Shown piece after piece: positions 1 to 60,054 of a stretch of 60,054 nucleotides of DNA; the first letter of the stretch is position 1, and each line of letters begins with the position of its first letter. A model generated the notes under the pieces. That model made no database searches and had not been told where the DNA came from. It saw only the letters and a list, made by a program, of their open reading frames with translations. This stretch comes from an uncultured Bacteroidales bacterium (GTDB lineage: Bacteria; Bacteroidota; Bacteroidia; Bacteroidales; CAIXZF01), in the NCBI GenBank assembly GCA_903923925.1, contig CAIXZF010000104.1, forward strand, positions 1-60,054, written 5' to 3'. Made by a program: the position numbers and the translations under genes.

Positions 1-173
1 ATTTCAAAAAAAAGTTACATCTTAAATTGCGAATTATAGAGATTTGTATTACATTTGAATGTTGTTTTCGCAAGATATCATAAAGGGTTCTTGATATCTT
101 TCCGAAAATTTTGAAAAAAAAGTGAATTTTTAGAACCCCCCTTTAGTATCTTTAGTGTACTATTTTACGCCCA

Positions 174-2084
174 ATGAAAACACCTGCACGTTTTTCAAGG
201 TTGCTGTTTCTTCTTGTCATCCTCAGTAGCACAGTTGGTTTTACCCAGAACTGGAAATTTACCAAAGCCATCCTGCCTTCCTCTAAGGGGGCAAATTCTA
301 CCTTTGAACTGTTAAATCAGGATGTTTATGGGAATTTATATTTCCATATATTCTACACCGATTCCGTTACAGTTGGTGATACAACGTTCAAACATACAGC
401 CTATCCGAATATTTCCATGAATCATGTGCTTGCAAAATTCGACAGGCATATGCAGTTTGTCAAAGCGATTGACCTTTACGCTACTACGCCTTACCCATTT
501 TGGAATGTAACTATTACAAGCGATGATAACGGAAATGTTTATGTAGCTGGTGAATATACTTTTAATGTAGTTCTGTCAGACTCGTTGTTGCCCTCAAACC
601 CTTGTGGCTCTTCATTTGTCCCGATTATTTTTGTGGCAAAGCTCGACTACGATTTAAAAATCAAATGGATTCGCTTAATAGCCGGTAACCTCCAGAGCGT
701 CTTTACAGCATTCTTCACCGATGCTGATAATAACCTTTATGTGGCTTCATCGCATTCAGGAAATGGGACAACTTCCGCCGGGGTTTCTTTCTTTGACCAG
801 GACAGTGTGAACCATATGAATCAATTTATTTCAGTCCTTAAGGCAGATCCGAATGGAAATCTTCTTTGGCGCAGGGAAATAAACAGCCTGAAATATGGCC
901 CCGTGGGGAAGTTCTTCTTTAAAGGTGATGATGGATTTTTATGCCTGGCAGGCACTTCTACTGCAACAATGATTGTTGGAAACGATACCCTGTTTTATCC
1001 AAATCCCTTTGGCCAATATGAGGAGTTACCCTTTGTAGTAAGGTATGATAAGGCTGGCAATATTCTCAGTGAGAACATATACGATTTGTCCTTAGGCTTG
1101 ATTGACATTAAGGTTGGCAAAAACAGTGATTACTATTTTTCTGCCTATACCTGGGATACCTGTGTTTTAGGGCAGGACACTTTAATACAATTGGCTGATA
1201 CAGTAATTACTGTGATCGGAAAAATGAACATTGCCGGCGAAGTACAATGGTTTGATAAAGTAAAATTGAAACCAACAGCCACAAGGCCTGCATTACAGTT
1301 CCACCTGGCACTCACCGGCGACAGCCTTACCTTTGCCACAAATTGCGGTCATAGTTTCTGGTTACATGATAAATATTTCAATGTTGGTGCACAGGCTGAG
1401 GTATTGTTAGGGCAGTATTCACCACAGGGAGATTTATTGTACAGCCTCCTTACAGATAATAATGACGGGATCTCTGTTTATAATATTATTCAGAATCCAT
1501 GTAAGGATATTTATATAAGTGGGCTGTTTAAAGGGGAAACACATTTTGGTCCGGATACCTTGCTGCCACGACAGCAATTTGCGCAGGACGGATATATGGC
1601 TCGTGCTGAAAGGTATGCCTCCAGAGAATTCAAACTTGGTGCCGATACGATATTAAGGAATGGTGATGTATTGGAATTACAGATTCCGCAAGGGTTCCAG
1701 AATTATTTATGGTCTACAGGGCAAACAACAAATTCCATCCAGATTAGTGGTGATGACCTTGCGTCGGGTTATGCAAACATTTTTTGGGGACTGCTGAGCG
1801 ATGCAAACTGCTTCATAAGGGATACCATCATTTTATACAAATCGGGCAGCGACCTTGTAACCTGGCCAAATCCGACAAGCGGTGTATTCTATATGGGAAT
1901 ATTTCCAGGCTACCAGTCGTTGGAAATTTTCAACACTAATGGCCAAAGTGTTTTCACAACAAGCATTACGGTTTCTGGCCAACAAAATCAGGCGATCAAC
2001 CTGAATGGATTCGCCAATGGTGTTTATACATTGAAAGTTAATACAATGGATGGTCCTTTGTTAAAAAAGATTATAAAGATCTGA
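174..2084 (+). CDS. Secreted beta-propeller-like protein with T9SS sorting domain
   Basis: Predicted 636-residue exported protein of unknown function. Residues 1-24 form a signal peptide (Lys/Arg start, hydrophobic core, cleavage near FTQ). The body has repeated beta-rich blocks of the type DxxGNxYVAG (for example around residues 120-130 and 440-460), like SBBP or NHL-type beta-propellers. The last ~75 residues (from about 560) have the T9SS type A sorting pattern: WPNPTSG, a central SLEIFNTNGQ strand, a NGVYTLKV strand and the end LLKKIIKI. It should therefore cross the outer membrane by T9SS and be released or anchored on the surface. It stands alone, divergent from nothing visible upstream and convergent with the next gene. 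No enzymatic residues were recognised. Confidence 0.85.
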   Translation: MKTPARFSRLLFLLVILSSTVGFTQNWKFTKAILPSSKGANSTFELLNQDVYGNLYFHIFYTDSVTVGDTTFKHTAYPNISMNHVLAKFDRHMQFVKAIDLYATTPYPFWNVTITSDDNGNVYVAGEYTFNVVLSDSLLPSNPCGSSFVPIIFVAKLDYDLKIKWIRLIAGNLQSVFTAFFTDADNNLYVASSHSGNGTTSAGVSFFDQDSVNHMNQFISVLKADPNGNLLWRREINSLKYGPVGKFFFKGDDGFLCLAGTSTATMIVGNDTLFYPNPFGQYEELPFVVRYDKAGNILSENIYDLSLGLIDIKVGKNSDYYFSAYTWDTCVLGQDTLIQLADTVITVIGKMNIAGEVQWFDKVKLKPTATRPALQFHLALTGDSLTFATNCGHSFWLHDKYFNVGAQAEVLLGQYSPQGDLLYSLLTDNNDGISVYNIIQNPCKDIYISGLFKGETHFGPDTLLPRQQFAQDGYMARAERYASREFKLGADTILRNGDVLELQIPQGFQNYLWSTGQTTNSIQISGDDLASGYANIFWGLLSDANCFIRDTIILYKSGSDLVTWPNPTSGVFYMGIFPGYQSLEIFNTNGQSVFTTSITVSGQQNQAINLNGFANGVYTLKVNTMDGPLLKKIIKI

Positions 2085-2309
2085 TTTCCAAACAATAGAA
2101 CACCAGCACATTAAAACCATGGTCGAAATTTCAGAGAAAAGCAGAATATCAGACGACTGAAATCAGAAATCTTCTTCATTTTGGAAATTTTCGTTCTGCC
2201 ACCTGACCAATAAAGTAAAATGCTAAAATTGGTATAAACATAAATTTTGCCGACTTTTCAAGGATATCAATCTGATCGGAGTGGGAATGCCATTTTTAGT
2301 CCGAAATCT

Positions 2310-5198
2310 TTACTCTTTCACAAATTTCCCGACCATAATCAGGCCCTGCTCTTTTCTGATTTCATAGAAATAGAGACCCTTTGAAAGATTTCCCACAAAA
2401 ATTGTTTTGTATTCAGAAAAAGAGCTTGACATAATGAATTTTGAAGTCAGGTCGTAAATAATCAGCTCAACCTCATCAGTGCTGTTAAGGCTTATATTCA
2501 ATGTGTTACCAACCGGATTGGGGTAAATATGGTCGATTACGTTTTTTGTTGTATCCGGCCGGCTTGTATCCGGCTCTGGGTGCATCCTTACAAATCCCTG
2601 GTATTCATAGGCTCCTATATCAACAATTTCCCCAAATACTCTTCGATTACCTGCAAAATCCAGCAGATGCTTGTCATCTTTTAATTCAGGATTACCAGCA
2701 TTAATGCAATAGGAGGTTCGTTTCAGGCTCCAGTTATAAACACCCGGGTCAGGACTTGCGCCAATTGAAGCAGTGGGATGAACAAATTCCGGACCTTCAA
2801 ATATATTACCTGCTCCATATGATGCAAGGCTTTTAAGATTGATGCAATTGTAATCGAGATCAATATCTGCAAGCGTCTTGAAATTTATCCCTGTCATTGA
2901 ATTTGTCATATCCCAAATGATATTATTCTGCACCTTGATTTTGGTCTTTCCGTAATCTTCTATACTAAGATTACTACCATTATAACCAACTGATTGATTA
3001 TTGCATATGGTATTATTGAACACCTTCGATTGATAATAATCATTCTTCACTATCAAAAGCAGGCCAGCACCTGCATAAGATGATGTATTATTAAATATCA
3101 GGTTTTGGATGATGTCAACCTTATGATTACTCCGGCACCAGATTCCACCTTTCTGCTTATTCCCGTATACAATATTGTTTTTTAAAAGCACATAGTTCGA
3201 CCAGTAAACATATACTCCTCCGCCAGCATTGTTATATATCTCATTATCAGTTAATACACCATCGTCGTAAATATAAAAACCTAAACCCTCATTGTCGTGA
3301 ACCCGGTTATTCTTTGCAATGATATTTCCCCGAATACCTGGCCCTGATAAGATTTCTGCTTTATTATGATGAATATCATTGTTATACAGATAAAGAGGTC
3401 CGCCACTGTTATGGATTGAATATCCGTTAATATGAGAAATAGTACTGTTTTTAAGAGTCAGGCTGTTTAAGACAAACCAATTGCTTGATTCATTTATATA
3501 AATGGTATTCTTAACAAAGTTAGCATTACCGATTTCGCAATGGTCCATCACAACATTTCCGTCTGAAATAAACATTAAACCATTCAGGCAGGGCGCAATG
3601 AAAGTGCAGTACTTAAATTCAGAAGTGTCAGATTTGCTGTGATTAAACCTAATTCCTCCCCACATTAACTGAGGACTTTCTGTTTCAAAATCGATTGGAT
3701 TCAACGAATCGCCAACGACCACGAGCCTTCCCTTTACTTCAATATCAGCTTCATTAAAGATAATAACTTTGGTGCCGGCACAAATCGTAAGTTTTGCGTC
3801 GGGGCCGATTGTATACTTTGAAAGTACTCTGAGTGTATCTTTGCATATCAACGAATCCGTCAGCAAAGTTCCCATTATGCCATCGTAGCCAAATCCGCTG
3901 ATTGGAACTTTGATTATGCTGATGCTGTCGGAGGTGATGCTGAGTTCAGCTGAATAATGATAATGAAGCAATGGCCTGAATTTCAGAAAGATCTGTGCTG
4001 AATCTGAAGGATTTATAGTAACTGAGTCGCTTAACGAAAAAACAGAACCGGTCACACTCAGAGGGAAGTAAGAAGTAGTAGTCAGATGAATCCTGACAGG
4101 CTCATTACCTGTATTTACAAGTGAAACAGTTTTAATTGTTTCATGATTGACGGCAAGGCTACCAAAATCAACAACAGACGGATTTGGTTTAATCCTGTAG
4201 ACTGATGAAGGTGTTGTGGCTGGAATTACGGTTTTCCTGATAATCATTCCATTGCCACCAATACCAATCAGCGAGTTCTGCTTGTTCCAGAATAAAAAAG
4301 CCAGTCCATTTGTTGTTGAATAATCGTTTCCCCAGCTTAAACCATTGGATTTTGTAATGTATACAGTTGAAGTATCCAGAAGATAGCCTTCAATTTCATT
4401 TAAAAAAAGACATTGTTTTAAAAGTCCGGATGGAAATTCCGTACACCAATTTACAGCTGTACTCCCGCCATCGGTAGTTTTTAAAAACTGCGGGGGATTT
4501 ACATAATATCCTGTATCCCTGTTGATAAAACAGGATAATGCAGACTTCGATAAAGGTTGAGGTACTATTGACCAGCTATGCCCATGATCCCTTGTTTTTC
4601 TGTTAGAGATTCCGGGAAGCACCTCGCAGATATTTGCGAAATTCTGATTAACTCCACTAAGGTAAGCAGTTACAGAATCAGCCTGCTGAAATGTAGATGT
4701 ACTGCTAATTCTGCCAAACCTCAGATACCAGCTGTTGCCGGAATCATTTGTTTCAAAAACCAGATAATCATCAATTTGCTTACTAAATGTATCAATCTTG
4801 CATTGTTCTGAGTTTGGCATTAAAAGGTAGCCATTGCTGGCTCCAAAAAACAGCAGATCTTTCATAACAAGTGGAAAATTATGCTTCAGTATCCACGTTT
4901 GTCCGGCATCCGGACTTTGGTACACATTATCTCCACCAGCATAAATCGTATCAAGATGACCGGCACATATTGAGGTATAGGTACCAGGCAATGTGGTCAT
5001 CAGATTCCAGGTTAATCCCCTGTCCATGGATTTCAGGACTTTCCCGTTGGAACTAATCACAAAAGCGGCTGAGTCGTTCATAAAAAAGCCATCCACCAGC
5101 GTATCGCTAATCCCTGAGTTCACAGTCTGCCACTGGCAAAAACTTCCTTTACCAAAGATTATCACAAACGCGGCCAGAACCAGGAGCTTACACCTCAT
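2310..5198 (-). CDS. Multidomain T9SS cargo: BNR propeller, ASPM-like domain and right-handed beta-helix
   Basis: Predicted 962-residue secreted protein. Signal peptide about 1-21. Residues 25-325 carry repeated SxDxGxTW motifs (for example SMDRGLTW, SPDAGQTW, TNDSGNSW, TTDGGST), typical of BNR or Ycf48-like propellers. Residues 335-435 resemble ASPM/HYDIN-type beta-sandwiches (PSVVDFGSLAVNHETIKTV). Residues 440-850 look like a right-handed parallel beta-helix, with many short N-rich turns (NNIVYGN, NTIYIN) and a closing INAGNP...VDIGAYEY block typical of such proteins. Residues 893-962 are a T9SS sorting domain (YPNPVGNTLNIS to GKFVKE). Possibly a surface adhesin or polysaccharide-binding protein; the substrate cannot be read from the sequence. 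Confidence 0.85.
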   Translation of the reverse strand: MRCKLLVLAAFVIIFGKGSFCQWQTVNSGISDTLVDGFFMNDSAAFVISSNGKVLKSMDRGLTWNLMTTLPGTYTSICAGHLDTIYAGGDNVYQSPDAGQTWILKHNFPLVMKDLLFFGASNGYLLMPNSEQCKIDTFSKQIDDYLVFETNDSGNSWYLRFGRISSTSTFQQADSVTAYLSGVNQNFANICEVLPGISNRKTRDHGHSWSIVPQPLSKSALSCFINRDTGYYVNPPQFLKTTDGGSTAVNWCTEFPSGLLKQCLFLNEIEGYLLDTSTVYITKSNGLSWGNDYSTTNGLAFLFWNKQNSLIGIGGNGMIIRKTVIPATTPSSVYRIKPNPSVVDFGSLAVNHETIKTVSLVNTGNEPVRIHLTTTSYFPLSVTGSVFSLSDSVTINPSDSAQIFLKFRPLLHYHYSAELSITSDSISIIKVPISGFGYDGIMGTLLTDSLICKDTLRVLSKYTIGPDAKLTICAGTKVIIFNEADIEVKGRLVVVGDSLNPIDFETESPQLMWGGIRFNHSKSDTSEFKYCTFIAPCLNGLMFISDGNVVMDHCEIGNANFVKNTIYINESSNWFVLNSLTLKNSTISHINGYSIHNSGGPLYLYNNDIHHNKAEILSGPGIRGNIIAKNNRVHDNEGLGFYIYDDGVLTDNEIYNNAGGGVYVYWSNYVLLKNNIVYGNKQKGGIWCRSNHKVDIIQNLIFNNTSSYAGAGLLLIVKNDYYQSKVFNNTICNNQSVGYNGSNLSIEDYGKTKIKVQNNIIWDMTNSMTGINFKTLADIDLDYNCINLKSLASYGAGNIFEGPEFVHPTASIGASPDPGVYNWSLKRTSYCINAGNPELKDDKHLLDFAGNRRVFGEIVDIGAYEYQGFVRMHPEPDTSRPDTTKNVIDHIYPNPVGNTLNISLNSTDEVELIIYDLTSKFIMSSSFSEYKTIFVGNLSKGLYFYEIRKEQGLIMVGKFVKE

Positions 5199-5282
5199 TA
5201 CCGTAAACCTTTAATAAATGAACAAAGTCATGCAATTCAGTAAAATTACATGACTTTGGTTAAAATGAAATGAAAAAGGAAT

Positions 5283-5350
5283 TATTCCTTCACAATTTTT
5301 ATTTTCCCTGTTTTAAGCTTTGATAAATCGAAATCGAAAAAAATTAAGGC
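5283..5350 (-). pseudogene. Remnant of a T9SS C-terminal sorting domain
   Basis: On the minus strand this stretch reads, in one frame up to a TAA stop, FDLSKLKTGKIKIVKE. This matches the first and last pieces of a T9SS sorting tail with the middle missing. An in-frame stop lies just upstream, so no gene of useful length remains. The plus-strand bases 5278-5306 match 9675-9703, the true 3' end of the large gene at 9679-13512, at 28 of 29 positions. The match runs past the stop codon into non-coding bases, which argues for shared descent over coincidence. I infer the tail of a deleted or recombined T9SS gene. Confidence 0.5.
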
Positions 5351-5472
5351 CTACAGGCACTTTTTTTCAGGCACTTAGGCGCCGGCTAGTTAAAGTATCT
5401 CACAAAGCTTACTTGTGGGTAATGTTGTCATTGTAAAGTATTAACTATCTTAGTGTTCAAATTCCCACCACC

Positions 5473-8400
5473 ATGACACCAAAAACTATCAGGGTTTTAA
5501 AGAATCTCTTACTTCCCGGCATCTTTCTATTTGCAATTCTTTCCTGGCAGTTTTCGGCAGCCCAGATTGTCATTAATGAGGGGTCTAACAGGAATTACTC
5601 GTCGATCGCTGATGAAGACGGAGAGTTTCCCGACTGGATTGAACTTTACAATGCCGGGAATGACTCGGTAAATCTATTCAATTATTCGCTGAGCGATGAT
5701 TCGCTTCACCCGGCTAAATGGGTATTTCCGAACATTTACCTCCACGCCGGTGAATACAAGACGGTATTTTGCAGCAGCAAGAACCGCAAACCGGTATCAG
5801 GTTTTACTCCTGTTCTCAATACCGGGAGTTTTAGCCCGGTAACAGGGTGGAATACGCATTCCCTCACCGAACCTTTTTATTGGGACGGCATTTCCAATCT
5901 GTTGATCAATACTTGTTCTTACCGTTCACTTGGATATACCACGAACTCCATATTCAACCAGTCGAGTACCTCCTATAATTCCAGCATTTATGCCTTCCAG
6001 GATGGAAGCCCATATATTTGCGGGGCTAAATATGGAACCAGAATAAATCAACGTCCGAATATGAAACTGAATAACCTGGAAATTGACACCGGAGTTGTTC
6101 AGAACAATCCTTACTCCTACCCGGCTCCATATGGAAACTGGTACTGGGCCGCTAAAAACCAGATGCTGATAAGGGCATCGGAGCTAGCAGCTGCAGGGCT
6201 TAGTGCCGGACCTATTTCGACACTTGCATTTGATGTTGCCTGGACTGACACAAATACTGTTTACGATTATATTGATATTGAAATGAAGATGGTTTCAACA
6301 GATGAAGTAACATCTGAGTTCGAGACTGTTGACACAAATCTTTACCTTCACACAAACTTTAAGATTGCATCGGAAGGAGAAATTGTTTCACTATACTCTC
6401 CTACTTATCAGCTGCTGAGCTCCTTGTTTGTGAATTGCTTTGACCTTGACAACAGTGTAGGTTCTCTGCCTGATGCTACATCCAGCCTTGCGTTTTTTCA
6501 GCATGCCACGCCATCATCAACGAACAATAATTCAACCCCTTTTCACGCATCACTTCTCCCACTTAGCTTTAGCGTACCTTCAGGGATGTACAACCTACTG
6601 CTCAGTGTGGAGATAAATAATGTTAACGGCCCCCTTTCTACGGTACATTATACAACCGATGGAAGCGATCCGACAACATCATCGCCATTATACACCGGAA
6701 GTCCAATCACTATTTATTATTCAGAAGTTTTAAAAGCGAGGGCATTTGCCGACACTCTTCTTCCCAGCCCTGTGGCAGTATCCACCTATTTCCTGGGCGT
6801 AAATCATTTTACTCCTGTTCTATCGGTTGTCACCGACAACACCAATCTTTATGGTACAAATGGAATTTTTGATCACTGGCAGTATGACTGGCAAAAGGCA
6901 GCTTATGTTGAATACTTCGATTCTGCTCAGCAGCTTATTTTTTCACAAAGAGCAGGAATACAGATAGATGGAGGATGGGGAGGCAGCAGGGAAAGAGCCC
7001 AGCATTCGTTCCGGGTTGAATTAAAAAACGGTGTTCTGGGGGATGGGCCCGTTTATTATCCTTTGATTCCAGACAGGCCCGACCGTACGCAGTATGGAAG
7101 ATTTTACCTCAGGAACGGCAGTAATCAGTTCCTGACATTTCCATATAAAGATGCTTGTGAGGAAAAAATCGCCGGAGGTGAAACCAACAACTACTTTACT
7201 GCCTGGCGACCAGTCACTGTTTATATAAACGGAGCATATTTCGGACTTTATGAACTCAGAGAAAAGGTAGATGCAGAATATTTCCATCTGCTTGATAATG
7301 CAAATACTGATTCTATAGATATCCTGACCCAGACTGCCTGGAACTCAGGTATTCTTCATGCAATAGAAGGTTCTGCGGAACATTTCGACGAAACCTATTC
7401 TATTTTAAACAATCTTAACCAGGCCGATACTTCTTTCTGGACACAGGCCGATCATTACCTTGACATGAACTGGTACAATGATTATATTATTGCTGAATCC
7501 TGGATCGGGAATACCGACTGGCCCTGGAATAATATCAAAATGTACCGTTCTGATATGACAAATTACCGTTGGAGGTTTTGCCTGGCAGATATGGAACTGG
7601 CGCTGCAACCCAACGGCTGGACAAGCTCTAATGATGACCATATCCATTATATGATGGCTTATGACCAGAGCAACCCTTATATTCATCTTTGGCAGAAAGG
7701 TATTCAAAATTATAAGTTCAGGAATTACTTTATCAACCGCTTTGCAGATCTGATGAATACTACATACTTGCCCGGCAGAGTTTTGAAGGTAGAAAATAGT
7801 ATGTTCGATCAAACTGTGATGGAGATGCCCGAAGAATACCAGCGTTGGGGCGATCCAAACCAGGTTAACCAGCAAATGAACAGTTTCATTAACAATCACC
7901 TGGTTTTTCAGACCCAATTAACCGATAGAAGTCCACAGGTAAGAAACCATATTCAAGCTGGTTTTTCGCTTAACGGACAGGTGAATGTAACGCTGAACGT
8001 ACTTCCGGTCGGGGCGGGAAGGATTAAGATCAGTACCATAATTCCGGACTCATTGCCATGGACAGGAGTTTATTTTGACGGCAACCCTGTTAGAATTACT
8101 GCCCTTTCTAACTTAGGTTATCATTTTAATCATTGGCAGCCAAATGTAATTCTTGGCACTCAAAACCCGGCTAATTCCCTCGAACTGAATATTTCTTCAG
8201 ATGCAACCTTCACAGCAGTATTTAGTCCAAACACCAATCCGGAGAAGTTCTCCATCAGCGAAATCAATTATCATTCCGACTCTACCCGGGATGCAGGTGA
8301 CTGGATTGAGTTTCACAATTATAGCAGCAATCCGCTTGATATTTCAGGCTGGAGATTTTCCGACAGTGTCCAGACCCATAACTATGCCTTCCCTTCCGGA

Positions 8401-9486
8401 ACAGTTATGCCGGCAGGAGCCTGGATCGTGCTGGCCGAAGATACGCTGAAGTTCCATTCTCAGCATCCCGGCATAAACGTGCTGGGGCCGATGGGTTTTA
8501 CGCTCAGTAATTCTAACAAACCGCTTACAGTATATGATAATTTTAGCAATCCCGTAATCTGGATGCATTATGACGATTCAATTCCCTGGCCACCTTCTGC
8601 AGATGGCTACGGACGCACTCTCGAACTTGTAAACGACACTCTCGACCCTTCAATCCCGTGGAACTGGTTTGCTGGTTGTATCGGAGGCTCCCCGGGCGGG
8701 CCTTATATCCCCTGCTCTGAGCAGGTTATTTTTAGCGAGATAAACTACAAATCGTCGGTTATTGCTGATGCCGGCGACTGGGTAGAACTTTATAACAAAG
8801 GCCTTACAAATTTTGACCTTTCCGGCTGGAAATTTCATGATGGTGATGACACTCATACCTTTGCGCTTCCATCGGGAACCGTATTGCCTCCTGCGGGCTA
8901 CCTCGTACTTTACAGCGATTACGCTAAATTTAGCTCTCGTTTTCCGGGTGTTACGAATATTATTGGGCCGTTTAGCTTTGGTTTAAGCAGTGGCGGCGAA
9001 GATATCCGACTTTTTGACCTGAACGGAAACCTCTATCAATCTGTTTATTACCAGAGTTCGCCATCTTGGCCACAGGACGCAAACGGAAACGGTTATACGC
9101 TCGAAATTATTAACATGAACGGTAATTTCTGTGAGGCAACAAACTGGATGGATGGTTGTCCGGAAGGTTCTCCCGGAGGCCCTTATGTTTTCCCCTGTCC
9201 TACTTCAGGTGTCCAATCAATCAAGCCTTATTCAGCTATCAACATCTTCCCTAACCCTTCAAACGGGATCCTATACATTGAGCCGGGGAATAACGGTAGT
9301 ACAACAACTTCTCTCAGTATTCAGATTTTCAATTCTTTAGGAAAGAAGATCTACGACAATTCGCTTATTCATCCGCAATTTCCCTATGAAATTAATCTTA
9401 TGCCTTTACCGGCAGGCGTCTACTTTATCAGGATTGATGACGAAAAGAAAATCTATTCTGAAAAGATCATCATTCTTTCAAAGTAG
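5473..9486 (+). CDS. CotH-kinase-like T9SS protein with three lamin-tail domains
   Basis: Predicted 1337-residue exported protein. Signal peptide about 1-31. Lamin-tail domains (LTD, pattern INExxxx...DWIELYN...LSGWxF) lie near residues 31-130, 926-1040 and 1086-1210. A chitobiase/beta-hexosaminidase C-terminal-type repeat (VHYTTDGSDPTTSSPLY) is near 389-422. A CotH-type domain spans about 445-800, with QIDGGWGG, the basic RERAQHSFRVELKN segment, YFGLYELREKVDAEYF and FCLADMELAL. A bacterial-repeat-like segment is near 850-900. The T9SS tail is 1256-1337. CotH domains of spore coats are atypical protein kinases; whether this copy is active on the cell surface is unknown. LTDs are commonly found on secreted nucleases and surface proteins. 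It is the longest gene of the window. Confidence 0.88.
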   Translation: MTPKTIRVLKNLLLPGIFLFAILSWQFSAAQIVINEGSNRNYSSIADEDGEFPDWIELYNAGNDSVNLFNYSLSDDSLHPAKWVFPNIYLHAGEYKTVFCSSKNRKPVSGFTPVLNTGSFSPVTGWNTHSLTEPFYWDGISNLLINTCSYRSLGYTTNSIFNQSSTSYNSSIYAFQDGSPYICGAKYGTRINQRPNMKLNNLEIDTGVVQNNPYSYPAPYGNWYWAAKNQMLIRASELAAAGLSAGPISTLAFDVAWTDTNTVYDYIDIEMKMVSTDEVTSEFETVDTNLYLHTNFKIASEGEIVSLYSPTYQLLSSLFVNCFDLDNSVGSLPDATSSLAFFQHATPSSTNNNSTPFHASLLPLSFSVPSGMYNLLLSVEINNVNGPLSTVHYTTDGSDPTTSSPLYTGSPITIYYSEVLKARAFADTLLPSPVAVSTYFLGVNHFTPVLSVVTDNTNLYGTNGIFDHWQYDWQKAAYVEYFDSAQQLIFSQRAGIQIDGGWGGSRERAQHSFRVELKNGVLGDGPVYYPLIPDRPDRTQYGRFYLRNGSNQFLTFPYKDACEEKIAGGETNNYFTAWRPVTVYINGAYFGLYELREKVDAEYFHLLDNANTDSIDILTQTAWNSGILHAIEGSAEHFDETYSILNNLNQADTSFWTQADHYLDMNWYNDYIIAESWIGNTDWPWNNIKMYRSDMTNYRWRFCLADMELALQPNGWTSSNDDHIHYMMAYDQSNPYIHLWQKGIQNYKFRNYFINRFADLMNTTYLPGRVLKVENSMFDQTVMEMPEEYQRWGDPNQVNQQMNSFINNHLVFQTQLTDRSPQVRNHIQAGFSLNGQVNVTLNVLPVGAGRIKISTIIPDSLPWTGVYFDGNPVRITALSNLGYHFNHWQPNVILGTQNPANSLELNISSDATFTAVFSPNTNPEKFSISEINYHSDSTRDAGDWIEFHNYSSNPLDISGWRFSDSVQTHNYAFPSGTVMPAGAWIVLAEDTLKFHSQHPGINVLGPMGFTLSNSNKPLTVYDNFSNPVIWMHYDDSIPWPPSADGYGRTLELVNDTLDPSIPWNWFAGCIGGSPGGPYIPCSEQVIFSEINYKSSVIADAGDWVELYNKGLTNFDLSGWKFHDGDDTHTFALPSGTVLPPAGYLVLYSDYAKFSSRFPGVTNIIGPFSFGLSSGGEDIRLFDLNGNLYQSVYYQSSPSWPQDANGNGYTLEIINMNGNFCEATNWMDGCPEGSPGGPYVFPCPTSGVQSIKPYSAINIFPNPSNGILYIEPGNNGSTTTSLSIQIFNSLGKKIYDNSLIHPQFPYEINLMPLPAGVYFIRIDDEKKIYSEKIIILSK

Positions 9487-9678
9487 ACAATAATGCAGAA
9501 TCAGTTTCATCGGCATGACCTGCGATTTCAGAACCCCGATAAAATTGCGCATACTTTCTTAAGTGACACCCAGTTTGGTTGAAAAAAATCTCCAAACTGC
9601 CATAAATCACAATAAAAAGTTGAAAACCATTTTAATTGTAAATCGACCTTCAAATCGAACTCAATTATGAAAATGGAA

Positions 9679-12600
9679 TTATTCCTTCAGAATTTTTATT
9701 TTCTGAAGTCCGTTACGGCTTTCAATAACTGCCATATATAATCCAGCTTCTAAACCTGAGAGATTCAGAACCTTGCTCTGTATACTTTCAGCCGGACCCG
9801 GATAAGTAAAACTTATAATTTCCTGACCCTGACTATTGTATAAGCTAAGTGAATACTCTGAATTTGCAGGAACTTCGAAAGTAATCCGGCAGTTGTTCAC
9901 TGCAGGATTCGGGCTTACGGTGATGTCAGCAGCGGAAGTTGAAAACTGAGAAGGATATTCCAGGCTGAAATTCTCAATCATTTCTGAATGTGGATTGGCA
10001 ACATTACTTTCTCCTATTACACTCAGCTTGAACTCTGAAATTGAGGAAAGCTCTTCACTCCCTGTATACTTGAAGTTTAACGTCATCATTTTTTCTCCTT
10101 GTACGCTATTCATCGCATTCAGGCTATACCATGCAATACGGATTTCATTTCCGGTCTGGTTAAATACAAGGTTTCCTAAAAACGGACAATCAACAGAAGT
10201 AAGCACAAAGCCTTCATCTAGCATTAAAATTAAAGAAACAGCACCAACTGTTGCTGGCTGTGAGAATATTAGCGGCAGGCTGAACGAATTCCTATCGTGT
10301 TTAATAAACTGGCCATTGGACTTCAGTTCAACAGCCGGACTCTCTTTAATTGCAGGCACAAAACTCCCGTCAAGATCGCCATAACAAAGAGCCTTTAAGT
10401 TGGCCGTAATAGTTGCAGATCCGGTTGCATTTACCTGCTGTTGCGAAACAAGCCAGTTGCCAACAGGGAAAGTGTTTATTAAACCAACAAATCGTTTTAC
10501 AATCATTAAACCATCGGAGGAATTAATAAAACCTGTTCCATCCACATCGGCTGCCAGTAGTTTCATTCCGGTAAGCGGAGCCGTATTTACAAAGTGATTG
10601 AGCACTTTTAATGCATCCGTTGCATTAATACCTCCGGCAGCTTTTGTAATGGTAGCTCCCAGCTGGTACAAACCGTTCTGAACACCGGCAAAAGAGAAAT
10701 TCCCACTGTTCCCGGATACTGCAGAATAGACTGAGGATAAATTTACCACAGTATTACTGATGGGACTTGGAAGATTATTATCGTAAGTAATGGTTCCATT
10801 TACCTGGGTACATCCACCGGCATAAATAAATCCATTGGTATACAAAGCAGCAAGCTGGTTACTATTATAATCAGTTAAGTAACAGGCTCCCGCTGTCTGC
10901 AGATTAAAATAGAGAGCCGACCATCCGGTATCTGCTATAAAATCAATACAAAGAAGTGTATCCTGATCCATATTAACGGGAGTTACAGAGAACCAGCCAA
11001 TCTGGATGTTATAGCTACTGGCATTTACTCCGAGAAAGCCGGAGGCTAAACCTGGGAAAGGATTGCTGTAACCCTGGTAACTAAGTTTATTTGTATTGAA
11101 AATAACTCCCAGTGAAATTGAAGCCAGGCCACTCGCATTGTTAAGTATTACCGGATAGTGTATCAATCCATGGCAAACAGTAACTTCCGGAAGAATACAC
11201 TGAATAGTATCAGGCTGGGGGCTGCAAATACTTATCGGAAGTACAGACGCCTGTCCATATCCGCAACTATTACTGCCCTTTACCTGGAGGTTACCACCGG
11301 AGAAGCTGTTACCGAAATTCACAATAATTGTATTTGTATTTCCTCCTGAGGCGAAACTCGTACCCGCCGGTAAGGTCCACAGATACGAATTTGCATAGGT
11401 AACTGCCGGCACCGTGAAGCTTACATTTGTTTGTCCGGGGCAAACAGAAATTGGCCCCGAGATTTGCCCGGCCGCAACAGGAGCATGATTTACACAAACC
11501 CAGCCATTGTAAAAATATGAGGTTAGTGCCTGTCCGTTCGATCCATAGAAAACACTATGTATTGTATTATTATTCAACCAGTTTAACACCACAGCGCATC
11601 CTGGGCCATTCACACTGAAATGAAGATGAACAAGTGTTCCTGTATCGAAACCGTTAAGACTTGTTGAACTCCATGTAAATTTAAGTGTATCCCCGGAATG
11701 AACAACACTGAAAGAATTGGGAGAAGGGAGATTCGCATTAAGTCCTGACCAGTTCAGGTAAGTCAGGTTACTGCTGTTGTATAAAAGTTTGAGAGAAAAT
11801 GAGGTAACACTCCCAAAACTATGAAGCCTTACCGGAATATCCAGATTTCCGAGCGAACAACTGCTGATAGAATCCAATACACAATATACAGGCAATGTAG
11901 CTATCTGAAGTGTTGTAATATTTGAAATAATAGATGGACAGATACTGTTTATGACACATCTGAATTTCACTCCCTGAAAGTTACTCTGTATCCCAATTAA
12001 TGATAGCGTAGAAGTAGTTACACCACTGAAGTTGTTTGAATTCATCAGGTTTGTCCATACTGAACCGCCACTGGTACTGGCCTGCCACTGATATGTTAAG
12101 GTTGTATAAGCATATGCTCCTACATAAATTGATGCGTTTAGTCCGGAAGTAACATTAAGTATTGCCGGAGGCTGAGTATATATTATCGGGCCGATGCTGT
12201 ATACCTGACCATTGTAAAGATTTAGTGGCACTGCTGAATTAAGCGTATCGTGCACTATACATGCATTAGTTGCCGTATCCCAGCTAAGGTTTCCGTTACC
12301 TCCAAGATAGGTAAATATAAGACTTATCAAGGTATCATCAGCTGGAATATTCATTGATGTGGAAGAATTTGCATTCAGACTTATGCTGGCATTGGTTCCG
12401 GGAACAGAGGTGATGCTGAAATTTGACAATCCCGGATGTACAGACTGATAACCCGTATATTGAAGGCTGGTACCATTATATAAAGCCCTGAGGCTTAAAG
12501 ATGTAACATGCTTAAAATTCCATGTTTTAACAGGAATTACCACAGTACTTCCCGGACAAGCAGCTGCTGTGTCAATATCAAAAGTAACAGGAGGTGTAAT

Positions 12601-13512
12601 AGAATAGATTGTCTGAACTTTGGTGTTATTCGTTGGATTCGGATCCTGAACATTATTTGGCATACTCACAGTTGCGCTTAGCACATGTGTTCCTGCCGGA
12701 AAATTGTAACTTGGCGACAGCACCACAAGCCTTGAAATTCCTGGACTAATCGTGTCATTAAAATTGATCTGTGGCATGGCTATACCGTTGAGACTCCAGT
12801 TGATCAGGGCTGAATTTATCATATTCGAACCATAATTCTTGAGCAGGATCCTGACCGGAAAATTCCCCGGAACAATTTGAGTTGCAGGACTATTAATACT
12901 TTGAATTCCAATATCGTTTTGAGCAGCAGCTGTATACGTTACACTTATATAAGGCCTCCCTGCAGTAGCCCATCCGGCAACCTGCAGGTAGTAGGTTGAT
13001 TGTTCATACTCAATGAGCCCAACTGCAAACCAATTCTGGACAAGGGAAGTCTGAAGGTTGCTGATGGCAAAGGAATTCAGGGCGCAACTCACCTGACCGC
13101 TTTGTTGAAATGAAGTATAGTCAAAATACGTATTGGGGCTTGTACTGGAGCTTGCCTGCCCGATTAAAGCAAAGAGGTTGGCCGCCGCAGTTGTAACAGG
13201 GTCGGAAGCAAGTTTCGTAAATCGGTAATACGGCTCAAAAGTACCCATGATATAATAATTCAATTGCACAGAAGTGATAATAGCATTATCAGGTATAGCG
13301 CTAATATCAAATTTCATCCATCCCCTGGAACCGCCTGCTAAAGCATAAATAAGTTCAGTCTCTGTTTTTGCAGTAGCAGTTGTACTTCCTGTCCAATAGT
13401 TTGAAGTTGCAGGATAACAGCTGATTATATTCTGGGAGGAGGAATTCATCCCTGTAAAAACCAAAGCAATCAATATTCCTAATGACAGGTAATTTATAAG
13501 ATTCCGTTTCAT
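9679..13512 (-). CDS. T9SS protein with DNRLRE, four cohesin-like modules and a dockerin
   Basis: Predicted 1277-residue exported protein. The frame opens at 13590, but the start at 13512 (MKRNLINYLSLG...) gives a normal signal peptide and is preferred. Modules in order: DNRLRE-like about 28-200, CARDB-like 205-305, cohesin-like 310-440, Ig-like 440-530, cohesin-like 540-670, PKD-like 680-760, cohesin-like 770-890, carboxypeptidase-regulatory-like 895-960, dockerin-like 960-1020 (INATDALKVLNHFVN and the calcium loop DVDGTGFINSSD), a fourth cohesin-like block 1070-1180, and a T9SS tail from about 1200 ending KIKILKE. Cohesin-dockerin pairs mediate protein assembly. Having both on one chain suggests self-assembly or a surface scaffold, but that is inference. 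Convergent with the CotH-like gene. Confidence 0.85.
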   Translation of the reverse strand: MKRNLINYLSLGILIALVFTGMNSSSQNIISCYPATSNYWTGSTTATAKTETELIYALAGGSRGWMKFDISAIPDNAIITSVQLNYYIMGTFEPYYRFTKLASDPVTTAAANLFALIGQASSSTSPNTYFDYTSFQQSGQVSCALNSFAISNLQTSLVQNWFAVGLIEYEQSTYYLQVAGWATAGRPYISVTYTAAAQNDIGIQSINSPATQIVPGNFPVRILLKNYGSNMINSALINWSLNGIAMPQINFNDTISPGISRLVVLSPSYNFPAGTHVLSATVSMPNNVQDPNPTNNTKVQTIYSITPPVTFDIDTAAACPGSTVVIPVKTWNFKHVTSLSLRALYNGTSLQYTGYQSVHPGLSNFSITSVPGTNASISLNANSSTSMNIPADDTLISLIFTYLGGNGNLSWDTATNACIVHDTLNSAVPLNLYNGQVYSIGPIIYTQPPAILNVTSGLNASIYVGAYAYTTLTYQWQASTSGGSVWTNLMNSNNFSGVTTSTLSLIGIQSNFQGVKFRCVINSICPSIISNITTLQIATLPVYCVLDSISSCSLGNLDIPVRLHSFGSVTSFSLKLLYNSSNLTYLNWSGLNANLPSPNSFSVVHSGDTLKFTWSSTSLNGFDTGTLVHLHFSVNGPGCAVVLNWLNNNTIHSVFYGSNGQALTSYFYNGWVCVNHAPVAAGQISGPISVCPGQTNVSFTVPAVTYANSYLWTLPAGTSFASGGNTNTIIVNFGNSFSGGNLQVKGSNSCGYGQASVLPISICSPQPDTIQCILPEVTVCHGLIHYPVILNNASGLASISLGVIFNTNKLSYQGYSNPFPGLASGFLGVNASSYNIQIGWFSVTPVNMDQDTLLCIDFIADTGWSALYFNLQTAGACYLTDYNSNQLAALYTNGFIYAGGCTQVNGTITYDNNLPSPISNTVVNLSSVYSAVSGNSGNFSFAGVQNGLYQLGATITKAAGGINATDALKVLNHFVNTAPLTGMKLLAADVDGTGFINSSDGLMIVKRFVGLINTFPVGNWLVSQQQVNATGSATITANLKALCYGDLDGSFVPAIKESPAVELKSNGQFIKHDRNSFSLPLIFSQPATVGAVSLILMLDEGFVLTSVDCPFLGNLVFNQTGNEIRIAWYSLNAMNSVQGEKMMTLNFKYTGSEELSSISEFKLSVIGESNVANPHSEMIENFSLEYPSQFSTSAADITVSPNPAVNNCRITFEVPANSEYSLSLYNSQGQEIISFTYPGPAESIQSKVLNLSGLEAGLYMAVIESRNGLQKIKILKE

Positions 13513-13753
13513 TTTTGTTAAATTTTGGATGATAGGTATTAATACTATTATAACCTCAGACAGAAAACATGCTGATAACATTAATGACACGTTTATTGAG
13601 ATTATAGTTGTTTATCTGGTCAAGAAAACAATAATGCTTTCTATTTTTTTAACAATTAATTGATATTGTAAATTTTCATATCTTTCGGGGATATTTGAAC
13701 ACGATACTTATTAACCTTATATACGAAGCTACAACTCATTAAATCATTCTATT

Positions 13754-16570
13754 ATGAAAAAACTGATTTCCATTCTTATCCTTTCATTAGTAGTAGTTTG
13801 TCAGGGAGCATTTTCTCAGAAAGCACTCAATCCAACGGAAAACATACCGGTAAACCCTGAAATCAAAATAGGGACCTTACCCAATGGACTTAAGTACTAC
13901 ATCAAATACAACAAAAAACCTGAGAAAAAAGTGGAGCTTCGCCTGGCAGTAAATGCCGGTGCTATACTTGAAGACGATAGTCAGCAGGGATTGGCTCACT
14001 TTATGGAGCACATGAATTTTAATGGCTTAAAAGATTTCCCGAACAACGAATTAGTTCATTACCTGCAGAGTATTGGCGTAAGTTTCGGCAACGACCTTAA
14101 TGCCTACACAGGTTTCGAGGAGACAGTTTATATTTTACCCTTCCCAAGCGATAAGCAAGGGAAGATCGACAGTTCGTTTATGGTTTTGGCTGACTGGAGC
14201 GGAGCTGCACTACTTACCTCCGAAGAAATTGACAAAGAACGTGGAGTTATCCTTGCAGAAAGCAGGCTGGGAAAAGGTGCTGATGACCGTATGATGAAAG
14301 TATGGCTGCCGGCAATGTTAAATGGCTCGAAATATGCTGTTCGTTTGCCGATTGGGAAAGATTCAATCATCGAACATTTCAGCCATGATGTGCTGAAGAA
14401 GTTTTACTCCGACTGGTATCGTCCGAATCTACAGGCTGTAATTGTAATCGGTGATATGCCTGTTGATGAAGCTGAAAAATTGATTATAAAAAAGTTCAGT
14501 GGATTTAAAAATCCTGCGAATCCACGCGTAAGACCTGAGAAATTTGAGGTTAAGCCGTATCTTGAAAGCAAAGCAATGCTTGTTAGCGATAATGAAGCGA
14601 GCCGAACATCTATTTCATTAAACGGGAATTCATTCCCCCGTAAATCGATAACAACTTTGGGTGATTATCTTGGAAGTATGACCGACAATTTGTTTGCCGG
14701 GATGCTGAATTCAAGACTTGAAGAATTACGGAATTCGGCCAACCCGCCATTTGTATATGGTTACACTTACATTGGAACAGCTTGGGCAAGGGGTTATGAG
14801 AGTTTCAATGCAGGAGCCATGTGTGGCAGCACTGAAATCGAAAAGGCAGTAAAAGCCCTTGTAACAGAAAGTATGCGGGCAAAGAAATTCGGATTTACAC
14901 AGAATGAACTGGACAGGGCAAAAGCCTCGATGTTATCCGAATTTGAAACCCGGTATAATGAAAGGGAGAAAACTGAATCCGAAAGGCAAACCGATGAACT
15001 TCTTACTAACTTTTTCACTCAGGATGCTATTCCCGGAATTGTGTGGGAATACAACTTTGTAAAGAACAATATTAATTCAATCACACTCAAGGATTTTGAT
15101 AAAATCCGTGAAAAGATTGATATTGATTCAAAATTCTTCGCCGTGGTTATGACGAAAACTCAACCCGGACTACCTACCGATAATCAATTAAAAGGATGGA
15201 TTGAATCTGCTCTTAAACAACAAATTGAAGCTTATTCTGAAACAAAGTTAGCTGCTTCCTTACTGGAAAAAGAGCCTGTTTCAGGAAAAATAGTAAAAAC
15301 AGAAAAGAACGCCAAGCTTGGTACCACTACGTTTACGTTGAGTAACAAAACAGTAGTCTGCATAAAGCCAACCGATTTTAAAAACGATGAAATCCTGCTC
15401 AAAGGATCGCGTTTTGGTGGATTTAGTCTTTACTCCGGACAGGATTACCAGAGTGCTCAATGGTGCAATAATGTTGTGGATGATATGGGTTATGGAAAAT
15501 TCTCAGCCTCGGATTTAACAAAATTCTTATCGGGAAAAATTGCGAAAGTTTCACCTGCAGTTACTGAGTACACAGAAACAGTGGATGGAAGCTGCAGCAT
15601 CAAAGATTTGGAAACAATGTTTCAGCTGCTTTATCTCAAATGTACTTCGCCCCGTAAAGATGAAGCTGCATTCCACTCTTTTATCAGCAGATCTAAACAG
15701 CAACTTGAATCTCAAAAGCAAGACCCGCAGTACCTGTTTATGGATACTGCCTATAATACATTGTATCAGGGTAATAAAAGGGCACATATGATTGAAAGTA
15801 CTGCCGATTATGATAAAATAAATGTCGACAATGCAATGAGTTTCTACAAGGAACGTGTTTGTAATCAATCAGGTATGAATTATTTTATTGTAGGAAGTTT
15901 CACAGAAGCTCAGCTAATTCCGCTTATTGAAAAATATATTGGCGGCCTTGTTACTTCTGATATCAACACCAGCTACAAAGATCTTGGCTTTATTGCAAAA
16001 GAGGGACCAGGAAGCTTCACACTCTATAAAGGGACAGAGCCTCAGGCGATGCTTATGCATTATTATACAGGAAAAGCAGCTTTCAATCCCGATGAAAATT
16101 TTATGCTCCGACAGCTTAATGGAGTACTAAACAATAAAATTATAGACACTATCCGTGAAAAGATGAGTGCTATTTATGGAGGTGGCTGTGGTGGTTCTCT
16201 TCAAAAATATCCAAAGGAACAATTCCTTATTCAGAGTTATTTTCCCTGCAGTCCCGACAATATCGAAAAAGTTCATGTCGCATTTTTGGGCCTGATTGAA
16301 AGTCTAAAATCTACAGGTGGAATTACCGAAAACGACTGGCAAAAAGTACTTCAGCCTGCGTTGGAACACAATAAGGAAAATCTTAAGAAAAATGATTTCT
16401 GGATCAACAGTTTGCAGGCAGCCTTCCTCAATGGCACTGACCCTGAGCGAATTTTAACAACAGAACAAAGGCTTAAAGCAGTTAAACCAGATCAACTAAC
16501 AGCTACTGCAAAGAAATATTATTCTACTCCAAATGTATTTAAAGCAGAATGGCTGCCTGAAAAGAAATAA
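13754..16570 (+). CDS. M16 family zinc metallopeptidase
   Basis: Predicted 938-residue periplasmic or envelope peptidase of the insulinase/PqqL group. A signal peptide spans about residues 1-21 (cleavage near FSQ). The inverted zinc motif HxxEH is intact at residues 82-86 (HFMEH) with the usual GLAH before it and NFNG after it, and the downstream ERGVILAESR segment that normally carries the third zinc ligand is present. The length fits two tandem M16 half-domains plus an inactive C-terminal half. Members of this family degrade small peptides. It reads in the same direction as the two ArsR-type regulators that follow, with a 90-base gap, so common control is possible but not shown. Confidence 0.93.
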   Translation: MKKLISILILSLVVVCQGAFSQKALNPTENIPVNPEIKIGTLPNGLKYYIKYNKKPEKKVELRLAVNAGAILEDDSQQGLAHFMEHMNFNGLKDFPNNELVHYLQSIGVSFGNDLNAYTGFEETVYILPFPSDKQGKIDSSFMVLADWSGAALLTSEEIDKERGVILAESRLGKGADDRMMKVWLPAMLNGSKYAVRLPIGKDSIIEHFSHDVLKKFYSDWYRPNLQAVIVIGDMPVDEAEKLIIKKFSGFKNPANPRVRPEKFEVKPYLESKAMLVSDNEASRTSISLNGNSFPRKSITTLGDYLGSMTDNLFAGMLNSRLEELRNSANPPFVYGYTYIGTAWARGYESFNAGAMCGSTEIEKAVKALVTESMRAKKFGFTQNELDRAKASMLSEFETRYNEREKTESERQTDELLTNFFTQDAIPGIVWEYNFVKNNINSITLKDFDKIREKIDIDSKFFAVVMTKTQPGLPTDNQLKGWIESALKQQIEAYSETKLAASLLEKEPVSGKIVKTEKNAKLGTTTFTLSNKTVVCIKPTDFKNDEILLKGSRFGGFSLYSGQDYQSAQWCNNVVDDMGYGKFSASDLTKFLSGKIAKVSPAVTEYTETVDGSCSIKDLETMFQLLYLKCTSPRKDEAAFHSFISRSKQQLESQKQDPQYLFMDTAYNTLYQGNKRAHMIESTADYDKINVDNAMSFYKERVCNQSGMNYFIVGSFTEAQLIPLIEKYIGGLVTSDINTSYKDLGFIAKEGPGSFTLYKGTEPQAMLMHYYTGKAAFNPDENFMLRQLNGVLNNKIIDTIREKMSAIYGGGCGGSLQKYPKEQFLIQSYFPCSPDNIEKVHVAFLGLIESLKSTGGITENDWQKVLQPALEHNKENLKKNDFWINSLQAAFLNGTDPERILTTEQRLKAVKPDQLTATAKKYYSTPNVFKAEWLPEKK

Positions 16571-16660
16571 ATAGTGAACTATTCCCAGTATAATCTGTTA
16601 TGTATTTAGAATTCATAATTTAGATGTGAAAATTTTATTCCAAACTTAGCAAAACACCAT

Positions 16661-16978
16661 ATGAAAGCATCAACAACAACATCGTCGGGCTTAGACATCC
16701 CTCAGATTGAAAAGGCAGCTAATCGTCTCAAATCAATTGCACATCCAACCAGGGTTGCAATCCTTGAATTATTACAGGAAAAAGAAAAATTGAGTGTAAC
16801 AGAAATTTACAAGACTTTAAAAATTGAGCAGGCTGTTGCATCAAACCATCTGAATATCCTGAAGGAGAAAGGCGTCCTGGCTTCTCGCAGAGATGGCCAG
16901 AAAATTATCTATTCAGTTAAAACAAAATCGCTGAATACAATAATTTCCTGTGTTAATAAATGCAATCTGGCTGATTAA
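16661..16978 (+). CDS. ArsR-family winged-helix regulator, copy 1
   Basis: Predicted 105-residue transcriptional regulator. The winged helix-turn-helix covers about 20-90: RLKSIAHPTRVAILELL, then the recognition region IEQAVASNHLNILKEKG and the wing SRRDGQKIIYSV. The ELCVCD metal site of classical ArsR/SmtB proteins is absent. Two cysteines near the C-terminus form C-x3-C-N (ISCVNKCN), a spacing also present in the next gene. That could be a redox, sulfide or metal sensing pair, but this is inference. It is about two-thirds identical by eye to the neighbour at 17093, so the pair arose by tandem duplication. The target operator is unknown. Confidence 0.9.
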   Translation: MKASTTTSSGLDIPQIEKAANRLKSIAHPTRVAILELLQEKEKLSVTEIYKTLKIEQAVASNHLNILKEKGVLASRRDGQKIIYSVKTKSLNTIISCVNKCNLAD

Positions 16979-17067
16979 TAATATCCGTTAAAAAGCTAAC
17001 TGCCAGGTAATTTTAATTTTTTATAAATATTATATAATTTATTCAGCTCATGTAAATATATTTATAT

Positions 17068-17075
17068 TAAATTTG
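17068..17075 (+). promoter_or_regulatory. Putative Bacteroidota -7 box (TAAATTTG)
   Basis: TAAATTTG matches the Bacteroidota -7 consensus TAnnTTTG and lies 17 bases before the start of the second ArsR-type gene. No convincing -33 TTTG is at the expected distance, so the call rests on one box and its position. Confidence 0.3.
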
Positions 17076-17092
17076 CTGAAAAGATTACTAAA

Positions 17093-17395
17093 ATGAAAGA
17101 AAATTCAGGACTAGACATTACTCAGCTGGAAAACTCAGCAAACCGTTTGAAATCTATTGCACATCCAATGAGGATAGCAATTCTTGAGCTTTTACGCGAC
17201 AGGGAAAAACTTAGTGTAACAGAAATCTACAGTTATCTAAAAATTGAACAGGCAGTGGCTTCAAACCACCTTAATATTTTGAAAGAAAAAGGAGTACTTT
17301 CTTCTCGCAGAGACGGAAAGAAAATTTTCTATTCGGTTAAGGAAAAATCGTTGAACAAAATCATCGATTGTCTCATCCGCTGTAATGTTGAATAA
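17093..17395 (+). CDS. ArsR-family winged-helix regulator, copy 2
   Basis: Predicted 100-residue regulator, paralogous to the gene just upstream. It has the same layout: SGLDITQLE lead, RLKSIAHPMRIAILELL, IEQAVASNHLNILKEKG recognition helix, SRRDGKKIFYSV wing. The C-terminal C-x3-C-N pair is kept (IDCLIRCN), while the canonical metal-binding box of ArsR is missing in both. Two near-identical regulators in tandem could form heterodimers or answer different signals. A strong terminator follows directly, so this is the last gene of its transcription unit. The 114-base A+T-rich gap before it may carry its own promoter. Confidence 0.9.
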   Translation: MKENSGLDITQLENSANRLKSIAHPMRIAILELLRDREKLSVTEIYSYLKIEQAVASNHLNILKEKGVLSSRRDGKKIFYSVKEKSLNKIIDCLIRCNVE

Positions 17396-17396
17396 T

Positions 17397-17437
17397 TAAA
17401 AAAAGCTCCACTTCAATATTGAAGCGGAGCTTTTTTT
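17397..17437 (+). terminator. Rho-independent terminator between convergent genes
   Basis: An A-tract, then GCTCC, a loop region containing the palindrome TTCAATATTGAA, then GGAGC and a run of eight T. The whole arm is nearly perfectly self-complementary. It sits two bases after the second ArsR-type gene and 30 bases before the end of the opposing Omp28-like gene. Because A and T tracts flank both sides it can work in both directions. Confidence 0.88.
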
Positions 17438-17466
17438 TGAATCAATGAAGATTCTGATTATCGTTT

Positions 17467-18543
17467 TTATTTCACAATCTTTATTGAAGTAATTTTTGCA
17501 TCTTCCTTAATATTCAGGAAATAGATCCCTTTGGCGATAGATGAGGTATTTATAGAAATTTGCTGATTCCCGATTTCCATTCTGCCCAGATTATTTGAAC
17601 GAACAAGCTGCCCGGTGGCATCTGTTAACTGATAACTCAAATCAGCACTTTTACTGAGGTTAAAATAAACATTTGCTGTTTCATTTACCGGATTCGGATA
17701 AACAGAATACGAAGCAGTTTCCTGATTCAAAGCAGTTATTCCTGTCGACAAGCCCACAGCAGTGCCATTTCCTGTGATAATTTCTTCATCAGCAGCATTT
17801 CTTGCAAACGCAACGAGTTCACAATTAGTCATGTCGAAATTTGTTGTTGAATTATCATAGGTATACGTTACTGTATAAAACGATCCTGCTGTGGTTGCGG
17901 AAGTTACAGGCTCTCCCCACTGAGCAGGCGTTGGCTGAGGAAAAGCAGCTCTGAACACATGGTTGTGAACATAGTTAGCAGTGCCCCCTGATTGGGTAGC
18001 AATAATGCCGTCTTCAGTGAGCATCGTAAATAATGTAACGGAATTTGTAACATCAGCCGTAAAATACATCTCTACGGTGATACTGAGCAGTTTTGACACT
18101 GCATCATAACTCGAACTGAGCCCAACGTTAACAGGAGAGTTTTCTCCTTTAATTGTTCCAACTTCAGAAGTCCAGCTTGTAGTACTCTGAATGCGCTCTA
18201 CCCCACCCCAAACTCTGCGGTTAATCATTGCACTCGGCATAAAACGGTTAGTAGGCGAAATAAAAGGATTTGTGTAAAAGGCATTCGGGAATGCATTTTT
18301 CATAGGATCAGTGGTTGTATAGCTGGAATTTGTTGGATGATAGGCGACAACAAAAACCGTTGACGGATTGGCAGTAAGAATGCTTGCAGCCATAGTATGC
18401 CCTCCGGGGCAATTCGGGCAAAGTGTTCCTGTAAATTCCTCTAAAATGGCCTTTTTGTTTTCAGGAGAAGTAGAAACATAATTTTGTGCTTTCAACCCAA
18501 AACCAAGGGAAAGCACACATAAAATAAGTAAAAATTGTTTCAT
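17467..18543 (-). CDS. Omp28-related T9SS protein with thioredoxin-like CxxC
   Basis: Predicted 358-residue exported protein. Signal peptide about 1-20 (GLKAQ). Residues 30-230 resemble the Omp28/thioredoxin-like family: KAILEEFTGTLCPNCPGG with C42-x-x-C45, followed by VFVVAYHPTN. Residues 285-358 are a T9SS sorting domain (SVYPNPVNETANVYFN, ending KITSIKIVK). Omp28 of Porphyromonas gingivalis is a surface protein with an adhesin-like role; a redox role for the CxxC is plausible but unproven here. It is convergent with the ArsR pair. A possible promoter box lies just upstream. Confidence 0.88.
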   Translation of the reverse strand: MKQFLLILCVLSLGFGLKAQNYVSTSPENKKAILEEFTGTLCPNCPGGHTMAASILTANPSTVFVVAYHPTNSSYTTTDPMKNAFPNAFYTNPFISPTNRFMPSAMINRRVWGGVERIQSTTSWTSEVGTIKGENSPVNVGLSSSYDAVSKLLSITVEMYFTADVTNSVTLFTMLTEDGIIATQSGGTANYVHNHVFRAAFPQPTPAQWGEPVTSATTAGSFYTVTYTYDNSTTNFDMTNCELVAFARNAADEEIITGNGTAVGLSTGITALNQETASYSVYPNPVNETANVYFNLSKSADLSYQLTDATGQLVRSNNLGRMEIGNQQISINTSSIAKGIYFLNIKEDAKITSIKIVK

Positions 18544-18560
18544 AGTTGTTAGTTTTTTTC

Positions 18561-18568
18561 CAAAAATA
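18561..18568 (-). promoter_or_regulatory. Putative Bacteroidota -7 box (TATTTTTG on the minus strand)
   Basis: CAAAAATA on the plus strand reads TATTTTTG on the minus strand, matching TAnnTTTG, 17 bases before the Omp28-like start. This would give a short 5' leader. No clear -33 element was found. Confidence 0.27.
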
Positions 18569-18678
18569 CATTTTTAACTGCTACTAATTAGCTAATTCGG
18601 TGATATTTTTTTCCGAATTTTAAACTGTAAGAACATGAATCGGCGAATGTCCACATTTTTCTGCTTCGATATTTTATG

Positions 18679-18686
18679 TAATTTTG
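18679..18686 (+). promoter_or_regulatory. Putative Bacteroidota -7 box (TAATTTTG)
   Basis: TAATTTTG fits the TAnnTTTG consensus and lies 39 bases upstream of the OB-fold lipoprotein start, a usual distance. The -33 element is not obvious. Confidence 0.35.
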
Positions 18687-18725
18687 CGACATAATCAATT
18701 TTAAATTCAATCTAAAAAAAGCAAT

Positions 18726-19472
18726 ATGATAAGGACTACAACTAAAGCCCTGCTACTTTCAATAAGCATCATGTTTGGCATGATCTCCTGCCAGACAAAA
18801 ACCACTCAAACAGACAAACCGGCTCAGGAAGCAACAAGCTCTGATAATCATAGTGTCATTGTAAAAGAAGTTATTCAAACTTCTAAGTACACTTATTTTA
18901 AAGTTTCTGAAAATGAAAAAGAATTCTGGATTGCCGGTTCATTAATGGAGGCAAAACCAGGTGATAAGCTCTACTACATCGGTGGTATGGAAATGACTAA
19001 CTTTGAGAGTAAAGAACTCAACAGAAAGTTTGAATCAATCTTTTTTATTGACAAAATCAGCACACAGCCTATTGCAGCTCAACCACAGGCACAGCCAGGA
19101 CAGGGAGGACAGCAATCAATGGGCAACCAGCCTGTGAAACCTCAGCCAGGTCGCGAAGAAGTTAAAATAGACGCAGCAAAAGGTGGAATCACAGTTGCCG
19201 AATTATTCTCCAATAGAAGTAAATATGATGGCAAAAATGTGAAGATAAAAGGTAAAGTTGTAAAATGGAATGAAGGCATTATGAATACAAACTGGGCTCA
19301 TATTCAGGATGGAACCAAAGATGGAGAAAATTTCGATCTTACAGTTACCACTAATGATGTTGTAGCTGTTGGGGATGTTGTAACCTTCAACGGAAAGATT
19401 CAACTTAAAAAGGATTTTGGCGCCGGTTATTTTTACGAAGTTATAATGCTGGATTCTAAGCTTGTTAAGTAA
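18726..19472 (+). CDS. OB-fold lipoprotein
   Basis: Predicted 248-residue lipoprotein. The signal peptide ends in a lipobox-like GMISC, so Cys is expected to be acylated near residue 22. Residues 40-115 form a beta-rich domain (YFKVSENEKEFWIAGSL...). A low-complexity Gln/Pro/Gly linker spans about 118-140. Residues 150-248 look like an OB-fold of the nucleic-acid-binding or tRNA-anticodon-like superfamily (VAELFSNRSKYDGKNVKIKG, WAHIQDGT, VGDVVTFNGKI). Such lipoproteins are common in Bacteroidota but have no settled function. Only 34 bases separate it from the SppA gene, so the two are probably co-transcribed. Confidence 0.8.
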   Translation: MIRTTTKALLLSISIMFGMISCQTKTTQTDKPAQEATSSDNHSVIVKEVIQTSKYTYFKVSENEKEFWIAGSLMEAKPGDKLYYIGGMEMTNFESKELNRKFESIFFIDKISTQPIAAQPQAQPGQGGQQSMGNQPVKPQPGREEVKIDAAKGGITVAELFSNRSKYDGKNVKIKGKVVKWNEGIMNTNWAHIQDGTKDGENFDLTVTTNDVVAVGDVVTFNGKIQLKKDFGAGYFYEVIMLDSKLVK

Positions 19473-19506
19473 TTAATGTCTCTTTTTTCTTTTAAGCCCG
19501 CAGATC

Positions 19507-21279
19507 ATGAAGCAATTCTTTAAATTTATGTTTGCCTCAATGTTAGGCACTATACTTACGTTCGGTTTGATATTTGTTGTCTTTCTGATCATGATTGCCG
19601 CAGTGGTTGCGCTTACAGAAAAAGACACAACAGCACCTCCGGCAAAATCTGTCCTGATGCTGAATCTTGAAGATGAAATTGTTGAGCGGGGTCAGGATAA
19701 TCCATTTTCTAATTTAAAATTTGGTGGATTTAATTACGCAGCGCCAGTTGGATTAAATGACATCCTCAGTTGTATAAAAAAGGCTGAAACGGACGCCAAT
19801 ATCAGTGGTATTTATATTGAAAGTCCTACTGTTGGAAGCGGACCTGCATCTACCGAAGAAATCCGTAATGCATTGCTTGCTTTCAAAAAAACCGGAAAGT
19901 TTATTATTTCCTACGGCGACATGTATTCTCAAAAAGGATATTATCTTGCAACTGCTGCCGATAAAATCTACATTAATCCTCAGGGATATTTTGAATTAAA
20001 GGGAATTTCTGCTGATGTAATGTTTATTAAGGGCTTACTCGATAAATTGGACATCGAAGCCCAGATTATCCGTCATGGAAAATATAAAAGTGCTATCGAA
20101 CCATTGATTCAGGATAAAATGAGTCCGGCAAATAAGGAGCAGATGCAAACAATGATTTCTTCAATCTGGAACCACCTTGTAAAAGGCATTTCTGAAACAA
20201 GAAAACTCAGTGCAGTCGACATCAACACACTTGCGAATGGACTAAAAGTTACCAAGGCTGATCAGGCGCTTAATTACAAACTTGTTGATTCTCTGGTATA
20301 TAAAGATGGAGTATACGCAGTACTGCACAAACTCTTAAAAACTAAAGCTGATGAAAAAATCAACTTTATTACGCTGAGTACCTACAAGGATAGTCCTTCC
20401 ACTGTAAAAACCGAATCCGGGAAAGATAAGATCGCAGTAATCTATGCATCCGGAGATATAGTTGTAGGAAATGAAGAAGAAAACAATATCCCTTCGGAGG
20501 TATTTGCCAAAGCTGTACGTAAAGCAAGAGAAGACAAAAACGTTAAAGCTATTGTATTGAGAATCAACTCCCCAGGCGGAGTAATGATAGCCGCTGACAT
20601 CATTCTGCGTGAGCTCAAACTTGCAGCCAAGGAAAAACCAATAGTTTCTTCCTTTGGCGACTATGCTGCTTCGGGAGGGTATTATATTGCCTGTGCAAGT
20701 AATTATATTATTGCTCAGCCAACAACAATAACCGGTTCCATCGGGGTATTCAGTATAATCCCTAATTTGCAGAAAACCCTGAAAAACAAATTGGGAATAA
20801 CTGTGGATGGTGTAAAAACCAATGATAATGCCGAATATGTTTCCTTGCTGAAGCCTATGACAGCTTTTCAGAAGGAAGTTATGCTGCGTGAAACAGAATC
20901 TGCTTATGGAACCTTTATCGGATATGTTGCCCAGAACAGAAAAATGACGGTTGCAAATGTTGACAGTATCGGCCAGGGTCGGGTTTGGACTGGCGCTGAC
21001 GCTCTAAAAATCGGCCTGGTTGATGAAATCGGAAGTATCAACAGAGCAATTGAAAAAGCAGCTGAACTTGCTAAAATAAAGAACTACAGACTTATGACCC
21101 TTCCAAAAATGAAAGACCCTATGACCCAGATTATGGAGAGTATTTCAGGGAAAAGCAAGGAGGAAGTATTCCTAAAAAGCCATTTGGGAGAACTCTATGA
21201 ATACTATTCATACATAAAGTTCTCTCAGGGATATAAGGGCATCCAGGCAAGATTACCCTGGATCATCGACTTGAATTAA
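19507..21279 (+). CDS. sppA: Signal peptide peptidase SppA, 67K type
   Basis: Predicted 590-residue membrane-bound S49 protease that cleaves leftover signal peptides. A single N-terminal membrane helix spans about 10-35. Both halves of the tandem S49 fold are present, as in the E. coli-type long form. The catalytic Lys is K194 in HGKYKSAIEP (first half) and the nucleophile is S389 in YAASGGYY (second half); these correspond to the Lys/Ser dyad of E. coli SppA. The ITGSIGVF motif follows the Ser. Its stop codon overlaps the stop of the opposing acid-phosphatase gene by three bases. Confidence 0.95.
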   Translation: MKQFFKFMFASMLGTILTFGLIFVVFLIMIAAVVALTEKDTTAPPAKSVLMLNLEDEIVERGQDNPFSNLKFGGFNYAAPVGLNDILSCIKKAETDANISGIYIESPTVGSGPASTEEIRNALLAFKKTGKFIISYGDMYSQKGYYLATAADKIYINPQGYFELKGISADVMFIKGLLDKLDIEAQIIRHGKYKSAIEPLIQDKMSPANKEQMQTMISSIWNHLVKGISETRKLSAVDINTLANGLKVTKADQALNYKLVDSLVYKDGVYAVLHKLLKTKADEKINFITLSTYKDSPSTVKTESGKDKIAVIYASGDIVVGNEEENNIPSEVFAKAVRKAREDKNVKAIVLRINSPGGVMIAADIILRELKLAAKEKPIVSSFGDYAASGGYYIACASNYIIAQPTTITGSIGVFSIIPNLQKTLKNKLGITVDGVKTNDNAEYVSLLKPMTAFQKEVMLRETESAYGTFIGYVAQNRKMTVANVDSIGQGRVWTGADALKIGLVDEIGSINRAIEKAAELAKIKNYRLMTLPKMKDPMTQIMESISGKSKEEVFLKSHLGELYEYYSYIKFSQGYKGIQARLPWIIDLN

Positions 21280-22112
21280 AAGCCTTTCAAAAGACTCCTG
21301 CGGATGTGCCATTTCACTCCTGCAGTTTGTTTATTATAGTCAGGATAAAGACCCGATTCCCAGTCGCCATATGTTGCATTTGGCAACACAATGAATCTCT
21401 GTCCGAATTCTGCCTGAAGACTATCTGTTAAATGAATGCGGTCGGCGGCAGATTTTTTATCAAAAATACCTGCAAAATCATTGAGATTGTCGCCAATTAA
21501 CAATGAAATATGGTAGTTAACCATTAACTGTTTTCTCCTCAACTCTTTCCCAGAGACATCTTTTTTCATGATAAGATGGCGTTCGTCTGCCATTGGGAAA
21601 TTGTAGATTTGAAGATTTTTAAGCGTTGCTTCCTTCTGCTTTTCTTCCCTGTTGGTGATGTAAAATATCTGGTAAGACTTTGATTGAGCAAACTTCAGAA
21701 ACTCCGCTGCTCCTGGAATAGCCTCAGCTTTTGACTTGGTAACCCATTCCTCCCACAATTTTGGATAGGTTACATTTTGCTGAATACATGCAGCCTGGAA
21801 AGGACTGTTATCGAGAACAGTTTCGTCGATATCAAGAACAATTGCCTTATTCCCGGGAACTGAAGGTTTAGAATAATCGGTCTGAACTATTAATCCTGCC
21901 AGCCTGTATGCCTGGTAACACAGAGCCCTGTATTCGCCCGACTGCTGCTGATAAAGCGTAGCCATAACCGTTTGATCGTTATACATAGCAATAGTATCTT
22001 TCCCGGTATCATTAGCTGATGGAGCAGGTTTGGGGGATAAACTGCTAAGTACAAACCATCCTAAACCCAAACTGAGCAGACAAGATATACTAAAAATAAT
22101 TTTCTTCTTCAT
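21276..22112 (-). CDS. Acid phosphatase / 5'-nucleotidase, e(P4)-like HAD family
   Basis: Predicted 278-residue exported HAD-family phosphohydrolase. The nucleophile motif is VLDIDETVLDN (D94, D96), the middle motif FYITNREE, and the last acidic motif GDNLNDF. In Haemophilus the e(P4) protein dephosphorylates nucleotides such as NMN at the outer membrane. The N-terminus (1-24) is a hydrophobic leader; the Cys at position 10 is too close to the start for a good lipobox, so lipidation is doubtful here. Convergent with sppA; divergent from the MATE gene with about 100 bases between the starts. Confidence 0.88.
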   Translation of the reverse strand: MKKKIIFSISCLLSLGLGWFVLSSLSPKPAPSANDTGKDTIAMYNDQTVMATLYQQQSGEYRALCYQAYRLAGLIVQTDYSKPSVPGNKAIVLDIDETVLDNSPFQAACIQQNVTYPKLWEEWVTKSKAEAIPGAAEFLKFAQSKSYQIFYITNREEKQKEATLKNLQIYNFPMADERHLIMKKDVSGKELRRKQLMVNYHISLLIGDNLNDFAGIFDKKSAADRIHLTDSLQAEFGQRFIVLPNATYGDWESGLYPDYNKQTAGVKWHIRRSLLKGF

Positions 22113-22215
22113 TTATGTGTTTTTTCGCCAGAATCGACATGCAAAGTTGAAAAAAAATCAGATACCGTTTTTAATCACGAAAAATATTCATCACTTTGTC
22201 CTCTATTCGAATTTC

Positions 22216-23520
22216 ATGAACCGGAAAATACTGGCCTTAGCTATACCCAATATTGTTACCAACATCACTATCCCTTTGCTTGGTATGGTTGACATTGGAT
22301 TAATGGGGCATATGGGTTCTGCAGTTTACCTGGGAGCCATTGCAATTGGAACCATGATTTTCAATATTATTTTCTGGGGATTTAGTTTTCTGCGGATGGG
22401 TACCAGCGGATTCACAGCACAGGCATATGGTAGCCGCAACCTCAATGAATCAGTTCTGATTCTTTGCCGCTCACTCCTGGTTGGTCTGGCCGGAAGCATT
22501 GCTCTAATTCTTTTACAATATCCAATTGCATGGATTGCATTCAAGTTAGTAAACAGCACTACTGAAGTGGAATCGCTCGCCAGGCAGTATTTTTACATCC
22601 GCATTTATGCTGCTCCGGCAACACTCTGCATATATTCACTTACCGGGTGGTTCATTGGAATGCAGAATGCAAAATCTCCAATGATTCTGGCAATATCCGT
22701 TAATATACTGAATATCATTTTCAGCCTGATATTCATAAAAATTGCACATATGAACTCCGATGGAATTGCCCTGGCTAATGTGTGTTCCCAATGCATTGGG
22801 CTTTTATTCGGACTGTTTCTGATTCGGCCTTACTTCAGAAAATTAAAGAAATATCTCATTTTTAAAGATATCTTCAATGTAGGTGCATTGCGGCATTTCT
22901 TAAATGTAAACAAAGATATTTTTATAAGGACACTCTGCCTGATTTTCACATTTTCATTCTTTACAACTCAAAGTGCAAATACGAGTGATACAATTCTTGC
23001 TGTAAATACCCTGCTTTTCCAGTTTTTATTCTTCTTTTCCTACTTTGCTGATGGATTTGCATACGCTGCAGAGGCTCTCACCGGCAGATACATTGGATCT
23101 GGTGACCTAAAAATGCTTAAAAGAGTTATTCATCGTCTATTCACATTCGGAACCTTAATAGCAGTTGTATTTACGATTATATACCTGCTTGCAGGGCGTA
23201 CTATTTTAGGTTTACTTACCAACAATGAACAACTTATAGCCTCCACGCAGCCCTATGTTTTCTGGATTGTACTTCTGCCTTTAATTTCCTTCGCCGCATT
23301 TATCTGGGATGGGATCTATATTGGCGCAACTGCATCAAAAGCAATGCGGAACAGTATGCTGATAATTACTTTCGGAATATTTCTTCCTGTGTATTTTGCA
23401 GTTAAGCAATCAATGGGAAATCATGGTCTTTGGCTGGCTATGCTTCTCTTTATGGGATCAAGGGGTGTTTTCTTAACTTTTATGGCAGGAAGAACTATTT
23501 TTGGGTATAAATTGTTATGA
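22216..23520 (+). CDS. MATE family efflux transporter
   Basis: Predicted 434-residue inner-membrane multidrug/Na+ (or H+) antiporter of the MATE family, DinF-like branch. About 12 hydrophobic segments are visible. The start is chosen at 22216 (MNRKILALAIPNIVTNITIPLLGMVD), where the conserved first helix begins; an in-frame ATG at 22030 would overlap the divergent phosphatase gene and add a non-conserved stretch. Typical motifs include MVDIGLMGHMG near residue 25 and the repeated G-x-x-x-A-x-A patterns. It overlaps the next gene by four bases (ATGA). Confidence 0.93.
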   Translation: MNRKILALAIPNIVTNITIPLLGMVDIGLMGHMGSAVYLGAIAIGTMIFNIIFWGFSFLRMGTSGFTAQAYGSRNLNESVLILCRSLLVGLAGSIALILLQYPIAWIAFKLVNSTTEVESLARQYFYIRIYAAPATLCIYSLTGWFIGMQNAKSPMILAISVNILNIIFSLIFIKIAHMNSDGIALANVCSQCIGLLFGLFLIRPYFRKLKKYLIFKDIFNVGALRHFLNVNKDIFIRTLCLIFTFSFFTTQSANTSDTILAVNTLLFQFLFFFSYFADGFAYAAEALTGRYIGSGDLKMLKRVIHRLFTFGTLIAVVFTIIYLLAGRTILGLLTNNEQLIASTQPYVFWIVLLPLISFAAFIWDGIYIGATASKAMRNSMLIITFGIFLPVYFAVKQSMGNHGLWLAMLLFMGSRGVFLTFMAGRTIFGYKLL

Positions 23521-24227
23521 TAGACAAACAAATAGTTAACATGGGAAAGACCTCACTTATTCAATTAAATCCGGTTACAATTTCCAGAATGCTCGAAATT
23601 GCACCGAATGCGTTTCTTCTTTCTTTCCCACGTAGCTTTGAATTTGAGGCTGGACAGGTAATCGGAGTCGGGCTAAGTAAATTTGATGATGCACGGATCT
23701 ACAGTATTGCCAGCGGCACAAAGGAGGATCAGATTGATATTCTTTTCGATATTAAAGCTGAAGGCTACCTTACACCTAAACTGGCATCCTTTAAAGCTGG
23801 CGACACACTCTTCGTTTCCGAACCTTTTGGTAGTTTTCATGGCTCTGAAAATACTGCATGGTGGATTGCAAGTGGTACAGGTATTGCACCTTACCGCAGC
23901 ATGCTTCGATCGGGCTTTGGTGGAGGTAAGTGGGTTATTCACGGGAGCAGGACAGAAGCGTCATTCTATTTCGCCGATGAATTCTCAAATGCATTCGGAC
24001 ATCATTATGTTCGCTGTCTCTCACAGAAAAACATACCATCGGACGCCATGCCCGACAAGCAGATTTTCAAGGGCAGAGTGACACAATTTTTGGAGACCTT
24101 CGACATTTTACAAAAAGAGCTTCAGTATTTTCTGTGTGGCAGTGCTGAAATGGTTATTGAATGCCGTGAACTTTTACTTGAAAAAAAGGTTCCTTACGGG
24201 AATATTATGGCTGAGGTTTATTTCTGA
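23517..24227 (+). CDS. Ferredoxin/flavodoxin-NADP reductase-like oxidoreductase
   Basis: Predicted 236-residue flavoprotein of the FNR superfamily. The FAD-binding motif RIYSIASG (RxYS) is near residue 61, followed by a SEPFGSF stretch. The NAD(P)-binding half has ASGTGIAPYRSML near residue 120, VIHGSRTEASFYF, and a C-terminal FLCGSAEMVIECRELL. It lacks an iron-sulfur domain, so it would shuttle electrons between NAD(P)H and a separate ferredoxin or flavodoxin; PFOR at 41 kb produces reduced ferredoxin. The start overlaps the MATE stop; a second ATG at 23541 (MGKTSLIQLNP) is an equally good start. After it lie 176 bases in which nothing was recognised. Confidence 0.85.
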   Translation: MIDKQIVNMGKTSLIQLNPVTISRMLEIAPNAFLLSFPRSFEFEAGQVIGVGLSKFDDARIYSIASGTKEDQIDILFDIKAEGYLTPKLASFKAGDTLFVSEPFGSFHGSENTAWWIASGTGIAPYRSMLRSGFGGGKWVIHGSRTEASFYFADEFSNAFGHHYVRCLSQKNIPSDAMPDKQIFKGRVTQFLETFDILQKELQYFLCGSAEMVIECRELLLEKKVPYGNIMAEVYF

Positions 24228-24403
24228 TTTTTTTGGGAGCAGTCATTGGCTTTGTCCAACTTTAAAGGGATGTTTTCATGCAAATGTCTCAGAACGTCTT
24301 GGCCCTATAAGTGCGACCTGCCATTAGGTAGAGATCCCGTTTATTGAATATCAAACTTAGTGAAAGTGAGCCATTAATAGCATGTCTTTTGTGTCAGAAT
24401 AAA

Positions 24404-26203
24404 TCATTTCCCTTTTATCCTGTAAGATAATCCAAGGCTCATACCCTGTGGCTCATAAAGCCCTGATGACCTTTTCGTAAAATAGCTGGCTTGTGCCCGC
24501 CAACTATCTGTAAATGCCCACTCAGAACTCACATAGTAAGAAGAGAGTGCATAACCAATTTCAAGTGAAGGCCAACTGTTGTTATTAAATCCTGTTCCCA
24601 TTCCAAACGAATAATAACCAAGGGGATGTGAAAAACGGTATGAACTGCCAAAACTGCTTCTCACATAAAACGTTTTTAACGAACCAATTCTAACACCAAT
24701 TTGAGGAATGTAATTTACTGCCCTCAAATCATCATCTATTTCTCCTACGGTCTCAGCGTTGGTTTTTAAACCCGGATAATAAAAACTGCCGATATGATTT
24801 CCTAAAACAAATCCAAAGCCTTTTGCTTCATACCGGTAAGCAGCACTAAATTTATATGTTGAGAAACTCCTGTGAATACTTGTATCAACAACATCATCAT
24901 TTTCACTTCCAATAGTCAGCCCGAGATCAAGAATATTCTGCCTGTGTTTTGATCCTACTCCAATTAAAGAGTAGCCAAACGTACCCTGAGAAAAAGTCCT
25001 TTTTGACCTGTAATAAGGGCTGTAAACAGGACCCGAACCGCATCCGGAAGATGAGTAATCTATAACCTTCCGGATATTATGATAATAATGACCAAAGCTA
25101 CCCGAAACGTTAATGTCATGATATAGCCCTTTTTGAAGGTCTGCATCCCTGTATGATTGGCCGAGACACAGAAATCCAGCAATCGCGAGTGTAAACGAAA
25201 GGCTGCGTTGTACAGTCTTTTTGAATTCAAAGTAGAGTAAAACTACAACAGAAATAAGTGAGGAAAAGAGGAGTAACTGCAAAATTACTTTCTCCGCGAT
25301 GTCCAGGGAAGGCAAAAAATAGGAATATAGTATAAATAAGAAGGAAAGGAATGTAAGTGTGCGCCATAAGTCAGGCTGGTAGGACCTCGTTTCCCATGGG
25401 GAATGCTTCCATACACGTTCCCATAAAAAGATAAAGGTTCCGAATACCATTATAGCTGCCAGTATTTCCCATTGCACTACTTTTAATCCCCAACTGAATT
25501 CTCCTCCAAAATGATGATTGGAAACGTCCCTGAAAAACTCTCCTATAAACCTGCAGATTAAGTACAAAAAAATTGCAAAAAATCGTATTGTTCCTGGTGT
25601 TGAAAATCTACGGTATGTTTTAAGCAAAATAATAAATGCAATTGCGAGCAATCCTGCGATATACAAAGGAACCGGGTGAACCGGCAGAGATACAGCACCA
25701 GCTGAAAGGCAATGCCCGTCCAAAACCTGGAATGAATACGGGATTGATCCTGAATCATACCGTATACTCCAGGGTAAATAGCTAACGTAACCAGCACAGC
25801 AACCGGCAAATAAACATCCAAACTGCTGGACAAATAAGGCAATCGGCACAACAAGTCCGGATTTATCCAGGCGTAATGGATTGAATTTCAGCCAATGGGC
25901 TACAAGAAATGCACCCAGAAACATCATCGGGTAACCCGTTAATGCTGATTTTTGCTCTGTATGCGAGAATTGGAAAGAAGTAAGAATATAATTCCAGCTC
26001 TCTTTATCAAAAGTCCCCAATTTGCTCCCCAGGATAAAGAAGAAAACGCAGCCGCTTAAGGTAAGCAAGACTTTTGGCAAGGGATACTTTTCTCTTACAC
26101 CCTGAATTACATATGCACCAAGGACAATTAAAAGTGCCAGAAGAAATGTGACCGGGAAAAGCCAACTGAGTTTGTGGGTTGGCATGACTAATTCTGCAAA
26201 CAT
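24404..26203 (-). CDS. Lgt-like multi-pass membrane protein with beta-rich C-terminal extension
   Basis: Predicted 599-residue protein. Residues 1-265 resemble prolipoprotein diacylglyceryl transferase (Lgt) and its relatives: seven hydrophobic helices, QQFGCLFAGCC at 126-136, a VHPVPLY motif at 175-181, and RFIGEFFRD near 218. The Arg in the usual GRxGCF motif is replaced (QQFGCL), so diacylglyceryl transfer is uncertain. Residues 282-350 add about three more helices. Residues 355-599 contain alternating hydrophobic/polar strands with Gly- and Tyr-rich turns (GFGFVLGNHIGSFYYPG, YYSFGMGTGFNNNSW), like a small beta-barrel or beta-sandwich. The usual Lgt is under 300 residues. The combination is odd: the first half belongs in the inner membrane, the second looks like envelope beta structure. 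No operon partner. A start at 26185 is also possible. Confidence 0.72.
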   Translation of the reverse strand: MFAELVMPTHKLSWLFPVTFLLALLIVLGAYVIQGVREKYPLPKVLLTLSGCVFFFILGSKLGTFDKESWNYILTSFQFSHTEQKSALTGYPMMFLGAFLVAHWLKFNPLRLDKSGLVVPIALFVQQFGCLFAGCCAGYVSYLPWSIRYDSGSIPYSFQVLDGHCLSAGAVSLPVHPVPLYIAGLLAIAFIILLKTYRRFSTPGTIRFFAIFLYLICRFIGEFFRDVSNHHFGGEFSWGLKVVQWEILAAIMVFGTFIFLWERVWKHSPWETRSYQPDLWRTLTFLSFLFILYSYFLPSLDIAEKVILQLLLFSSLISVVVLLYFEFKKTVQRSLSFTLAIAGFLCLGQSYRDADLQKGLYHDINVSGSFGHYYHNIRKVIDYSSSGCGSGPVYSPYYRSKRTFSQGTFGYSLIGVGSKHRQNILDLGLTIGSENDDVVDTSIHRSFSTYKFSAAYRYEAKGFGFVLGNHIGSFYYPGLKTNAETVGEIDDDLRAVNYIPQIGVRIGSLKTFYVRSSFGSSYRFSHPLGYYSFGMGTGFNNNSWPSLEIGYALSSYYVSSEWAFTDSWRAQASYFTKRSSGLYEPQGMSLGLSYRIKGK

Positions 26204-26360
26204 TTTAGTAGAGTTAATGATACAAACTTTTTCAAATATAGATCATTCCTTCATAGATTCCAAATAGAATATGTATATTTTTTTCGTGAAAATCATCCCC
26301 GATTCAAAGGCAATATTAACAGGATTGTTTTCAAATCTCCGGATACAATCGGGAAATAGT

Positions 26361-26368
26361 TAAATTTG
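26361..26368 (+). promoter_or_regulatory. Putative Bacteroidota -7 box (TAAATTTG)
   Basis: TAAATTTG matches TAnnTTTG and lies 70 bases upstream of the RlmN start, in a 235-base gap between divergent genes where no other feature was recognised. The -33 element is not clear. Confidence 0.35.
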
Positions 26369-26438
26369 CAATAGTTAGCTTGATGAATCTTTAAACAATA
26401 AAGAACAAAGGTATTTTCTGATATAAATTTCAAAACAA

Positions 26439-27467
26439 ATGTCCCTGTTATTAGGCAAAACCCTTGAAGAACTTAAACAAGTCGTTACTGAACTTGGTTT
26501 GCCTAAGTACACTGCTGATCAGTTAGCGGTTTGGCTCTATAAAACCAATATTTCATCTTTCGATGAAATGACGAATCTCTCCAGAGGAAACCGCGATCTT
26601 CTTTCGCAACACTATGAATTTGGTGCTAAGCCTTATCTTAAAGTTCAGGAATCGGGTGATGGAACAAAAAAATACCTCTACCCTGCCCTTGGCAACAAAT
26701 TTATAGAAACAGCCTACATGCCCGACCTGAAACGAAACACCCTTTGTGTATCGACACAGGTAGGTTGTAAAATGGGCTGCCTGTTCTGCATGACTGCAAA
26801 ACAAGGTTTCCAGGGGAATCTCGATTCAGGTGAAATAATCAACCAGCTCCGTAGTCTGCCTGAAAGGGAAAAAGTCACAAATGTTGTATATATGGGAATG
26901 GGTGAACCCTTCGACAATACTGCTGAAGTGATGAGGAGTTCGGAAGTGCTTACTGCTGAATACGGCTTCAATCTGAGTGTGCGTAAAGTAACAGTTTCCA
27001 CAATTGGTATCATTCCGGGCATACGAACCTTCCTTGAAAACAGCAAATGCAACCTTGCCGTCAGCCTTCATTCTCCTTTCGATGAGGAGCGCCGGCAGCT
27101 AATGCCTATTCAGCATGTTTATCCGGTGAAGGATGTAATTGCGACACTCATTCAATACGACATAAACAGGTATCGTAAAGTTTCATTTGAATACATTATG
27201 TTTAAGGGAATAAACGACACACCCCGCCATGTAAAAGAATTGGCAAGGCTTTTAAATAAAGTCAGATGCCGTATTAACCTGTTACGATTCCATCCGGTCC
27301 CAAATGTGCCACTCGAAGGATCCGACAATATTACGATCATGGCTTTCCAGAAAGCACTGAACGACAAAGGGATAATTACAACAGTCAGGCAATCGCGCGG
27401 ACTTGATATTGATGCCGCCTGCGGAATGCTTTCAACAAAAACATTGGTTAACAAAGATCTGCTGTAA
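26439..27467 (+). CDS. rlmN: Dual-specificity 23S rRNA/tRNA adenine C2-methyltransferase RlmN
   Basis: Predicted 342-residue radical SAM enzyme that makes m2A at position 2503 of 23S rRNA and m2A37 in some tRNAs. The radical SAM cluster motif C110-x3-C114-x2-C117 (CKMGCLFC) is intact, followed by the family sequence MTAKQGFQGNL. The YMGMGEPFDN and STIGIIPGI motifs and the late catalytic Cys in DAACGML (C-terminal region) are present. Length and order of motifs fit the family. It is probably a single gene or the first of a short run; the methyltransferase gene starts 56 bases downstream. Confidence 0.96.
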   Translation: MSLLLGKTLEELKQVVTELGLPKYTADQLAVWLYKTNISSFDEMTNLSRGNRDLLSQHYEFGAKPYLKVQESGDGTKKYLYPALGNKFIETAYMPDLKRNTLCVSTQVGCKMGCLFCMTAKQGFQGNLDSGEIINQLRSLPEREKVTNVVYMGMGEPFDNTAEVMRSSEVLTAEYGFNLSVRKVTVSTIGIIPGIRTFLENSKCNLAVSLHSPFDEERRQLMPIQHVYPVKDVIATLIQYDINRYRKVSFEYIMFKGINDTPRHVKELARLLNKVRCRINLLRFHPVPNVPLEGSDNITIMAFQKALNDKGIITTVRQSRGLDIDAACGMLSTKTLVNKDLL

Positions 27468-27523
27468 GGTTATGCCAGGGCATGTTCATACTGAATTACG
27501 ATAACAGATAAAAGCATTATATT

Positions 27524-28117
27524 ATGGTCAACGCTTGGGACGAGAAGTACGCAATGGAGGAATACAGATTCGGCAAGGAACCGAATACTTTTTTCAAATC
27601 GGTGCTGGATACACTGGATGCCGGGAAAATATTAATTCCTGCAGCAGGAGAAGGGCGGGATGCTGTTTATGCTGCCACAAAAGGCTGGGATGTATATGCT
27701 TTTGATCTCAGTAGTGTTGGTCGGGAAAAAGCTTTGAAACTTGCTAATGAGAAAGGTGTAACAATCCATTATGAAATATTGGATGCCAATAATTTCGATT
27801 TTACACCCAATTCATATGATGCAATTGGCCTTATATACATGCATCTGCCGCCTTCCACGAGACATTGGTTCCACAGCAATCTTATTACTTGCCTTAAACC
27901 TGGTGGATTGATGTTTCTGGAGGCTTTTAACCAGAAACAATTACCAAATTCATCCGGTGGCCCTAAGGAAATAGAGCTATTAATGACCCCTGAGTTGCTT
28001 AAATCCGATTTTACAGCTCTTGTAACGGGTCGCTGTTATGAAATTCAAACTGAATTAAACGAAGGTAATTTTCACAAAGGCTTTGCAGAAGTTGTACGCT
28101 ATACCGGAAGAAAATGA
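27524..28117 (+). CDS. Class I SAM-dependent methyltransferase
   Basis: Predicted 197-residue cytosolic methyltransferase. Motif I is ILIPAAGEGRDAVYAATKGWDVYAFD at about 37-62, with the acidic residue ending beta-2 (FDLSS). Motif IV-like DAIGLIYMHLP is near 100 and LKPGGLMFLEAF near 125. The N-terminus WDEKYAMEEYRFGKEPN is the form seen in TehB-like and thiopurine-like methyltransferases. The substrate cannot be assigned. It overlaps the SGNH hydrolase gene by four bases (ATGA), so the two are translationally coupled. Confidence 0.88.
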   Translation: MVNAWDEKYAMEEYRFGKEPNTFFKSVLDTLDAGKILIPAAGEGRDAVYAATKGWDVYAFDLSSVGREKALKLANEKGVTIHYEILDANNFDFTPNSYDAIGLIYMHLPPSTRHWFHSNLITCLKPGGLMFLEAFNQKQLPNSSGGPKEIELLMTPELLKSDFTALVTGRCYEIQTELNEGNFHKGFAEVVRYTGRK

Positions 28118-28710
28118 ACTGGGAAACGCTATTATGTTTAGGCGACAGCATCACTTTTGGTGCAAGAAGCTACCTTGGATATCCTGAGGTTTGCGGCAAT
28201 ATCCTTCAGAAAAATTTAGGAAATAACTGGAATGTTATAAATCATGCTGCCAACGGCAATACTGCAATAGACCTGATACGTTCGCTTGACAAAAACTGGA
28301 ATAATCTTAAAGAGAATTTCCCGGGAATTCTTACAATACTGATTGGAACAAACGACATCAAGATAAAAACACCGGAGGAAGATTTTCTCATTGCATACAA
28401 TTTATTAGTTGTTAAATCGAGATTATTAGCCATTAACAACAATATCATTCTACTAAAAATCCCTGAATTCACAAATAAGGTATTTTATCCGTATAATTTT
28501 CAGATGAATGAAAATGTGAAATCGTTTAATGCCTTAATAGAAAGTATTGCACATGAGCATAATTTAAGACTTCTCGGGCTTGAACTGAAGGATGATGATT
28601 ATTTCGACGGAGTTCATTTGAACAACAAGGGATGTATGAATGCTGGGAATCAACTGGCAGAATTTATATTAAAAGATAAGGGGATTGAAAGTTCTTCAGC
28701 TCTGTCATAA
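28114..28710 (+). CDS. SGNH/GDSL-family hydrolase
   Basis: Predicted 198-residue esterase/lipase-like enzyme without a signal peptide. Block I is LGDSITFGARS (Ser nucleophile near residue 9), block II region NGNTAID, block III IGTNDIK (Asn), and block V DGVHLNNKG (Asp and His of the triad). All four catalytic blocks are intact. Substrate unknown; acyl or acetyl groups on small molecules or glycans are possible. It starts inside the end of the methyltransferase gene and its own end overlaps the glycosyltransferase start by 26 bases, so the three genes form one operon. Confidence 0.9.
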   Translation: MNWETLLCLGDSITFGARSYLGYPEVCGNILQKNLGNNWNVINHAANGNTAIDLIRSLDKNWNNLKENFPGILTILIGTNDIKIKTPEEDFLIAYNLLVVKSRLLAINNNIILLKIPEFTNKVFYPYNFQMNENVKSFNALIESIAHEHNLRLLGLELKDDDYFDGVHLNNKGCMNAGNQLAEFILKDKGIESSSALS

Positions 28711-29899
28711 AATTCCCTGGCCACCTCTGGACGGAGGCTCGCAAGCCATACATTATACCAGCATAGGTTTACATGATATAGGTGTTGATTTGCAGGTGCT
28801 TGCCATCAATGCAAGCAGAAAATTCGTTGAGGGCAATACCTTACCTGAAAAATACCGTGGTAAAATTAAGGTTACAAAAGTAAGCGTTGATACCAGGGTA
28901 AAAGCTAAGGATGCAGTTCTGAACATCTTTAGTAAAGATTCCTATTTCATTTCAAGATTCAGGTCTGCCGAATTTGAAAAAGCGCTTGTTGAAAAATTAA
29001 ATTCCCGGTCTTTTGATATCATACAGCTGGAGCATCTGTATATGTGCCTGTATATCAACTGTATTCGTAAACACAGTGATGCTAAAATAATCTTTCGTCC
29101 TCAGAATGTGGAATACATAGTGTGGGAACGTTACCTGAAGAATAGCAGGTTTTCGTTTAAGAAACTACTGATAAGACTGGCCTGCAGAAGGCTTAAACGT
29201 TTTGAAAAAGCAGTAATTTCCCAGCTTGATGGCATCATAGCAATAACAGCTGACGATGCCGCTGTTTTCAGAAAGATTGATAAGAAAGCTGCCATTGTAG
29301 ATATCCCTTTAGGCTTTGATTTTTCGAGACTTAGCAATTACAATTTAAACAAACAATATGAGTCGCCACCCTGTATTTATCATCTGGGATCAATGGACTG
29401 GCTTCCAAATCTGGAAGCAATAAAATGGTTTTTAAAGGAGATCTACCCTTTACTTCGCAAAAAGGCGCCTTTATTAAAGATACATCTTGCGGGCAACAAT
29501 ATGCCAAATTGGATCCTCGAAATGAAAGACGAATACCTGATTGCTTCTGGTAAAATAACAGAAACGCTTAGTTATCAGGAAGATAAAATGATGCTCATTG
29601 TTCCGCTTTTATCAGGAAGCGGGATCCGTGCCAAAATAATTGAAGGGATGGCACTTGGAAAAACAATTATTTCTACTACTGTTGGCGCTCAGGGAATAAA
29701 ATATCAAAAGAATGTGGATCTTTTAATTGCTGATACTGTGGAGGAATTCTGCAACTGCATTCTCCGCTGTGCCGAATCTCCAGAACTATGCAGGCAAGTT
29801 GGACAGCAAGCCCGAATACTAGCTGAAAAGGAATACGAATACAAGAATTGTGCAACCGAAATGGTGAAATTCTATCAAAATTTGATAGGGGTTGTTTAA
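28685..29899 (+). CDS. Glycosyltransferase family 4, TTG start
   Basis: Predicted 404-residue GT-B fold glycosyltransferase. The start is a TTG at 28685: it gives MKVLQLCHKIPWPPLDGGS, the classic first strand and Gly-rich loop of the family, and no ATG fits. The gene overlaps the SGNH hydrolase by 26 bases. The N-terminal acceptor half includes DIIQLEHLYM; the C-terminal donor half has IYHLGSMDWLPNLEAIKWFL and LLSGSGIRAKIIEGMALGKTIIST, where the E-x7-E-like segment sits. Likely adds a sugar in cell-surface polysaccharide or glycoprotein synthesis; donor and acceptor unknown. Confidence 0.88.
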   Translation: MKVLQLCHKIPWPPLDGGSQAIHYTSIGLHDIGVDLQVLAINASRKFVEGNTLPEKYRGKIKVTKVSVDTRVKAKDAVLNIFSKDSYFISRFRSAEFEKALVEKLNSRSFDIIQLEHLYMCLYINCIRKHSDAKIIFRPQNVEYIVWERYLKNSRFSFKKLLIRLACRRLKRFEKAVISQLDGIIAITADDAAVFRKIDKKAAIVDIPLGFDFSRLSNYNLNKQYESPPCIYHLGSMDWLPNLEAIKWFLKEIYPLLRKKAPLLKIHLAGNNMPNWILEMKDEYLIASGKITETLSYQEDKMMLIVPLLSGSGIRAKIIEGMALGKTIISTTVGAQGIKYQKNVDLLIADTVEEFCNCILRCAESPELCRQVGQQARILAEKEYEYKNCATEMVKFYQNLIGVV

Positions 29900-29937
29900 A
29901 TTAATTTACTGCCAGTTGTATTTCTAATTGCCAAACA

Positions 29938-31002
29938 CTAAAGAATGTTACTATGTGCAGCACTTCTGCCGGGTGGAAATTCAGCATCGCGGCAAATAAC
30001 ATCCCAATTGTTCTGAAACCAACTAATAGTCTTTATCAGGCCATCGTTAAAGTTGGTTTTCGCTTCAAATCCTATTATTTCCTTCGCTTTCCCGGGGTCG
30101 CCAAGAATTTGATTCCGGACATCCCATTTTCTGTTGGGTATCAGCCTGACACCAGCTGAATTGCCTGTCAGCTGATTTATTTGCCCGGCAAGATCATGAA
30201 TATTAATGAGTTTACCAGAACAGATATTAACTGCATTTCCAAGGGCTTCTGCTGCAACAGCGGCAGACAATAATCCATTTATTGTATCATCAACATAAAC
30301 AAAATCTCTTGCCATCTCCGCATTACCTGTTAAAGGTAGTGCCAGCCCTTTCATTGCCCAGTATATAAAGTTTGGAATCACATTCCGGTATTGTCCGGGC
30401 ACTTCACCAGGGCCATAGGAATTAAACAATCTTACGATACTCACAGGCAATCCATAATAGGAATGATAATACCTGCAATAGGCCTCTCCTGCCAATTTTG
30501 AAATATAATATGGCGTGGCCAGATTTAGGGTGATATCATCCTCACGGTGAGGCAAATTGGTTTCGACACCATAAACGCCTCCTTCAGAATTTGCAAAAAC
30601 AAAACGTTCCACACTTCCTGAAATCTGGCAATATTCAAGAAGTTTGAGCATTCCGGCTATATTCACTTCTTCATTAACCAAAGGATAATCAACAGAATTC
30701 TGATTTGCAAAAAAGGCAGCAAGATGAAAAATCAGTTCAGGTTTATGGTGAAAAACTCTGCGAAGATCATTATCGTTGCGTATATCACCTTTAACAAAAA
30801 GAACATTGGGACTGTCAGGAATATTCCAAAGGTAGGATGAGCTAAGATTATCAAAAACAATCACCAGTTTTGCACCTAAAACGGAGAGCCTTTCAGTAAG
30901 GTTTCTTCCGATAGCACCAGCACCTCCGGTTACAAGTATAATTTTATCTCTGAAATGATTATAGGTAGGAGAAGCAGTGTCAGTATTTCCAGTTATATCC
31001 AT
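29938..31002 (-). CDS. NAD-dependent nucleotide-sugar epimerase/dehydratase
   Basis: Predicted 354-residue extended short-chain dehydrogenase. The NAD-binding motif GGAGAIG is in ILVTGGAGAIGRNL near residue 20. The catalytic YxxxK is in YYISKLAGE near 172, preceded by FANSEGGVYG, where the family's Ser/Thr lies. Downstream FNSYGPGEVPGQYRNVIPNFI is typical of UDP- or GDP-sugar epimerases and dehydratases. The exact sugar is not readable. It is convergent with the glycosyltransferase at 28685, and may serve the same surface-glycan chemistry. Confidence 0.9.
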   Translation of the reverse strand: MDITGNTDTASPTYNHFRDKIILVTGGAGAIGRNLTERLSVLGAKLVIVFDNLSSSYLWNIPDSPNVLFVKGDIRNDNDLRRVFHHKPELIFHLAAFFANQNSVDYPLVNEEVNIAGMLKLLEYCQISGSVERFVFANSEGGVYGVETNLPHREDDITLNLATPYYISKLAGEAYCRYYHSYYGLPVSIVRLFNSYGPGEVPGQYRNVIPNFIYWAMKGLALPLTGNAEMARDFVYVDDTINGLLSAAVAAEALGNAVNICSGKLINIHDLAGQINQLTGNSAGVRLIPNRKWDVRNQILGDPGKAKEIIGFEAKTNFNDGLIKTISWFQNNWDVICRDAEFPPGRSAAHSNIL

Positions 31003-31103
31003 TAAACAAATATAGAAATTAACCGGATATCAATGCAAAAATCAAAAAAAATAACTTTACCGGATATAGCGGGAATAGGTTTTTATTCCAAAAGTATAAT
31101 GCC

Positions 31104-31111
31104 TAATTTTG
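31104..31111 (+). promoter_or_regulatory. Putative Bacteroidota -7 box (TAATTTTG)
   Basis: TAATTTTG matches TAnnTTTG and lies 25 bases upstream of the GH18 gene. The -33 element is weak. Confidence 0.35.
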
Positions 31112-31136
31112 ACTAGCAAAACAAAGCATTTTTGAG

Positions 31137-32462
31137 ATGAAGAATAACTTAATCCTGATTTTACTTATCCTGCTGGGAAGCCTTTCGCGGGCTTTTCCTC
31201 AATCGCCGGCTCTGGTAGGGTACTGGCACAACTGGCAGGATGCCAATGCACCCTATATTCCTCTCGACCAGGTAGATAGCAGGTATACAATTATCAATAT
31301 AGCTTTCGCTGTACCTCAGTCTGGGACAGATTACAAGCTGGAGTTCATTCCCGATCAGCTTACTCCTGCGGCACTAATCTCACAGATTCAAACTGTTCAG
31401 GCCCAGGGCAGAAAGGTAATTATTAGTGTGGGGGGAGCAAATGCTCCGGTTATTCTGCATACTGCTGCTGAACGCGACACCTTTGAAATAAGACTGTTAA
31501 GCATTCTGAATTATTATGGTTTTGATGGCATTGATATTGATTTCGAAGGGGCCTCGCTATCGGTTAGTGGCGGAACACTATATACGCCAGTTGATCAACC
31601 AATTATCAATCTGATTACAGCAATTAAACTCGTGATGCAGAATTATCAGATCATTCATCACAAGAAACTATATCTTTCAATGGCGCCCGAAACTGCATTT
31701 GTTCAGGGCGGAAAATCAGCCTATTCAGGAATTTGGGGTGCCTATTTACCAGTAATACAAGCACTTCGCGACTCTTTAGACATTTTGCATGTACAATTAT
31801 ACAACAGTGGCAGCATGATAGGGCCTGATGGAAACACCTATTCACAAGGTACTGCTGATTTTATTGTTGCCATGACAGAGATGCTTATTCAGGGATTCGG
31901 CACTTCGGGGGGTACATTTTTCGGATTACCAGCCAACAAAATCGCAATTGGACTTCCTGCCTGCAGTAATGCTGCAGGCGGAGGATATGCCGACACTTCA
32001 GTTGTTGGTTCAGCAGTCCGGTATCTCAGGGGTGTTGGCCCCAAACCCGGCATTTACAGTATAATTCATGCAGGTGGCTATCCGGATCTCCGGGGAATGA
32101 TGACATGGTCGGTGAACTGGGATGCAACATCAAACTGCAGCTCTCCATGGGAATTCGCCTCAAGTTATCAGTCGTTGTTTATGAATACAACATCGATTGA
32201 AGAACATCAGAAAAATGAAGGCGTTTCAGTTTATCCGAATCCCTGTACCGACCGAATAATCATCAGAGCAGGAAGAAGTTGCGGACTTTTAGAAAACCTG
32301 GCCATTTACAATATCAGAGGTGTCTGTGTTTTTCGGGAAGAAAGTATCGGGAGTGAGATGCAGATCGATTTTTCAAAGTTCAGTGCTGGATTTTATTACA
32401 TCAGAGCAGGAACAGAATGTGTGCGGATAGTAAAAGCTCAAAGTGGCGTGCGGTTAGATTAA
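31137..32462 (+). CDS. GH18 chitinase-like T9SS protein
   Basis: Predicted 441-residue secreted glycoside hydrolase. Signal peptide about 1-21 (AFPQS). The GH18 TIM barrel follows, with SVGG near residue 97 and the catalytic DxxDxDxE as DGIDIDFE (D130 to E137), where E137 is the proton donor. LSMAPE and MTWSVNWDA match the later conserved GH18 strands. Residues 365-441 form a T9SS sorting domain (VYPNPCTDRIII...). The enzyme should hydrolyse chitin or a related N-acetylglucosamine polymer outside the cell. It is followed after 18 bases by the exonuclease gene. Confidence 0.93.
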   Translation: MKNNLILILLILLGSLSRAFPQSPALVGYWHNWQDANAPYIPLDQVDSRYTIINIAFAVPQSGTDYKLEFIPDQLTPAALISQIQTVQAQGRKVIISVGGANAPVILHTAAERDTFEIRLLSILNYYGFDGIDIDFEGASLSVSGGTLYTPVDQPIINLITAIKLVMQNYQIIHHKKLYLSMAPETAFVQGGKSAYSGIWGAYLPVIQALRDSLDILHVQLYNSGSMIGPDGNTYSQGTADFIVAMTEMLIQGFGTSGGTFFGLPANKIAIGLPACSNAAGGGYADTSVVGSAVRYLRGVGPKPGIYSIIHAGGYPDLRGMMTWSVNWDATSNCSSPWEFASSYQSLFMNTTSIEEHQKNEGVSVYPNPCTDRIIIRAGRSCGLLENLAIYNIRGVCVFREESIGSEMQIDFSKFSAGFYYIRAGTECVRIVKAQSGVRLD

Positions 32463-32480
32463 TTCCCTTATTTTTACAAG

Positions 32481-33092
32481 ATGGATTTTATCACAATTGA
32501 TTTCGAAACTGCTACTTCAAAATGGGATAGTCCTTGTGAAATCGGACTTACTATTGTTAAAGAAGGAATGATCGTTGACACCCTTGAATGGCTCATCAAA
32601 CCCCATTATCCTGAATTTAACTACTATAATGTACTCATTCATGGAATCAGGCCAGAGCATGTTGCCCATAGTCCTGAGTTTGATGAATTATGGGAGGAAC
32701 TTCATCCGATACTTGAGAACCAGTTTCTGATTGCTCATAATGCAGGTTTCGACATGGGTGTTTTACGAAAGACCCTGGATACTTACCAAATTCCGTATCC
32801 CAACCTGCAGTATTCTTGTAGTGTTGTTTTTTCCAGGAAAATATGGGCAGGATTGCCGAAATACGATCTGAAATCGCTTTGCAATATGCATGGAATTTCA
32901 TTTCGCCATCACAGGGCAGGGGCAGATAGCAGAGCAACAGCAGAATTATCATTAAGAGCATTTGAGGCAGCTGAAATCGAATCTTTATCCGACTTTGAAG
33001 AGAAACTGAACATAACAGTTGGCAAACTATTTGAAGGAGGTCATCATCCATCAATCCATAAAAACCTAAAAAAAACTAAAAAAAAGGAGTAA
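32481..33092 (+). CDS. DEDDh 3'-5' exonuclease (DnaQ-like)
   Basis: Predicted 203-residue cytosolic exonuclease resembling the DNA polymerase III epsilon proofreading domain. Exo I is FITIDFETA (Asp-Glu), Exo II is AHNAGFDMGVL (Asp), Exo III is HHRAGADSRATAEL (His and Asp, the DEDDh signature). It carries no extra domain and ends in a Lys-rich tail (KNLKKTKKKE). It could act in repair or replication proofreading, or on RNA; the family is broad. It sits in a run with the chitinase and the small lipoprotein. Confidence 0.9.
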   Translation: MDFITIDFETATSKWDSPCEIGLTIVKEGMIVDTLEWLIKPHYPEFNYYNVLIHGIRPEHVAHSPEFDELWEELHPILENQFLIAHNAGFDMGVLRKTLDTYQIPYPNLQYSCSVVFSRKIWAGLPKYDLKSLCNMHGISFRHHRAGADSRATAELSLRAFEAAEIESLSDFEEKLNITVGKLFEGGHHPSIHKNLKKTKKKE

Positions 33093-33126
33093 TTCAATTC
33101 GTATTTTGTTGCAAATCACTGTAATT

Positions 33127-33699
33127 ATGTCTTGGAATAGAACCATAAAATCCCTGCTCTGCGTTCTTCTTCTGTTAAGTGCTGAATTGCTTACCTCCTG
33201 CTGCGATGAGCCTTATGCTTTTCACTGGCTTGCGATAATGTCGGACAATGCCGACAAAGGAATGACAAGTACACTGGATACCCTTCCTTCAGCTGATTAC
33301 TGTGTGCATGTAAGGATGCTGAATAAAAAGGAGCATCTCACAAGCTGGCAGTTTTTTTCCTCAGCCAGAGCAGTTGATTGCTTTCCGCGTTACGAACTGC
33401 TTGATTCCATTACAGATATAAAAGTTATCAGGCTTAACAGCGATCAAAGTACGCAAGATCTGTCTCTGCATTTCACCGGAAATTTCTATTATACTCCAAA
33501 TGCTTCGGATAATGCATATCCTCTGGCAGATCTGGCGAATCAGCTGAACAGGGATTTTTATGGATTTGATCAGAATATTGTATTCTGCCCGGAGGTTTCA
33601 TATACGCTTTCCGGAACTATGCGAATAATCATCAGGTTTGAACTTTCCGACCTGCGTGTCCTCAGCGATACAACAAAATCAATTACATTAATACCATGA
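33127..33699 (+). CDS. Small lipoprotein of unknown function
   Basis: Predicted 190-residue lipoprotein when started at the ATG at 33127; an upstream TTG at 33106 is possible but would spoil the signal peptide. The leader SLLCVLLLLSAELLTSC ends in a clear lipobox (LTSC), followed by a second Cys (CCDE). The mature part is beta-rich, with two further Cys (DCFP and FCPE). No family was recognised with confidence. The stop overlaps the start of the following beta-barrel gene by four bases (ATGA), so the two products are made together and may work together at the outer membrane. Confidence 0.75.
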   Translation: MSWNRTIKSLLCVLLLLSAELLTSCCDEPYAFHWLAIMSDNADKGMTSTLDTLPSADYCVHVRMLNKKEHLTSWQFFSSARAVDCFPRYELLDSITDIKVIRLNSDQSTQDLSLHFTGNFYYTPNASDNAYPLADLANQLNRDFYGFDQNIVFCPEVSYTLSGTMRIIIRFELSDLRVLSDTTKSITLIP

Positions 33700-34496
33700 G
33701 ATTAAAGGTTCTTGTAATACTATTGCTGATTTCTGTTTCAGCCTGCGCTCAGGATAGTATAATAGTATTACCCAAGCCATTATTCAGCGGTTATCTGGTA
33801 ATGGGTCCAAGTTATCCTCTGCTTGACTTCAGAAGTACGAATAAATCTAAATATCCACACAGCTACGGGAAGGCTAATCCGAACACCCTAAGTTACAGCA
33901 TGGTAGGAAATTGGTACTTATTCAAGAACATTGGAATAAGTGCAGGAATCGGGAATAACTATTTTCTGTTCGATACTGCGAACATTGCACTTACCTATAA
34001 GAATGAATATCCGGGCAACTTTATAAGCAGTTATTCCTCGCTGAACTACAAAATGCCTGTTTTGATCGGAGGGATTTCTGCCTTTTTCCATGTTAAAAAT
34101 CTTTACCTTGAACCAAGATTAATGTTCGGACTTGGAGGAATGCGAACAGGTAATTTTGATATTTACCTTTATGACAAAAATTATCAGGCGGTTAAAACAA
34201 TAGAATATCAGTCGGCTTCCGGGGGGAATTTATATATTAGACCCTCGCTCAGCACATTTTACCTGGTAAAAATATTAGCAGGAATTAAAACCGGAATTCA
34301 GCTCACAGGAGAATATTCATTTTCACCATCTTCATTCAATTATTTTGTTGAAACTACCGACATTGTAAATCATTCTGTGAGTTCGGATATAATAAAAACA
34401 ACTGCATTTTTAGGTACATTTACTGTTTATGGCGGACTTCTGATCTGGCTAGATTTCAGAGACTTTATTAAAAGCAAAAAGTACAAATTTCTTTAA
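33696..34496 (+). CDS. Outer-membrane beta-barrel-like protein
   Basis: Predicted 266-residue exported protein. A signal peptide spans about 1-18 (ISVSACAQ). The rest is made of alternating amphipathic strands with aromatic girdle residues (YSMVGNWYLFKNIGISAGIGNNYFLF, LYLEPRLMFGLGGMR as separate strands), as in OmpW/OprF-like or porin-family proteins of Bacteroidota. Coupled by four-base overlap to the lipoprotein gene. Function unknown; a lipoprotein-barrel pair could form a surface complex. A Cys in the leader (SVSAC) could alternatively be a lipobox. Confidence 0.75.
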   Translation: MRLKVLVILLLISVSACAQDSIIVLPKPLFSGYLVMGPSYPLLDFRSTNKSKYPHSYGKANPNTLSYSMVGNWYLFKNIGISAGIGNNYFLFDTANIALTYKNEYPGNFISSYSSLNYKMPVLIGGISAFFHVKNLYLEPRLMFGLGGMRTGNFDIYLYDKNYQAVKTIEYQSASGGNLYIRPSLSTFYLVKILAGIKTGIQLTGEYSFSPSSFNYFVETTDIVNHSVSSDIIKTTAFLGTFTVYGGLLIWLDFRDFIKSKKYKFL

Positions 34497-34528
34497 GGAA
34501 TACTTCTAAATTAAAATAGTATATTCAT

Positions 34529-34897
34529 ATGCGTGGTATATTGACAATAGCAATGCTGGTAATGTCGAATGCGTTTATGACATTGGCATGGTATGGGCAT
34601 TTGAAATTCGGGGAGATAAAATGGTTCAGCAAGCTGGGACTGGTTGCGATAGTGCTGATAAGCTGGGGTGTGGCCTTGTTTGAATATTTTTTCATGGTGC
34701 CCGCGAACCGCCTGGGCTACAAAGAGTTTGGCGGACCCTTCTCGCTGGTACAGCTTAAAGTGATCCAAGAAGTAATTACACTGGTAGTATTTGTTGTATT
34801 TACCGTTTTGTTTTTCAAAACAGAGCAGTTCAGGATTAACCAGTTAATAGGCTTTGTATTCCTGGTTCTGGCGGTTTATTTCATGTTTAAAAAATAA
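34529..34897 (+). CDS. DMT-superfamily small membrane protein (DUF486)
   Basis: Predicted 122-residue protein with four hydrophobic helices and short loops. The sequence MLVMSNAFMTLAWYGHLKF, the PANRLGYKEFGGPFSLVQLKVIQEVITL segment and the final helix match the DUF486 family, a short relative of EamA/SMR transporters. The Tyr-Gly-His stretch and FGGPFSLVQLK are family hallmarks. Transported substrate is unknown. It ends 59 bases before the convergent S37 peptidase gene. Confidence 0.88.
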   Translation: MRGILTIAMLVMSNAFMTLAWYGHLKFGEIKWFSKLGLVAIVLISWGVALFEYFFMVPANRLGYKEFGGPFSLVQLKVIQEVITLVVFVVFTVLFFKTEQFRINQLIGFVFLVLAVYFMFKK

Positions 34898-34908
34898 TTA
34901 CGTTTCAG

Positions 34909-34941
34909 CATATACTACTTTTTTGTTATACATATACTACT
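34909..34941. repeat. Direct repeat CATATACTACT x2
   Basis: The 11-base sequence CATATACTACT occurs at 34909-34919 and 34931-34941 in the gap between two convergent genes. It is A+T-rich and close to a T-run; significance is unknown and no stem-loop was recognised. Confidence 0.5.
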
Positions 34942-34956
34942 ATGTTTTCTATGTGC

Positions 34957-36255
34957 CTATGTGGTTTTTTTAATCCATTTTTTTAATTGCTTTACAACTT
35001 TTTTTTGTTGACGGTTCGGAAGATTAAGGATTCTGGTTGCATGAGAACCGCCACGTTTAACCACTTTAAACATCTGTTTTTTATCCGTGAATACAACAGA
35101 AGTCGCTGACCATGGGTCGTACTCACCATATAGAAAAATCATTTTAACATCCTGTTTAGCAAGAAATTGTCGCACTTTATCATTCGCAGACGGTTGATAC
35201 GTAAATTTCTGTTCTGGCCCCAGGAAAACACTCTGGAAATAATTTTTAGCAGTAGATATCTTCAGAAATTGTTTAAATGGTTCAGTTTCATACCCATAAT
35301 ATCCTTCTTCCTTAGCTGCCTCAACAACAAATGCCTCAAGAGGCTTTATAGCTTCCAATGAAAAATAGTCGGGTGAGGCAATACTTATAAAATGCTTAAA
35401 TACTTTATCATCGCTGGCATCATTTTCAGGAATCTCTGAAATAGTTGTCTCCCATTGCCAGAATGCAAAAGAATATTCCAGAACACAATAATCATATATT
35501 TCTTCAAGAGGAAGGCGAAAAGTATAGTGTTTTTCGGCTATAAATTTTTCAAACTTTGGAAATAGTGTTGATCTGCGTTTCAGAACTTCGAATTGAAAAT
35601 CGCGAATCGCTTTCCTGTCGGCCCGGGAGCCAATCTGATTAATATAAGGTTCATGCCTTCCATCTTCGAGAGCAACATTCAGAGGCGCTACATAAGGCAC
35701 TGTAACATCAACATCATCAGGGTATATACTACGGTGATAGAGAGCAGTTTGTCCGCCTTTTGAAATTCCTGTGCTTATCCATTTATGTTTGTACAGCTTT
35801 TTAAAAAGCAGAATAACATCATGATCATCTGCGGCTGCATTATTTACAGTAAGAAAGTCCCAATTCACATTTTCAGGAAGCGATTTACTGAAAAACCGGT
35901 GTTCAATAACGATCTGATTTGTATTAAGAATGCGGGTAAGTTCTTCCTTAAAGGAACTTCGGGCAGCATAATCAGCACTATAGCCTTCGGTAACAATAAC
36001 AGTTGGAAGTGCAGTATCCATATAGAAAACGATGATTCTTTGCAGGAAAAAGCCTTTCGCTGTATCCGTATGATCCAAAGGTTGCCTGATCATCAGCTCA
36101 TAAACTTCTTTAAAATCCGACTTTCCAGTTAAAGGAGTACTATTTACGATCTTAAACTGAGATTCCAGGAATGATTTCATAACCTGGGCGAAGGAGATCA
36201 AACCCGAAAAGAGTAAAAAAACAGAAAGCAGGAGAATTTTTAATGATGTCCTCAT
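34957..36255 (-). CDS. S37/S28-like serine aminopeptidase
   Basis: Predicted 432-residue exported alpha/beta-hydrolase peptidase of the PS-10 / tripeptidyl aminopeptidase type. Signal peptide about 1-23. The nucleophile motif is G163-I-S165-K-G167 in STGISKGGQTALYHR, the Asp is in LYGEYDPWSAT, and the His is in KRGGSHATRIL, giving a complete triad in the right order. Such enzymes take tri- or dipeptides from protein N-termini; in the periplasm it would help use external protein. Convergent with the DUF486 gene. Confidence 0.87.
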   Translation of the reverse strand: MRTSLKILLLSVFLLFSGLISFAQVMKSFLESQFKIVNSTPLTGKSDFKEVYELMIRQPLDHTDTAKGFFLQRIIVFYMDTALPTVIVTEGYSADYAARSSFKEELTRILNTNQIVIEHRFFSKSLPENVNWDFLTVNNAAADDHDVILLFKKLYKHKWISTGISKGGQTALYHRSIYPDDVDVTVPYVAPLNVALEDGRHEPYINQIGSRADRKAIRDFQFEVLKRRSTLFPKFEKFIAEKHYTFRLPLEEIYDYCVLEYSFAFWQWETTISEIPENDASDDKVFKHFISIASPDYFSLEAIKPLEAFVVEAAKEEGYYGYETEPFKQFLKISTAKNYFQSVFLGPEQKFTYQPSANDKVRQFLAKQDVKMIFLYGEYDPWSATSVVFTDKKQMFKVVKRGGSHATRILNLPNRQQKKVVKQLKKWIKKTT

Positions 36256-36402
36256 GGTAAAAGATGTGAACCTTTTGGTGAAATAATTGTAAAAGGTAAT
36301 AAAATATGGAATAAAGGAATGTTTGATATTATGAAGTAAATGTAGAAATTATTATTTTTACCGTCAGATGCTTCACTGAATAAAAAAAACAAACTCAACA
36401 AA

Positions 36403-37572
36403 ATGTTAAATATAGCATTATTCGGGCCTCCGGGAGCCGGAAAGGGAACACAGTCTGATTACCTGATTGAGAAATACGGGCTAACATATATTTCAACCGG
36501 AGATTTGTTACGTAAAGAAATAACGAACAAATCTAAACTTGGAATTGCTGCTCAGGATATTATTGCGCAGGGAGGTTTAGTTTCTGATGAGATCATTGTT
36601 CAGATCATAGAAAATACAATAACAGAAAACCCTGATTCTGGCGGATTTCTTTTCGACGGATTCCCAAGAACCTATATTCAGGCTTATATTCTGGAGGGTT
36701 TGATGCTAAAACTGAATACACATCTTAATTGCCTGATAAGCATAGCTGTGCCGGAAGAAGAATCTGTTTCCAGGTTGTTGAACAGGGGTATAACATCAGG
36801 CCGCTCAGACGACAATGAAGTTGTTATCCGAACAAGGCTTCGTGAGTATCATGATAAAACCTTGCCCGTACTGCAGTTTTTTAAAGACAAAGGCATTTAT
36901 TATGAAGTTGACGGGCGCAATGGCGTTGATCAGGTTCATGAAGATATTATCAAAATTATACAGAAGGAATTAAGCAAAAAGCTATTAAACATCGTTTTAT
37001 TCGGATATCCCGGATCAGGGCGGGGTACTCAGGCTTCGAGACTTTCAAAGGAATTTGGACTGGAATATGTGGCAACCGGATCCTTATTACAGAATCAGTT
37101 TAAGGAAGATACAGCTCATAATAAGAAATTAATGGAGTTGTACGAAAACGGAGATTTGCTGCCAGATGAAATTGTAATCAAGTTAATTGAACAAATGCTT
37201 TCAGATACCGAAAATGTGAAGGGCTTTATTTTCAAAGGATATCCCAGAACTCTTGTGCAGTCGTATATTCTTGATGGCTTACTGAAACGCCATGATTCAT
37301 CTATTACGATGGTTCTTGAGCTTGTTGTACCAACACTCGATCTAATCAAAAGGCTGGATGAACGCAGTCATACCGACCGCTGTATGCCTTACGACAGCAG
37401 TACCGCCAATATTGTAAGAAGATTAAAACAACATGAGGCGAATACTTTCCCTGTGATCGATAAATACGATAAAGCCTTCGGTGTTAAAAAGATTGATGGT
37501 GAAGGTACAGTCGAAGAAGTCTATCGGCGGATCGCAGCTGAAGTTGAATCCGGATTTAAACAAATACGATAA
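36403..37572 (+). CDS. adk: Adenylate kinase with tandem second, degenerate kinase domain
   Basis: Predicted 389-residue protein of two adenylate kinase domains joined directly. Domain 1 (1-193) is complete: P-loop GPPGAGKGT with K14, STGDLLR with D34 and R37, FDGFPRT with D85 and R89, and lid-region arginines in GRSDDNEVVIRTRL. Domain 2 (194-389) keeps the fold but has GYPGSGRGT (R207 in place of the P-loop Lys), ATGSLLQ (S227 and Q230 in place of Asp and the AMP-binding Arg), and FKGYPRT (K278 in place of the Asp). Domain 2 is therefore probably inactive and structural or regulatory. Domain 1 should make ADP from ATP and AMP. Bacterial Adk is normally a single domain of about 190-215 residues. 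The ChaN-like gene follows after 13 bases. Confidence 0.92.
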   Translation: MLNIALFGPPGAGKGTQSDYLIEKYGLTYISTGDLLRKEITNKSKLGIAAQDIIAQGGLVSDEIIVQIIENTITENPDSGGFLFDGFPRTYIQAYILEGLMLKLNTHLNCLISIAVPEEESVSRLLNRGITSGRSDDNEVVIRTRLREYHDKTLPVLQFFKDKGIYYEVDGRNGVDQVHEDIIKIIQKELSKKLLNIVLFGYPGSGRGTQASRLSKEFGLEYVATGSLLQNQFKEDTAHNKKLMELYENGDLLPDEIVIKLIEQMLSDTENVKGFIFKGYPRTLVQSYILDGLLKRHDSSITMVLELVVPTLDLIKRLDERSHTDRCMPYDSSTANIVRRLKQHEANTFPVIDKYDKAFGVKKIDGEGTVEEVYRRIAAEVESGFKQIR

Positions 37573-37585
37573 CATTTAATAACAC

Positions 37586-38512
37586 ATGAAAAAAATCATC
37601 AGTATTATTTTATTCCTGATACCTTTTTGTCTTATTGCACAGCAAAAACTTTCACCAAAAAACTACAGGGTGTATTCTGTGAAGAAGGAAAAGGAAGTGC
37701 CATTGCAGGAAATTATTGATGATATGAAAACATATGATGTATTGTTTTTCGGGGAAGAACACAGCGATAGTGTTTGTCATTTCCTTGAAGATACATTACT
37801 GCAGATGATGTACAAATCATATCTGAGTAATACAGCACTTTCGCTTGAGATGTTCGACCGTGATGTTCAACTTATTATGGACGAATATCTGCAGGGACTT
37901 ATCCGGGAAAAAAGCTTTAAAAAAGACGCCCGTACCTGGAAGAACTATAGTAATTACAGGCCTATGGTGGAATTTGCAAAAGCGAATAAACTCCCTGTAA
38001 TTTGTGCGAATGCGCCTGCCAGGTATTCTAACCTTGCCGGCAGAAAAGGACAGAAAGCTTTACTGTTATTACCCGACGAATCAAGGAGATACATGGCGCC
38101 ACTGCCCTATGATACTGCAAGTGGCGATTATTTTGAAAAGTTGATGGCCGAATCAGGTCATACCAAAGACACTACTCCGGATACAACTAAGAAGAAAGCA
38201 CCAATTTTTATGGGGGAATTCAACCTTGTAATGGCCCAATCTTTATGGGATGCAACTATGGCCTATTCGATTTCTACCTTTTTAAAGAAACATAAAGGCG
38301 CCAAGATGATGCAGGTTAACGGGAACTTTCACAGCGACGAAGGCTTTGCAGTAGTTGCACAATTAAAGAAATACCGTCCAAAAGCAAACTCCCTGATAAT
38401 CTCCTGCACCGACAATGAGTGTTATTACGACCTTGACTGGTCGAAAGTGAAAAAAACCGGAGATTATCTGATTATGACCGACCCGAACATCAAAAAAACC
38501 TACGAGGATTAA
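37586..38512 (+). CDS. ChaN-family haem-binding-like protein
   Basis: Predicted 308-residue exported protein of the ChaN/Tiki-like superfamily (formerly DUF399). Signal peptide about 1-19 with cleavage near CLIAQQ; the Cys at 16 is not in a good lipobox. Conserved blocks are VLFFGEEHSDSVCH near 52-65, LSLEMFDRDVQ, LPVICANAPARYSN, FNLVMAQSLWDATMAYSI, and MQVNGNFHSDEGFAV. The two His-containing blocks form the active or haem-binding face in this family. The role (haem uptake or a metallopeptidase-like activity) is debated. Located 13 bases after the double adenylate kinase gene, probably co-transcribed. Confidence 0.87.
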   Translation: MKKIISIILFLIPFCLIAQQKLSPKNYRVYSVKKEKEVPLQEIIDDMKTYDVLFFGEEHSDSVCHFLEDTLLQMMYKSYLSNTALSLEMFDRDVQLIMDEYLQGLIREKSFKKDARTWKNYSNYRPMVEFAKANKLPVICANAPARYSNLAGRKGQKALLLLPDESRRYMAPLPYDTASGDYFEKLMAESGHTKDTTPDTTKKKAPIFMGEFNLVMAQSLWDATMAYSISTFLKKHKGAKMMQVNGNFHSDEGFAVVAQLKKYRPKANSLIISCTDNECYYDLDWSKVKKTGDYLIMTDPNIKKTYED

Positions 38513-38543
38513 TGTTCTTTATGGAAATGGCATGCCCATGTTT

Positions 38544-39614
38544 CTAGGGACGAATCAACAAAGCATGATATGCGGCAGTAGATTTTGTGTTAGAGATTAC
38601 GATACTATAACAACCAGCAGCCAGATTTTGCACGTTTATTGTTAATTCGGTATTAACAACTTCAGATTTCGGGAATATTTCTGTGCCGTTTGCTGCAATA
38701 AATTTCACTGACCATTCATTACCAAGGTCAGGCAGGAGAATATGACAAACATCTTTTGCCGGGTTAGGGAAAACTTTTAATGTAAGGCTCTGTTGTGAAA
38801 TATCACTGATACCAGCTCCGGGACCCCAGATTGTAAAAGCCCATTGCGGGTTATCAATAAATGGGTTACGGTTGTGCTGAACGAGGAATATTCCGTTATT
38901 ACGGTCAATTTCTTTCTGGGAAACCGGATCCTGAGTACTCCATTGCAGCATCATTGCCCTTGCCCAGGGTTTAAGCTGTGAACCATCTGTCATGTTGCTG
39001 CCTGTCCAGGAAGCATCTTCAGTATAATATCTTGTAGACATATAGAAATAGGATCTGGCAAAATCACCTTTATATTCATCAATAGGTTCGAAAACCGTTC
39101 CGGAATACCCAGGCCAGCTGCAATTTCCAAGCTTCGAACCATTCTGGGAAGTCCAGGTGGATGAAGAAACTTCGCCGTAAGGGAAATTATTCCTCATATT
39201 ATTAACATATCCATCCGTTGGATACAGGTGAAACATATCCGAATACATCGGCATTATTTCCCCACCAAACCAGGATTTCGGCCAAGAATGTTCACGGTTG
39301 AAACAATCGCCTTCGCCATTGTAGCTGCCGCATTCATCAGTCGACACATATTGGAAAGTATATGGAGGATTTCCTCCGGGAATATCTGAATACATATCCC
39401 ATACCGTATTATTCGGTTTGATATCTGTTACAGCAAAATGGGTGTATAATTCATCATAGCTAATGCTGGTATGGTTTTTAATGATATTGTGTAAGGCGTT
39501 CTGTAAAGCAACACCATACAAACCAAACGCCGCATCATAATAACCGGGAGGGGGCTGAGGAAAAGTAAAGTTTGCAATAAGCAGGAAGGCTACCAGAGAA
39601 AAAAAACGTTTCAT
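38544..39614 (-). CDS. Secreted endonuclease I with T9SS domain
   Basis: Predicted 356-residue extracellular nuclease. Signal peptide about 1-19. The endonuclease I (EndA/NucM) core spans about 25-265 with the beta-beta-alpha metal motif region FNREHSWPKSWFGG (catalytic His) and the family block SDMFHLYPTDGYVNNMR followed by NFPYGEV. Residues 280-356 are a T9SS sorting domain (LKVFPNPAKDVCHILLPD). It should degrade extracellular DNA for nutrients or biofilm turnover. Its promoter region runs into the heptanucleotide array. Confidence 0.93.
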   Translation of the reverse strand: MKRFFSLVAFLLIANFTFPQPPPGYYDAAFGLYGVALQNALHNIIKNHTSISYDELYTHFAVTDIKPNNTVWDMYSDIPGGNPPYTFQYVSTDECGSYNGEGDCFNREHSWPKSWFGGEIMPMYSDMFHLYPTDGYVNNMRNNFPYGEVSSSTWTSQNGSKLGNCSWPGYSGTVFEPIDEYKGDFARSYFYMSTRYYTEDASWTGSNMTDGSQLKPWARAMMLQWSTQDPVSQKEIDRNNGIFLVQHNRNPFIDNPQWAFTIWGPGAGISDISQQSLTLKVFPNPAKDVCHILLPDLGNEWSVKFIAANGTEIFPKSEVVNTELTINVQNLAAGCYSIVISNTKSTAAYHALLIRP

Positions 39615-39633
39615 TCATATAATATTTAGTGCG

Positions 39634-39641
39634 CAAAGATA
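39634..39641 (-). promoter_or_regulatory. Putative Bacteroidota -7 box (TATCTTTG on the minus strand)
   Basis: CAAAGATA on the plus strand reads TATCTTTG on the minus strand, matching TAnnTTTG, 19 bases before the endonuclease start. The heptad array begins 14 bases further upstream, so the -33 region would lie inside the repeat. Confidence 0.4.
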
Positions 39642-39655
39642 AGGAGTTTTTTTAA

Positions 39656-39806
39656 GCAGAAGGCAGAAGGCAGAAAGCAGAAGGCAGAAAGCAGAAAGCA
39701 GAAGGCAGGAGGCAGAAAGCAGAAGGCAGGAGGCAGGAGGCAGAAAGCAGAAGGCAGAAAGCAGGAGGCAGAAAGCAGGAGGCAGAAAGCAGGAGGCAGA
39801 AGGCAG
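39656..39806 (+). repeat. Heptanucleotide tandem array (GCAGRAR)21
   Basis: Twenty-one uninterrupted 7-base units followed by a partial GCAG. Units are of three kinds: GCAGAAG, GCAGAAA and GCAGGAG, differing only at positions 5 and 7. The array lies between the divergent endonuclease I and GH16 genes. The plus strand is almost all purine. A second array of the same units in the same orientation is at 53500-53618. Similar heptanucleotide short tandem repeats are known in filamentous cyanobacteria. The minus-strand reading frame through it (Cys/Leu/Pro-rich) is not a gene. Confidence 0.97.
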
Positions 39807-39851
39807 TCGAATATTGTAAAAAAATCAATTCTATTTGGTTGCTTAGTTTAT

Positions 39852-39859
39852 TACATTTG
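39852..39859 (+). promoter_or_regulatory. Putative Bacteroidota -7 box (TACATTTG)
   Basis: TACATTTG fits TAnnTTTG and lies 35 bases before the GH16 gene. A TTTG occurs at 39834-39837, but the 14-base spacing is shorter than usual. Confidence 0.4.
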
Positions 39860-39894
39860 TTCTGGTATCCTATCAACCTCCAAATACACATTAA

Positions 39895-40959
39895 ATGAGA
39901 TTATTTCTTAGCAGTTTAGTATTTATAGTTGGGACTGGGTTACAGGCTCAGCAGGCTGTGCAGGAACAATTATTCTGGTCGGACGAGTTTAACGGGACCG
40001 GATCACCAAACTCCCTGAACTGGTCGTACGACCTGGGGAACAGTGGCTGGGGCAATAATGAAATTCAGGACTATACCAACTTGCAATCCAATGTGCGGCA
40101 GGAAAGCGGAAATTTAGTCATTGAAGCTCACAAACTGGGAAATTCGTGGACATCAGCCAGGATTATCAGTCATAATAAATTCAATTTCACCTACGGCAGA
40201 ATAGAATTCCGCGCAAAGCTTCCAAGCGGAATTGGCACCTGGCCTGCCTTATGGATGCTAGGTGAATCTTTATTCACAACGGGTTGGCCTGCATGTGGCG
40301 AAGTGGATGTTATGGAACATGTAGGAAAAGACCCTGGCTATGTACATTCTTCACTGCATACAAGTTCGAGTAGTGGCAGTACTGTAAATACCGGCATCCA
40401 TTACGAACCAACTGTTTACAGCGACTTCCATATTTATTCAGCAAACTGGACATCTGAAAAAATAGAGTTCAGCATTGATAGTTCCTTGTTTTACACCTAT
40501 AATCCCCCGATAAAAAATAGTTCTACCTGGCCTTTTACCTCTCCCTTTTTTCTTATACTGAATATTGCAATGGGCGGAAACTGGGGAAGCGACCCTCAAT
40601 TTGAAACCAACGGGCTTAAAAACGGAATAGACCCTGCCCTTAGCCTTGCCAGGATGGAAGTGGATTATGTTCGGGTGTATCAGACTGCCAGTTCTATTGA
40701 AGATTTAGCCTTGAACATCAAGGATGGAAGCAGAATTAATATTTCCCCGAATCCGAGTGATGGGAAAATAACTTTCAATATTCCGATTTCCAGGCCGGAG
40801 CAAGGTACTATCTTCAATTCAATGGGGGTTGCGGTTTGCAATTTTCAACTAAATGCCGATTCCAAAGAAATTGACCTTTCACATTTGCCCAAAGGACTTT
40901 ATTTTGTTTCCATTTTATCAAATAGCGAAACAAAAACACAGAAATTTATTTTAAAATAG
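39895..40959 (+). CDS. GH16 beta-glucanase (laminarinase-like) with T9SS domain
   Basis: Predicted 354-residue secreted glycoside hydrolase. Signal peptide about 1-19. The GH16 jelly-roll covers about 25-262, with the catalytic motif [10 protein letters not shown] (nucleophile E136, D138, acid/base E141) and the family strands [11 protein letters not shown] and WPALWMLG. The extra Met in the E-x-D-x-x-E pattern points to the laminarinase/beta-1,3-glucanase branch. Residues 280-354 are a T9SS sorting domain ([13 protein letters not shown] to TQKFILK). It should cut external beta-1,3 or mixed-linkage glucans. Convergent with PFOR, separated by a terminator. Confidence 0.94.
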
Positions 40960-41012
40960 CTACGGTTTTGGGGAATTTATTTTGATAATTCTCTTTGTTA
41001 AAATTGAGGGCA

Positions 41013-41045
41013 TAAAAAAAACCCGGCTGTAAGGCCGGGTTTTTT
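41013..41045. terminator. Bidirectional rho-independent terminator
   Basis: ACCCGGC, a six-base loop TGTAAG, then GCCGGGT, flanked by A8 on the left and T6 on the right (the stem's last T included). The seven-base-pair perfect stem and tracts on both sides serve the two convergent genes (GH16 on plus, PFOR on minus). Confidence 0.92.
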
Positions 41046-41051
41046 ATGAGA

Positions 41052-44000
41052 TTATAAGTTCGAGAAATCCATTGCTGCCATTCGTCGGTAGCCGTTGTAA
41101 CGCCATTTGGAGTTTTCTTCGGCTGCCTTGAAGAGTTCGACGGCTTCTTTGGGGAATCCTTTTTTGAGTGAAGTATAGCGCACTTCACTGGCGAGGAAGT
41201 CCTGGAATTGCTCCCATTTAGGTTCTTTTGAATCGAGGACAAACGGATTTTTACCTTCTGCTTCAAGCATTGGGTTAAATCTGTAAAGATGCCAGTAACC
41301 AGCGTCTACAGCATCTGAAGCCTGTTGCTGAGCCTTACCCATTCCTGCACGAAGACCGTGATTGATACAAGGAGAATATGCAATAATAAGTGATGGTCCC
41401 GGATAAGATTCGGCCTCCTTCAAAGCTTTGAAATACTGCGCCTGACTAGAGCCCATAGAAACCTGTGCCACATAAACATAACCGTATGACATAGCCATCA
41501 TGCCAAGATCTTTTTTACGTACGCGTTTTCCTGAAGCAGCAAATTTTGCCACAGCACCAACAGGTGTTGATTTGGATGATTGACCTCCGGTATTAGAATA
41601 TACCTCAGTATCAAGTACGAGAATATTAATGTCTTTACCTGATGCGAGAACATGATCAAGGCCACCATAGCCAATGTCGTATGCCCAACCGTCGCCACCA
41701 AATGCCCAGATTGATTTTTTAACGAAGTACTGTTTCAGATCCATGAGTTCTTTAGCCACAGGATGTTTCTCTGTTTCCAGAGCTAATATCAGTTTGTCTG
41801 ATACTTCGATTGTTTTGTTACCATCCATTTTAGCATCAATCCACTCAAGGAAAGCTTCCTTTGTAGCCGGTAAAACTGCATCCATGGAAGCAATCATTTT
41901 AAGCTCAACCCTATCGCGCATTTTATCGATACCGGTAAGCATACCAAAACCATATTCGGCATTATCTTCGAAAAGACTGTTAGCCCATGCTGGTCCTTTG
42001 CCGGCTGCATTTGTGGAATATGGAGTTGAAGGAGCAGAACCTCCATAAATTGAGGAGCATCCGGTTGCATTTGCCACCATCATTCTTTCTCCAAACAACT
42101 GTGTAACAAGTTTCAGATATGGTGTTTCGCCACAACCAGCGCAGGCACCTGAGAATTCGAACAATGGCTGTGCGAACTGACTATTTTTAAGTGAGCCTTG
42201 TTTGCCAACCAAATGATCTTTATAGGAAACATTTTCGAAAAGATAATCCCAGCGTTTTACTTCTTCCATTTGATTGCCAAGAGGTTCCATAACGAGAGCC
42301 TTGGTTTTTGAAGGACAAACATCAGCACAATTTCCGCAACCAGTACAATCGAGCACGCTCACCTGAATTTTGAAATCGAGACCTGCAAGCGGACGACCGG
42401 TTGCTTTAAGCGATTTTGTTCCGGATGGAGCATTTTTCAGTTCGTTGGCATCCATAAGGAAAGGGCGGATAGCAGCGTGAGGGCAAACATATGCGCACTG
42501 GTTACACTGGATACAGTTTTCAGGAATCCATTCAGGAACATTTACGGCAATACCGCGTTTTTCGATTCGGGTTGTTCCTGCAGGGAAAGTTCCATCTTCG
42601 CGACCAACGAAAGCACTAACCGGCAAATCATCGCCTTTCATTGCATTAATCGGTTCAACGACGTTCTTGATAAACGGATCGATAGTTCTTGAATCAACAA
42701 CAGTTTTAACAATTATTTTTGACCAATCGGCAGGAATTTCAACTTTTTCAACATCAGAAGCACCTTTATCGATTGCAGCAATATTCATGTTAACAATATC
42801 TTCACCTTTGTTTCCGTAGGTTTTGATAATTGCTTTTTTCATTTCCTTTGAAGCAATTTCAAATGGGATCACATTTGAAACCTTAAAGAAGGCAGACTGC
42901 ATAATAATGTTGGTACGATTGCCAAGACCAAGTTCCTCAGCAATTTTTGTGGCATTGATAATATAGAAGTTTATATTATTCTCAGCCATGAATTTTGCCA
43001 TGTAAGCAGGAAGGCGGCGTTTTGTTTCTTCAGCATCCCAAATGCTGTTAAACAGGAAGGCTCCTCCTTTTTTTATACCCTTAAGCATATCATATTTATC
43101 CAGGTAAGCAGGAACATGACAGGCAACAAAATCGGGACTGTTCACAAGGTATGGTGAACGGATCGGAGAATCGCCAAAGCGCAGATGAGAGGTAGTAACA
43201 CCGCCGGATTTCTTTGAATCATATGCGAAGTAAGCCTGGGCATATTTGTCGGTAGTATCACCAATAATCTTGATCGAGTTTTTATTTGCACCTACAGTAC
43301 CATCAGCACCGATGCCATAGAATTTTGCCTCAAAAGTGCCTTTTGAAGAAATGCTAAGATCGGGAAGAATAGGCAGAGAAGTGAATGTAACATCATCAAC
43401 AATACCAACAGTAAAGCGGTTTTTTGGTTCTTTTGCTTTAAGATTGTTAAATACGGAAAGCATCATGGAAGGTGTTGTATCCTTGGAACTTAAACCATAG
43501 CGTCCACCTACGATTAATGGCGCATTTTCCTTACCATAATAAAGATCTTTAACATCCAGGTAAAGTGGTTCTCCGTTTGCACCCGGCTCTTTGGTTCTGT
43601 CGAGAACACAAATACGTTTTGCAGTTTTCGGAATAACGTTAAAGAAGTATTTCGCGGAGAAGGGTCTGTAGAGATGTACGCAGACAACTCCAAGTTTTTC
43701 GCCTTTTTCTCCGAGATAATCAATGAGTTCTTTAATCGTTTCAGTAATTGATCCCATAGCAATAAAGATGTTTTCAGCATCTTTTGCACCATAATAGGTA
43801 AATGGATGGTAATCTTTACCTGTTAATTTATTGATTTCCTGCATATAGGATTCAACAACATCAGGCACAGCATCGTAAAATTTATTTGCTGCCTCGCGGG
43901 ATTGAAAATAGATATCAGGGTTCTGAGCAGTTCCGCGGGTAACAGGATGTTCAGGATTGAGAGCGCGATCGCGGAAATCCTGAAGTGCTTTGCGGTCGAG

Positions 44001-44588
44001 TAAACCTGCAAGCTGTTCCATACTTGGGGCTTCAACTTTCTGAATTTCGTGAGAAGTACGGAATCCATCAAAGAAATGAAGGAAAGGTACCCTTGTTTTG
44101 ATAGATGCTAAGTGTGCAACGCCGGCTATATCCATGATTTCCTGAACGCTGCCGGTTGCAAGCATTGCAAAACCAGACTGCCGTGTGCTCATAACATCGC
44201 TATGGTCACCAAAAATTGAGAGGGCCTGAGCAGCAAGGCTGCGTGCGCTAACATGGAAAACTCCGGGGAGTAATTCCCCTGCAATTTTATACATATTCGG
44301 GATCATCAGCAGCAGACCCTGAGAAGCAGTATAAGTAGTAGTAAGAGTACCGGATTGCAAAGCACCGTGAACAGCGCCGGCAGCACCAGCTTCAGATTGC
44401 ATTTCTTCAACCTTTACGGTTTCCCCGAAAATGTTTTTCATCCCATTTGCAGCCCATTCATCAACGTATTCTGCCATGGTCGACGAGGGTGTGATAGGAT
44501 AGATACAGGCTACTTCACTAAACATGTAGGCAATGTAAGCGGCTGCGTAGTTACCGTCGCAAGTGACAAAGTTTTTAGTTACACTCAT
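41052..44588 (-). CDS. nifJ: Pyruvate:ferredoxin (flavodoxin) oxidoreductase
   Basis: Predicted 1178-residue single-chain enzyme that converts pyruvate and CoA to acetyl-CoA and CO2 while reducing ferredoxin; typical of anaerobes. Domain order: pyrimidine-binding domain I from the N-terminus (YPITPSSTMAEYVDEWAA), domain II/III gamma part, then two [4Fe-4S] motifs near residues 688-700 (CIQCNQCAYVCP) and 745-757 (CTGCGNCADVCP), and the TPP-binding domain with CAGCGETPYLKLVTQLFG and GGDGWAYDIGYGGLDHVLA. The third cluster Cys residues are also in the C-terminal part. Full length for the family. Divergent from the DHOD-like gene. Confidence 0.97.
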   Translation of the reverse strand: MSVTKNFVTCDGNYAAAYIAYMFSEVACIYPITPSSTMAEYVDEWAANGMKNIFGETVKVEEMQSEAGAAGAVHGALQSGTLTTTYTASQGLLLMIPNMYKIAGELLPGVFHVSARSLAAQALSIFGDHSDVMSTRQSGFAMLATGSVQEIMDIAGVAHLASIKTRVPFLHFFDGFRTSHEIQKVEAPSMEQLAGLLDRKALQDFRDRALNPEHPVTRGTAQNPDIYFQSREAANKFYDAVPDVVESYMQEINKLTGKDYHPFTYYGAKDAENIFIAMGSITETIKELIDYLGEKGEKLGVVCVHLYRPFSAKYFFNVIPKTAKRICVLDRTKEPGANGEPLYLDVKDLYYGKENAPLIVGGRYGLSSKDTTPSMMLSVFNNLKAKEPKNRFTVGIVDDVTFTSLPILPDLSISSKGTFEAKFYGIGADGTVGANKNSIKIIGDTTDKYAQAYFAYDSKKSGGVTTSHLRFGDSPIRSPYLVNSPDFVACHVPAYLDKYDMLKGIKKGGAFLFNSIWDAEETKRRLPAYMAKFMAENNINFYIINATKIAEELGLGNRTNIIMQSAFFKVSNVIPFEIASKEMKKAIIKTYGNKGEDIVNMNIAAIDKGASDVEKVEIPADWSKIIVKTVVDSRTIDPFIKNVVEPINAMKGDDLPVSAFVGREDGTFPAGTTRIEKRGIAVNVPEWIPENCIQCNQCAYVCPHAAIRPFLMDANELKNAPSGTKSLKATGRPLAGLDFKIQVSVLDCTGCGNCADVCPSKTKALVMEPLGNQMEEVKRWDYLFENVSYKDHLVGKQGSLKNSQFAQPLFEFSGACAGCGETPYLKLVTQLFGERMMVANATGCSSIYGGSAPSTPYSTNAAGKGPAWANSLFEDNAEYGFGMLTGIDKMRDRVELKMIASMDAVLPATKEAFLEWIDAKMDGNKTIEVSDKLILALETEKHPVAKELMDLKQYFVKKSIWAFGGDGWAYDIGYGGLDHVLASGKDINILVLDTEVYSNTGGQSSKSTPVGAVAKFAASGKRVRKKDLGMMAMSYGYVYVAQVSMGSSQAQYFKALKEAESYPGPSLIIAYSPCINHGLRAGMGKAQQQASDAVDAGYWHLYRFNPMLEAEGKNPFVLDSKEPKWEQFQDFLASEVRYTSLKKGFPKEAVELFKAAEENSKWRYNGYRRMAAMDFSNL

Positions 44589-44651
44589 GATATTTATTTT
44601 TGTATTAGACCTAAATATATGAAATCCAAGCTAATGTGTTTTTTTCGGGTG

Positions 44652-44659
44652 CAAAGTTA
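44652..44659 (-). promoter_or_regulatory. Putative Bacteroidota -7 box (TAACTTTG on the minus strand)
   Basis: CAAAGTTA on the plus strand reads TAACTTTG on the minus strand, 63 bases before the PFOR start. No good -33 box. Confidence 0.35.
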
Positions 44660-44746
44660 GCCATTAATATCATTGTTGAATAACTAGTTTGTTAATTATA
44701 AACGGTCTAAATATGATCTGACGAAACTCTTAGCGATGTAAATTGT

Positions 44747-44754
44747 TAATTTTG
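44747..44754 (+). promoter_or_regulatory. Putative Bacteroidota -7 box (TAATTTTG)
   Basis: TAATTTTG matches TAnnTTTG, 26 bases before the DHOD-like gene in the 192-base divergent gap shared with PFOR. No good -33 box. Confidence 0.38.
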
Positions 44755-44780
44755 CAAATCAAATTTCAATATTTAACAAA

Positions 44781-45797
44781 ATGGCTGATCTAAAAACTAC
44801 CTATCTGGGTTTAGAGCTTAAGAACCCAATCATTGTTGGTGCCAGTAATCTCGTACTGGATATGAACGTGGTTAAAAAAATTGAAGAAGCAGGCGCAGCT
44901 GCCATTGTCTACAAGTCATTATTTGAAGAACAAATACAACTGGAAAGCCTTCAGATGCATGAGGACATGCATGAATACAACGAACGCAATGCAGAAATGG
45001 TAAGTTTATTCCCTAGCATGGAACATGCAGGGCCAAAAGAACACCTTACCAATCTGAAAATGCTTAAGGACAATGTTAAGATTCCCGTTATTGCCAGTTT
45101 AAACTGCATTTACAAAGAAAGCTGGGAAGAATATGCCCAATTACTGGAGTCCACCGGTGTTGATGCATTAGAGTTAAATTTCTATGCTGTTCCCGATAAA
45201 AACGAAACCGAAGGCAATTCAATTGAGAAGCAACAACTCGAAATTCTGAAAGTTGTAAAAGCTGCAGTAAAAATTCCTGTAAGTGTAAAACTCAGTTACT
45301 TCTATTCAAATATTCTGAATGTAGTAAACAAACTCGATGAAGCAGGAGCCGATGGATTTGTACTTTTTAACCGTTTATTCCAGCCCGACATTGATGTTAA
45401 AACAAGAAAACACTTCTCTCCTCTGCACCTCAGCCAAAGCGAAGAAGATTACAAACTTCCGCTTCGTTATGCCGGTTTGCTTCATGGCTCAGTAAAAGGA
45501 AGTATTTGCAGCAACACCGGATTTTTTCATGCTGATCAGGTTGTAAAAGCTGTTCTTGCCGGATCCGATGCAGTACAGGTTGTAAGCACCATTTACAAAA
45601 ATAATATTTCACATTTGTTCACTATTATCAACGATCTGAACAACTGGATGGAAGTGAATCAATATGCTAAACTTAACGATTTCAAAGGAAAACTCTCAAG
45701 AAAAACGCTCAATGATCCAATGGTTTACCGCAGGGCACAATATGTTGACATCCTGCTGAAATCCGAAGAGATTTTTAACCGTTACCCACTGCGCTAA
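44781..45797 (+). CDS. Dihydroorotate dehydrogenase-like flavoprotein
   Basis: Predicted 338-residue TIM-barrel protein similar to class 1 dihydroorotate dehydrogenases: TTYLGLELKNPIIVGASNL at the N-terminus, VDALELNF at strand 4, IPVSVKLSYF, GADGFVLFNRLF, and the phosphate-binding SICSNTGFFHADQVVKAVLAGSDAVQVVSTIY. However, the loop that in true enzymes reads N-L-S-C/S-x-P-N (with the catalytic base) is ELNFYAVPDKN here (131-141), so dihydroorotate oxidation is doubtful. Divergent from PFOR and six bases before mutS2. Similar genes occur near PFOR in other anaerobes, as far as I recall; an electron-transfer or ferredoxin-linked role is speculation. Confidence 0.82.
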   Translation: MADLKTTYLGLELKNPIIVGASNLVLDMNVVKKIEEAGAAAIVYKSLFEEQIQLESLQMHEDMHEYNERNAEMVSLFPSMEHAGPKEHLTNLKMLKDNVKIPVIASLNCIYKESWEEYAQLLESTGVDALELNFYAVPDKNETEGNSIEKQQLEILKVVKAAVKIPVSVKLSYFYSNILNVVNKLDEAGADGFVLFNRLFQPDIDVKTRKHFSPLHLSQSEEDYKLPLRYAGLLHGSVKGSICSNTGFFHADQVVKAVLAGSDAVQVVSTIYKNNISHLFTIINDLNNWMEVNQYAKLNDFKGKLSRKTLNDPMVYRRAQYVDILLKSEEIFNRYPLR

Positions 45798-45803
45798 TCA
45801 GGA

Positions 45804-48314
45804 ATGATATATCCACAGCATTTCGAGCAGAAGACTGGTTTTGATACCATCCGCAGACTGTTGCGGGAAACCTGCACGAATCCGCTGGCACTTGCGCTCA
45901 TCGAGCAGATCTCATTCTCCGCATCCTTTGCGGAGATTCACAGGGCTTTAACAGAAACAGAAGAATTCAGACAGATTCTTCTGTTTGATCGTGGGTTTCC
46001 AAATCAGGAAACTTACGATCTTACACCCGAACTGAAAAGATTGCGCATTGAAGGAACCTACCTTAATGTGGATGCCCTTTTCAATCTGAAGTCATCTTTA
46101 GGCAGTATTTTTGATTGCCTTGACTTCTTTAAACGTACTGCTTCCCGAAAATTCCCTTTGCTAAGTGCCAGGTCCTCACTAATAAAACCTGATGTTAGTA
46201 TTATCCGGCGCATTGATGCTATTATGGACGACAAAGGCCGAATACGGGATACGGCTTCAGTACGTTTGGGAGAGATCAGGCGGGAACTTGCAATACAGAT
46301 GGCAGAGGTCGGAAAAAGAGTTCAGCAGGTGCTCAGAAAGGCAAAAAGCAGTGGATGGGCTGAAAAAGACGTTGAGCCAACAATCCGCAACGGTAGATTG
46401 GTAATTCCGGTAGGTGCCAGTCATAAAAGGAAATTGAAGGGATTCATCCATGACGAGTCTGCCACCGGGAGCACAGTTTACATAGAGCCGGATGAAGTTT
46501 TTGAAACCAACAATGCAATACGGGAATCAGAGCTTGAGGAACGAAGAGAAATAATCCGCATTCTGATTGAGTTTGCCTCCTATCTGCGACCACAGCTGGA
46601 AGAGCTGCAAAGTGCCTACCAATACATGGGTTATATCGATTTTCTGCGTGCAAAAGCCCGGCTTGCAATCAATACAGAAGGCAGGATGCCTGTTTTGCGC
46701 AACAAGCCTGCTCTCGACTGGGTGGAAGCCAGGCATCCCCTGCTCTATCTGAGCCATACAGCTCAGAAAAAATCTGTTGTTCCCCTGAATATCAAACTGG
46801 ACAATACCGAAAGAATCCTGGTTATTTCGGGTCCGAATGCTGGTGGAAAATCCGTTTGTCTGAAGACTATCGGCTTAATGCAATATATGGTTCAGTGCGG
46901 ACTCCTTATACCCTTGCAGGAAACATCAGAAGTAGGCATTTTTAGTAAACTTTTTATTGATATCGGAGATGAGCAATCGCTGGAAAATGATTTAAGCACC
47001 TATAGTTCACATCTATACAACATGCGGCACTTCCTGGAGCATGTGGACGAGAACAGTCTGTTCCTGATAGATGAATTCGGGGTTGGAACCGAACCTCAGG
47101 CCGGAGGGGCAATAGCAGAATCAATTCTTTCGAGGATAAACCTGAAAATGGCATACGGTGTTGTTACAACACATTATGCGAATTTGAAACTCATGGCCGA
47201 AAAACATCCGGGAATTATGAACGGAGCAATGCTTTTCGACCAGACGAAAATGGAACCATTGTATATTTTGCAAACTGGCAAGCCCGGAAGCTCTTTTGCG
47301 TTTGAAATTGCAAGAAAAATAGGATTCGAAGAAGGTTTGCTTGCAGAAGCTGCCGAAAAAACAGGGAGAACACAGCTCGATTTTGAAGAAGAACTGCATA
47401 AACTTGAATCTGAGAAAAGAGGACTGCGTGAACAGACTCAGAAATTCAAAATGGCAGACGATTTTCTTGAAGAAACAATTAACAAATATGAACAGCTCAA
47501 ACGGGAGATCGAAGTAAAGAAAAAGGAAATCCTGGAGAAAGCCAGAGTAGAAGCCCGCAAAATTGTTGATGAGGCGAACAGGGTTATTGAGAAAACTATT
47601 AAGGATATTAAAGAAAGTCAGGCTGACAAGGAGAAAACAAGAATTGCACGTGATATTCTTCAAAAGAAATCAGATGAACTTGTTGCCGAAGATATTAAGG
47701 TGCAACAGATTGAAGAAATGAACTCTGAAAAGAGTCTTAAAAAGGCTGCTCCGACTACTCCCCAGCAAGCTTCTCCCCCCAAAAAACCGCAGAGTAATCC
47801 AGTTTCTGAACATTCAAAACAGCAGAATCCTGTTATTGACCCCCTTGTTAAGCAGGGCGATATGGTGCGGTTAAACGGACAATCGGGCGTTGGAGTTGTT
47901 GAGTTGATAAAGGGTAAAGAAGCTGTTGTTGCTTTTGGGTCGGTAAGGCTGAAATGTCTTTATGAGAAACTTGTGAAGGCTAGCAGTGCCGATATGAAGC
48001 AAAGCTCCTCACTCAGGCCACCGAGTATGTATGGAAAATACCTTGATGAGATGCAGTCGAAACTCGAAGAATACAGGCTAACCATCGATCTTAGGGGAAA
48101 ACGTGCAGAGGAAGCATTAACCGAATTGCGCAAGTACATAGATGATGCAGTTCTGCTCGATATATTTGAGGTACGCATTTTACATGGCAAAGGCGACGGA
48201 ATCTTGCGGCAATTGGTTAGAGAACACCTGTCTAACGTTGACGAAGTAAAAGAATATCGGGACGAGGCTCTTGAAAGGGGAGGACATGGAATTACCGTTG
48301 TAAAATTCAGATAA
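45804..48314 (+). CDS. mutS2: MutS2, ATPase/endonuclease
   Basis: Predicted 836-residue protein. It lacks the mismatch-recognition domains of MutS and has core/clamp helices (1-310), the ATPase with Walker A GPNAGGKSVCLKTIG near 345 and Walker B LFLIDEFGVGTEP near 420, a long Lys/Glu-rich coiled coil (520-640), a low-complexity Pro/Gln linker (650-680), a KOW-like segment (GDMVRLNGQSGVGVVELIKGKEAVV), and a C-terminal Smr nuclease domain with IDLRGKRAEEAL and ILHGKGDGILR. MutS2 suppresses homologous recombination and, in Bacillus, rescues collided ribosomes (RqcU). All key motifs are intact. Starts six bases after the DHOD-like gene. Confidence 0.96.
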   Translation: MIYPQHFEQKTGFDTIRRLLRETCTNPLALALIEQISFSASFAEIHRALTETEEFRQILLFDRGFPNQETYDLTPELKRLRIEGTYLNVDALFNLKSSLGSIFDCLDFFKRTASRKFPLLSARSSLIKPDVSIIRRIDAIMDDKGRIRDTASVRLGEIRRELAIQMAEVGKRVQQVLRKAKSSGWAEKDVEPTIRNGRLVIPVGASHKRKLKGFIHDESATGSTVYIEPDEVFETNNAIRESELEERREIIRILIEFASYLRPQLEELQSAYQYMGYIDFLRAKARLAINTEGRMPVLRNKPALDWVEARHPLLYLSHTAQKKSVVPLNIKLDNTERILVISGPNAGGKSVCLKTIGLMQYMVQCGLLIPLQETSEVGIFSKLFIDIGDEQSLENDLSTYSSHLYNMRHFLEHVDENSLFLIDEFGVGTEPQAGGAIAESILSRINLKMAYGVVTTHYANLKLMAEKHPGIMNGAMLFDQTKMEPLYILQTGKPGSSFAFEIARKIGFEEGLLAEAAEKTGRTQLDFEEELHKLESEKRGLREQTQKFKMADDFLEETINKYEQLKREIEVKKKEILEKARVEARKIVDEANRVIEKTIKDIKESQADKEKTRIARDILQKKSDELVAEDIKVQQIEEMNSEKSLKKAAPTTPQQASPPKKPQSNPVSEHSKQQNPVIDPLVKQGDMVRLNGQSGVGVVELIKGKEAVVAFGSVRLKCLYEKLVKASSADMKQSSSLRPPSMYGKYLDEMQSKLEEYRLTIDLRGKRAEEALTELRKYIDDAVLLDIFEVRILHGKGDGILRQLVREHLSNVDEVKEYRDEALERGGHGITVVKFR

Positions 48315-48379
48315 ACTGATTGTTTAAATATTTTTACTATTTTCGTAATTGATACTAAAGTCGATTAAATCCATTTCTT

Positions 48380-49390
48380 ATGATCAAAGTTCGGAATAAA
48401 ACACTATACCTGCTTTTGTGTATTCTGTTTTTAATGAGCCTTTCATGTAAGCAGAAACATACACAGGATGAAAAATCTGCAGTTATTGCAAAAGACTTAT
48501 GTAAAAGAATAGACGCAGATTTTCTGAAAATCCGGATGGAAGTCGTTAAGCTGTCAAAGCAAACGACATATTTGTATGCAATTAAAGGCCAGGTTCTGCC
48601 CCAAATAAATAAAAAGGACTATGAATTGGCATCCAATGGCTGTTTCTTTAAAAAAACGCATGATTCAGGAGCTTCCTTATGGGTTTCGGGCTATGTTCCG
48701 GTTAATGAGCAAATAAAAGAAGTTGCATATTTTACTGAACCACTTGACTCTACAATGCGGAATATCTGTAAAAGAAATCCGGAAGTAGTTCAGGCTTATT
48801 ACAACGACAAAAGCTCGCTAAACAGAATATACCCATGGTTTGATGTTATGGCTCAGTATGAGCCTCGAATGAATATCCCGGAATTTAATTTTTACTTTCT
48901 TGCAGACGAAAAGCACAACCCTGAAAAAAAAGCTTTATGGGTAAATGAACCCTATGTAGACCCGGCAGGCAGAGGGTGGATGGTATCTGCAATTACCCCG
49001 GTTTATGTGAATAACAAACTGGAAGGCGTTGCAGGGCTTGATGTTACGATAACAACTATTGTTGACGCTTTCGTTGAACAGGAAAATGCATCAGTCGCAA
49101 TTTTCTCACGTTCTGGAACCCTGGTTGCAGCTTCGGAAAATGCCATTTCTATACTGGAAATGCCCACATTCAAAGAACATAAGTACGTTGAAACCATTAA
49201 GCAAAATACATTTAAACCCGTCGATTACAACATCTTTAAAACGCGCAACAGATTAGTGCGGGAAATGGCGGATGCTATTATCAAAAAGAACAAACCGGAT
49301 TTTGAACTGATCAAAGGGAAAGAGGTTTATTCTGTTACATCCACTTTAATAAATGAGCTGGACTGGATAATGCTGTATATCACTGAATAA
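48380..49390 (+). CDS. Cache-domain lipoprotein, probable ligand sensor
   Basis: Predicted 336-residue lipoprotein. The leader YLLLCILFLMSLSC ends in a lipobox (LSC, Cys near residue 23). The mature part resembles a double Cache (dCache) sensor domain: RIYPWFDVMAQYEP near 150, WVNEPYVDPAGRGWMVSAITPVY near 192-215, then LEGVAGLDVTI, the membrane-distal module core, followed by a second Cache-like module (ASVAIFSRSGTLVAAS). Free Cache lipoproteins are unusual; most Cache domains are part of kinases or chemoreceptors. Only 18 bases separate it from the hybrid histidine kinase, so it likely presents a ligand to that kinase. Ligand unknown. Confidence 0.8.
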   Translation: MIKVRNKTLYLLLCILFLMSLSCKQKHTQDEKSAVIAKDLCKRIDADFLKIRMEVVKLSKQTTYLYAIKGQVLPQINKKDYELASNGCFFKKTHDSGASLWVSGYVPVNEQIKEVAYFTEPLDSTMRNICKRNPEVVQAYYNDKSSLNRIYPWFDVMAQYEPRMNIPEFNFYFLADEKHNPEKKALWVNEPYVDPAGRGWMVSAITPVYVNNKLEGVAGLDVTITTIVDAFVEQENASVAIFSRSGTLVAASENAISILEMPTFKEHKYVETIKQNTFKPVDYNIFKTRNRLVREMADAIIKKNKPDFELIKGKEVYSVTSTLINELDWIMLYITE

Positions 49391-49408
49391 TGATGTTTAC
49401 ATCCGATA

Positions 49409-51940
49409 ATGAAAGATTTCTTTAAATATACAAGGATTATTTCCAAAACCCTGCGATTGCAATTCCTGCTGACTATGCTGGTAATCGGAATTCTTGCACC
49501 AGCAGGGTATTTCTTTGTAAGCAATACACTTAACAGAGAAATCGTTCTGGCCACGGACCAGGCGGAAATTATTGTCAGGAATGTAGGTCAGGAGATCGAA
49601 AATAATATTGAACGCATTAATGAAGAAATGCTCTTTTCTGTTGCTCATCTTTCTTTTGAAAAACTGATAACCAAAGAGGGGCCTAATACTGAAGAATTGA
49701 TTCCGATCCGTCATTTCTATTCACTTCACCAGAATCTTATTGGCGAAATCGAGGTTATTGGTTCCGACGGTTATGGCAGGAAAATGCAAAGAGATCCGAA
49801 CAATTATTTTTATCTCAGCAATTATGAAAAATTAACTCCATTAATTAATAACTCTCAGGGGATTATCAGCGGATTGGAATTCACCTACCCTGCAACTGAC
49901 AATTATCGAAAAAACACTTACGAGGTAAAAGCTCATTATGAGGTCCTCAGATTTATGTCAATTTTATTCAACGAGTCGTTGATTGTAAATCAGGATGCAA
50001 GAATATTCTACATTGACAACACTGGCAAAATACTTCTTATACGCCATGGATCGCGGATTACCGACAGCCTTGACAACATTGACAGATCGTCGCTTAGCCA
50101 GGTTATGGGCGACTTACAAGATGGTTTTGAGGGCAACAGAGTGATCAAAACTGGTAAAACGGGGACTCAAATGATTGTTGCCTATTACCCGCTGATGATT
50201 AAAGGTATTGGTGGCGGTGTTATGGTTGGGTATGAAAAGTCGATGATTACCTCCTCTTTTAAAAATACACTTATTTACATTATTATTTTATTTACTCTGG
50301 CAATTACTTCTATGTTTGTTATTTTCATTAAGCTGGTAATTCGGTTGCAACAAAACCAGGAAATGGCAGATTCTGCAAACAAGGCAAAAAGTGAATTCCT
50401 CGCAAATATGAGTCATGAGATCAGAACGCCAATGAACGGAATAATCGGGATGACAGAACTGGCATTAACCACAAATCTTTCCGAGTCGCAACATAGTTAC
50501 CTTGAAAATGTCAGATATTCGGCATACTCACTTCTTGACATAATAAACGACATTCTTGATTTTTCAAAAATTGAAGCAGGAAAACTGGAAATCAACTATG
50601 CTAATTTTGACCTCTATGAACTTGTAGACAAGTCGGTACACCTCCTTGGAACTAAATGTGCCCAGAAAAACATTGAGCTGCTATATGTTATTGAATCAGA
50701 TATTCCCAGGTATATAAATGGTGATCCGCTAAGAATCAGGCAGATTATTTTAAACCTGCTTAGCAATGCCGAAAAATTTACAACAAAAGGAGAAATACTG
50801 CTTACCATTTCAACAGGGAATTCTACCGCAAAACTTGAGCCCGATATGTTTGCCCTTCAAATTGCTATTAAAGATACGGGTATCGGCGTGTCTCCTGAAA
50901 AGCAAAAACTAATCTTTGATAGTTTCACCCAGGCTGAAGGAACCACCACAAAGAAATACGGCGGAACAGGGCTTGGACTTACCATTTCAAAGACCCTGGC
51001 GTTATTAATGGGAGGAGATCTTATATGTTCAAGTGAAGTTGATAAAGGAAGTACATTTACGCTTGAAATTCCTGTTAGAGAATCGACGGGTGTTATAGAA
51101 GCACTAAAACCAATATCAGAACAGATAAAAAGAATACTCGTTGTTGATGATAATAAAACAAATCAATTAATTTTAAAGGGCTTACTGGAAAGAAGAAATA
51201 TTGTAACCAAAACTTGTTCAGGAGCAACTGAAGCGCTTAGACTAATAAAAAAATCGATAGAGCATAATCTTCTTTATGATATTATTATTCTCGACATGCA
51301 AATGCCTGAAGTGGATGGTTTAAGTCTGGCCAGCAGCATTAGAACCACCCTCAACTTACCGGCCGAACCGATTATTCTGATGTATTCATCAATCGATAAA
51401 GATCTCATTTTTGAAAAAGCTAAAAAACTAGATATCAATATTTTCCTAACTAAGCCTGTTAATATGTTTGAATTGTATGAGGCATTAAATCTCACTGCTA
51501 ATTCTGCAATTCAGAAAGCTGTTACAGAAATCCCCATACAATCAGATCCGCTGAAAAGAATAAATATTGCACACATCCTGATCGCTGAAGACAATGAGAT
51601 CAATATGAAGATTGTTACAAGTATTCTTTCAAGGCTTGGTGCAAATGCCATTTGTGCCAAAAACGGTATTGAGGCTGTAGAACTGATTAAAAACAGATCG
51701 ATTGATCTTGTATTAATGGATATTCATATGCCGGATATGGATGGTTTGGAAGCTACTGAAAAAATTCGCAGACTGGAAGGTAATATGAAACATACTCCGA
51801 TAATTGCGCTAACTGCTGATGCGATGAAAGGTGACAGAGAAAAATGTCTTGCAGCAGGGATGGATGATTATATAACCAAACCATTTAAACCTGAAGATAT
51901 TAAACGGATACTCGAGATATACCTCGGAAGAAAGCTGTAA
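49409..51940 (+). CDS. Hybrid sensor histidine kinase with two receiver domains
   Basis: Predicted 843-residue inner-membrane kinase. Helix 1 about 15-37, a periplasmic Cache-like domain 40-280 ([14 protein letters not shown]), helix 2 about 283-305. HisKA with phospho-acceptor H336 in [13 protein letters not shown], HATPase_c 430-560 with N-box region [11 protein letters not shown]1 DTGIGV and G2 GGTGLGLTI. Receiver 1 about 573-690 (phospho-Asp D629 in ILDMQMP) and receiver 2 about 710-830 (D771 in LMDIHMP, K in TKPF). Receivers are both intact, and no Hpt domain is seen, so the final phosphotransfer step needs another protein. Between the Cache lipoprotein and the PP2C-type response regulator. 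Confidence 0.93.
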
Positions 51941-51951
51941 AATAAATACAT

Positions 51952-53133
51952 ATGACTGATAATCTGCATGTAAAAATTATGGTTGTTGACGACGAGATCA
52001 TGCTCGAAGATTTAGTTCGCCATAGATTCAGAAGTCAAATTAAAGCAGGCAAGTACGATTTTGTTTTTGCACATAATGGTTTGGAAGCCTTATCAAAACT
52101 AATTGAATATCCGGAAATCGGTGTTATACTTTGCGATATTAACATGCCAGAGATGGATGGACTAACATTGCTTTCTGAATTGAAAGAACTACGAAATCCC
52201 TCCTTTAAAACTGTAATGGTTTCAGCCTATGGCGATTTGGAGAACATCCGCACAGCAATGAATCGCGGTGCTTTCGATTTCATTACCAAACCTATTAATT
52301 ATGAAGATCTGGAAATAACTATCGATAAAACGCTGGATGAAATTTTTAAGTCAAGGAGTGCAGAGGCTGAACACAATAAACTTGTTTCAATACGTCGCGA
52401 TTTTGAAGTAGCCCGGGATATTCAACATGCAATTCAACCCAAAAATATTCCATCTTTTATCAACAGAAAATCCTTTGATATCCACGGATGCATTGTTACC
52501 GTTAAAGAAATTGCCGGTGATTTCTACGATTACTTTATGATCGATGAAAACAGACTTGGGTTTGTTGTAGGAGATGTGTCGGAGAAGGGAGTTCCTGCTG
52601 CAATTTTCATGGCGGTTAGCCGAACTCTAATAAAGGCTACTGCCCAGAAGGGTCTTTCGTCATCCGGGTGCATCAATTATGTTAATTCATTGCTATGCCA
52701 TGAAGGTGCATCAGTTATGTTTGTAACGGTGTTCTATGGTGTCCTTAATATTGCAAGCGGAGATCTTGATTATACAAACGCCGGGCATAGTAATCCGATT
52801 TTAAAGAAGGCGAATAATGGAGAGGCTGAATACCTTGAGCCAACCAATGGCATTAAATTAGGTTTTGATGATAGCTATACGTTTAGCTCCAGGAATTACC
52901 AGATGAATGAGGGTGATACTATTCTGATTTACACGAATGGAGTAACAAATGCTGTAAATACCAATGATGAAATTTATGGGCTGGATGGTTTGAAGAAGAC
53001 CCTCAATACATCGAATACCGATACTCCACAGGGCTTAACTGATGAAATTTTAACTGATGTAAACCGTTTTGCAGACGGTCGGGCATTGTCTGACGATATA
53101 GCATTACTGGCAATACAATGGCTTGGCGACTGA
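51952..53133 (+). CDS. Response regulator with SpoIIE/PP2C-type phosphatase output
   Basis: Predicted 393-residue cytosolic protein. Receiver domain 6-130 with acidic pocket VVDDE, phospho-Asp D62 in LCDINMPEMDG and Lys in FITKP. A helical linker with the family phrase ARDIQHAIQPKNIP joins it to a PP2C-type Ser/Thr phosphatase (about 170-393): EIAGDFYDYF, GDVSEKGVPAAIFM, and the last metal motif SDDIALLAI. All metal-binding Asp are present. This is the RsbU/RsbP-like output used for partner switching with anti-anti-sigma factors. None of the usual STAS or anti-sigma partners is in the window. Starts 11 bases after the hybrid kinase, so it is its likely partner. Confidence 0.93.
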   Translation: MTDNLHVKIMVVDDEIMLEDLVRHRFRSQIKAGKYDFVFAHNGLEALSKLIEYPEIGVILCDINMPEMDGLTLLSELKELRNPSFKTVMVSAYGDLENIRTAMNRGAFDFITKPINYEDLEITIDKTLDEIFKSRSAEAEHNKLVSIRRDFEVARDIQHAIQPKNIPSFINRKSFDIHGCIVTVKEIAGDFYDYFMIDENRLGFVVGDVSEKGVPAAIFMAVSRTLIKATAQKGLSSSGCINYVNSLLCHEGASVMFVTVFYGVLNIASGDLDYTNAGHSNPILKKANNGEAEYLEPTNGIKLGFDDSYTFSSRNYQMNEGDTILIYTNGVTNAVNTNDEIYGLDGLKKTLNTSNTDTPQGLTDEILTDVNRFADGRALSDDIALLAIQWLGD

Positions 53134-53166
53134 TTTATTTTACTTCCATACTATCCAGATACCATT

Positions 53167-53520
53167 ATGAACATTGAAGAATTCCGTGAATATTGCATTG
53201 CAAAGCCCTTTGTAACAGAAAGTTTTCCATTTGACGAAGACACCCTGGTATTTAAAGTAATGGACAAAATGTTTGCTTTGACTTCTTTGTCTGATAGATT
53301 CAATATTAATATTAAATGTGATCCGGAGAAGGCAATAGCATTACGTGAGGAATTTCCTTGTGTACTCCCTGGCTACCATATGAATAAGAAACACTGGAAC
53401 ACGGTAATAATAGATGGAACTGTTAATGATGAAGTTCTTAAGCAATGGATTGACCATTCGTACGATCTCATTGTTGCATCTTTGCCGGCCAGGCTGAAGG
53501 CAGGAGGCAGGAGGCAGTAG
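53167..53520 (+). CDS. MmcQ/YjbR family protein with repeat-derived C-terminus
   Basis: Predicted 117-residue protein of the MmcQ/YjbR (CyaY-like fold) family, described as DNA-binding. Family blocks: [32 protein letters not shown], and the C-terminal [17 protein letters not shown] and [11 protein letters not shown]. The last six residues, AGGRRQ, and the stop codon come from the heptanucleotide array that starts at 53500. The stop TAG is in a variant unit (GCAGTAG), so without that change the frame would run on into the repeat. Located 33 bases after the phosphatase gene and in the same direction. Confidence 0.9.
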
Positions 53521-53618
53521 GCAGGAGGCAGAAGGCAGAAGGCAGAAGGCAGAAGGCAGAAAGCAGGAGGCAGGAGGCAGGAGGCAGAAGGCAGAAGGCA
53601 GAAGGCAGGAGGCAGAAG
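53500..53618 (+). repeat. Heptanucleotide tandem array (GCAGRAR)17, in the gene 3' end
   Basis: Seventeen exact-length 7-base units with no spacer: fourteen are GCAGAAG or GCAGGAG, others GCAGAAA and one GCAGTAG. A degenerate unit GCTGAAG precedes it at 53493. The same unit family and orientation as the array at 39656-39806. It overlaps the last 21 bases of the MmcQ/YjbR gene, whose TAG stop is at 53518-53520. The rest lies between that gene and the opposing polymerase-like gene. Confidence 0.96.
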
Positions 53619-53632
53619 GCAAGGAGGTGAGG

Positions 53633-54937
53633 TCAATCCTGTCGGGGCTTCAAGCCCCCGGCAGGATTCGTCAGATGAGCAGGATTCGCCAGCGTCAAAA
53701 CGGCATAAAATAAAAACGGCATCGCCGGAATTTTGTACCTCACCAAGGCACCGGATATGGGTGAAATCAATCCGGATACCGAATATACCAGCAGGAAGAA
53801 AATCACACTGAAAATGAACAGATTGAGGTCGGCTGGCTTTTTGAGCCGGAATAATACGAACAGTATCAGAAAAATAATTAACAGATTTTCAGCAGATGCC
53901 ATTAGCATGAACGGGTTGACTGATTCCCAGGGCAAAGGCCTGAGTAAAGTGTTCAGAAAGCCCGGCAATGTAGCTTTAAGAATTTCTGGCCAGCTGGGCT
54001 GCATCATAGCTGTGTCAAAAAGACTTCCGGCCTTCGCTTCAATGGCCTCTTTTACAAATCCATTGTGCTTATTGGCAAGTAATTCAGAGATTTTATTGTA
54101 AGGATTGACTCTGTAGAGTTGTGAGCCAGCACCAATGGCCAGAAGGATGAGGAATGCGTATTTCAGCAAAATGAACTTTCGCTTACTCATCGATACCCAT
54201 AATCCTGATACAAGAAGCGGGAGGATCAAGGCGAAGATGTAGAACTTTGTATAGCGAAGGATTATCAATGCAATTAGCATCAGGAGTATCCGCCACCACT
54301 GATTTTGCCCTTCGGCAAACTGCCTGAAATGAAAGAGTATTATACCCAGGGAAAACAGTATCAGTCCTTCTTTCAGCACACCTGAGCCCCAGAAAAGCAG
54401 GGATGGCATTAGAAATATCATCAAAAAGAGCAGTTTTTGTTTTCTTCCCTCCATACGAAAAAACCTGATCATGCCAATCAGCCCGGTAAACGACAGAAAA
54501 TTCATAATCACCGTATGCACATTAAGATACTGAAAGGAAATGATCCTTGCCAGGGCATTAAACCGTATCATGATATGCCCGTCGCCGTAAAGATTGGTCG
54601 GATAAATCCCATACCAATTGTTCATTTGCCCGTAATATTTATCAAAATACGGAGTATCATTCCCGAAACTGAAAAATATTTTCAGGAAATCATGCGGATT
54701 ATTCCATAGGGCATTGTAAAGGATCTTGCTGTCGTCGAAATATTTATAGATATCGGCATTGTTCCTCTCCTTATAGTAGTAAGTATAAACAAGATAAAGT
54801 AAACTGCCAGCCAGCACTTTAACAGCAAAAGCAGCAATTACCCAATTCCCGGAGATCCCATCTATTTTGTAGAAGCTGAGCCTGCTGATAAATGCGATGA
54901 AAATAAGACTGTAAACAATCGTTAACAGGAATTCCAA
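53633..54937 (-). CDS. Multi-pass membrane protein, possibly polysaccharide polymerase
   Basis: Predicted 434-residue protein with about ten hydrophobic helices, a long polar loop after the first two helices ([15 protein letters not shown]...[10 protein letters not shown]), and many aromatic residues, in the style of Wzy/O-antigen polymerase or dolichyl-mannose-type membrane glycosyltransferases. No definite signature was recognised, so the function is open. Its C-terminal tail ([17 protein letters not shown]) is encoded by a direct repeat and an imperfect palindrome next to the heptad array, and may be recently altered. It starts 12 bases after purL on the same strand, so it is probably read from the purL transcript. 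Confidence 0.7.
53637..53692. repeat. Imperfect palindrome and direct repeat in gene 3' end
   Basis: CCTGTCGGGGCTT followed by CAAGCCCCCGGCAGG (53637-53665) forms a long G+C-rich stem with little loop. Directly after, GCAGGATTCGTCAG (53661-53674) recurs as GCAGGATTCGCCAG (53679-53692), an 18-base period. This sits inside the 3' coding end of the membrane protein, next to the heptad array. It could act as a terminator-like hairpin for the opposing gene, but has no T tract. Confidence 0.6.
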
Positions 54938-54949
54938 TTGCCGAAATTT

Positions 54950-57900
54950 TTATAGGTGTGCTTCAACCCATTTACGGGCGTTTACAAAGGCTTCAATCCA
55001 TGGGCTCACCTGGTCGTTTTTACGGCCATCGGGATAATTCGCCCACTGCCATGGGAAAAGCGAACGTTCAATATGTGGCATCATTGCCAGATGACGACCG
55101 CAATCTGAAACCAGCGCTGCTGTATTAAAATCAGATCCGTTGGGGTTTCCAGGTAAAGTAGTAAAGGTGTAATGCGCTGCAAAATTGTAATCTTTTCTTT
55201 CCTTTGGAAGGAAGAAACGGCCTTCGCCATGTGCCACCCATACGCCAAGCCGTGTTCCTGCAAGAGATTTGAACATGATGCTCTCATTTTCAGGGATATC
55301 CACATTGATAAACCCGGATTCAAATTTGCCGCTTTTGTTGTGCTTCATTATCGGTTTAAGGTCGTGATCAGGATAGATGAGGCCAAGCTCAATCATTACC
55401 TGGCAGCCATTACAGATCCCTAAGCTTAATGTATCTTTGCGGGCATAGAACCTTTCAAGTGTCTGTCTTGCAGTATCATTGTAAAGAAATGCACCTGCCC
55501 AGCCCTTTGCTGAACCCAGTACGTCAGAGTTTGAAAAACCGCCTACAAATACAATCATGTTAATATCATCAAGGTTTTCTTTACCTGAGATGAGATCAGT
55601 CATGTGTACGTCCTTAACATCAAACCCTGAGTAGTAGAGCGAATACGCCATTTCCCTGTCGCCATTAACCCCTTTTTCGCGGATAATTGCAGCTTTAACT
55701 CCTGAAGAAGTTCGCCTTGCTGTGTTAATGCCGAAAGACCGAGCTTCTCCGGTGAAACCTGCCGGGAAATTGTAAGTGAGCTGTTGCTTTGGATAATTGG
55801 CAAATCGTTCTGCCGCATTCGAAATACCGCATTGTTTGCTGTCGAGTCTTGAAGAAGTCAGGTACCAGGTATCGCGAAGCTGATCTATGGAAAAGGAAAA
55901 GTTTTTATCGCCAAGCTGAACGGTCATTTTACGTTCGTTAACTACCTTCCCGATTATGCTGAATTTTATGTTGTTGTCGGTCAGTAATTTAGTGAAATCC
56001 TCTGTTTGGTTCACCTGAACTAAAAGTGATGGACGTTCTGCAAAAAGCACTTTTATGATATCTGATTCTTCGAGTCCGTTCAGGTTGAGCAGCATGCCCG
56101 TATTGGGTTCTGCAAAACACATTTCGAGCAGTGCTGTAATTAATCCACCAGCCGAAACATCATGACCTGCAAGGATAAGGTCGTTTTCTATTGCAAGTTG
56201 TATGGTATTAAATACTTTTTTAAGATATCCTGCATCTTTAATATCCGGAGTATTGTTGCCAAGGAGATTCAGAATCTGGGCAAAACTGCTGCCTCCCAAG
56301 TGGAATTCATCGCCGGAAAGGTCAATGTAGAAGATTTCAGAACCAGTCTTTGCCTTAAGTACCGGTGTTACAGACTTTCTAATATTACTTGCCTGTCCAG
56401 TTGCCGAAACAATCACTGTTCCAGGCGAATACACCATCTTCCCATCCGGATATTTCTGCGTCATTGAGAGCGAATCTTTGCCGGTTGGAACACTGATTCC
56501 TAATTCAATAGCAAAGTCGCTGAGCGCCTTTACGGCTTCATACAATCGGGCATCTTCGCCGGCTTGTTTGGCAGGCCACATCCAGTTTGCACTGAGCGAT
56601 AAGCCGTCAAGTCCGTCTTCAATAGGGGTCCAAACGATATTAGTAAGTGCTTCTGCTACAGAAATGCGCGAACCAATAGCAGGATCAATTAACGCAGCTG
56701 CAGCTGCGTGGCCAATAGAGGTTGCTATTCCCTTTTCTCCTTTGTAGTCGAGGCTTACAACACCGAGGTTGTTTAATGGCAGCTGAATACTGCCTGCAGT
56801 TTGTTGCAGAGCAACACGTCCTGTTACCGAGCGGTCTACTTTATTGGTGAGCCAGTCTTTGCAGCCAACTGCTTCAAGCTGAAGAACCTGATCGAGGTAT
56901 TCATATAGTTTAATGGATTCATAGAGAATAGGATTCCGTTTTTCGGTCTGTTTCTCGTCAATAAGTACTGTAACAGGTGGTTTTCCGAACATATCCTCCA
57001 GTTTCAGATTTACAGGTTTTTCGGAAGTTGGAGTATTTTCAACAATAAATCTGTGATCACCGGTAATTTTTCCAACATTGTAGATCGGCGCTCTTTCCCG
57101 GCTGGCGATATTTTGCAGTAAAGGAAGATTCTCTGGTTTAACTATCAGCCCCATTCTCTCCTGGCTTTCGTTGCCAATGATTTCTTTGAATGAAAGTGTA
57201 GGATCACCCACCGGCAGCTTACTGATGTCAATGTGTCCTCCGCTTGCTTCCACCAGTTCCGACAGAGAGTTCAGATGCCCGCCGGCTCCATGATCGTGTA
57301 TGGATACAATTGGGTTTGAATCACTTTCGGCCATGGCTCGTATTGCATTAAAAACGCGCTTTTGCATCTCAGGATTCGACCGCTGAATGGCATTCAGCTC
57401 AATCTGGTTCCCGAATTCTCCGGTAGCCACCGAAGAAACAGCACCGCCACCCATCCCTATCCGGTAATTATCACCGCCCATCACAATAAGCCTGTCGCCG
57501 ATCTCAGGTTTGGCTTTATGTGCATCCTTATTGTTTGCAAAACCAACACCACCAGCGAGCATAATTACCTTATCGAAAGCGTGAAGTTTCTGATTTTCAT
57601 AGTGTTCATAAGTGAGAACACTGCCGCAAATCAGCGGTTGACCGAATTTATTGCCAAAATCGCTTGCTCCGTTTGAGGCCTTAATCAGGATTTCCTCTGG
57701 CGATTGGTATCTCCAATCTCTGGGTTCAATAGCTTCTTCCCAGATCCTCGATGAATCCAGCCTTGGATAGGAAGTCATATACACTGCTGTTCCAACAAGT
57801 GGAATGCTTCCTTTTCCTCCTGCCATCCTGTCGCGGATTTCTCCACCACTACCTGTAGCGGCGCCGTTAAAAGGTTCAACAGTTGTAGGGAAATTGTGAG

Positions 57901-58642
57901 TTTCTGCTTTCATCGAGATAACCGACAAAATGTCTTTAATCCTGAAATAATCGGATTTATCCTGAGTAGCTGGTGCAAATTGTTCAATAACAGGACCCTT
58001 GATAAAGGCCACATTATCGCTGTATGCCGAAACAATATTCTGTGGATTTCGTTTTGATGTCTTTTTAATAAGTTGAAATAGAGACTCTTCCATCTCTTTC
58101 CCATTGATAATAAATCTTCCGTTGAAGATTTTATGCCTGCAATGCTCAGAATTTACCTGCGAAAACCCGAAGATTTCACTGTCTGTGAGTTGTCTGCCCA
58201 ATTGCTTACTTAGTTCATCCAGGTACTTCACTTCATCAGCACTAAGTGCCAGCCCTTCGGATTCGTTATAGCTTTGGATGTCATCCACAAGGCGAATTGC
58301 TTCCGGAGCATGAACGATGAGAAAGATGTCCTGGTCAAGATCAGTATAAACTACCTGTAACATCTTGTCGTGTAGTGCATTGATTTTACTAACCTTATAG
58401 AATTCCTCAATTCTGCTGATACCTTTTATTCCCATATTCTGGGTAATTTCAACAGCATTGGTACTCCATGGTGTCAACATTTCTTTTCTTGGTCCGAGGA
58501 AAAAACCACTAAGGATTTCCTGCTCCGTCCAGCTGGCGTTACCCAATAACCAGCAAAGTTTTTTGATATCTTCGGCTGTTAATCTGCCATCAGATTCGAG
58601 GGCATAATATTTGTTATTACCGCTTTGAAAAAAATGAATCAT
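54950..58642 (-). CDS. purL: Phosphoribosylformylglycinamidine synthase
   Basis: Predicted 1230-residue large-form FGAM synthase of purine biosynthesis: converts FGAR, glutamine and ATP to FGAM. The N-terminal region and linker precede two PurM-like synthase halves (SEHCRHKIFNG near 170, MKAETHNFPTTVEPFNGAATG near 238, GDRLIVMGGDNYRIGMGGGA near 380). The C-terminal glutamine amidotransferase domain (from about 1000) has the nucleophile Cys in LGICNGCQVM and a late His-containing block (WVAHGEGRFF). This is the single-chain form seen in Proteobacteria and Bacteroidales, unlike the split PurLQS. Length is slightly below the usual 1290. Downstream of the tRNA-Pro terminator. Confidence 0.96.
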   Translation of the reverse strand: MIHFFQSGNNKYYALESDGRLTAEDIKKLCWLLGNASWTEQEILSGFFLGPRKEMLTPWSTNAVEITQNMGIKGISRIEEFYKVSKINALHDKMLQVVYTDLDQDIFLIVHAPEAIRLVDDIQSYNESEGLALSADEVKYLDELSKQLGRQLTDSEIFGFSQVNSEHCRHKIFNGRFIINGKEMEESLFQLIKKTSKRNPQNIVSAYSDNVAFIKGPVIEQFAPATQDKSDYFRIKDILSVISMKAETHNFPTTVEPFNGAATGSGGEIRDRMAGGKGSIPLVGTAVYMTSYPRLDSSRIWEEAIEPRDWRYQSPEEILIKASNGASDFGNKFGQPLICGSVLTYEHYENQKLHAFDKVIMLAGGVGFANNKDAHKAKPEIGDRLIVMGGDNYRIGMGGGAVSSVATGEFGNQIELNAIQRSNPEMQKRVFNAIRAMAESDSNPIVSIHDHGAGGHLNSLSELVEASGGHIDISKLPVGDPTLSFKEIIGNESQERMGLIVKPENLPLLQNIASRERAPIYNVGKITGDHRFIVENTPTSEKPVNLKLEDMFGKPPVTVLIDEKQTEKRNPILYESIKLYEYLDQVLQLEAVGCKDWLTNKVDRSVTGRVALQQTAGSIQLPLNNLGVVSLDYKGEKGIATSIGHAAAAALIDPAIGSRISVAEALTNIVWTPIEDGLDGLSLSANWMWPAKQAGEDARLYEAVKALSDFAIELGISVPTGKDSLSMTQKYPDGKMVYSPGTVIVSATGQASNIRKSVTPVLKAKTGSEIFYIDLSGDEFHLGGSSFAQILNLLGNNTPDIKDAGYLKKVFNTIQLAIENDLILAGHDVSAGGLITALLEMCFAEPNTGMLLNLNGLEESDIIKVLFAERPSLLVQVNQTEDFTKLLTDNNIKFSIIGKVVNERKMTVQLGDKNFSFSIDQLRDTWYLTSSRLDSKQCGISNAAERFANYPKQQLTYNFPAGFTGEARSFGINTARRTSSGVKAAIIREKGVNGDREMAYSLYYSGFDVKDVHMTDLISGKENLDDINMIVFVGGFSNSDVLGSAKGWAGAFLYNDTARQTLERFYARKDTLSLGICNGCQVMIELGLIYPDHDLKPIMKHNKSGKFESGFINVDIPENESIMFKSLAGTRLGVWVAHGEGRFFLPKERKDYNFAAHYTFTTLPGNPNGSDFNTAALVSDCGRHLAMMPHIERSLFPWQWANYPDGRKNDQVSPWIEAFVNARKWVEAHL

Positions 58643-58659
58643 ACGATATCAGTGTTAAG

Positions 58660-58691
58660 AAAAAAAAAGTCTGGCAGATATTCTACCAGAC
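58660..58691 (-). terminator. Rho-independent terminator after tRNA-Pro
   Basis: On the minus strand GTCTGGTAGA, loop ATA, TCTGCCAGAC, followed by nine T. The ten-base-pair stem has one G-T wobble. It lies 13 bases after the 3' end of the tRNA and ends tRNA transcription 18 bases before the purL start, so purL needs its own promoter or read-through. Confidence 0.9.
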
Positions 58692-58704
58692 AGTCTTCGT
58701 ATAG

Positions 58705-58778
58705 TCGGGGCGAGAAGACTCGAACTTCCGACCCCTTGCACCCCATGCAAGTACGCTAGCCAACTGCGCCACGCCCCG
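58705..58778 (-). tRNA. tRNA-Pro (GGG)
   Basis: A 74-base cloverleaf on the minus strand. The acceptor stem pairs CGGGGCG with CGCCCCG, the discriminator is A, and CCA is not encoded. D-arm GCGC...GCGT; anticodon stem CTTGC/GCAAG with loop ATGGGGT, giving anticodon GGG for codon CCC (and CCU by wobble); T-arm GTTCGAGTC. The anticodon loop is the same as that of E. coli tRNA-Pro(GGG). Confidence 0.96.
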
Positions 58779-58844
58779 ATTGTATTTAGGTCAGCAAAAG
58801 TAATAAAACATTCATAATTTTACAACCTTAAATAGTTTCATATC

Positions 58845-59783
58845 ATGGAAGACAACGCAGAGAAAACAAGATGTATGATTATCGGTTCCGGCCCTGCAGG
58901 CTATACTGCAGCTATCTATGCAGCAAGGGCTGACCTGAAGCCTGTTATGTACCAGGGACTACAGCCGGGTGGACAGTTAACAACGACTTCAGAAATTGAT
59001 AATTTCCCGGGATATCCTTCCGGAACAACTGGCACTGAGATGATGGAAGACCTGAAAAAACAGGCAGAACGCTTCGGTACCGATGTACGTTGGGGCTTGG
59101 TAACTGAGGTTAACTTTGAAGAACGTCCTTTTAAGATTAAAACGGATGACGGGAAAGTCATTTTAGCCGAGACCGTTATTATTGCAACTGGTGCAACTGC
59201 CAGATGGCTTGGTCTTGAATCAGAAAGAAGATACCAGGGTTTTGGTGTTTCTGCCTGTGCTACTTGTGATGGTTTTTTCTTCCGTGGTCTGAATGTAGCA
59301 ATAGTTGGTGGAGGTGATACGGCTGCCGAAGAGGCAACATATCTGGCTAAACTTTGCAAGAAAGTTTATATGGTTCATCGCCGGGGAGAACTGCGAGCTT
59401 CTAAAGCTATGCAGCACAAGGTTATGAATACCGCCAATATTGAAATGGTATGGAACAGCAAACCGGTGGAAGTAGTGGGCGACAATAAAGTTGTAACCGG
59501 ATTAATGGTGGAAGATGTTACTACCGGCCAATCCAGACGACTGGATGTTGATGGCGTTTTTGTTGCCATTGGCCATACACCCAATACGGAGGTCTTTAAA
59601 GGGCAGCTCAACCTTGATGAAGCAGCGTATATTGTAACAATACCAGGAACAACAAAAACCAGCATAGATGGTGTATTTGCTGCAGGCGATGTACAGGATC
59701 ATCACTACCGCCAAGCAGTAACCGCTGCCGGAACCGGCTGTATGGCAGCAATCGAGGCAGAAAGATTTCTTTCTTCGAACTAA
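58845..59783 (+). CDS. trxB: Thioredoxin-disulfide reductase
   Basis: Predicted 312-residue flavoenzyme that passes electrons from NADPH via FAD to thioredoxin. FAD-binding GSGPAGYTAAIYAAR near residue 12, redox-active C138-A-T-C141-D in the NADPH domain, NADPH-binding GGGDTAAEEATYLAKL near 155 and HRRGELRASK (2'-phosphate-binding arginines) near 178. The final FAD motif is AAGDVQDHHYRQAVTAAGTGCMAAIEAERFL. Divergent from the tRNA, with the start about 66 bases away. No thioredoxin gene is in the window. Confidence 0.97.
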   Translation: MEDNAEKTRCMIIGSGPAGYTAAIYAARADLKPVMYQGLQPGGQLTTTSEIDNFPGYPSGTTGTEMMEDLKKQAERFGTDVRWGLVTEVNFEERPFKIKTDDGKVILAETVIIATGATARWLGLESERRYQGFGVSACATCDGFFFRGLNVAIVGGGDTAAEEATYLAKLCKKVYMVHRRGELRASKAMQHKVMNTANIEMVWNSKPVEVVGDNKVVTGLMVEDVTTGQSRRLDVDGVFVAIGHTPNTEVFKGQLNLDEAAYIVTIPGTTKTSIDGVFAAGDVQDHHYRQAVTAAGTGCMAAIEAERFLSSN

Positions 59784-59802
59784 AAAAAAGAAGAAAATCG
59801 AT

Positions 59803-60054
59803 AAACTGGTAAACTGGTAAATTAGCACATTGCTTTATTGCGCCATTTCATTGTCAAATTTACCAATTTGCCATGTAATTGATCCACTGGTAAATTGCTA
59901 CATTTATACATTGATTTATTTCGCCATTTCTCTGTCCACAGGACAGTATAGATGATTATTTGCCGGATACACGAGATGGTGCAGAGATTTCTGACGAAAT
60001 GTAGGAATTTATCAATTTACCAATTTATCAATTTGCCAATCTGCCATGTAATTG
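59803..60054. repeat. Degenerate tandem intergenic repeat, cut by window end
   Basis: After trxB, a non-coding A+T-rich block in which several motifs recur: ACTGGTAAATT at 59813 and 59886, CGCCATTTCnnTGTC at 59841 and 59921, and CCAATnTGCCATGTAATTG at 59863 and 60036. This suggests roughly 75-80-base imperfect units, the second interrupted by unrelated sequence (about 59940-60005). It also contains inverted matches between GGTAAATT and AATTTACC. It runs to the last base of the window, so its full extent is unknown. Confidence 0.7.

Follow-up and report, generated by a model that had tools for sequence, protein, structure and literature searches.

A gene joining an Lgt-like membrane half to a predicted outer-membrane barrel in Bacteroidota, possibly a polyprotein for two membranes

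Proteins of the inner and the outer membrane have different folds and use different insertion machines, and they are not expected in one chain. The fbcH cytochrome b/c1 protein of Bradyrhizobium is a bacterial membrane polyprotein that is cut by signal peptidase, and both of its products stay at the inner membrane. The prolipoprotein diacylglyceryl transferase Lgt of E. coli has its N-terminus outside. According to excerpts of PMC4728403, this enzyme has seven helices and an active cavity that is open to the periplasm; the mutants tried at R143, E151, H103, R239, E243, and R246 gave no complementation, and those at R143 and E151 were inactive. H103 is not universal among Lgt proteins, as stated in an excerpt of PMC13251419. 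In Bacteroidetes species, on average 71% of the signal peptidase I substrates have a Gln directly after the cleavage site, and the test of this "Q-rule", as excerpts of the paper describe it, did not cover inner-membrane proteins (PMC5837995). The Gln at the cleaved N-terminus is later cyclised, according to an excerpt of PMC10653852. Among the open-licence PMC papers listed by our searches, none dealt with an Lgt–barrel fusion, a polyprotein with an internal signal peptide, fbcH, or one chain residing in both membranes.

In this study, the window is the whole stretch of DNA that was analysed, 60,054 nucleotides from an uncultured Bacteroidales bacterium. The gene under study lies on its minus strand and runs from an ATG at 26203 to a stop that ends at 24404, with 599 unbroken codons (Table 1). 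The initial annotation had placed a single 599-residue frame here, which was confirmed, and the strand, which it lacked, can now be added. Its core observation, an Lgt-type half joined to a beta-rich half in a single frame, also held. Both halves were found in a single frame in all 18 members of the family, that is, the window copy and 17 homologues, two members ending at contig ends, and the median pairwise identity among the 18 was 23%. Because the 17 homologues carry both halves in one frame, an assembly error, a chimera, or a missed frameshift is ruled out, and the earlier judgement that a fused assembly error was unlikely was borne out. The fusion and its conservation are directly established, and so are the kept Gln, the homology to Lgt, and the replaced catalytic places described below; the number of helices and the barrel fold come from models.

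Table 1. Features of the fused gene, with positions counted in the window.
Feature	Residues	Positions	Strand	Basis
Whole ORF, Lgt-like half fused to a predicted outer-membrane barrel, 599 aa		24404–26203	minus	frame; 17 homologues with both halves
Lgt-fold seven-helix half	1–265	25409–26203	minus	Pfam LGT; profile against 5azb; AF2 helices
GCLFAGCC, in place of Lgt GNFINGEL	129–136	25796–25819	minus	alignment
HPVPLY	176–181	25661–25678	minus	alignment
R218, E222, and R225, equivalents of E. coli Lgt R239/E243/R246	218–225	25529–25552	minus	profile alignment
TM8 and TM9, two predicted helices additional to the seven of Lgt	277–324	25232–25375	minus	hydropathy; model
Helix 10, signal-peptide-like (Arg333, hydrophobic core, Gly348)	329–348	25160–25219	minus	hydropathy; alignment
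Proposed signal peptidase I site	Gly348 / Gln349	25157–25162	minus	[AGS]Q conservation
Predicted outer-membrane-type barrel	349–599	24407–25159	minus	AF2; VIA-align
Last strand LSYRIKGK, possible OMP beta-signal	592–599	24407–24430	minus	alignment

The fusion was also found elsewhere in the Bacteroidota. In an initial search, which covered 59 genomes and mostly one for each genus, the full-length protein was found in the genome of the window and in genome G038, and the profile for the order-wide search was built from these two proteins. At least 17 of 393 genomes matched that profile at E ≤ 1e-10, which is a lower bound, as are the other order-wide counts, because no more than three candidates from each genome were scored. 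At least 10 of these 17 genomes, the genome of the window included, carry at least 12 long fused frames (at least 527 aa), of which those in G076 and G116 extend up to the end of the contig; the remaining seven hold five canonical Lgt proteins, one single-domain relative (G383), and a broken fused copy (G270). In the broken copy (L102/L164, G270:C26), the N-part is in another frame than the C-part, and the stretch between them is unmatched. A scan of genome contigs, among at least 80 loci, added L011 (Saprospiraceae), L012 (Bacteroidia), and L016 (Bacteroidetes). When 395 genomes were drawn from the phylum, 88 matched at E ≤ 1e-12, and fused-length frames among these matches occurred only in the genome of the window, in G558 (same class), and in G622 (another class). 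When 395 genomes were drawn from the class, three matched at E ≤ 1e-35, namely the genome of the window, G558, and G1084. The fused gene is sparse in its distribution and is doubled in G337 and G353.

In a midpoint-rooted tree of 74 Lgt halves (18 fused, 6 canonical, and 50 single-domain), a branch with a support of 100/99 separates the fused members from the canonical and the single-domain rows; L112 and L149 have long branches. A single origin of the fusion is the simplest reading of this tree. Ka was 0.13 and 0.09 for the two halves of the pair L011/L012, against Ks of 0.74 and 0.93; for L097/L099, Ka was 0.21 and 0.28, against a Ks of 0.83 and a saturated one. These rates indicate purifying selection on each half in both of the close pairs that were compared. 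The profile of the C-half matched at least nine of 295 genomes of the order, with at most nine candidates scored per genome, and the matches were seven fused frames, the broken copy of G270, and a marginal match in G072. No clear standalone barrel gene was found with this profile in the 295 genomes. The marginal match (L148, G072:C58:67-366, E 4e-4) is a 160-aa frame close to the contig start.

The N-half of the window protein is homologous to Lgt. It matched Pfam LGT (PF01790) over residues 95–257 with 47.3 bits against a gathering cut-off of 24.9, and a profile of 15 N-halves matched E. coli Lgt (5AZB) at 3.2e-14, which supports the Lgt-type seven-helix half of the initial annotation. The AF2 helices of this half had pLDDT values of 54–96 in ten-residue blocks. 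With the full-length model as the query, no Foldseek match fell below 0.001 and none of the best 50 rows was an Lgt entry, so the assignment of this fold rests on sequence. The two motifs that had been noted earlier, GCLFAGCC and HPVPLY, could be placed in the alignment; G129, C130, G134, C135, and C136 are kept in all 18 members, and H176, P177, and Y181 in 17 members each. As in Lgt, the HPxxLY motif is present and the places of R239, E243, and R246 are kept (R218 in 18, E222 in 14, and R225 in 17 of the 18 members, all three in the window copy).

Other catalytic places of Lgt are replaced. By profile alignment to E. coli Lgt, the place of H103 (in HGGL) is taken by Leu88 in the window copy; the place of N146 is Cys in all 18 members, and so is that of E151 (Cys135 in the window copy). 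The place of R143 is Gln127 in the window copy, so the earlier description of QQ instead of GR was right for this copy, but 14 of the 18 members have Arg at the second position. The N-half is Lgt-like by ancestry and probably handles lipids. With the places of H103, N146, and E151 replaced, and that of R143 too in the window copy, it does not count as a standard Lgt, and enzyme activity may even be lost in the window copy. The same Cys-rich motif replaces the Lgt signature in single-domain Lgt relatives with GCxxAGCC, most of which were picked for comparison partly by that very motif. Unlike the fused protein, these relatives are approximately 250–300 aa long and have neither the added helices nor the C-half. 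Two further LGT proteins are encoded in the same genome (L001, G000:C4:1024-1761; L002, G000:C39:62089-62805), one a canonical Lgt and the other, L002, with GCFFAGCC.

In the full-length model, helices were placed at residues 15–37, 42–64, 82–105 (two pieces), 112–133 (two pieces), 178–196, 205–224, 242–266, 277–295, 302–324, and 329–349, and only strands from residue 360 on. A hydropathy scan of the window protein found nine of these ten helices and missed 205–224. Three of the modelled helices lie between the Lgt fold and the beta part, in agreement with the extra helices described in the initial annotation. In the window copy, the loop between TM7 and TM8 has four Arg/Lys residues and that between TM8 and TM9 has one. 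With ten helices counted from an N-out start as in Lgt, the C-half would lie on the periplasmic side.

Helix 10 resembles an internal signal peptide, a feature that had been missed earlier. Its C-terminal end is [AGS]Q in 15 of the 18 members, which are related and so do not amount to 15 independent events, although the surrounding sequence has almost fully diverged; in the same proteins, only 9 of 159 C-terminal ends of helices 1–9 have [AGS]Q. In a crude sample of proteins with at least four hydrophobic segments from the genome of the window, [AGS]Q was found at 23 of 293 helix ends. Arg333 at the start of helix 10 is also kept in 15 of the 18 members, and in the region of residues 262–372 only E304, R333, and Q349 reach this number. 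The Gln is absent in L112 and in the close pair L011 and L012, and the residue at -3 is poor at some sites (Phe in L094 and L108). Helix 10 of the window copy resembles the Bacteroidetes Q-rule substrates, as excerpts of PMC5837995 describe them, in having a positive n-region with Arg, a hydrophobic core, a small residue at -1, and Gln at +1; unlike in those substrates, the signal is internal and forms the tenth helix of a multi-pass protein. Among 55 crude signal-peptide candidates of the same genome, 23 have [AGSTC]Q.

The genome of the window encodes a Peptidase_S26 protein. At G000:C78:13339-14448, the signal peptidase I lies in a 519-aa frame, with approximately 130 residues between its two Peptidase_S26 matches. 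A scan of 588,451 bases for further multi-pass frames that have [AGS]Q followed by a long tail gave 11 rows, of which 8 were copies of the fused family and 3 were judged by eye to be false positives of the secreted type; the scan was not sensitive because it missed further intact copies of the family in the stretches scanned, including that of the window.

The C-half was modelled alone by AF2 from four sequences, and it was predicted to be all-beta, not helical, with 11 strand elements at low confidence (pLDDT 53.4, pTM 0.50). In the full-length model, nine strands were seen after residue 349, with block means of 24–59. On these models, a barrel of 10–12 strands is likely. VIA-align 2, which re-ranks Foldseek's own matches, was run with the low-confidence C-half model, and all 50 entries listed were outer-membrane barrel proteins by title, with NalP (1uyn) at the top (Z 15.3, 3.1 Å over 186 residues). 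The best 50 Foldseek rows were nearly all outer-membrane barrels as well, with low TM-scores (0.11–0.40), the exceptions being a soluble enzyme (5upb_C) and a chain of the chloroplast TOC-TIC complex. The predicted fold is like that of autotransporter translocator domains, CymA, and OmpG, whereas the identity to such barrels is at most 12% in the VIA-align rows listed.

By sequence, the window C-half matched no Pfam family and no NCBIfam family at E ≤ 1, and the C-half profile matched no solved structure. The best family result among the members, PagL, reached 0.0027 in 1 of 15 C-halves and was absent in all 10 rescanned, and the LBF_2804 family reached 0.11 in 1 of 15; both were set aside. 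The initial annotation had described approximately 245 residues of alternating amphipathic strands. About 250 residues are indeed predicted to be all-beta, but the alternation of hydropathy is not clear: the odd/even value of the window C-half was above the shuffled mean, yet 136 of 1000 shuffles reached it, and for 7 of the 18 members the value was reached by at most 50 of 1000 shuffles. In the last strand, the aligned places hold Tyr in 13, Arg in 11, and Phe in 11 of the 18 members, and exactly YRF in 6. This ending, possibly an OMP beta-signal, is followed by a tail of a few to approximately 25 residues. The window copy reads YRI, without the final aromatic residue.

We believe, with a probability of roughly 0.6, that the gene encodes a polyprotein whose cleavage by signal peptidase I yields an Lgt-like protein for the inner membrane and a barrel for the outer one. 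That a single gene equips both membranes at a 1:1 stoichiometry, through cleavage at an internal Q-rule signal peptide, seems to us marginally better than an even bet. The ribosome would make an inner-membrane protein of the Lgt fold with ten helices, the last of which, oriented N-in, C-out, would serve as the internal signal peptide. Cleavage by signal peptidase I would take place between Gly348 and Gln349, and the exposed Gln349 would turn into pyroglutamate. The freed C-half of 251 residues would pass via periplasmic chaperones to BAM and enter the outer membrane as a barrel of 10–12 strands, and the N-half of 348 residues would stay in the inner membrane as an Lgt-derived, phospholipid-handling transferase with an altered active site. 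Unlike fbcH, the fused gene would thus send one product to the outer membrane. Our guess is that the two products, made 1:1, would share a single task, the modification of envelope lipids, with one of them acting in each membrane. The main weak points of the polyprotein reading are the low-confidence barrel model and the three members without the Gln, and we also count against it that no conserved neighbour at 19 loci points to a pathway.

Helix 10 might instead remain uncut, and the C-half would then be a periplasmic beta-domain tethered to the inner membrane, perhaps with a lipid or substrate pocket beside the Lgt-like active site. We consider this unlikely, yet it deserves real weight: it agrees with the single frame in all 18 members, with the three members that lack the Gln, and with the five members that have no ATG, GTG, or TTG 12–40 codons before the site, because of which the tie between the two halves appears to be translational. 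The 50 of 50 outer-membrane barrels among the VIA-align entries listed and the OMP-like end of the last strand in part of the members argue against it, and the conservation of the Gln would be hard to explain without cleavage. The same start codons bear on the idea that the barrel is also made alone, from an internal start in or before helix 10, as one of two overlapping genes in the same frame. Seven members (L093, L094, L098, L096, L097, L100, and L149) do have an in-frame ATG 13–38 codons before the site. In 5 of the 18 members (the window copy, L095, L011, L016, and L099), none of the three start codons occurs at 12–40 codons before the site, which makes a general internal start highly unlikely.

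The initial annotation had proposed an envelope enzyme that modifies lipids or passes them on across the periplasm, which we read as one uncut protein residing in both membranes. A helical membrane half and a barrel-like half do stand in one chain, and longer linkers occur (to aligned residue 361, approximately 31 residues in L100 against 11 in the window copy). However, the first strand of the window copy begins approximately 10 residues after Gln349, a linker of less than 4 nm when stretched (approximately 11 nm for L100), and the periplasm is roughly 20 nm or more in width, so an uncut protein could hardly span both membranes. This linker and the conserved signal-peptidase-type Gln site make two mature proteins likelier than one trans-envelope enzyme, and we find the latter the least credible of all readings; what stands of the earlier interpretation is a real fusion of an Lgt fold with a barrel-like half, not a single enzyme reaching across. 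The reading of the protein as an ordinary Lgt to which an unrelated tail has been added is also very improbable. The Pfam LGT score and the kept R239/E243/R246 places would fit an ordinary Lgt, but the NCBIfam equivalog models were not reached (16.6 against 118.9 bits for TIGR00544 and 26.7 against 334 for NF000778), four other catalytic places are replaced in the window copy, and the two other LGT proteins of the genome both pass TIGR00544, although they too fall below NF000778. The label "prolipoprotein diacylglyceryl transferase" on such fused genes is probably wrong.

If the polyprotein reading is true, a multi-pass protein would end in a genuine signal peptide, and fusion with a signal-peptidase-type site would be a simple route to a matched pair for two membranes. 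It would also point to a family of proteins that derive from Lgt and have a partner in the outer membrane.

No widely recurring neighbour gene was found around 19 loci (the 18 members and the broken copy), several of which end at contig ends; the largest neighbour cluster had six ORFs from 4 of the 19, and the idea of a conserved operon was dropped. A search of a plasmid collection gave no match. In the window, the fused gene is divergent from an RlmN-like gene (26439–27467) and convergent with an oxidoreductase-like gene (23517–24227) that has NAD- and FAD-binding matches. A MatE protein is encoded at 22030–23520 (plus); its listed TTG start overlaps the adjoining gene, and the true start is probably further in. 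A peptidase S49 protein (SppA-like, 590 aa) is encoded close to the fused gene at 19507–21279 (plus). Two proteins with a type IX secretion tail (Por_Secre_tail) are also encoded in the window, an Omp28-like protein at 17467–18543 (minus) and a GH18 protein at 31137–32462 (plus).
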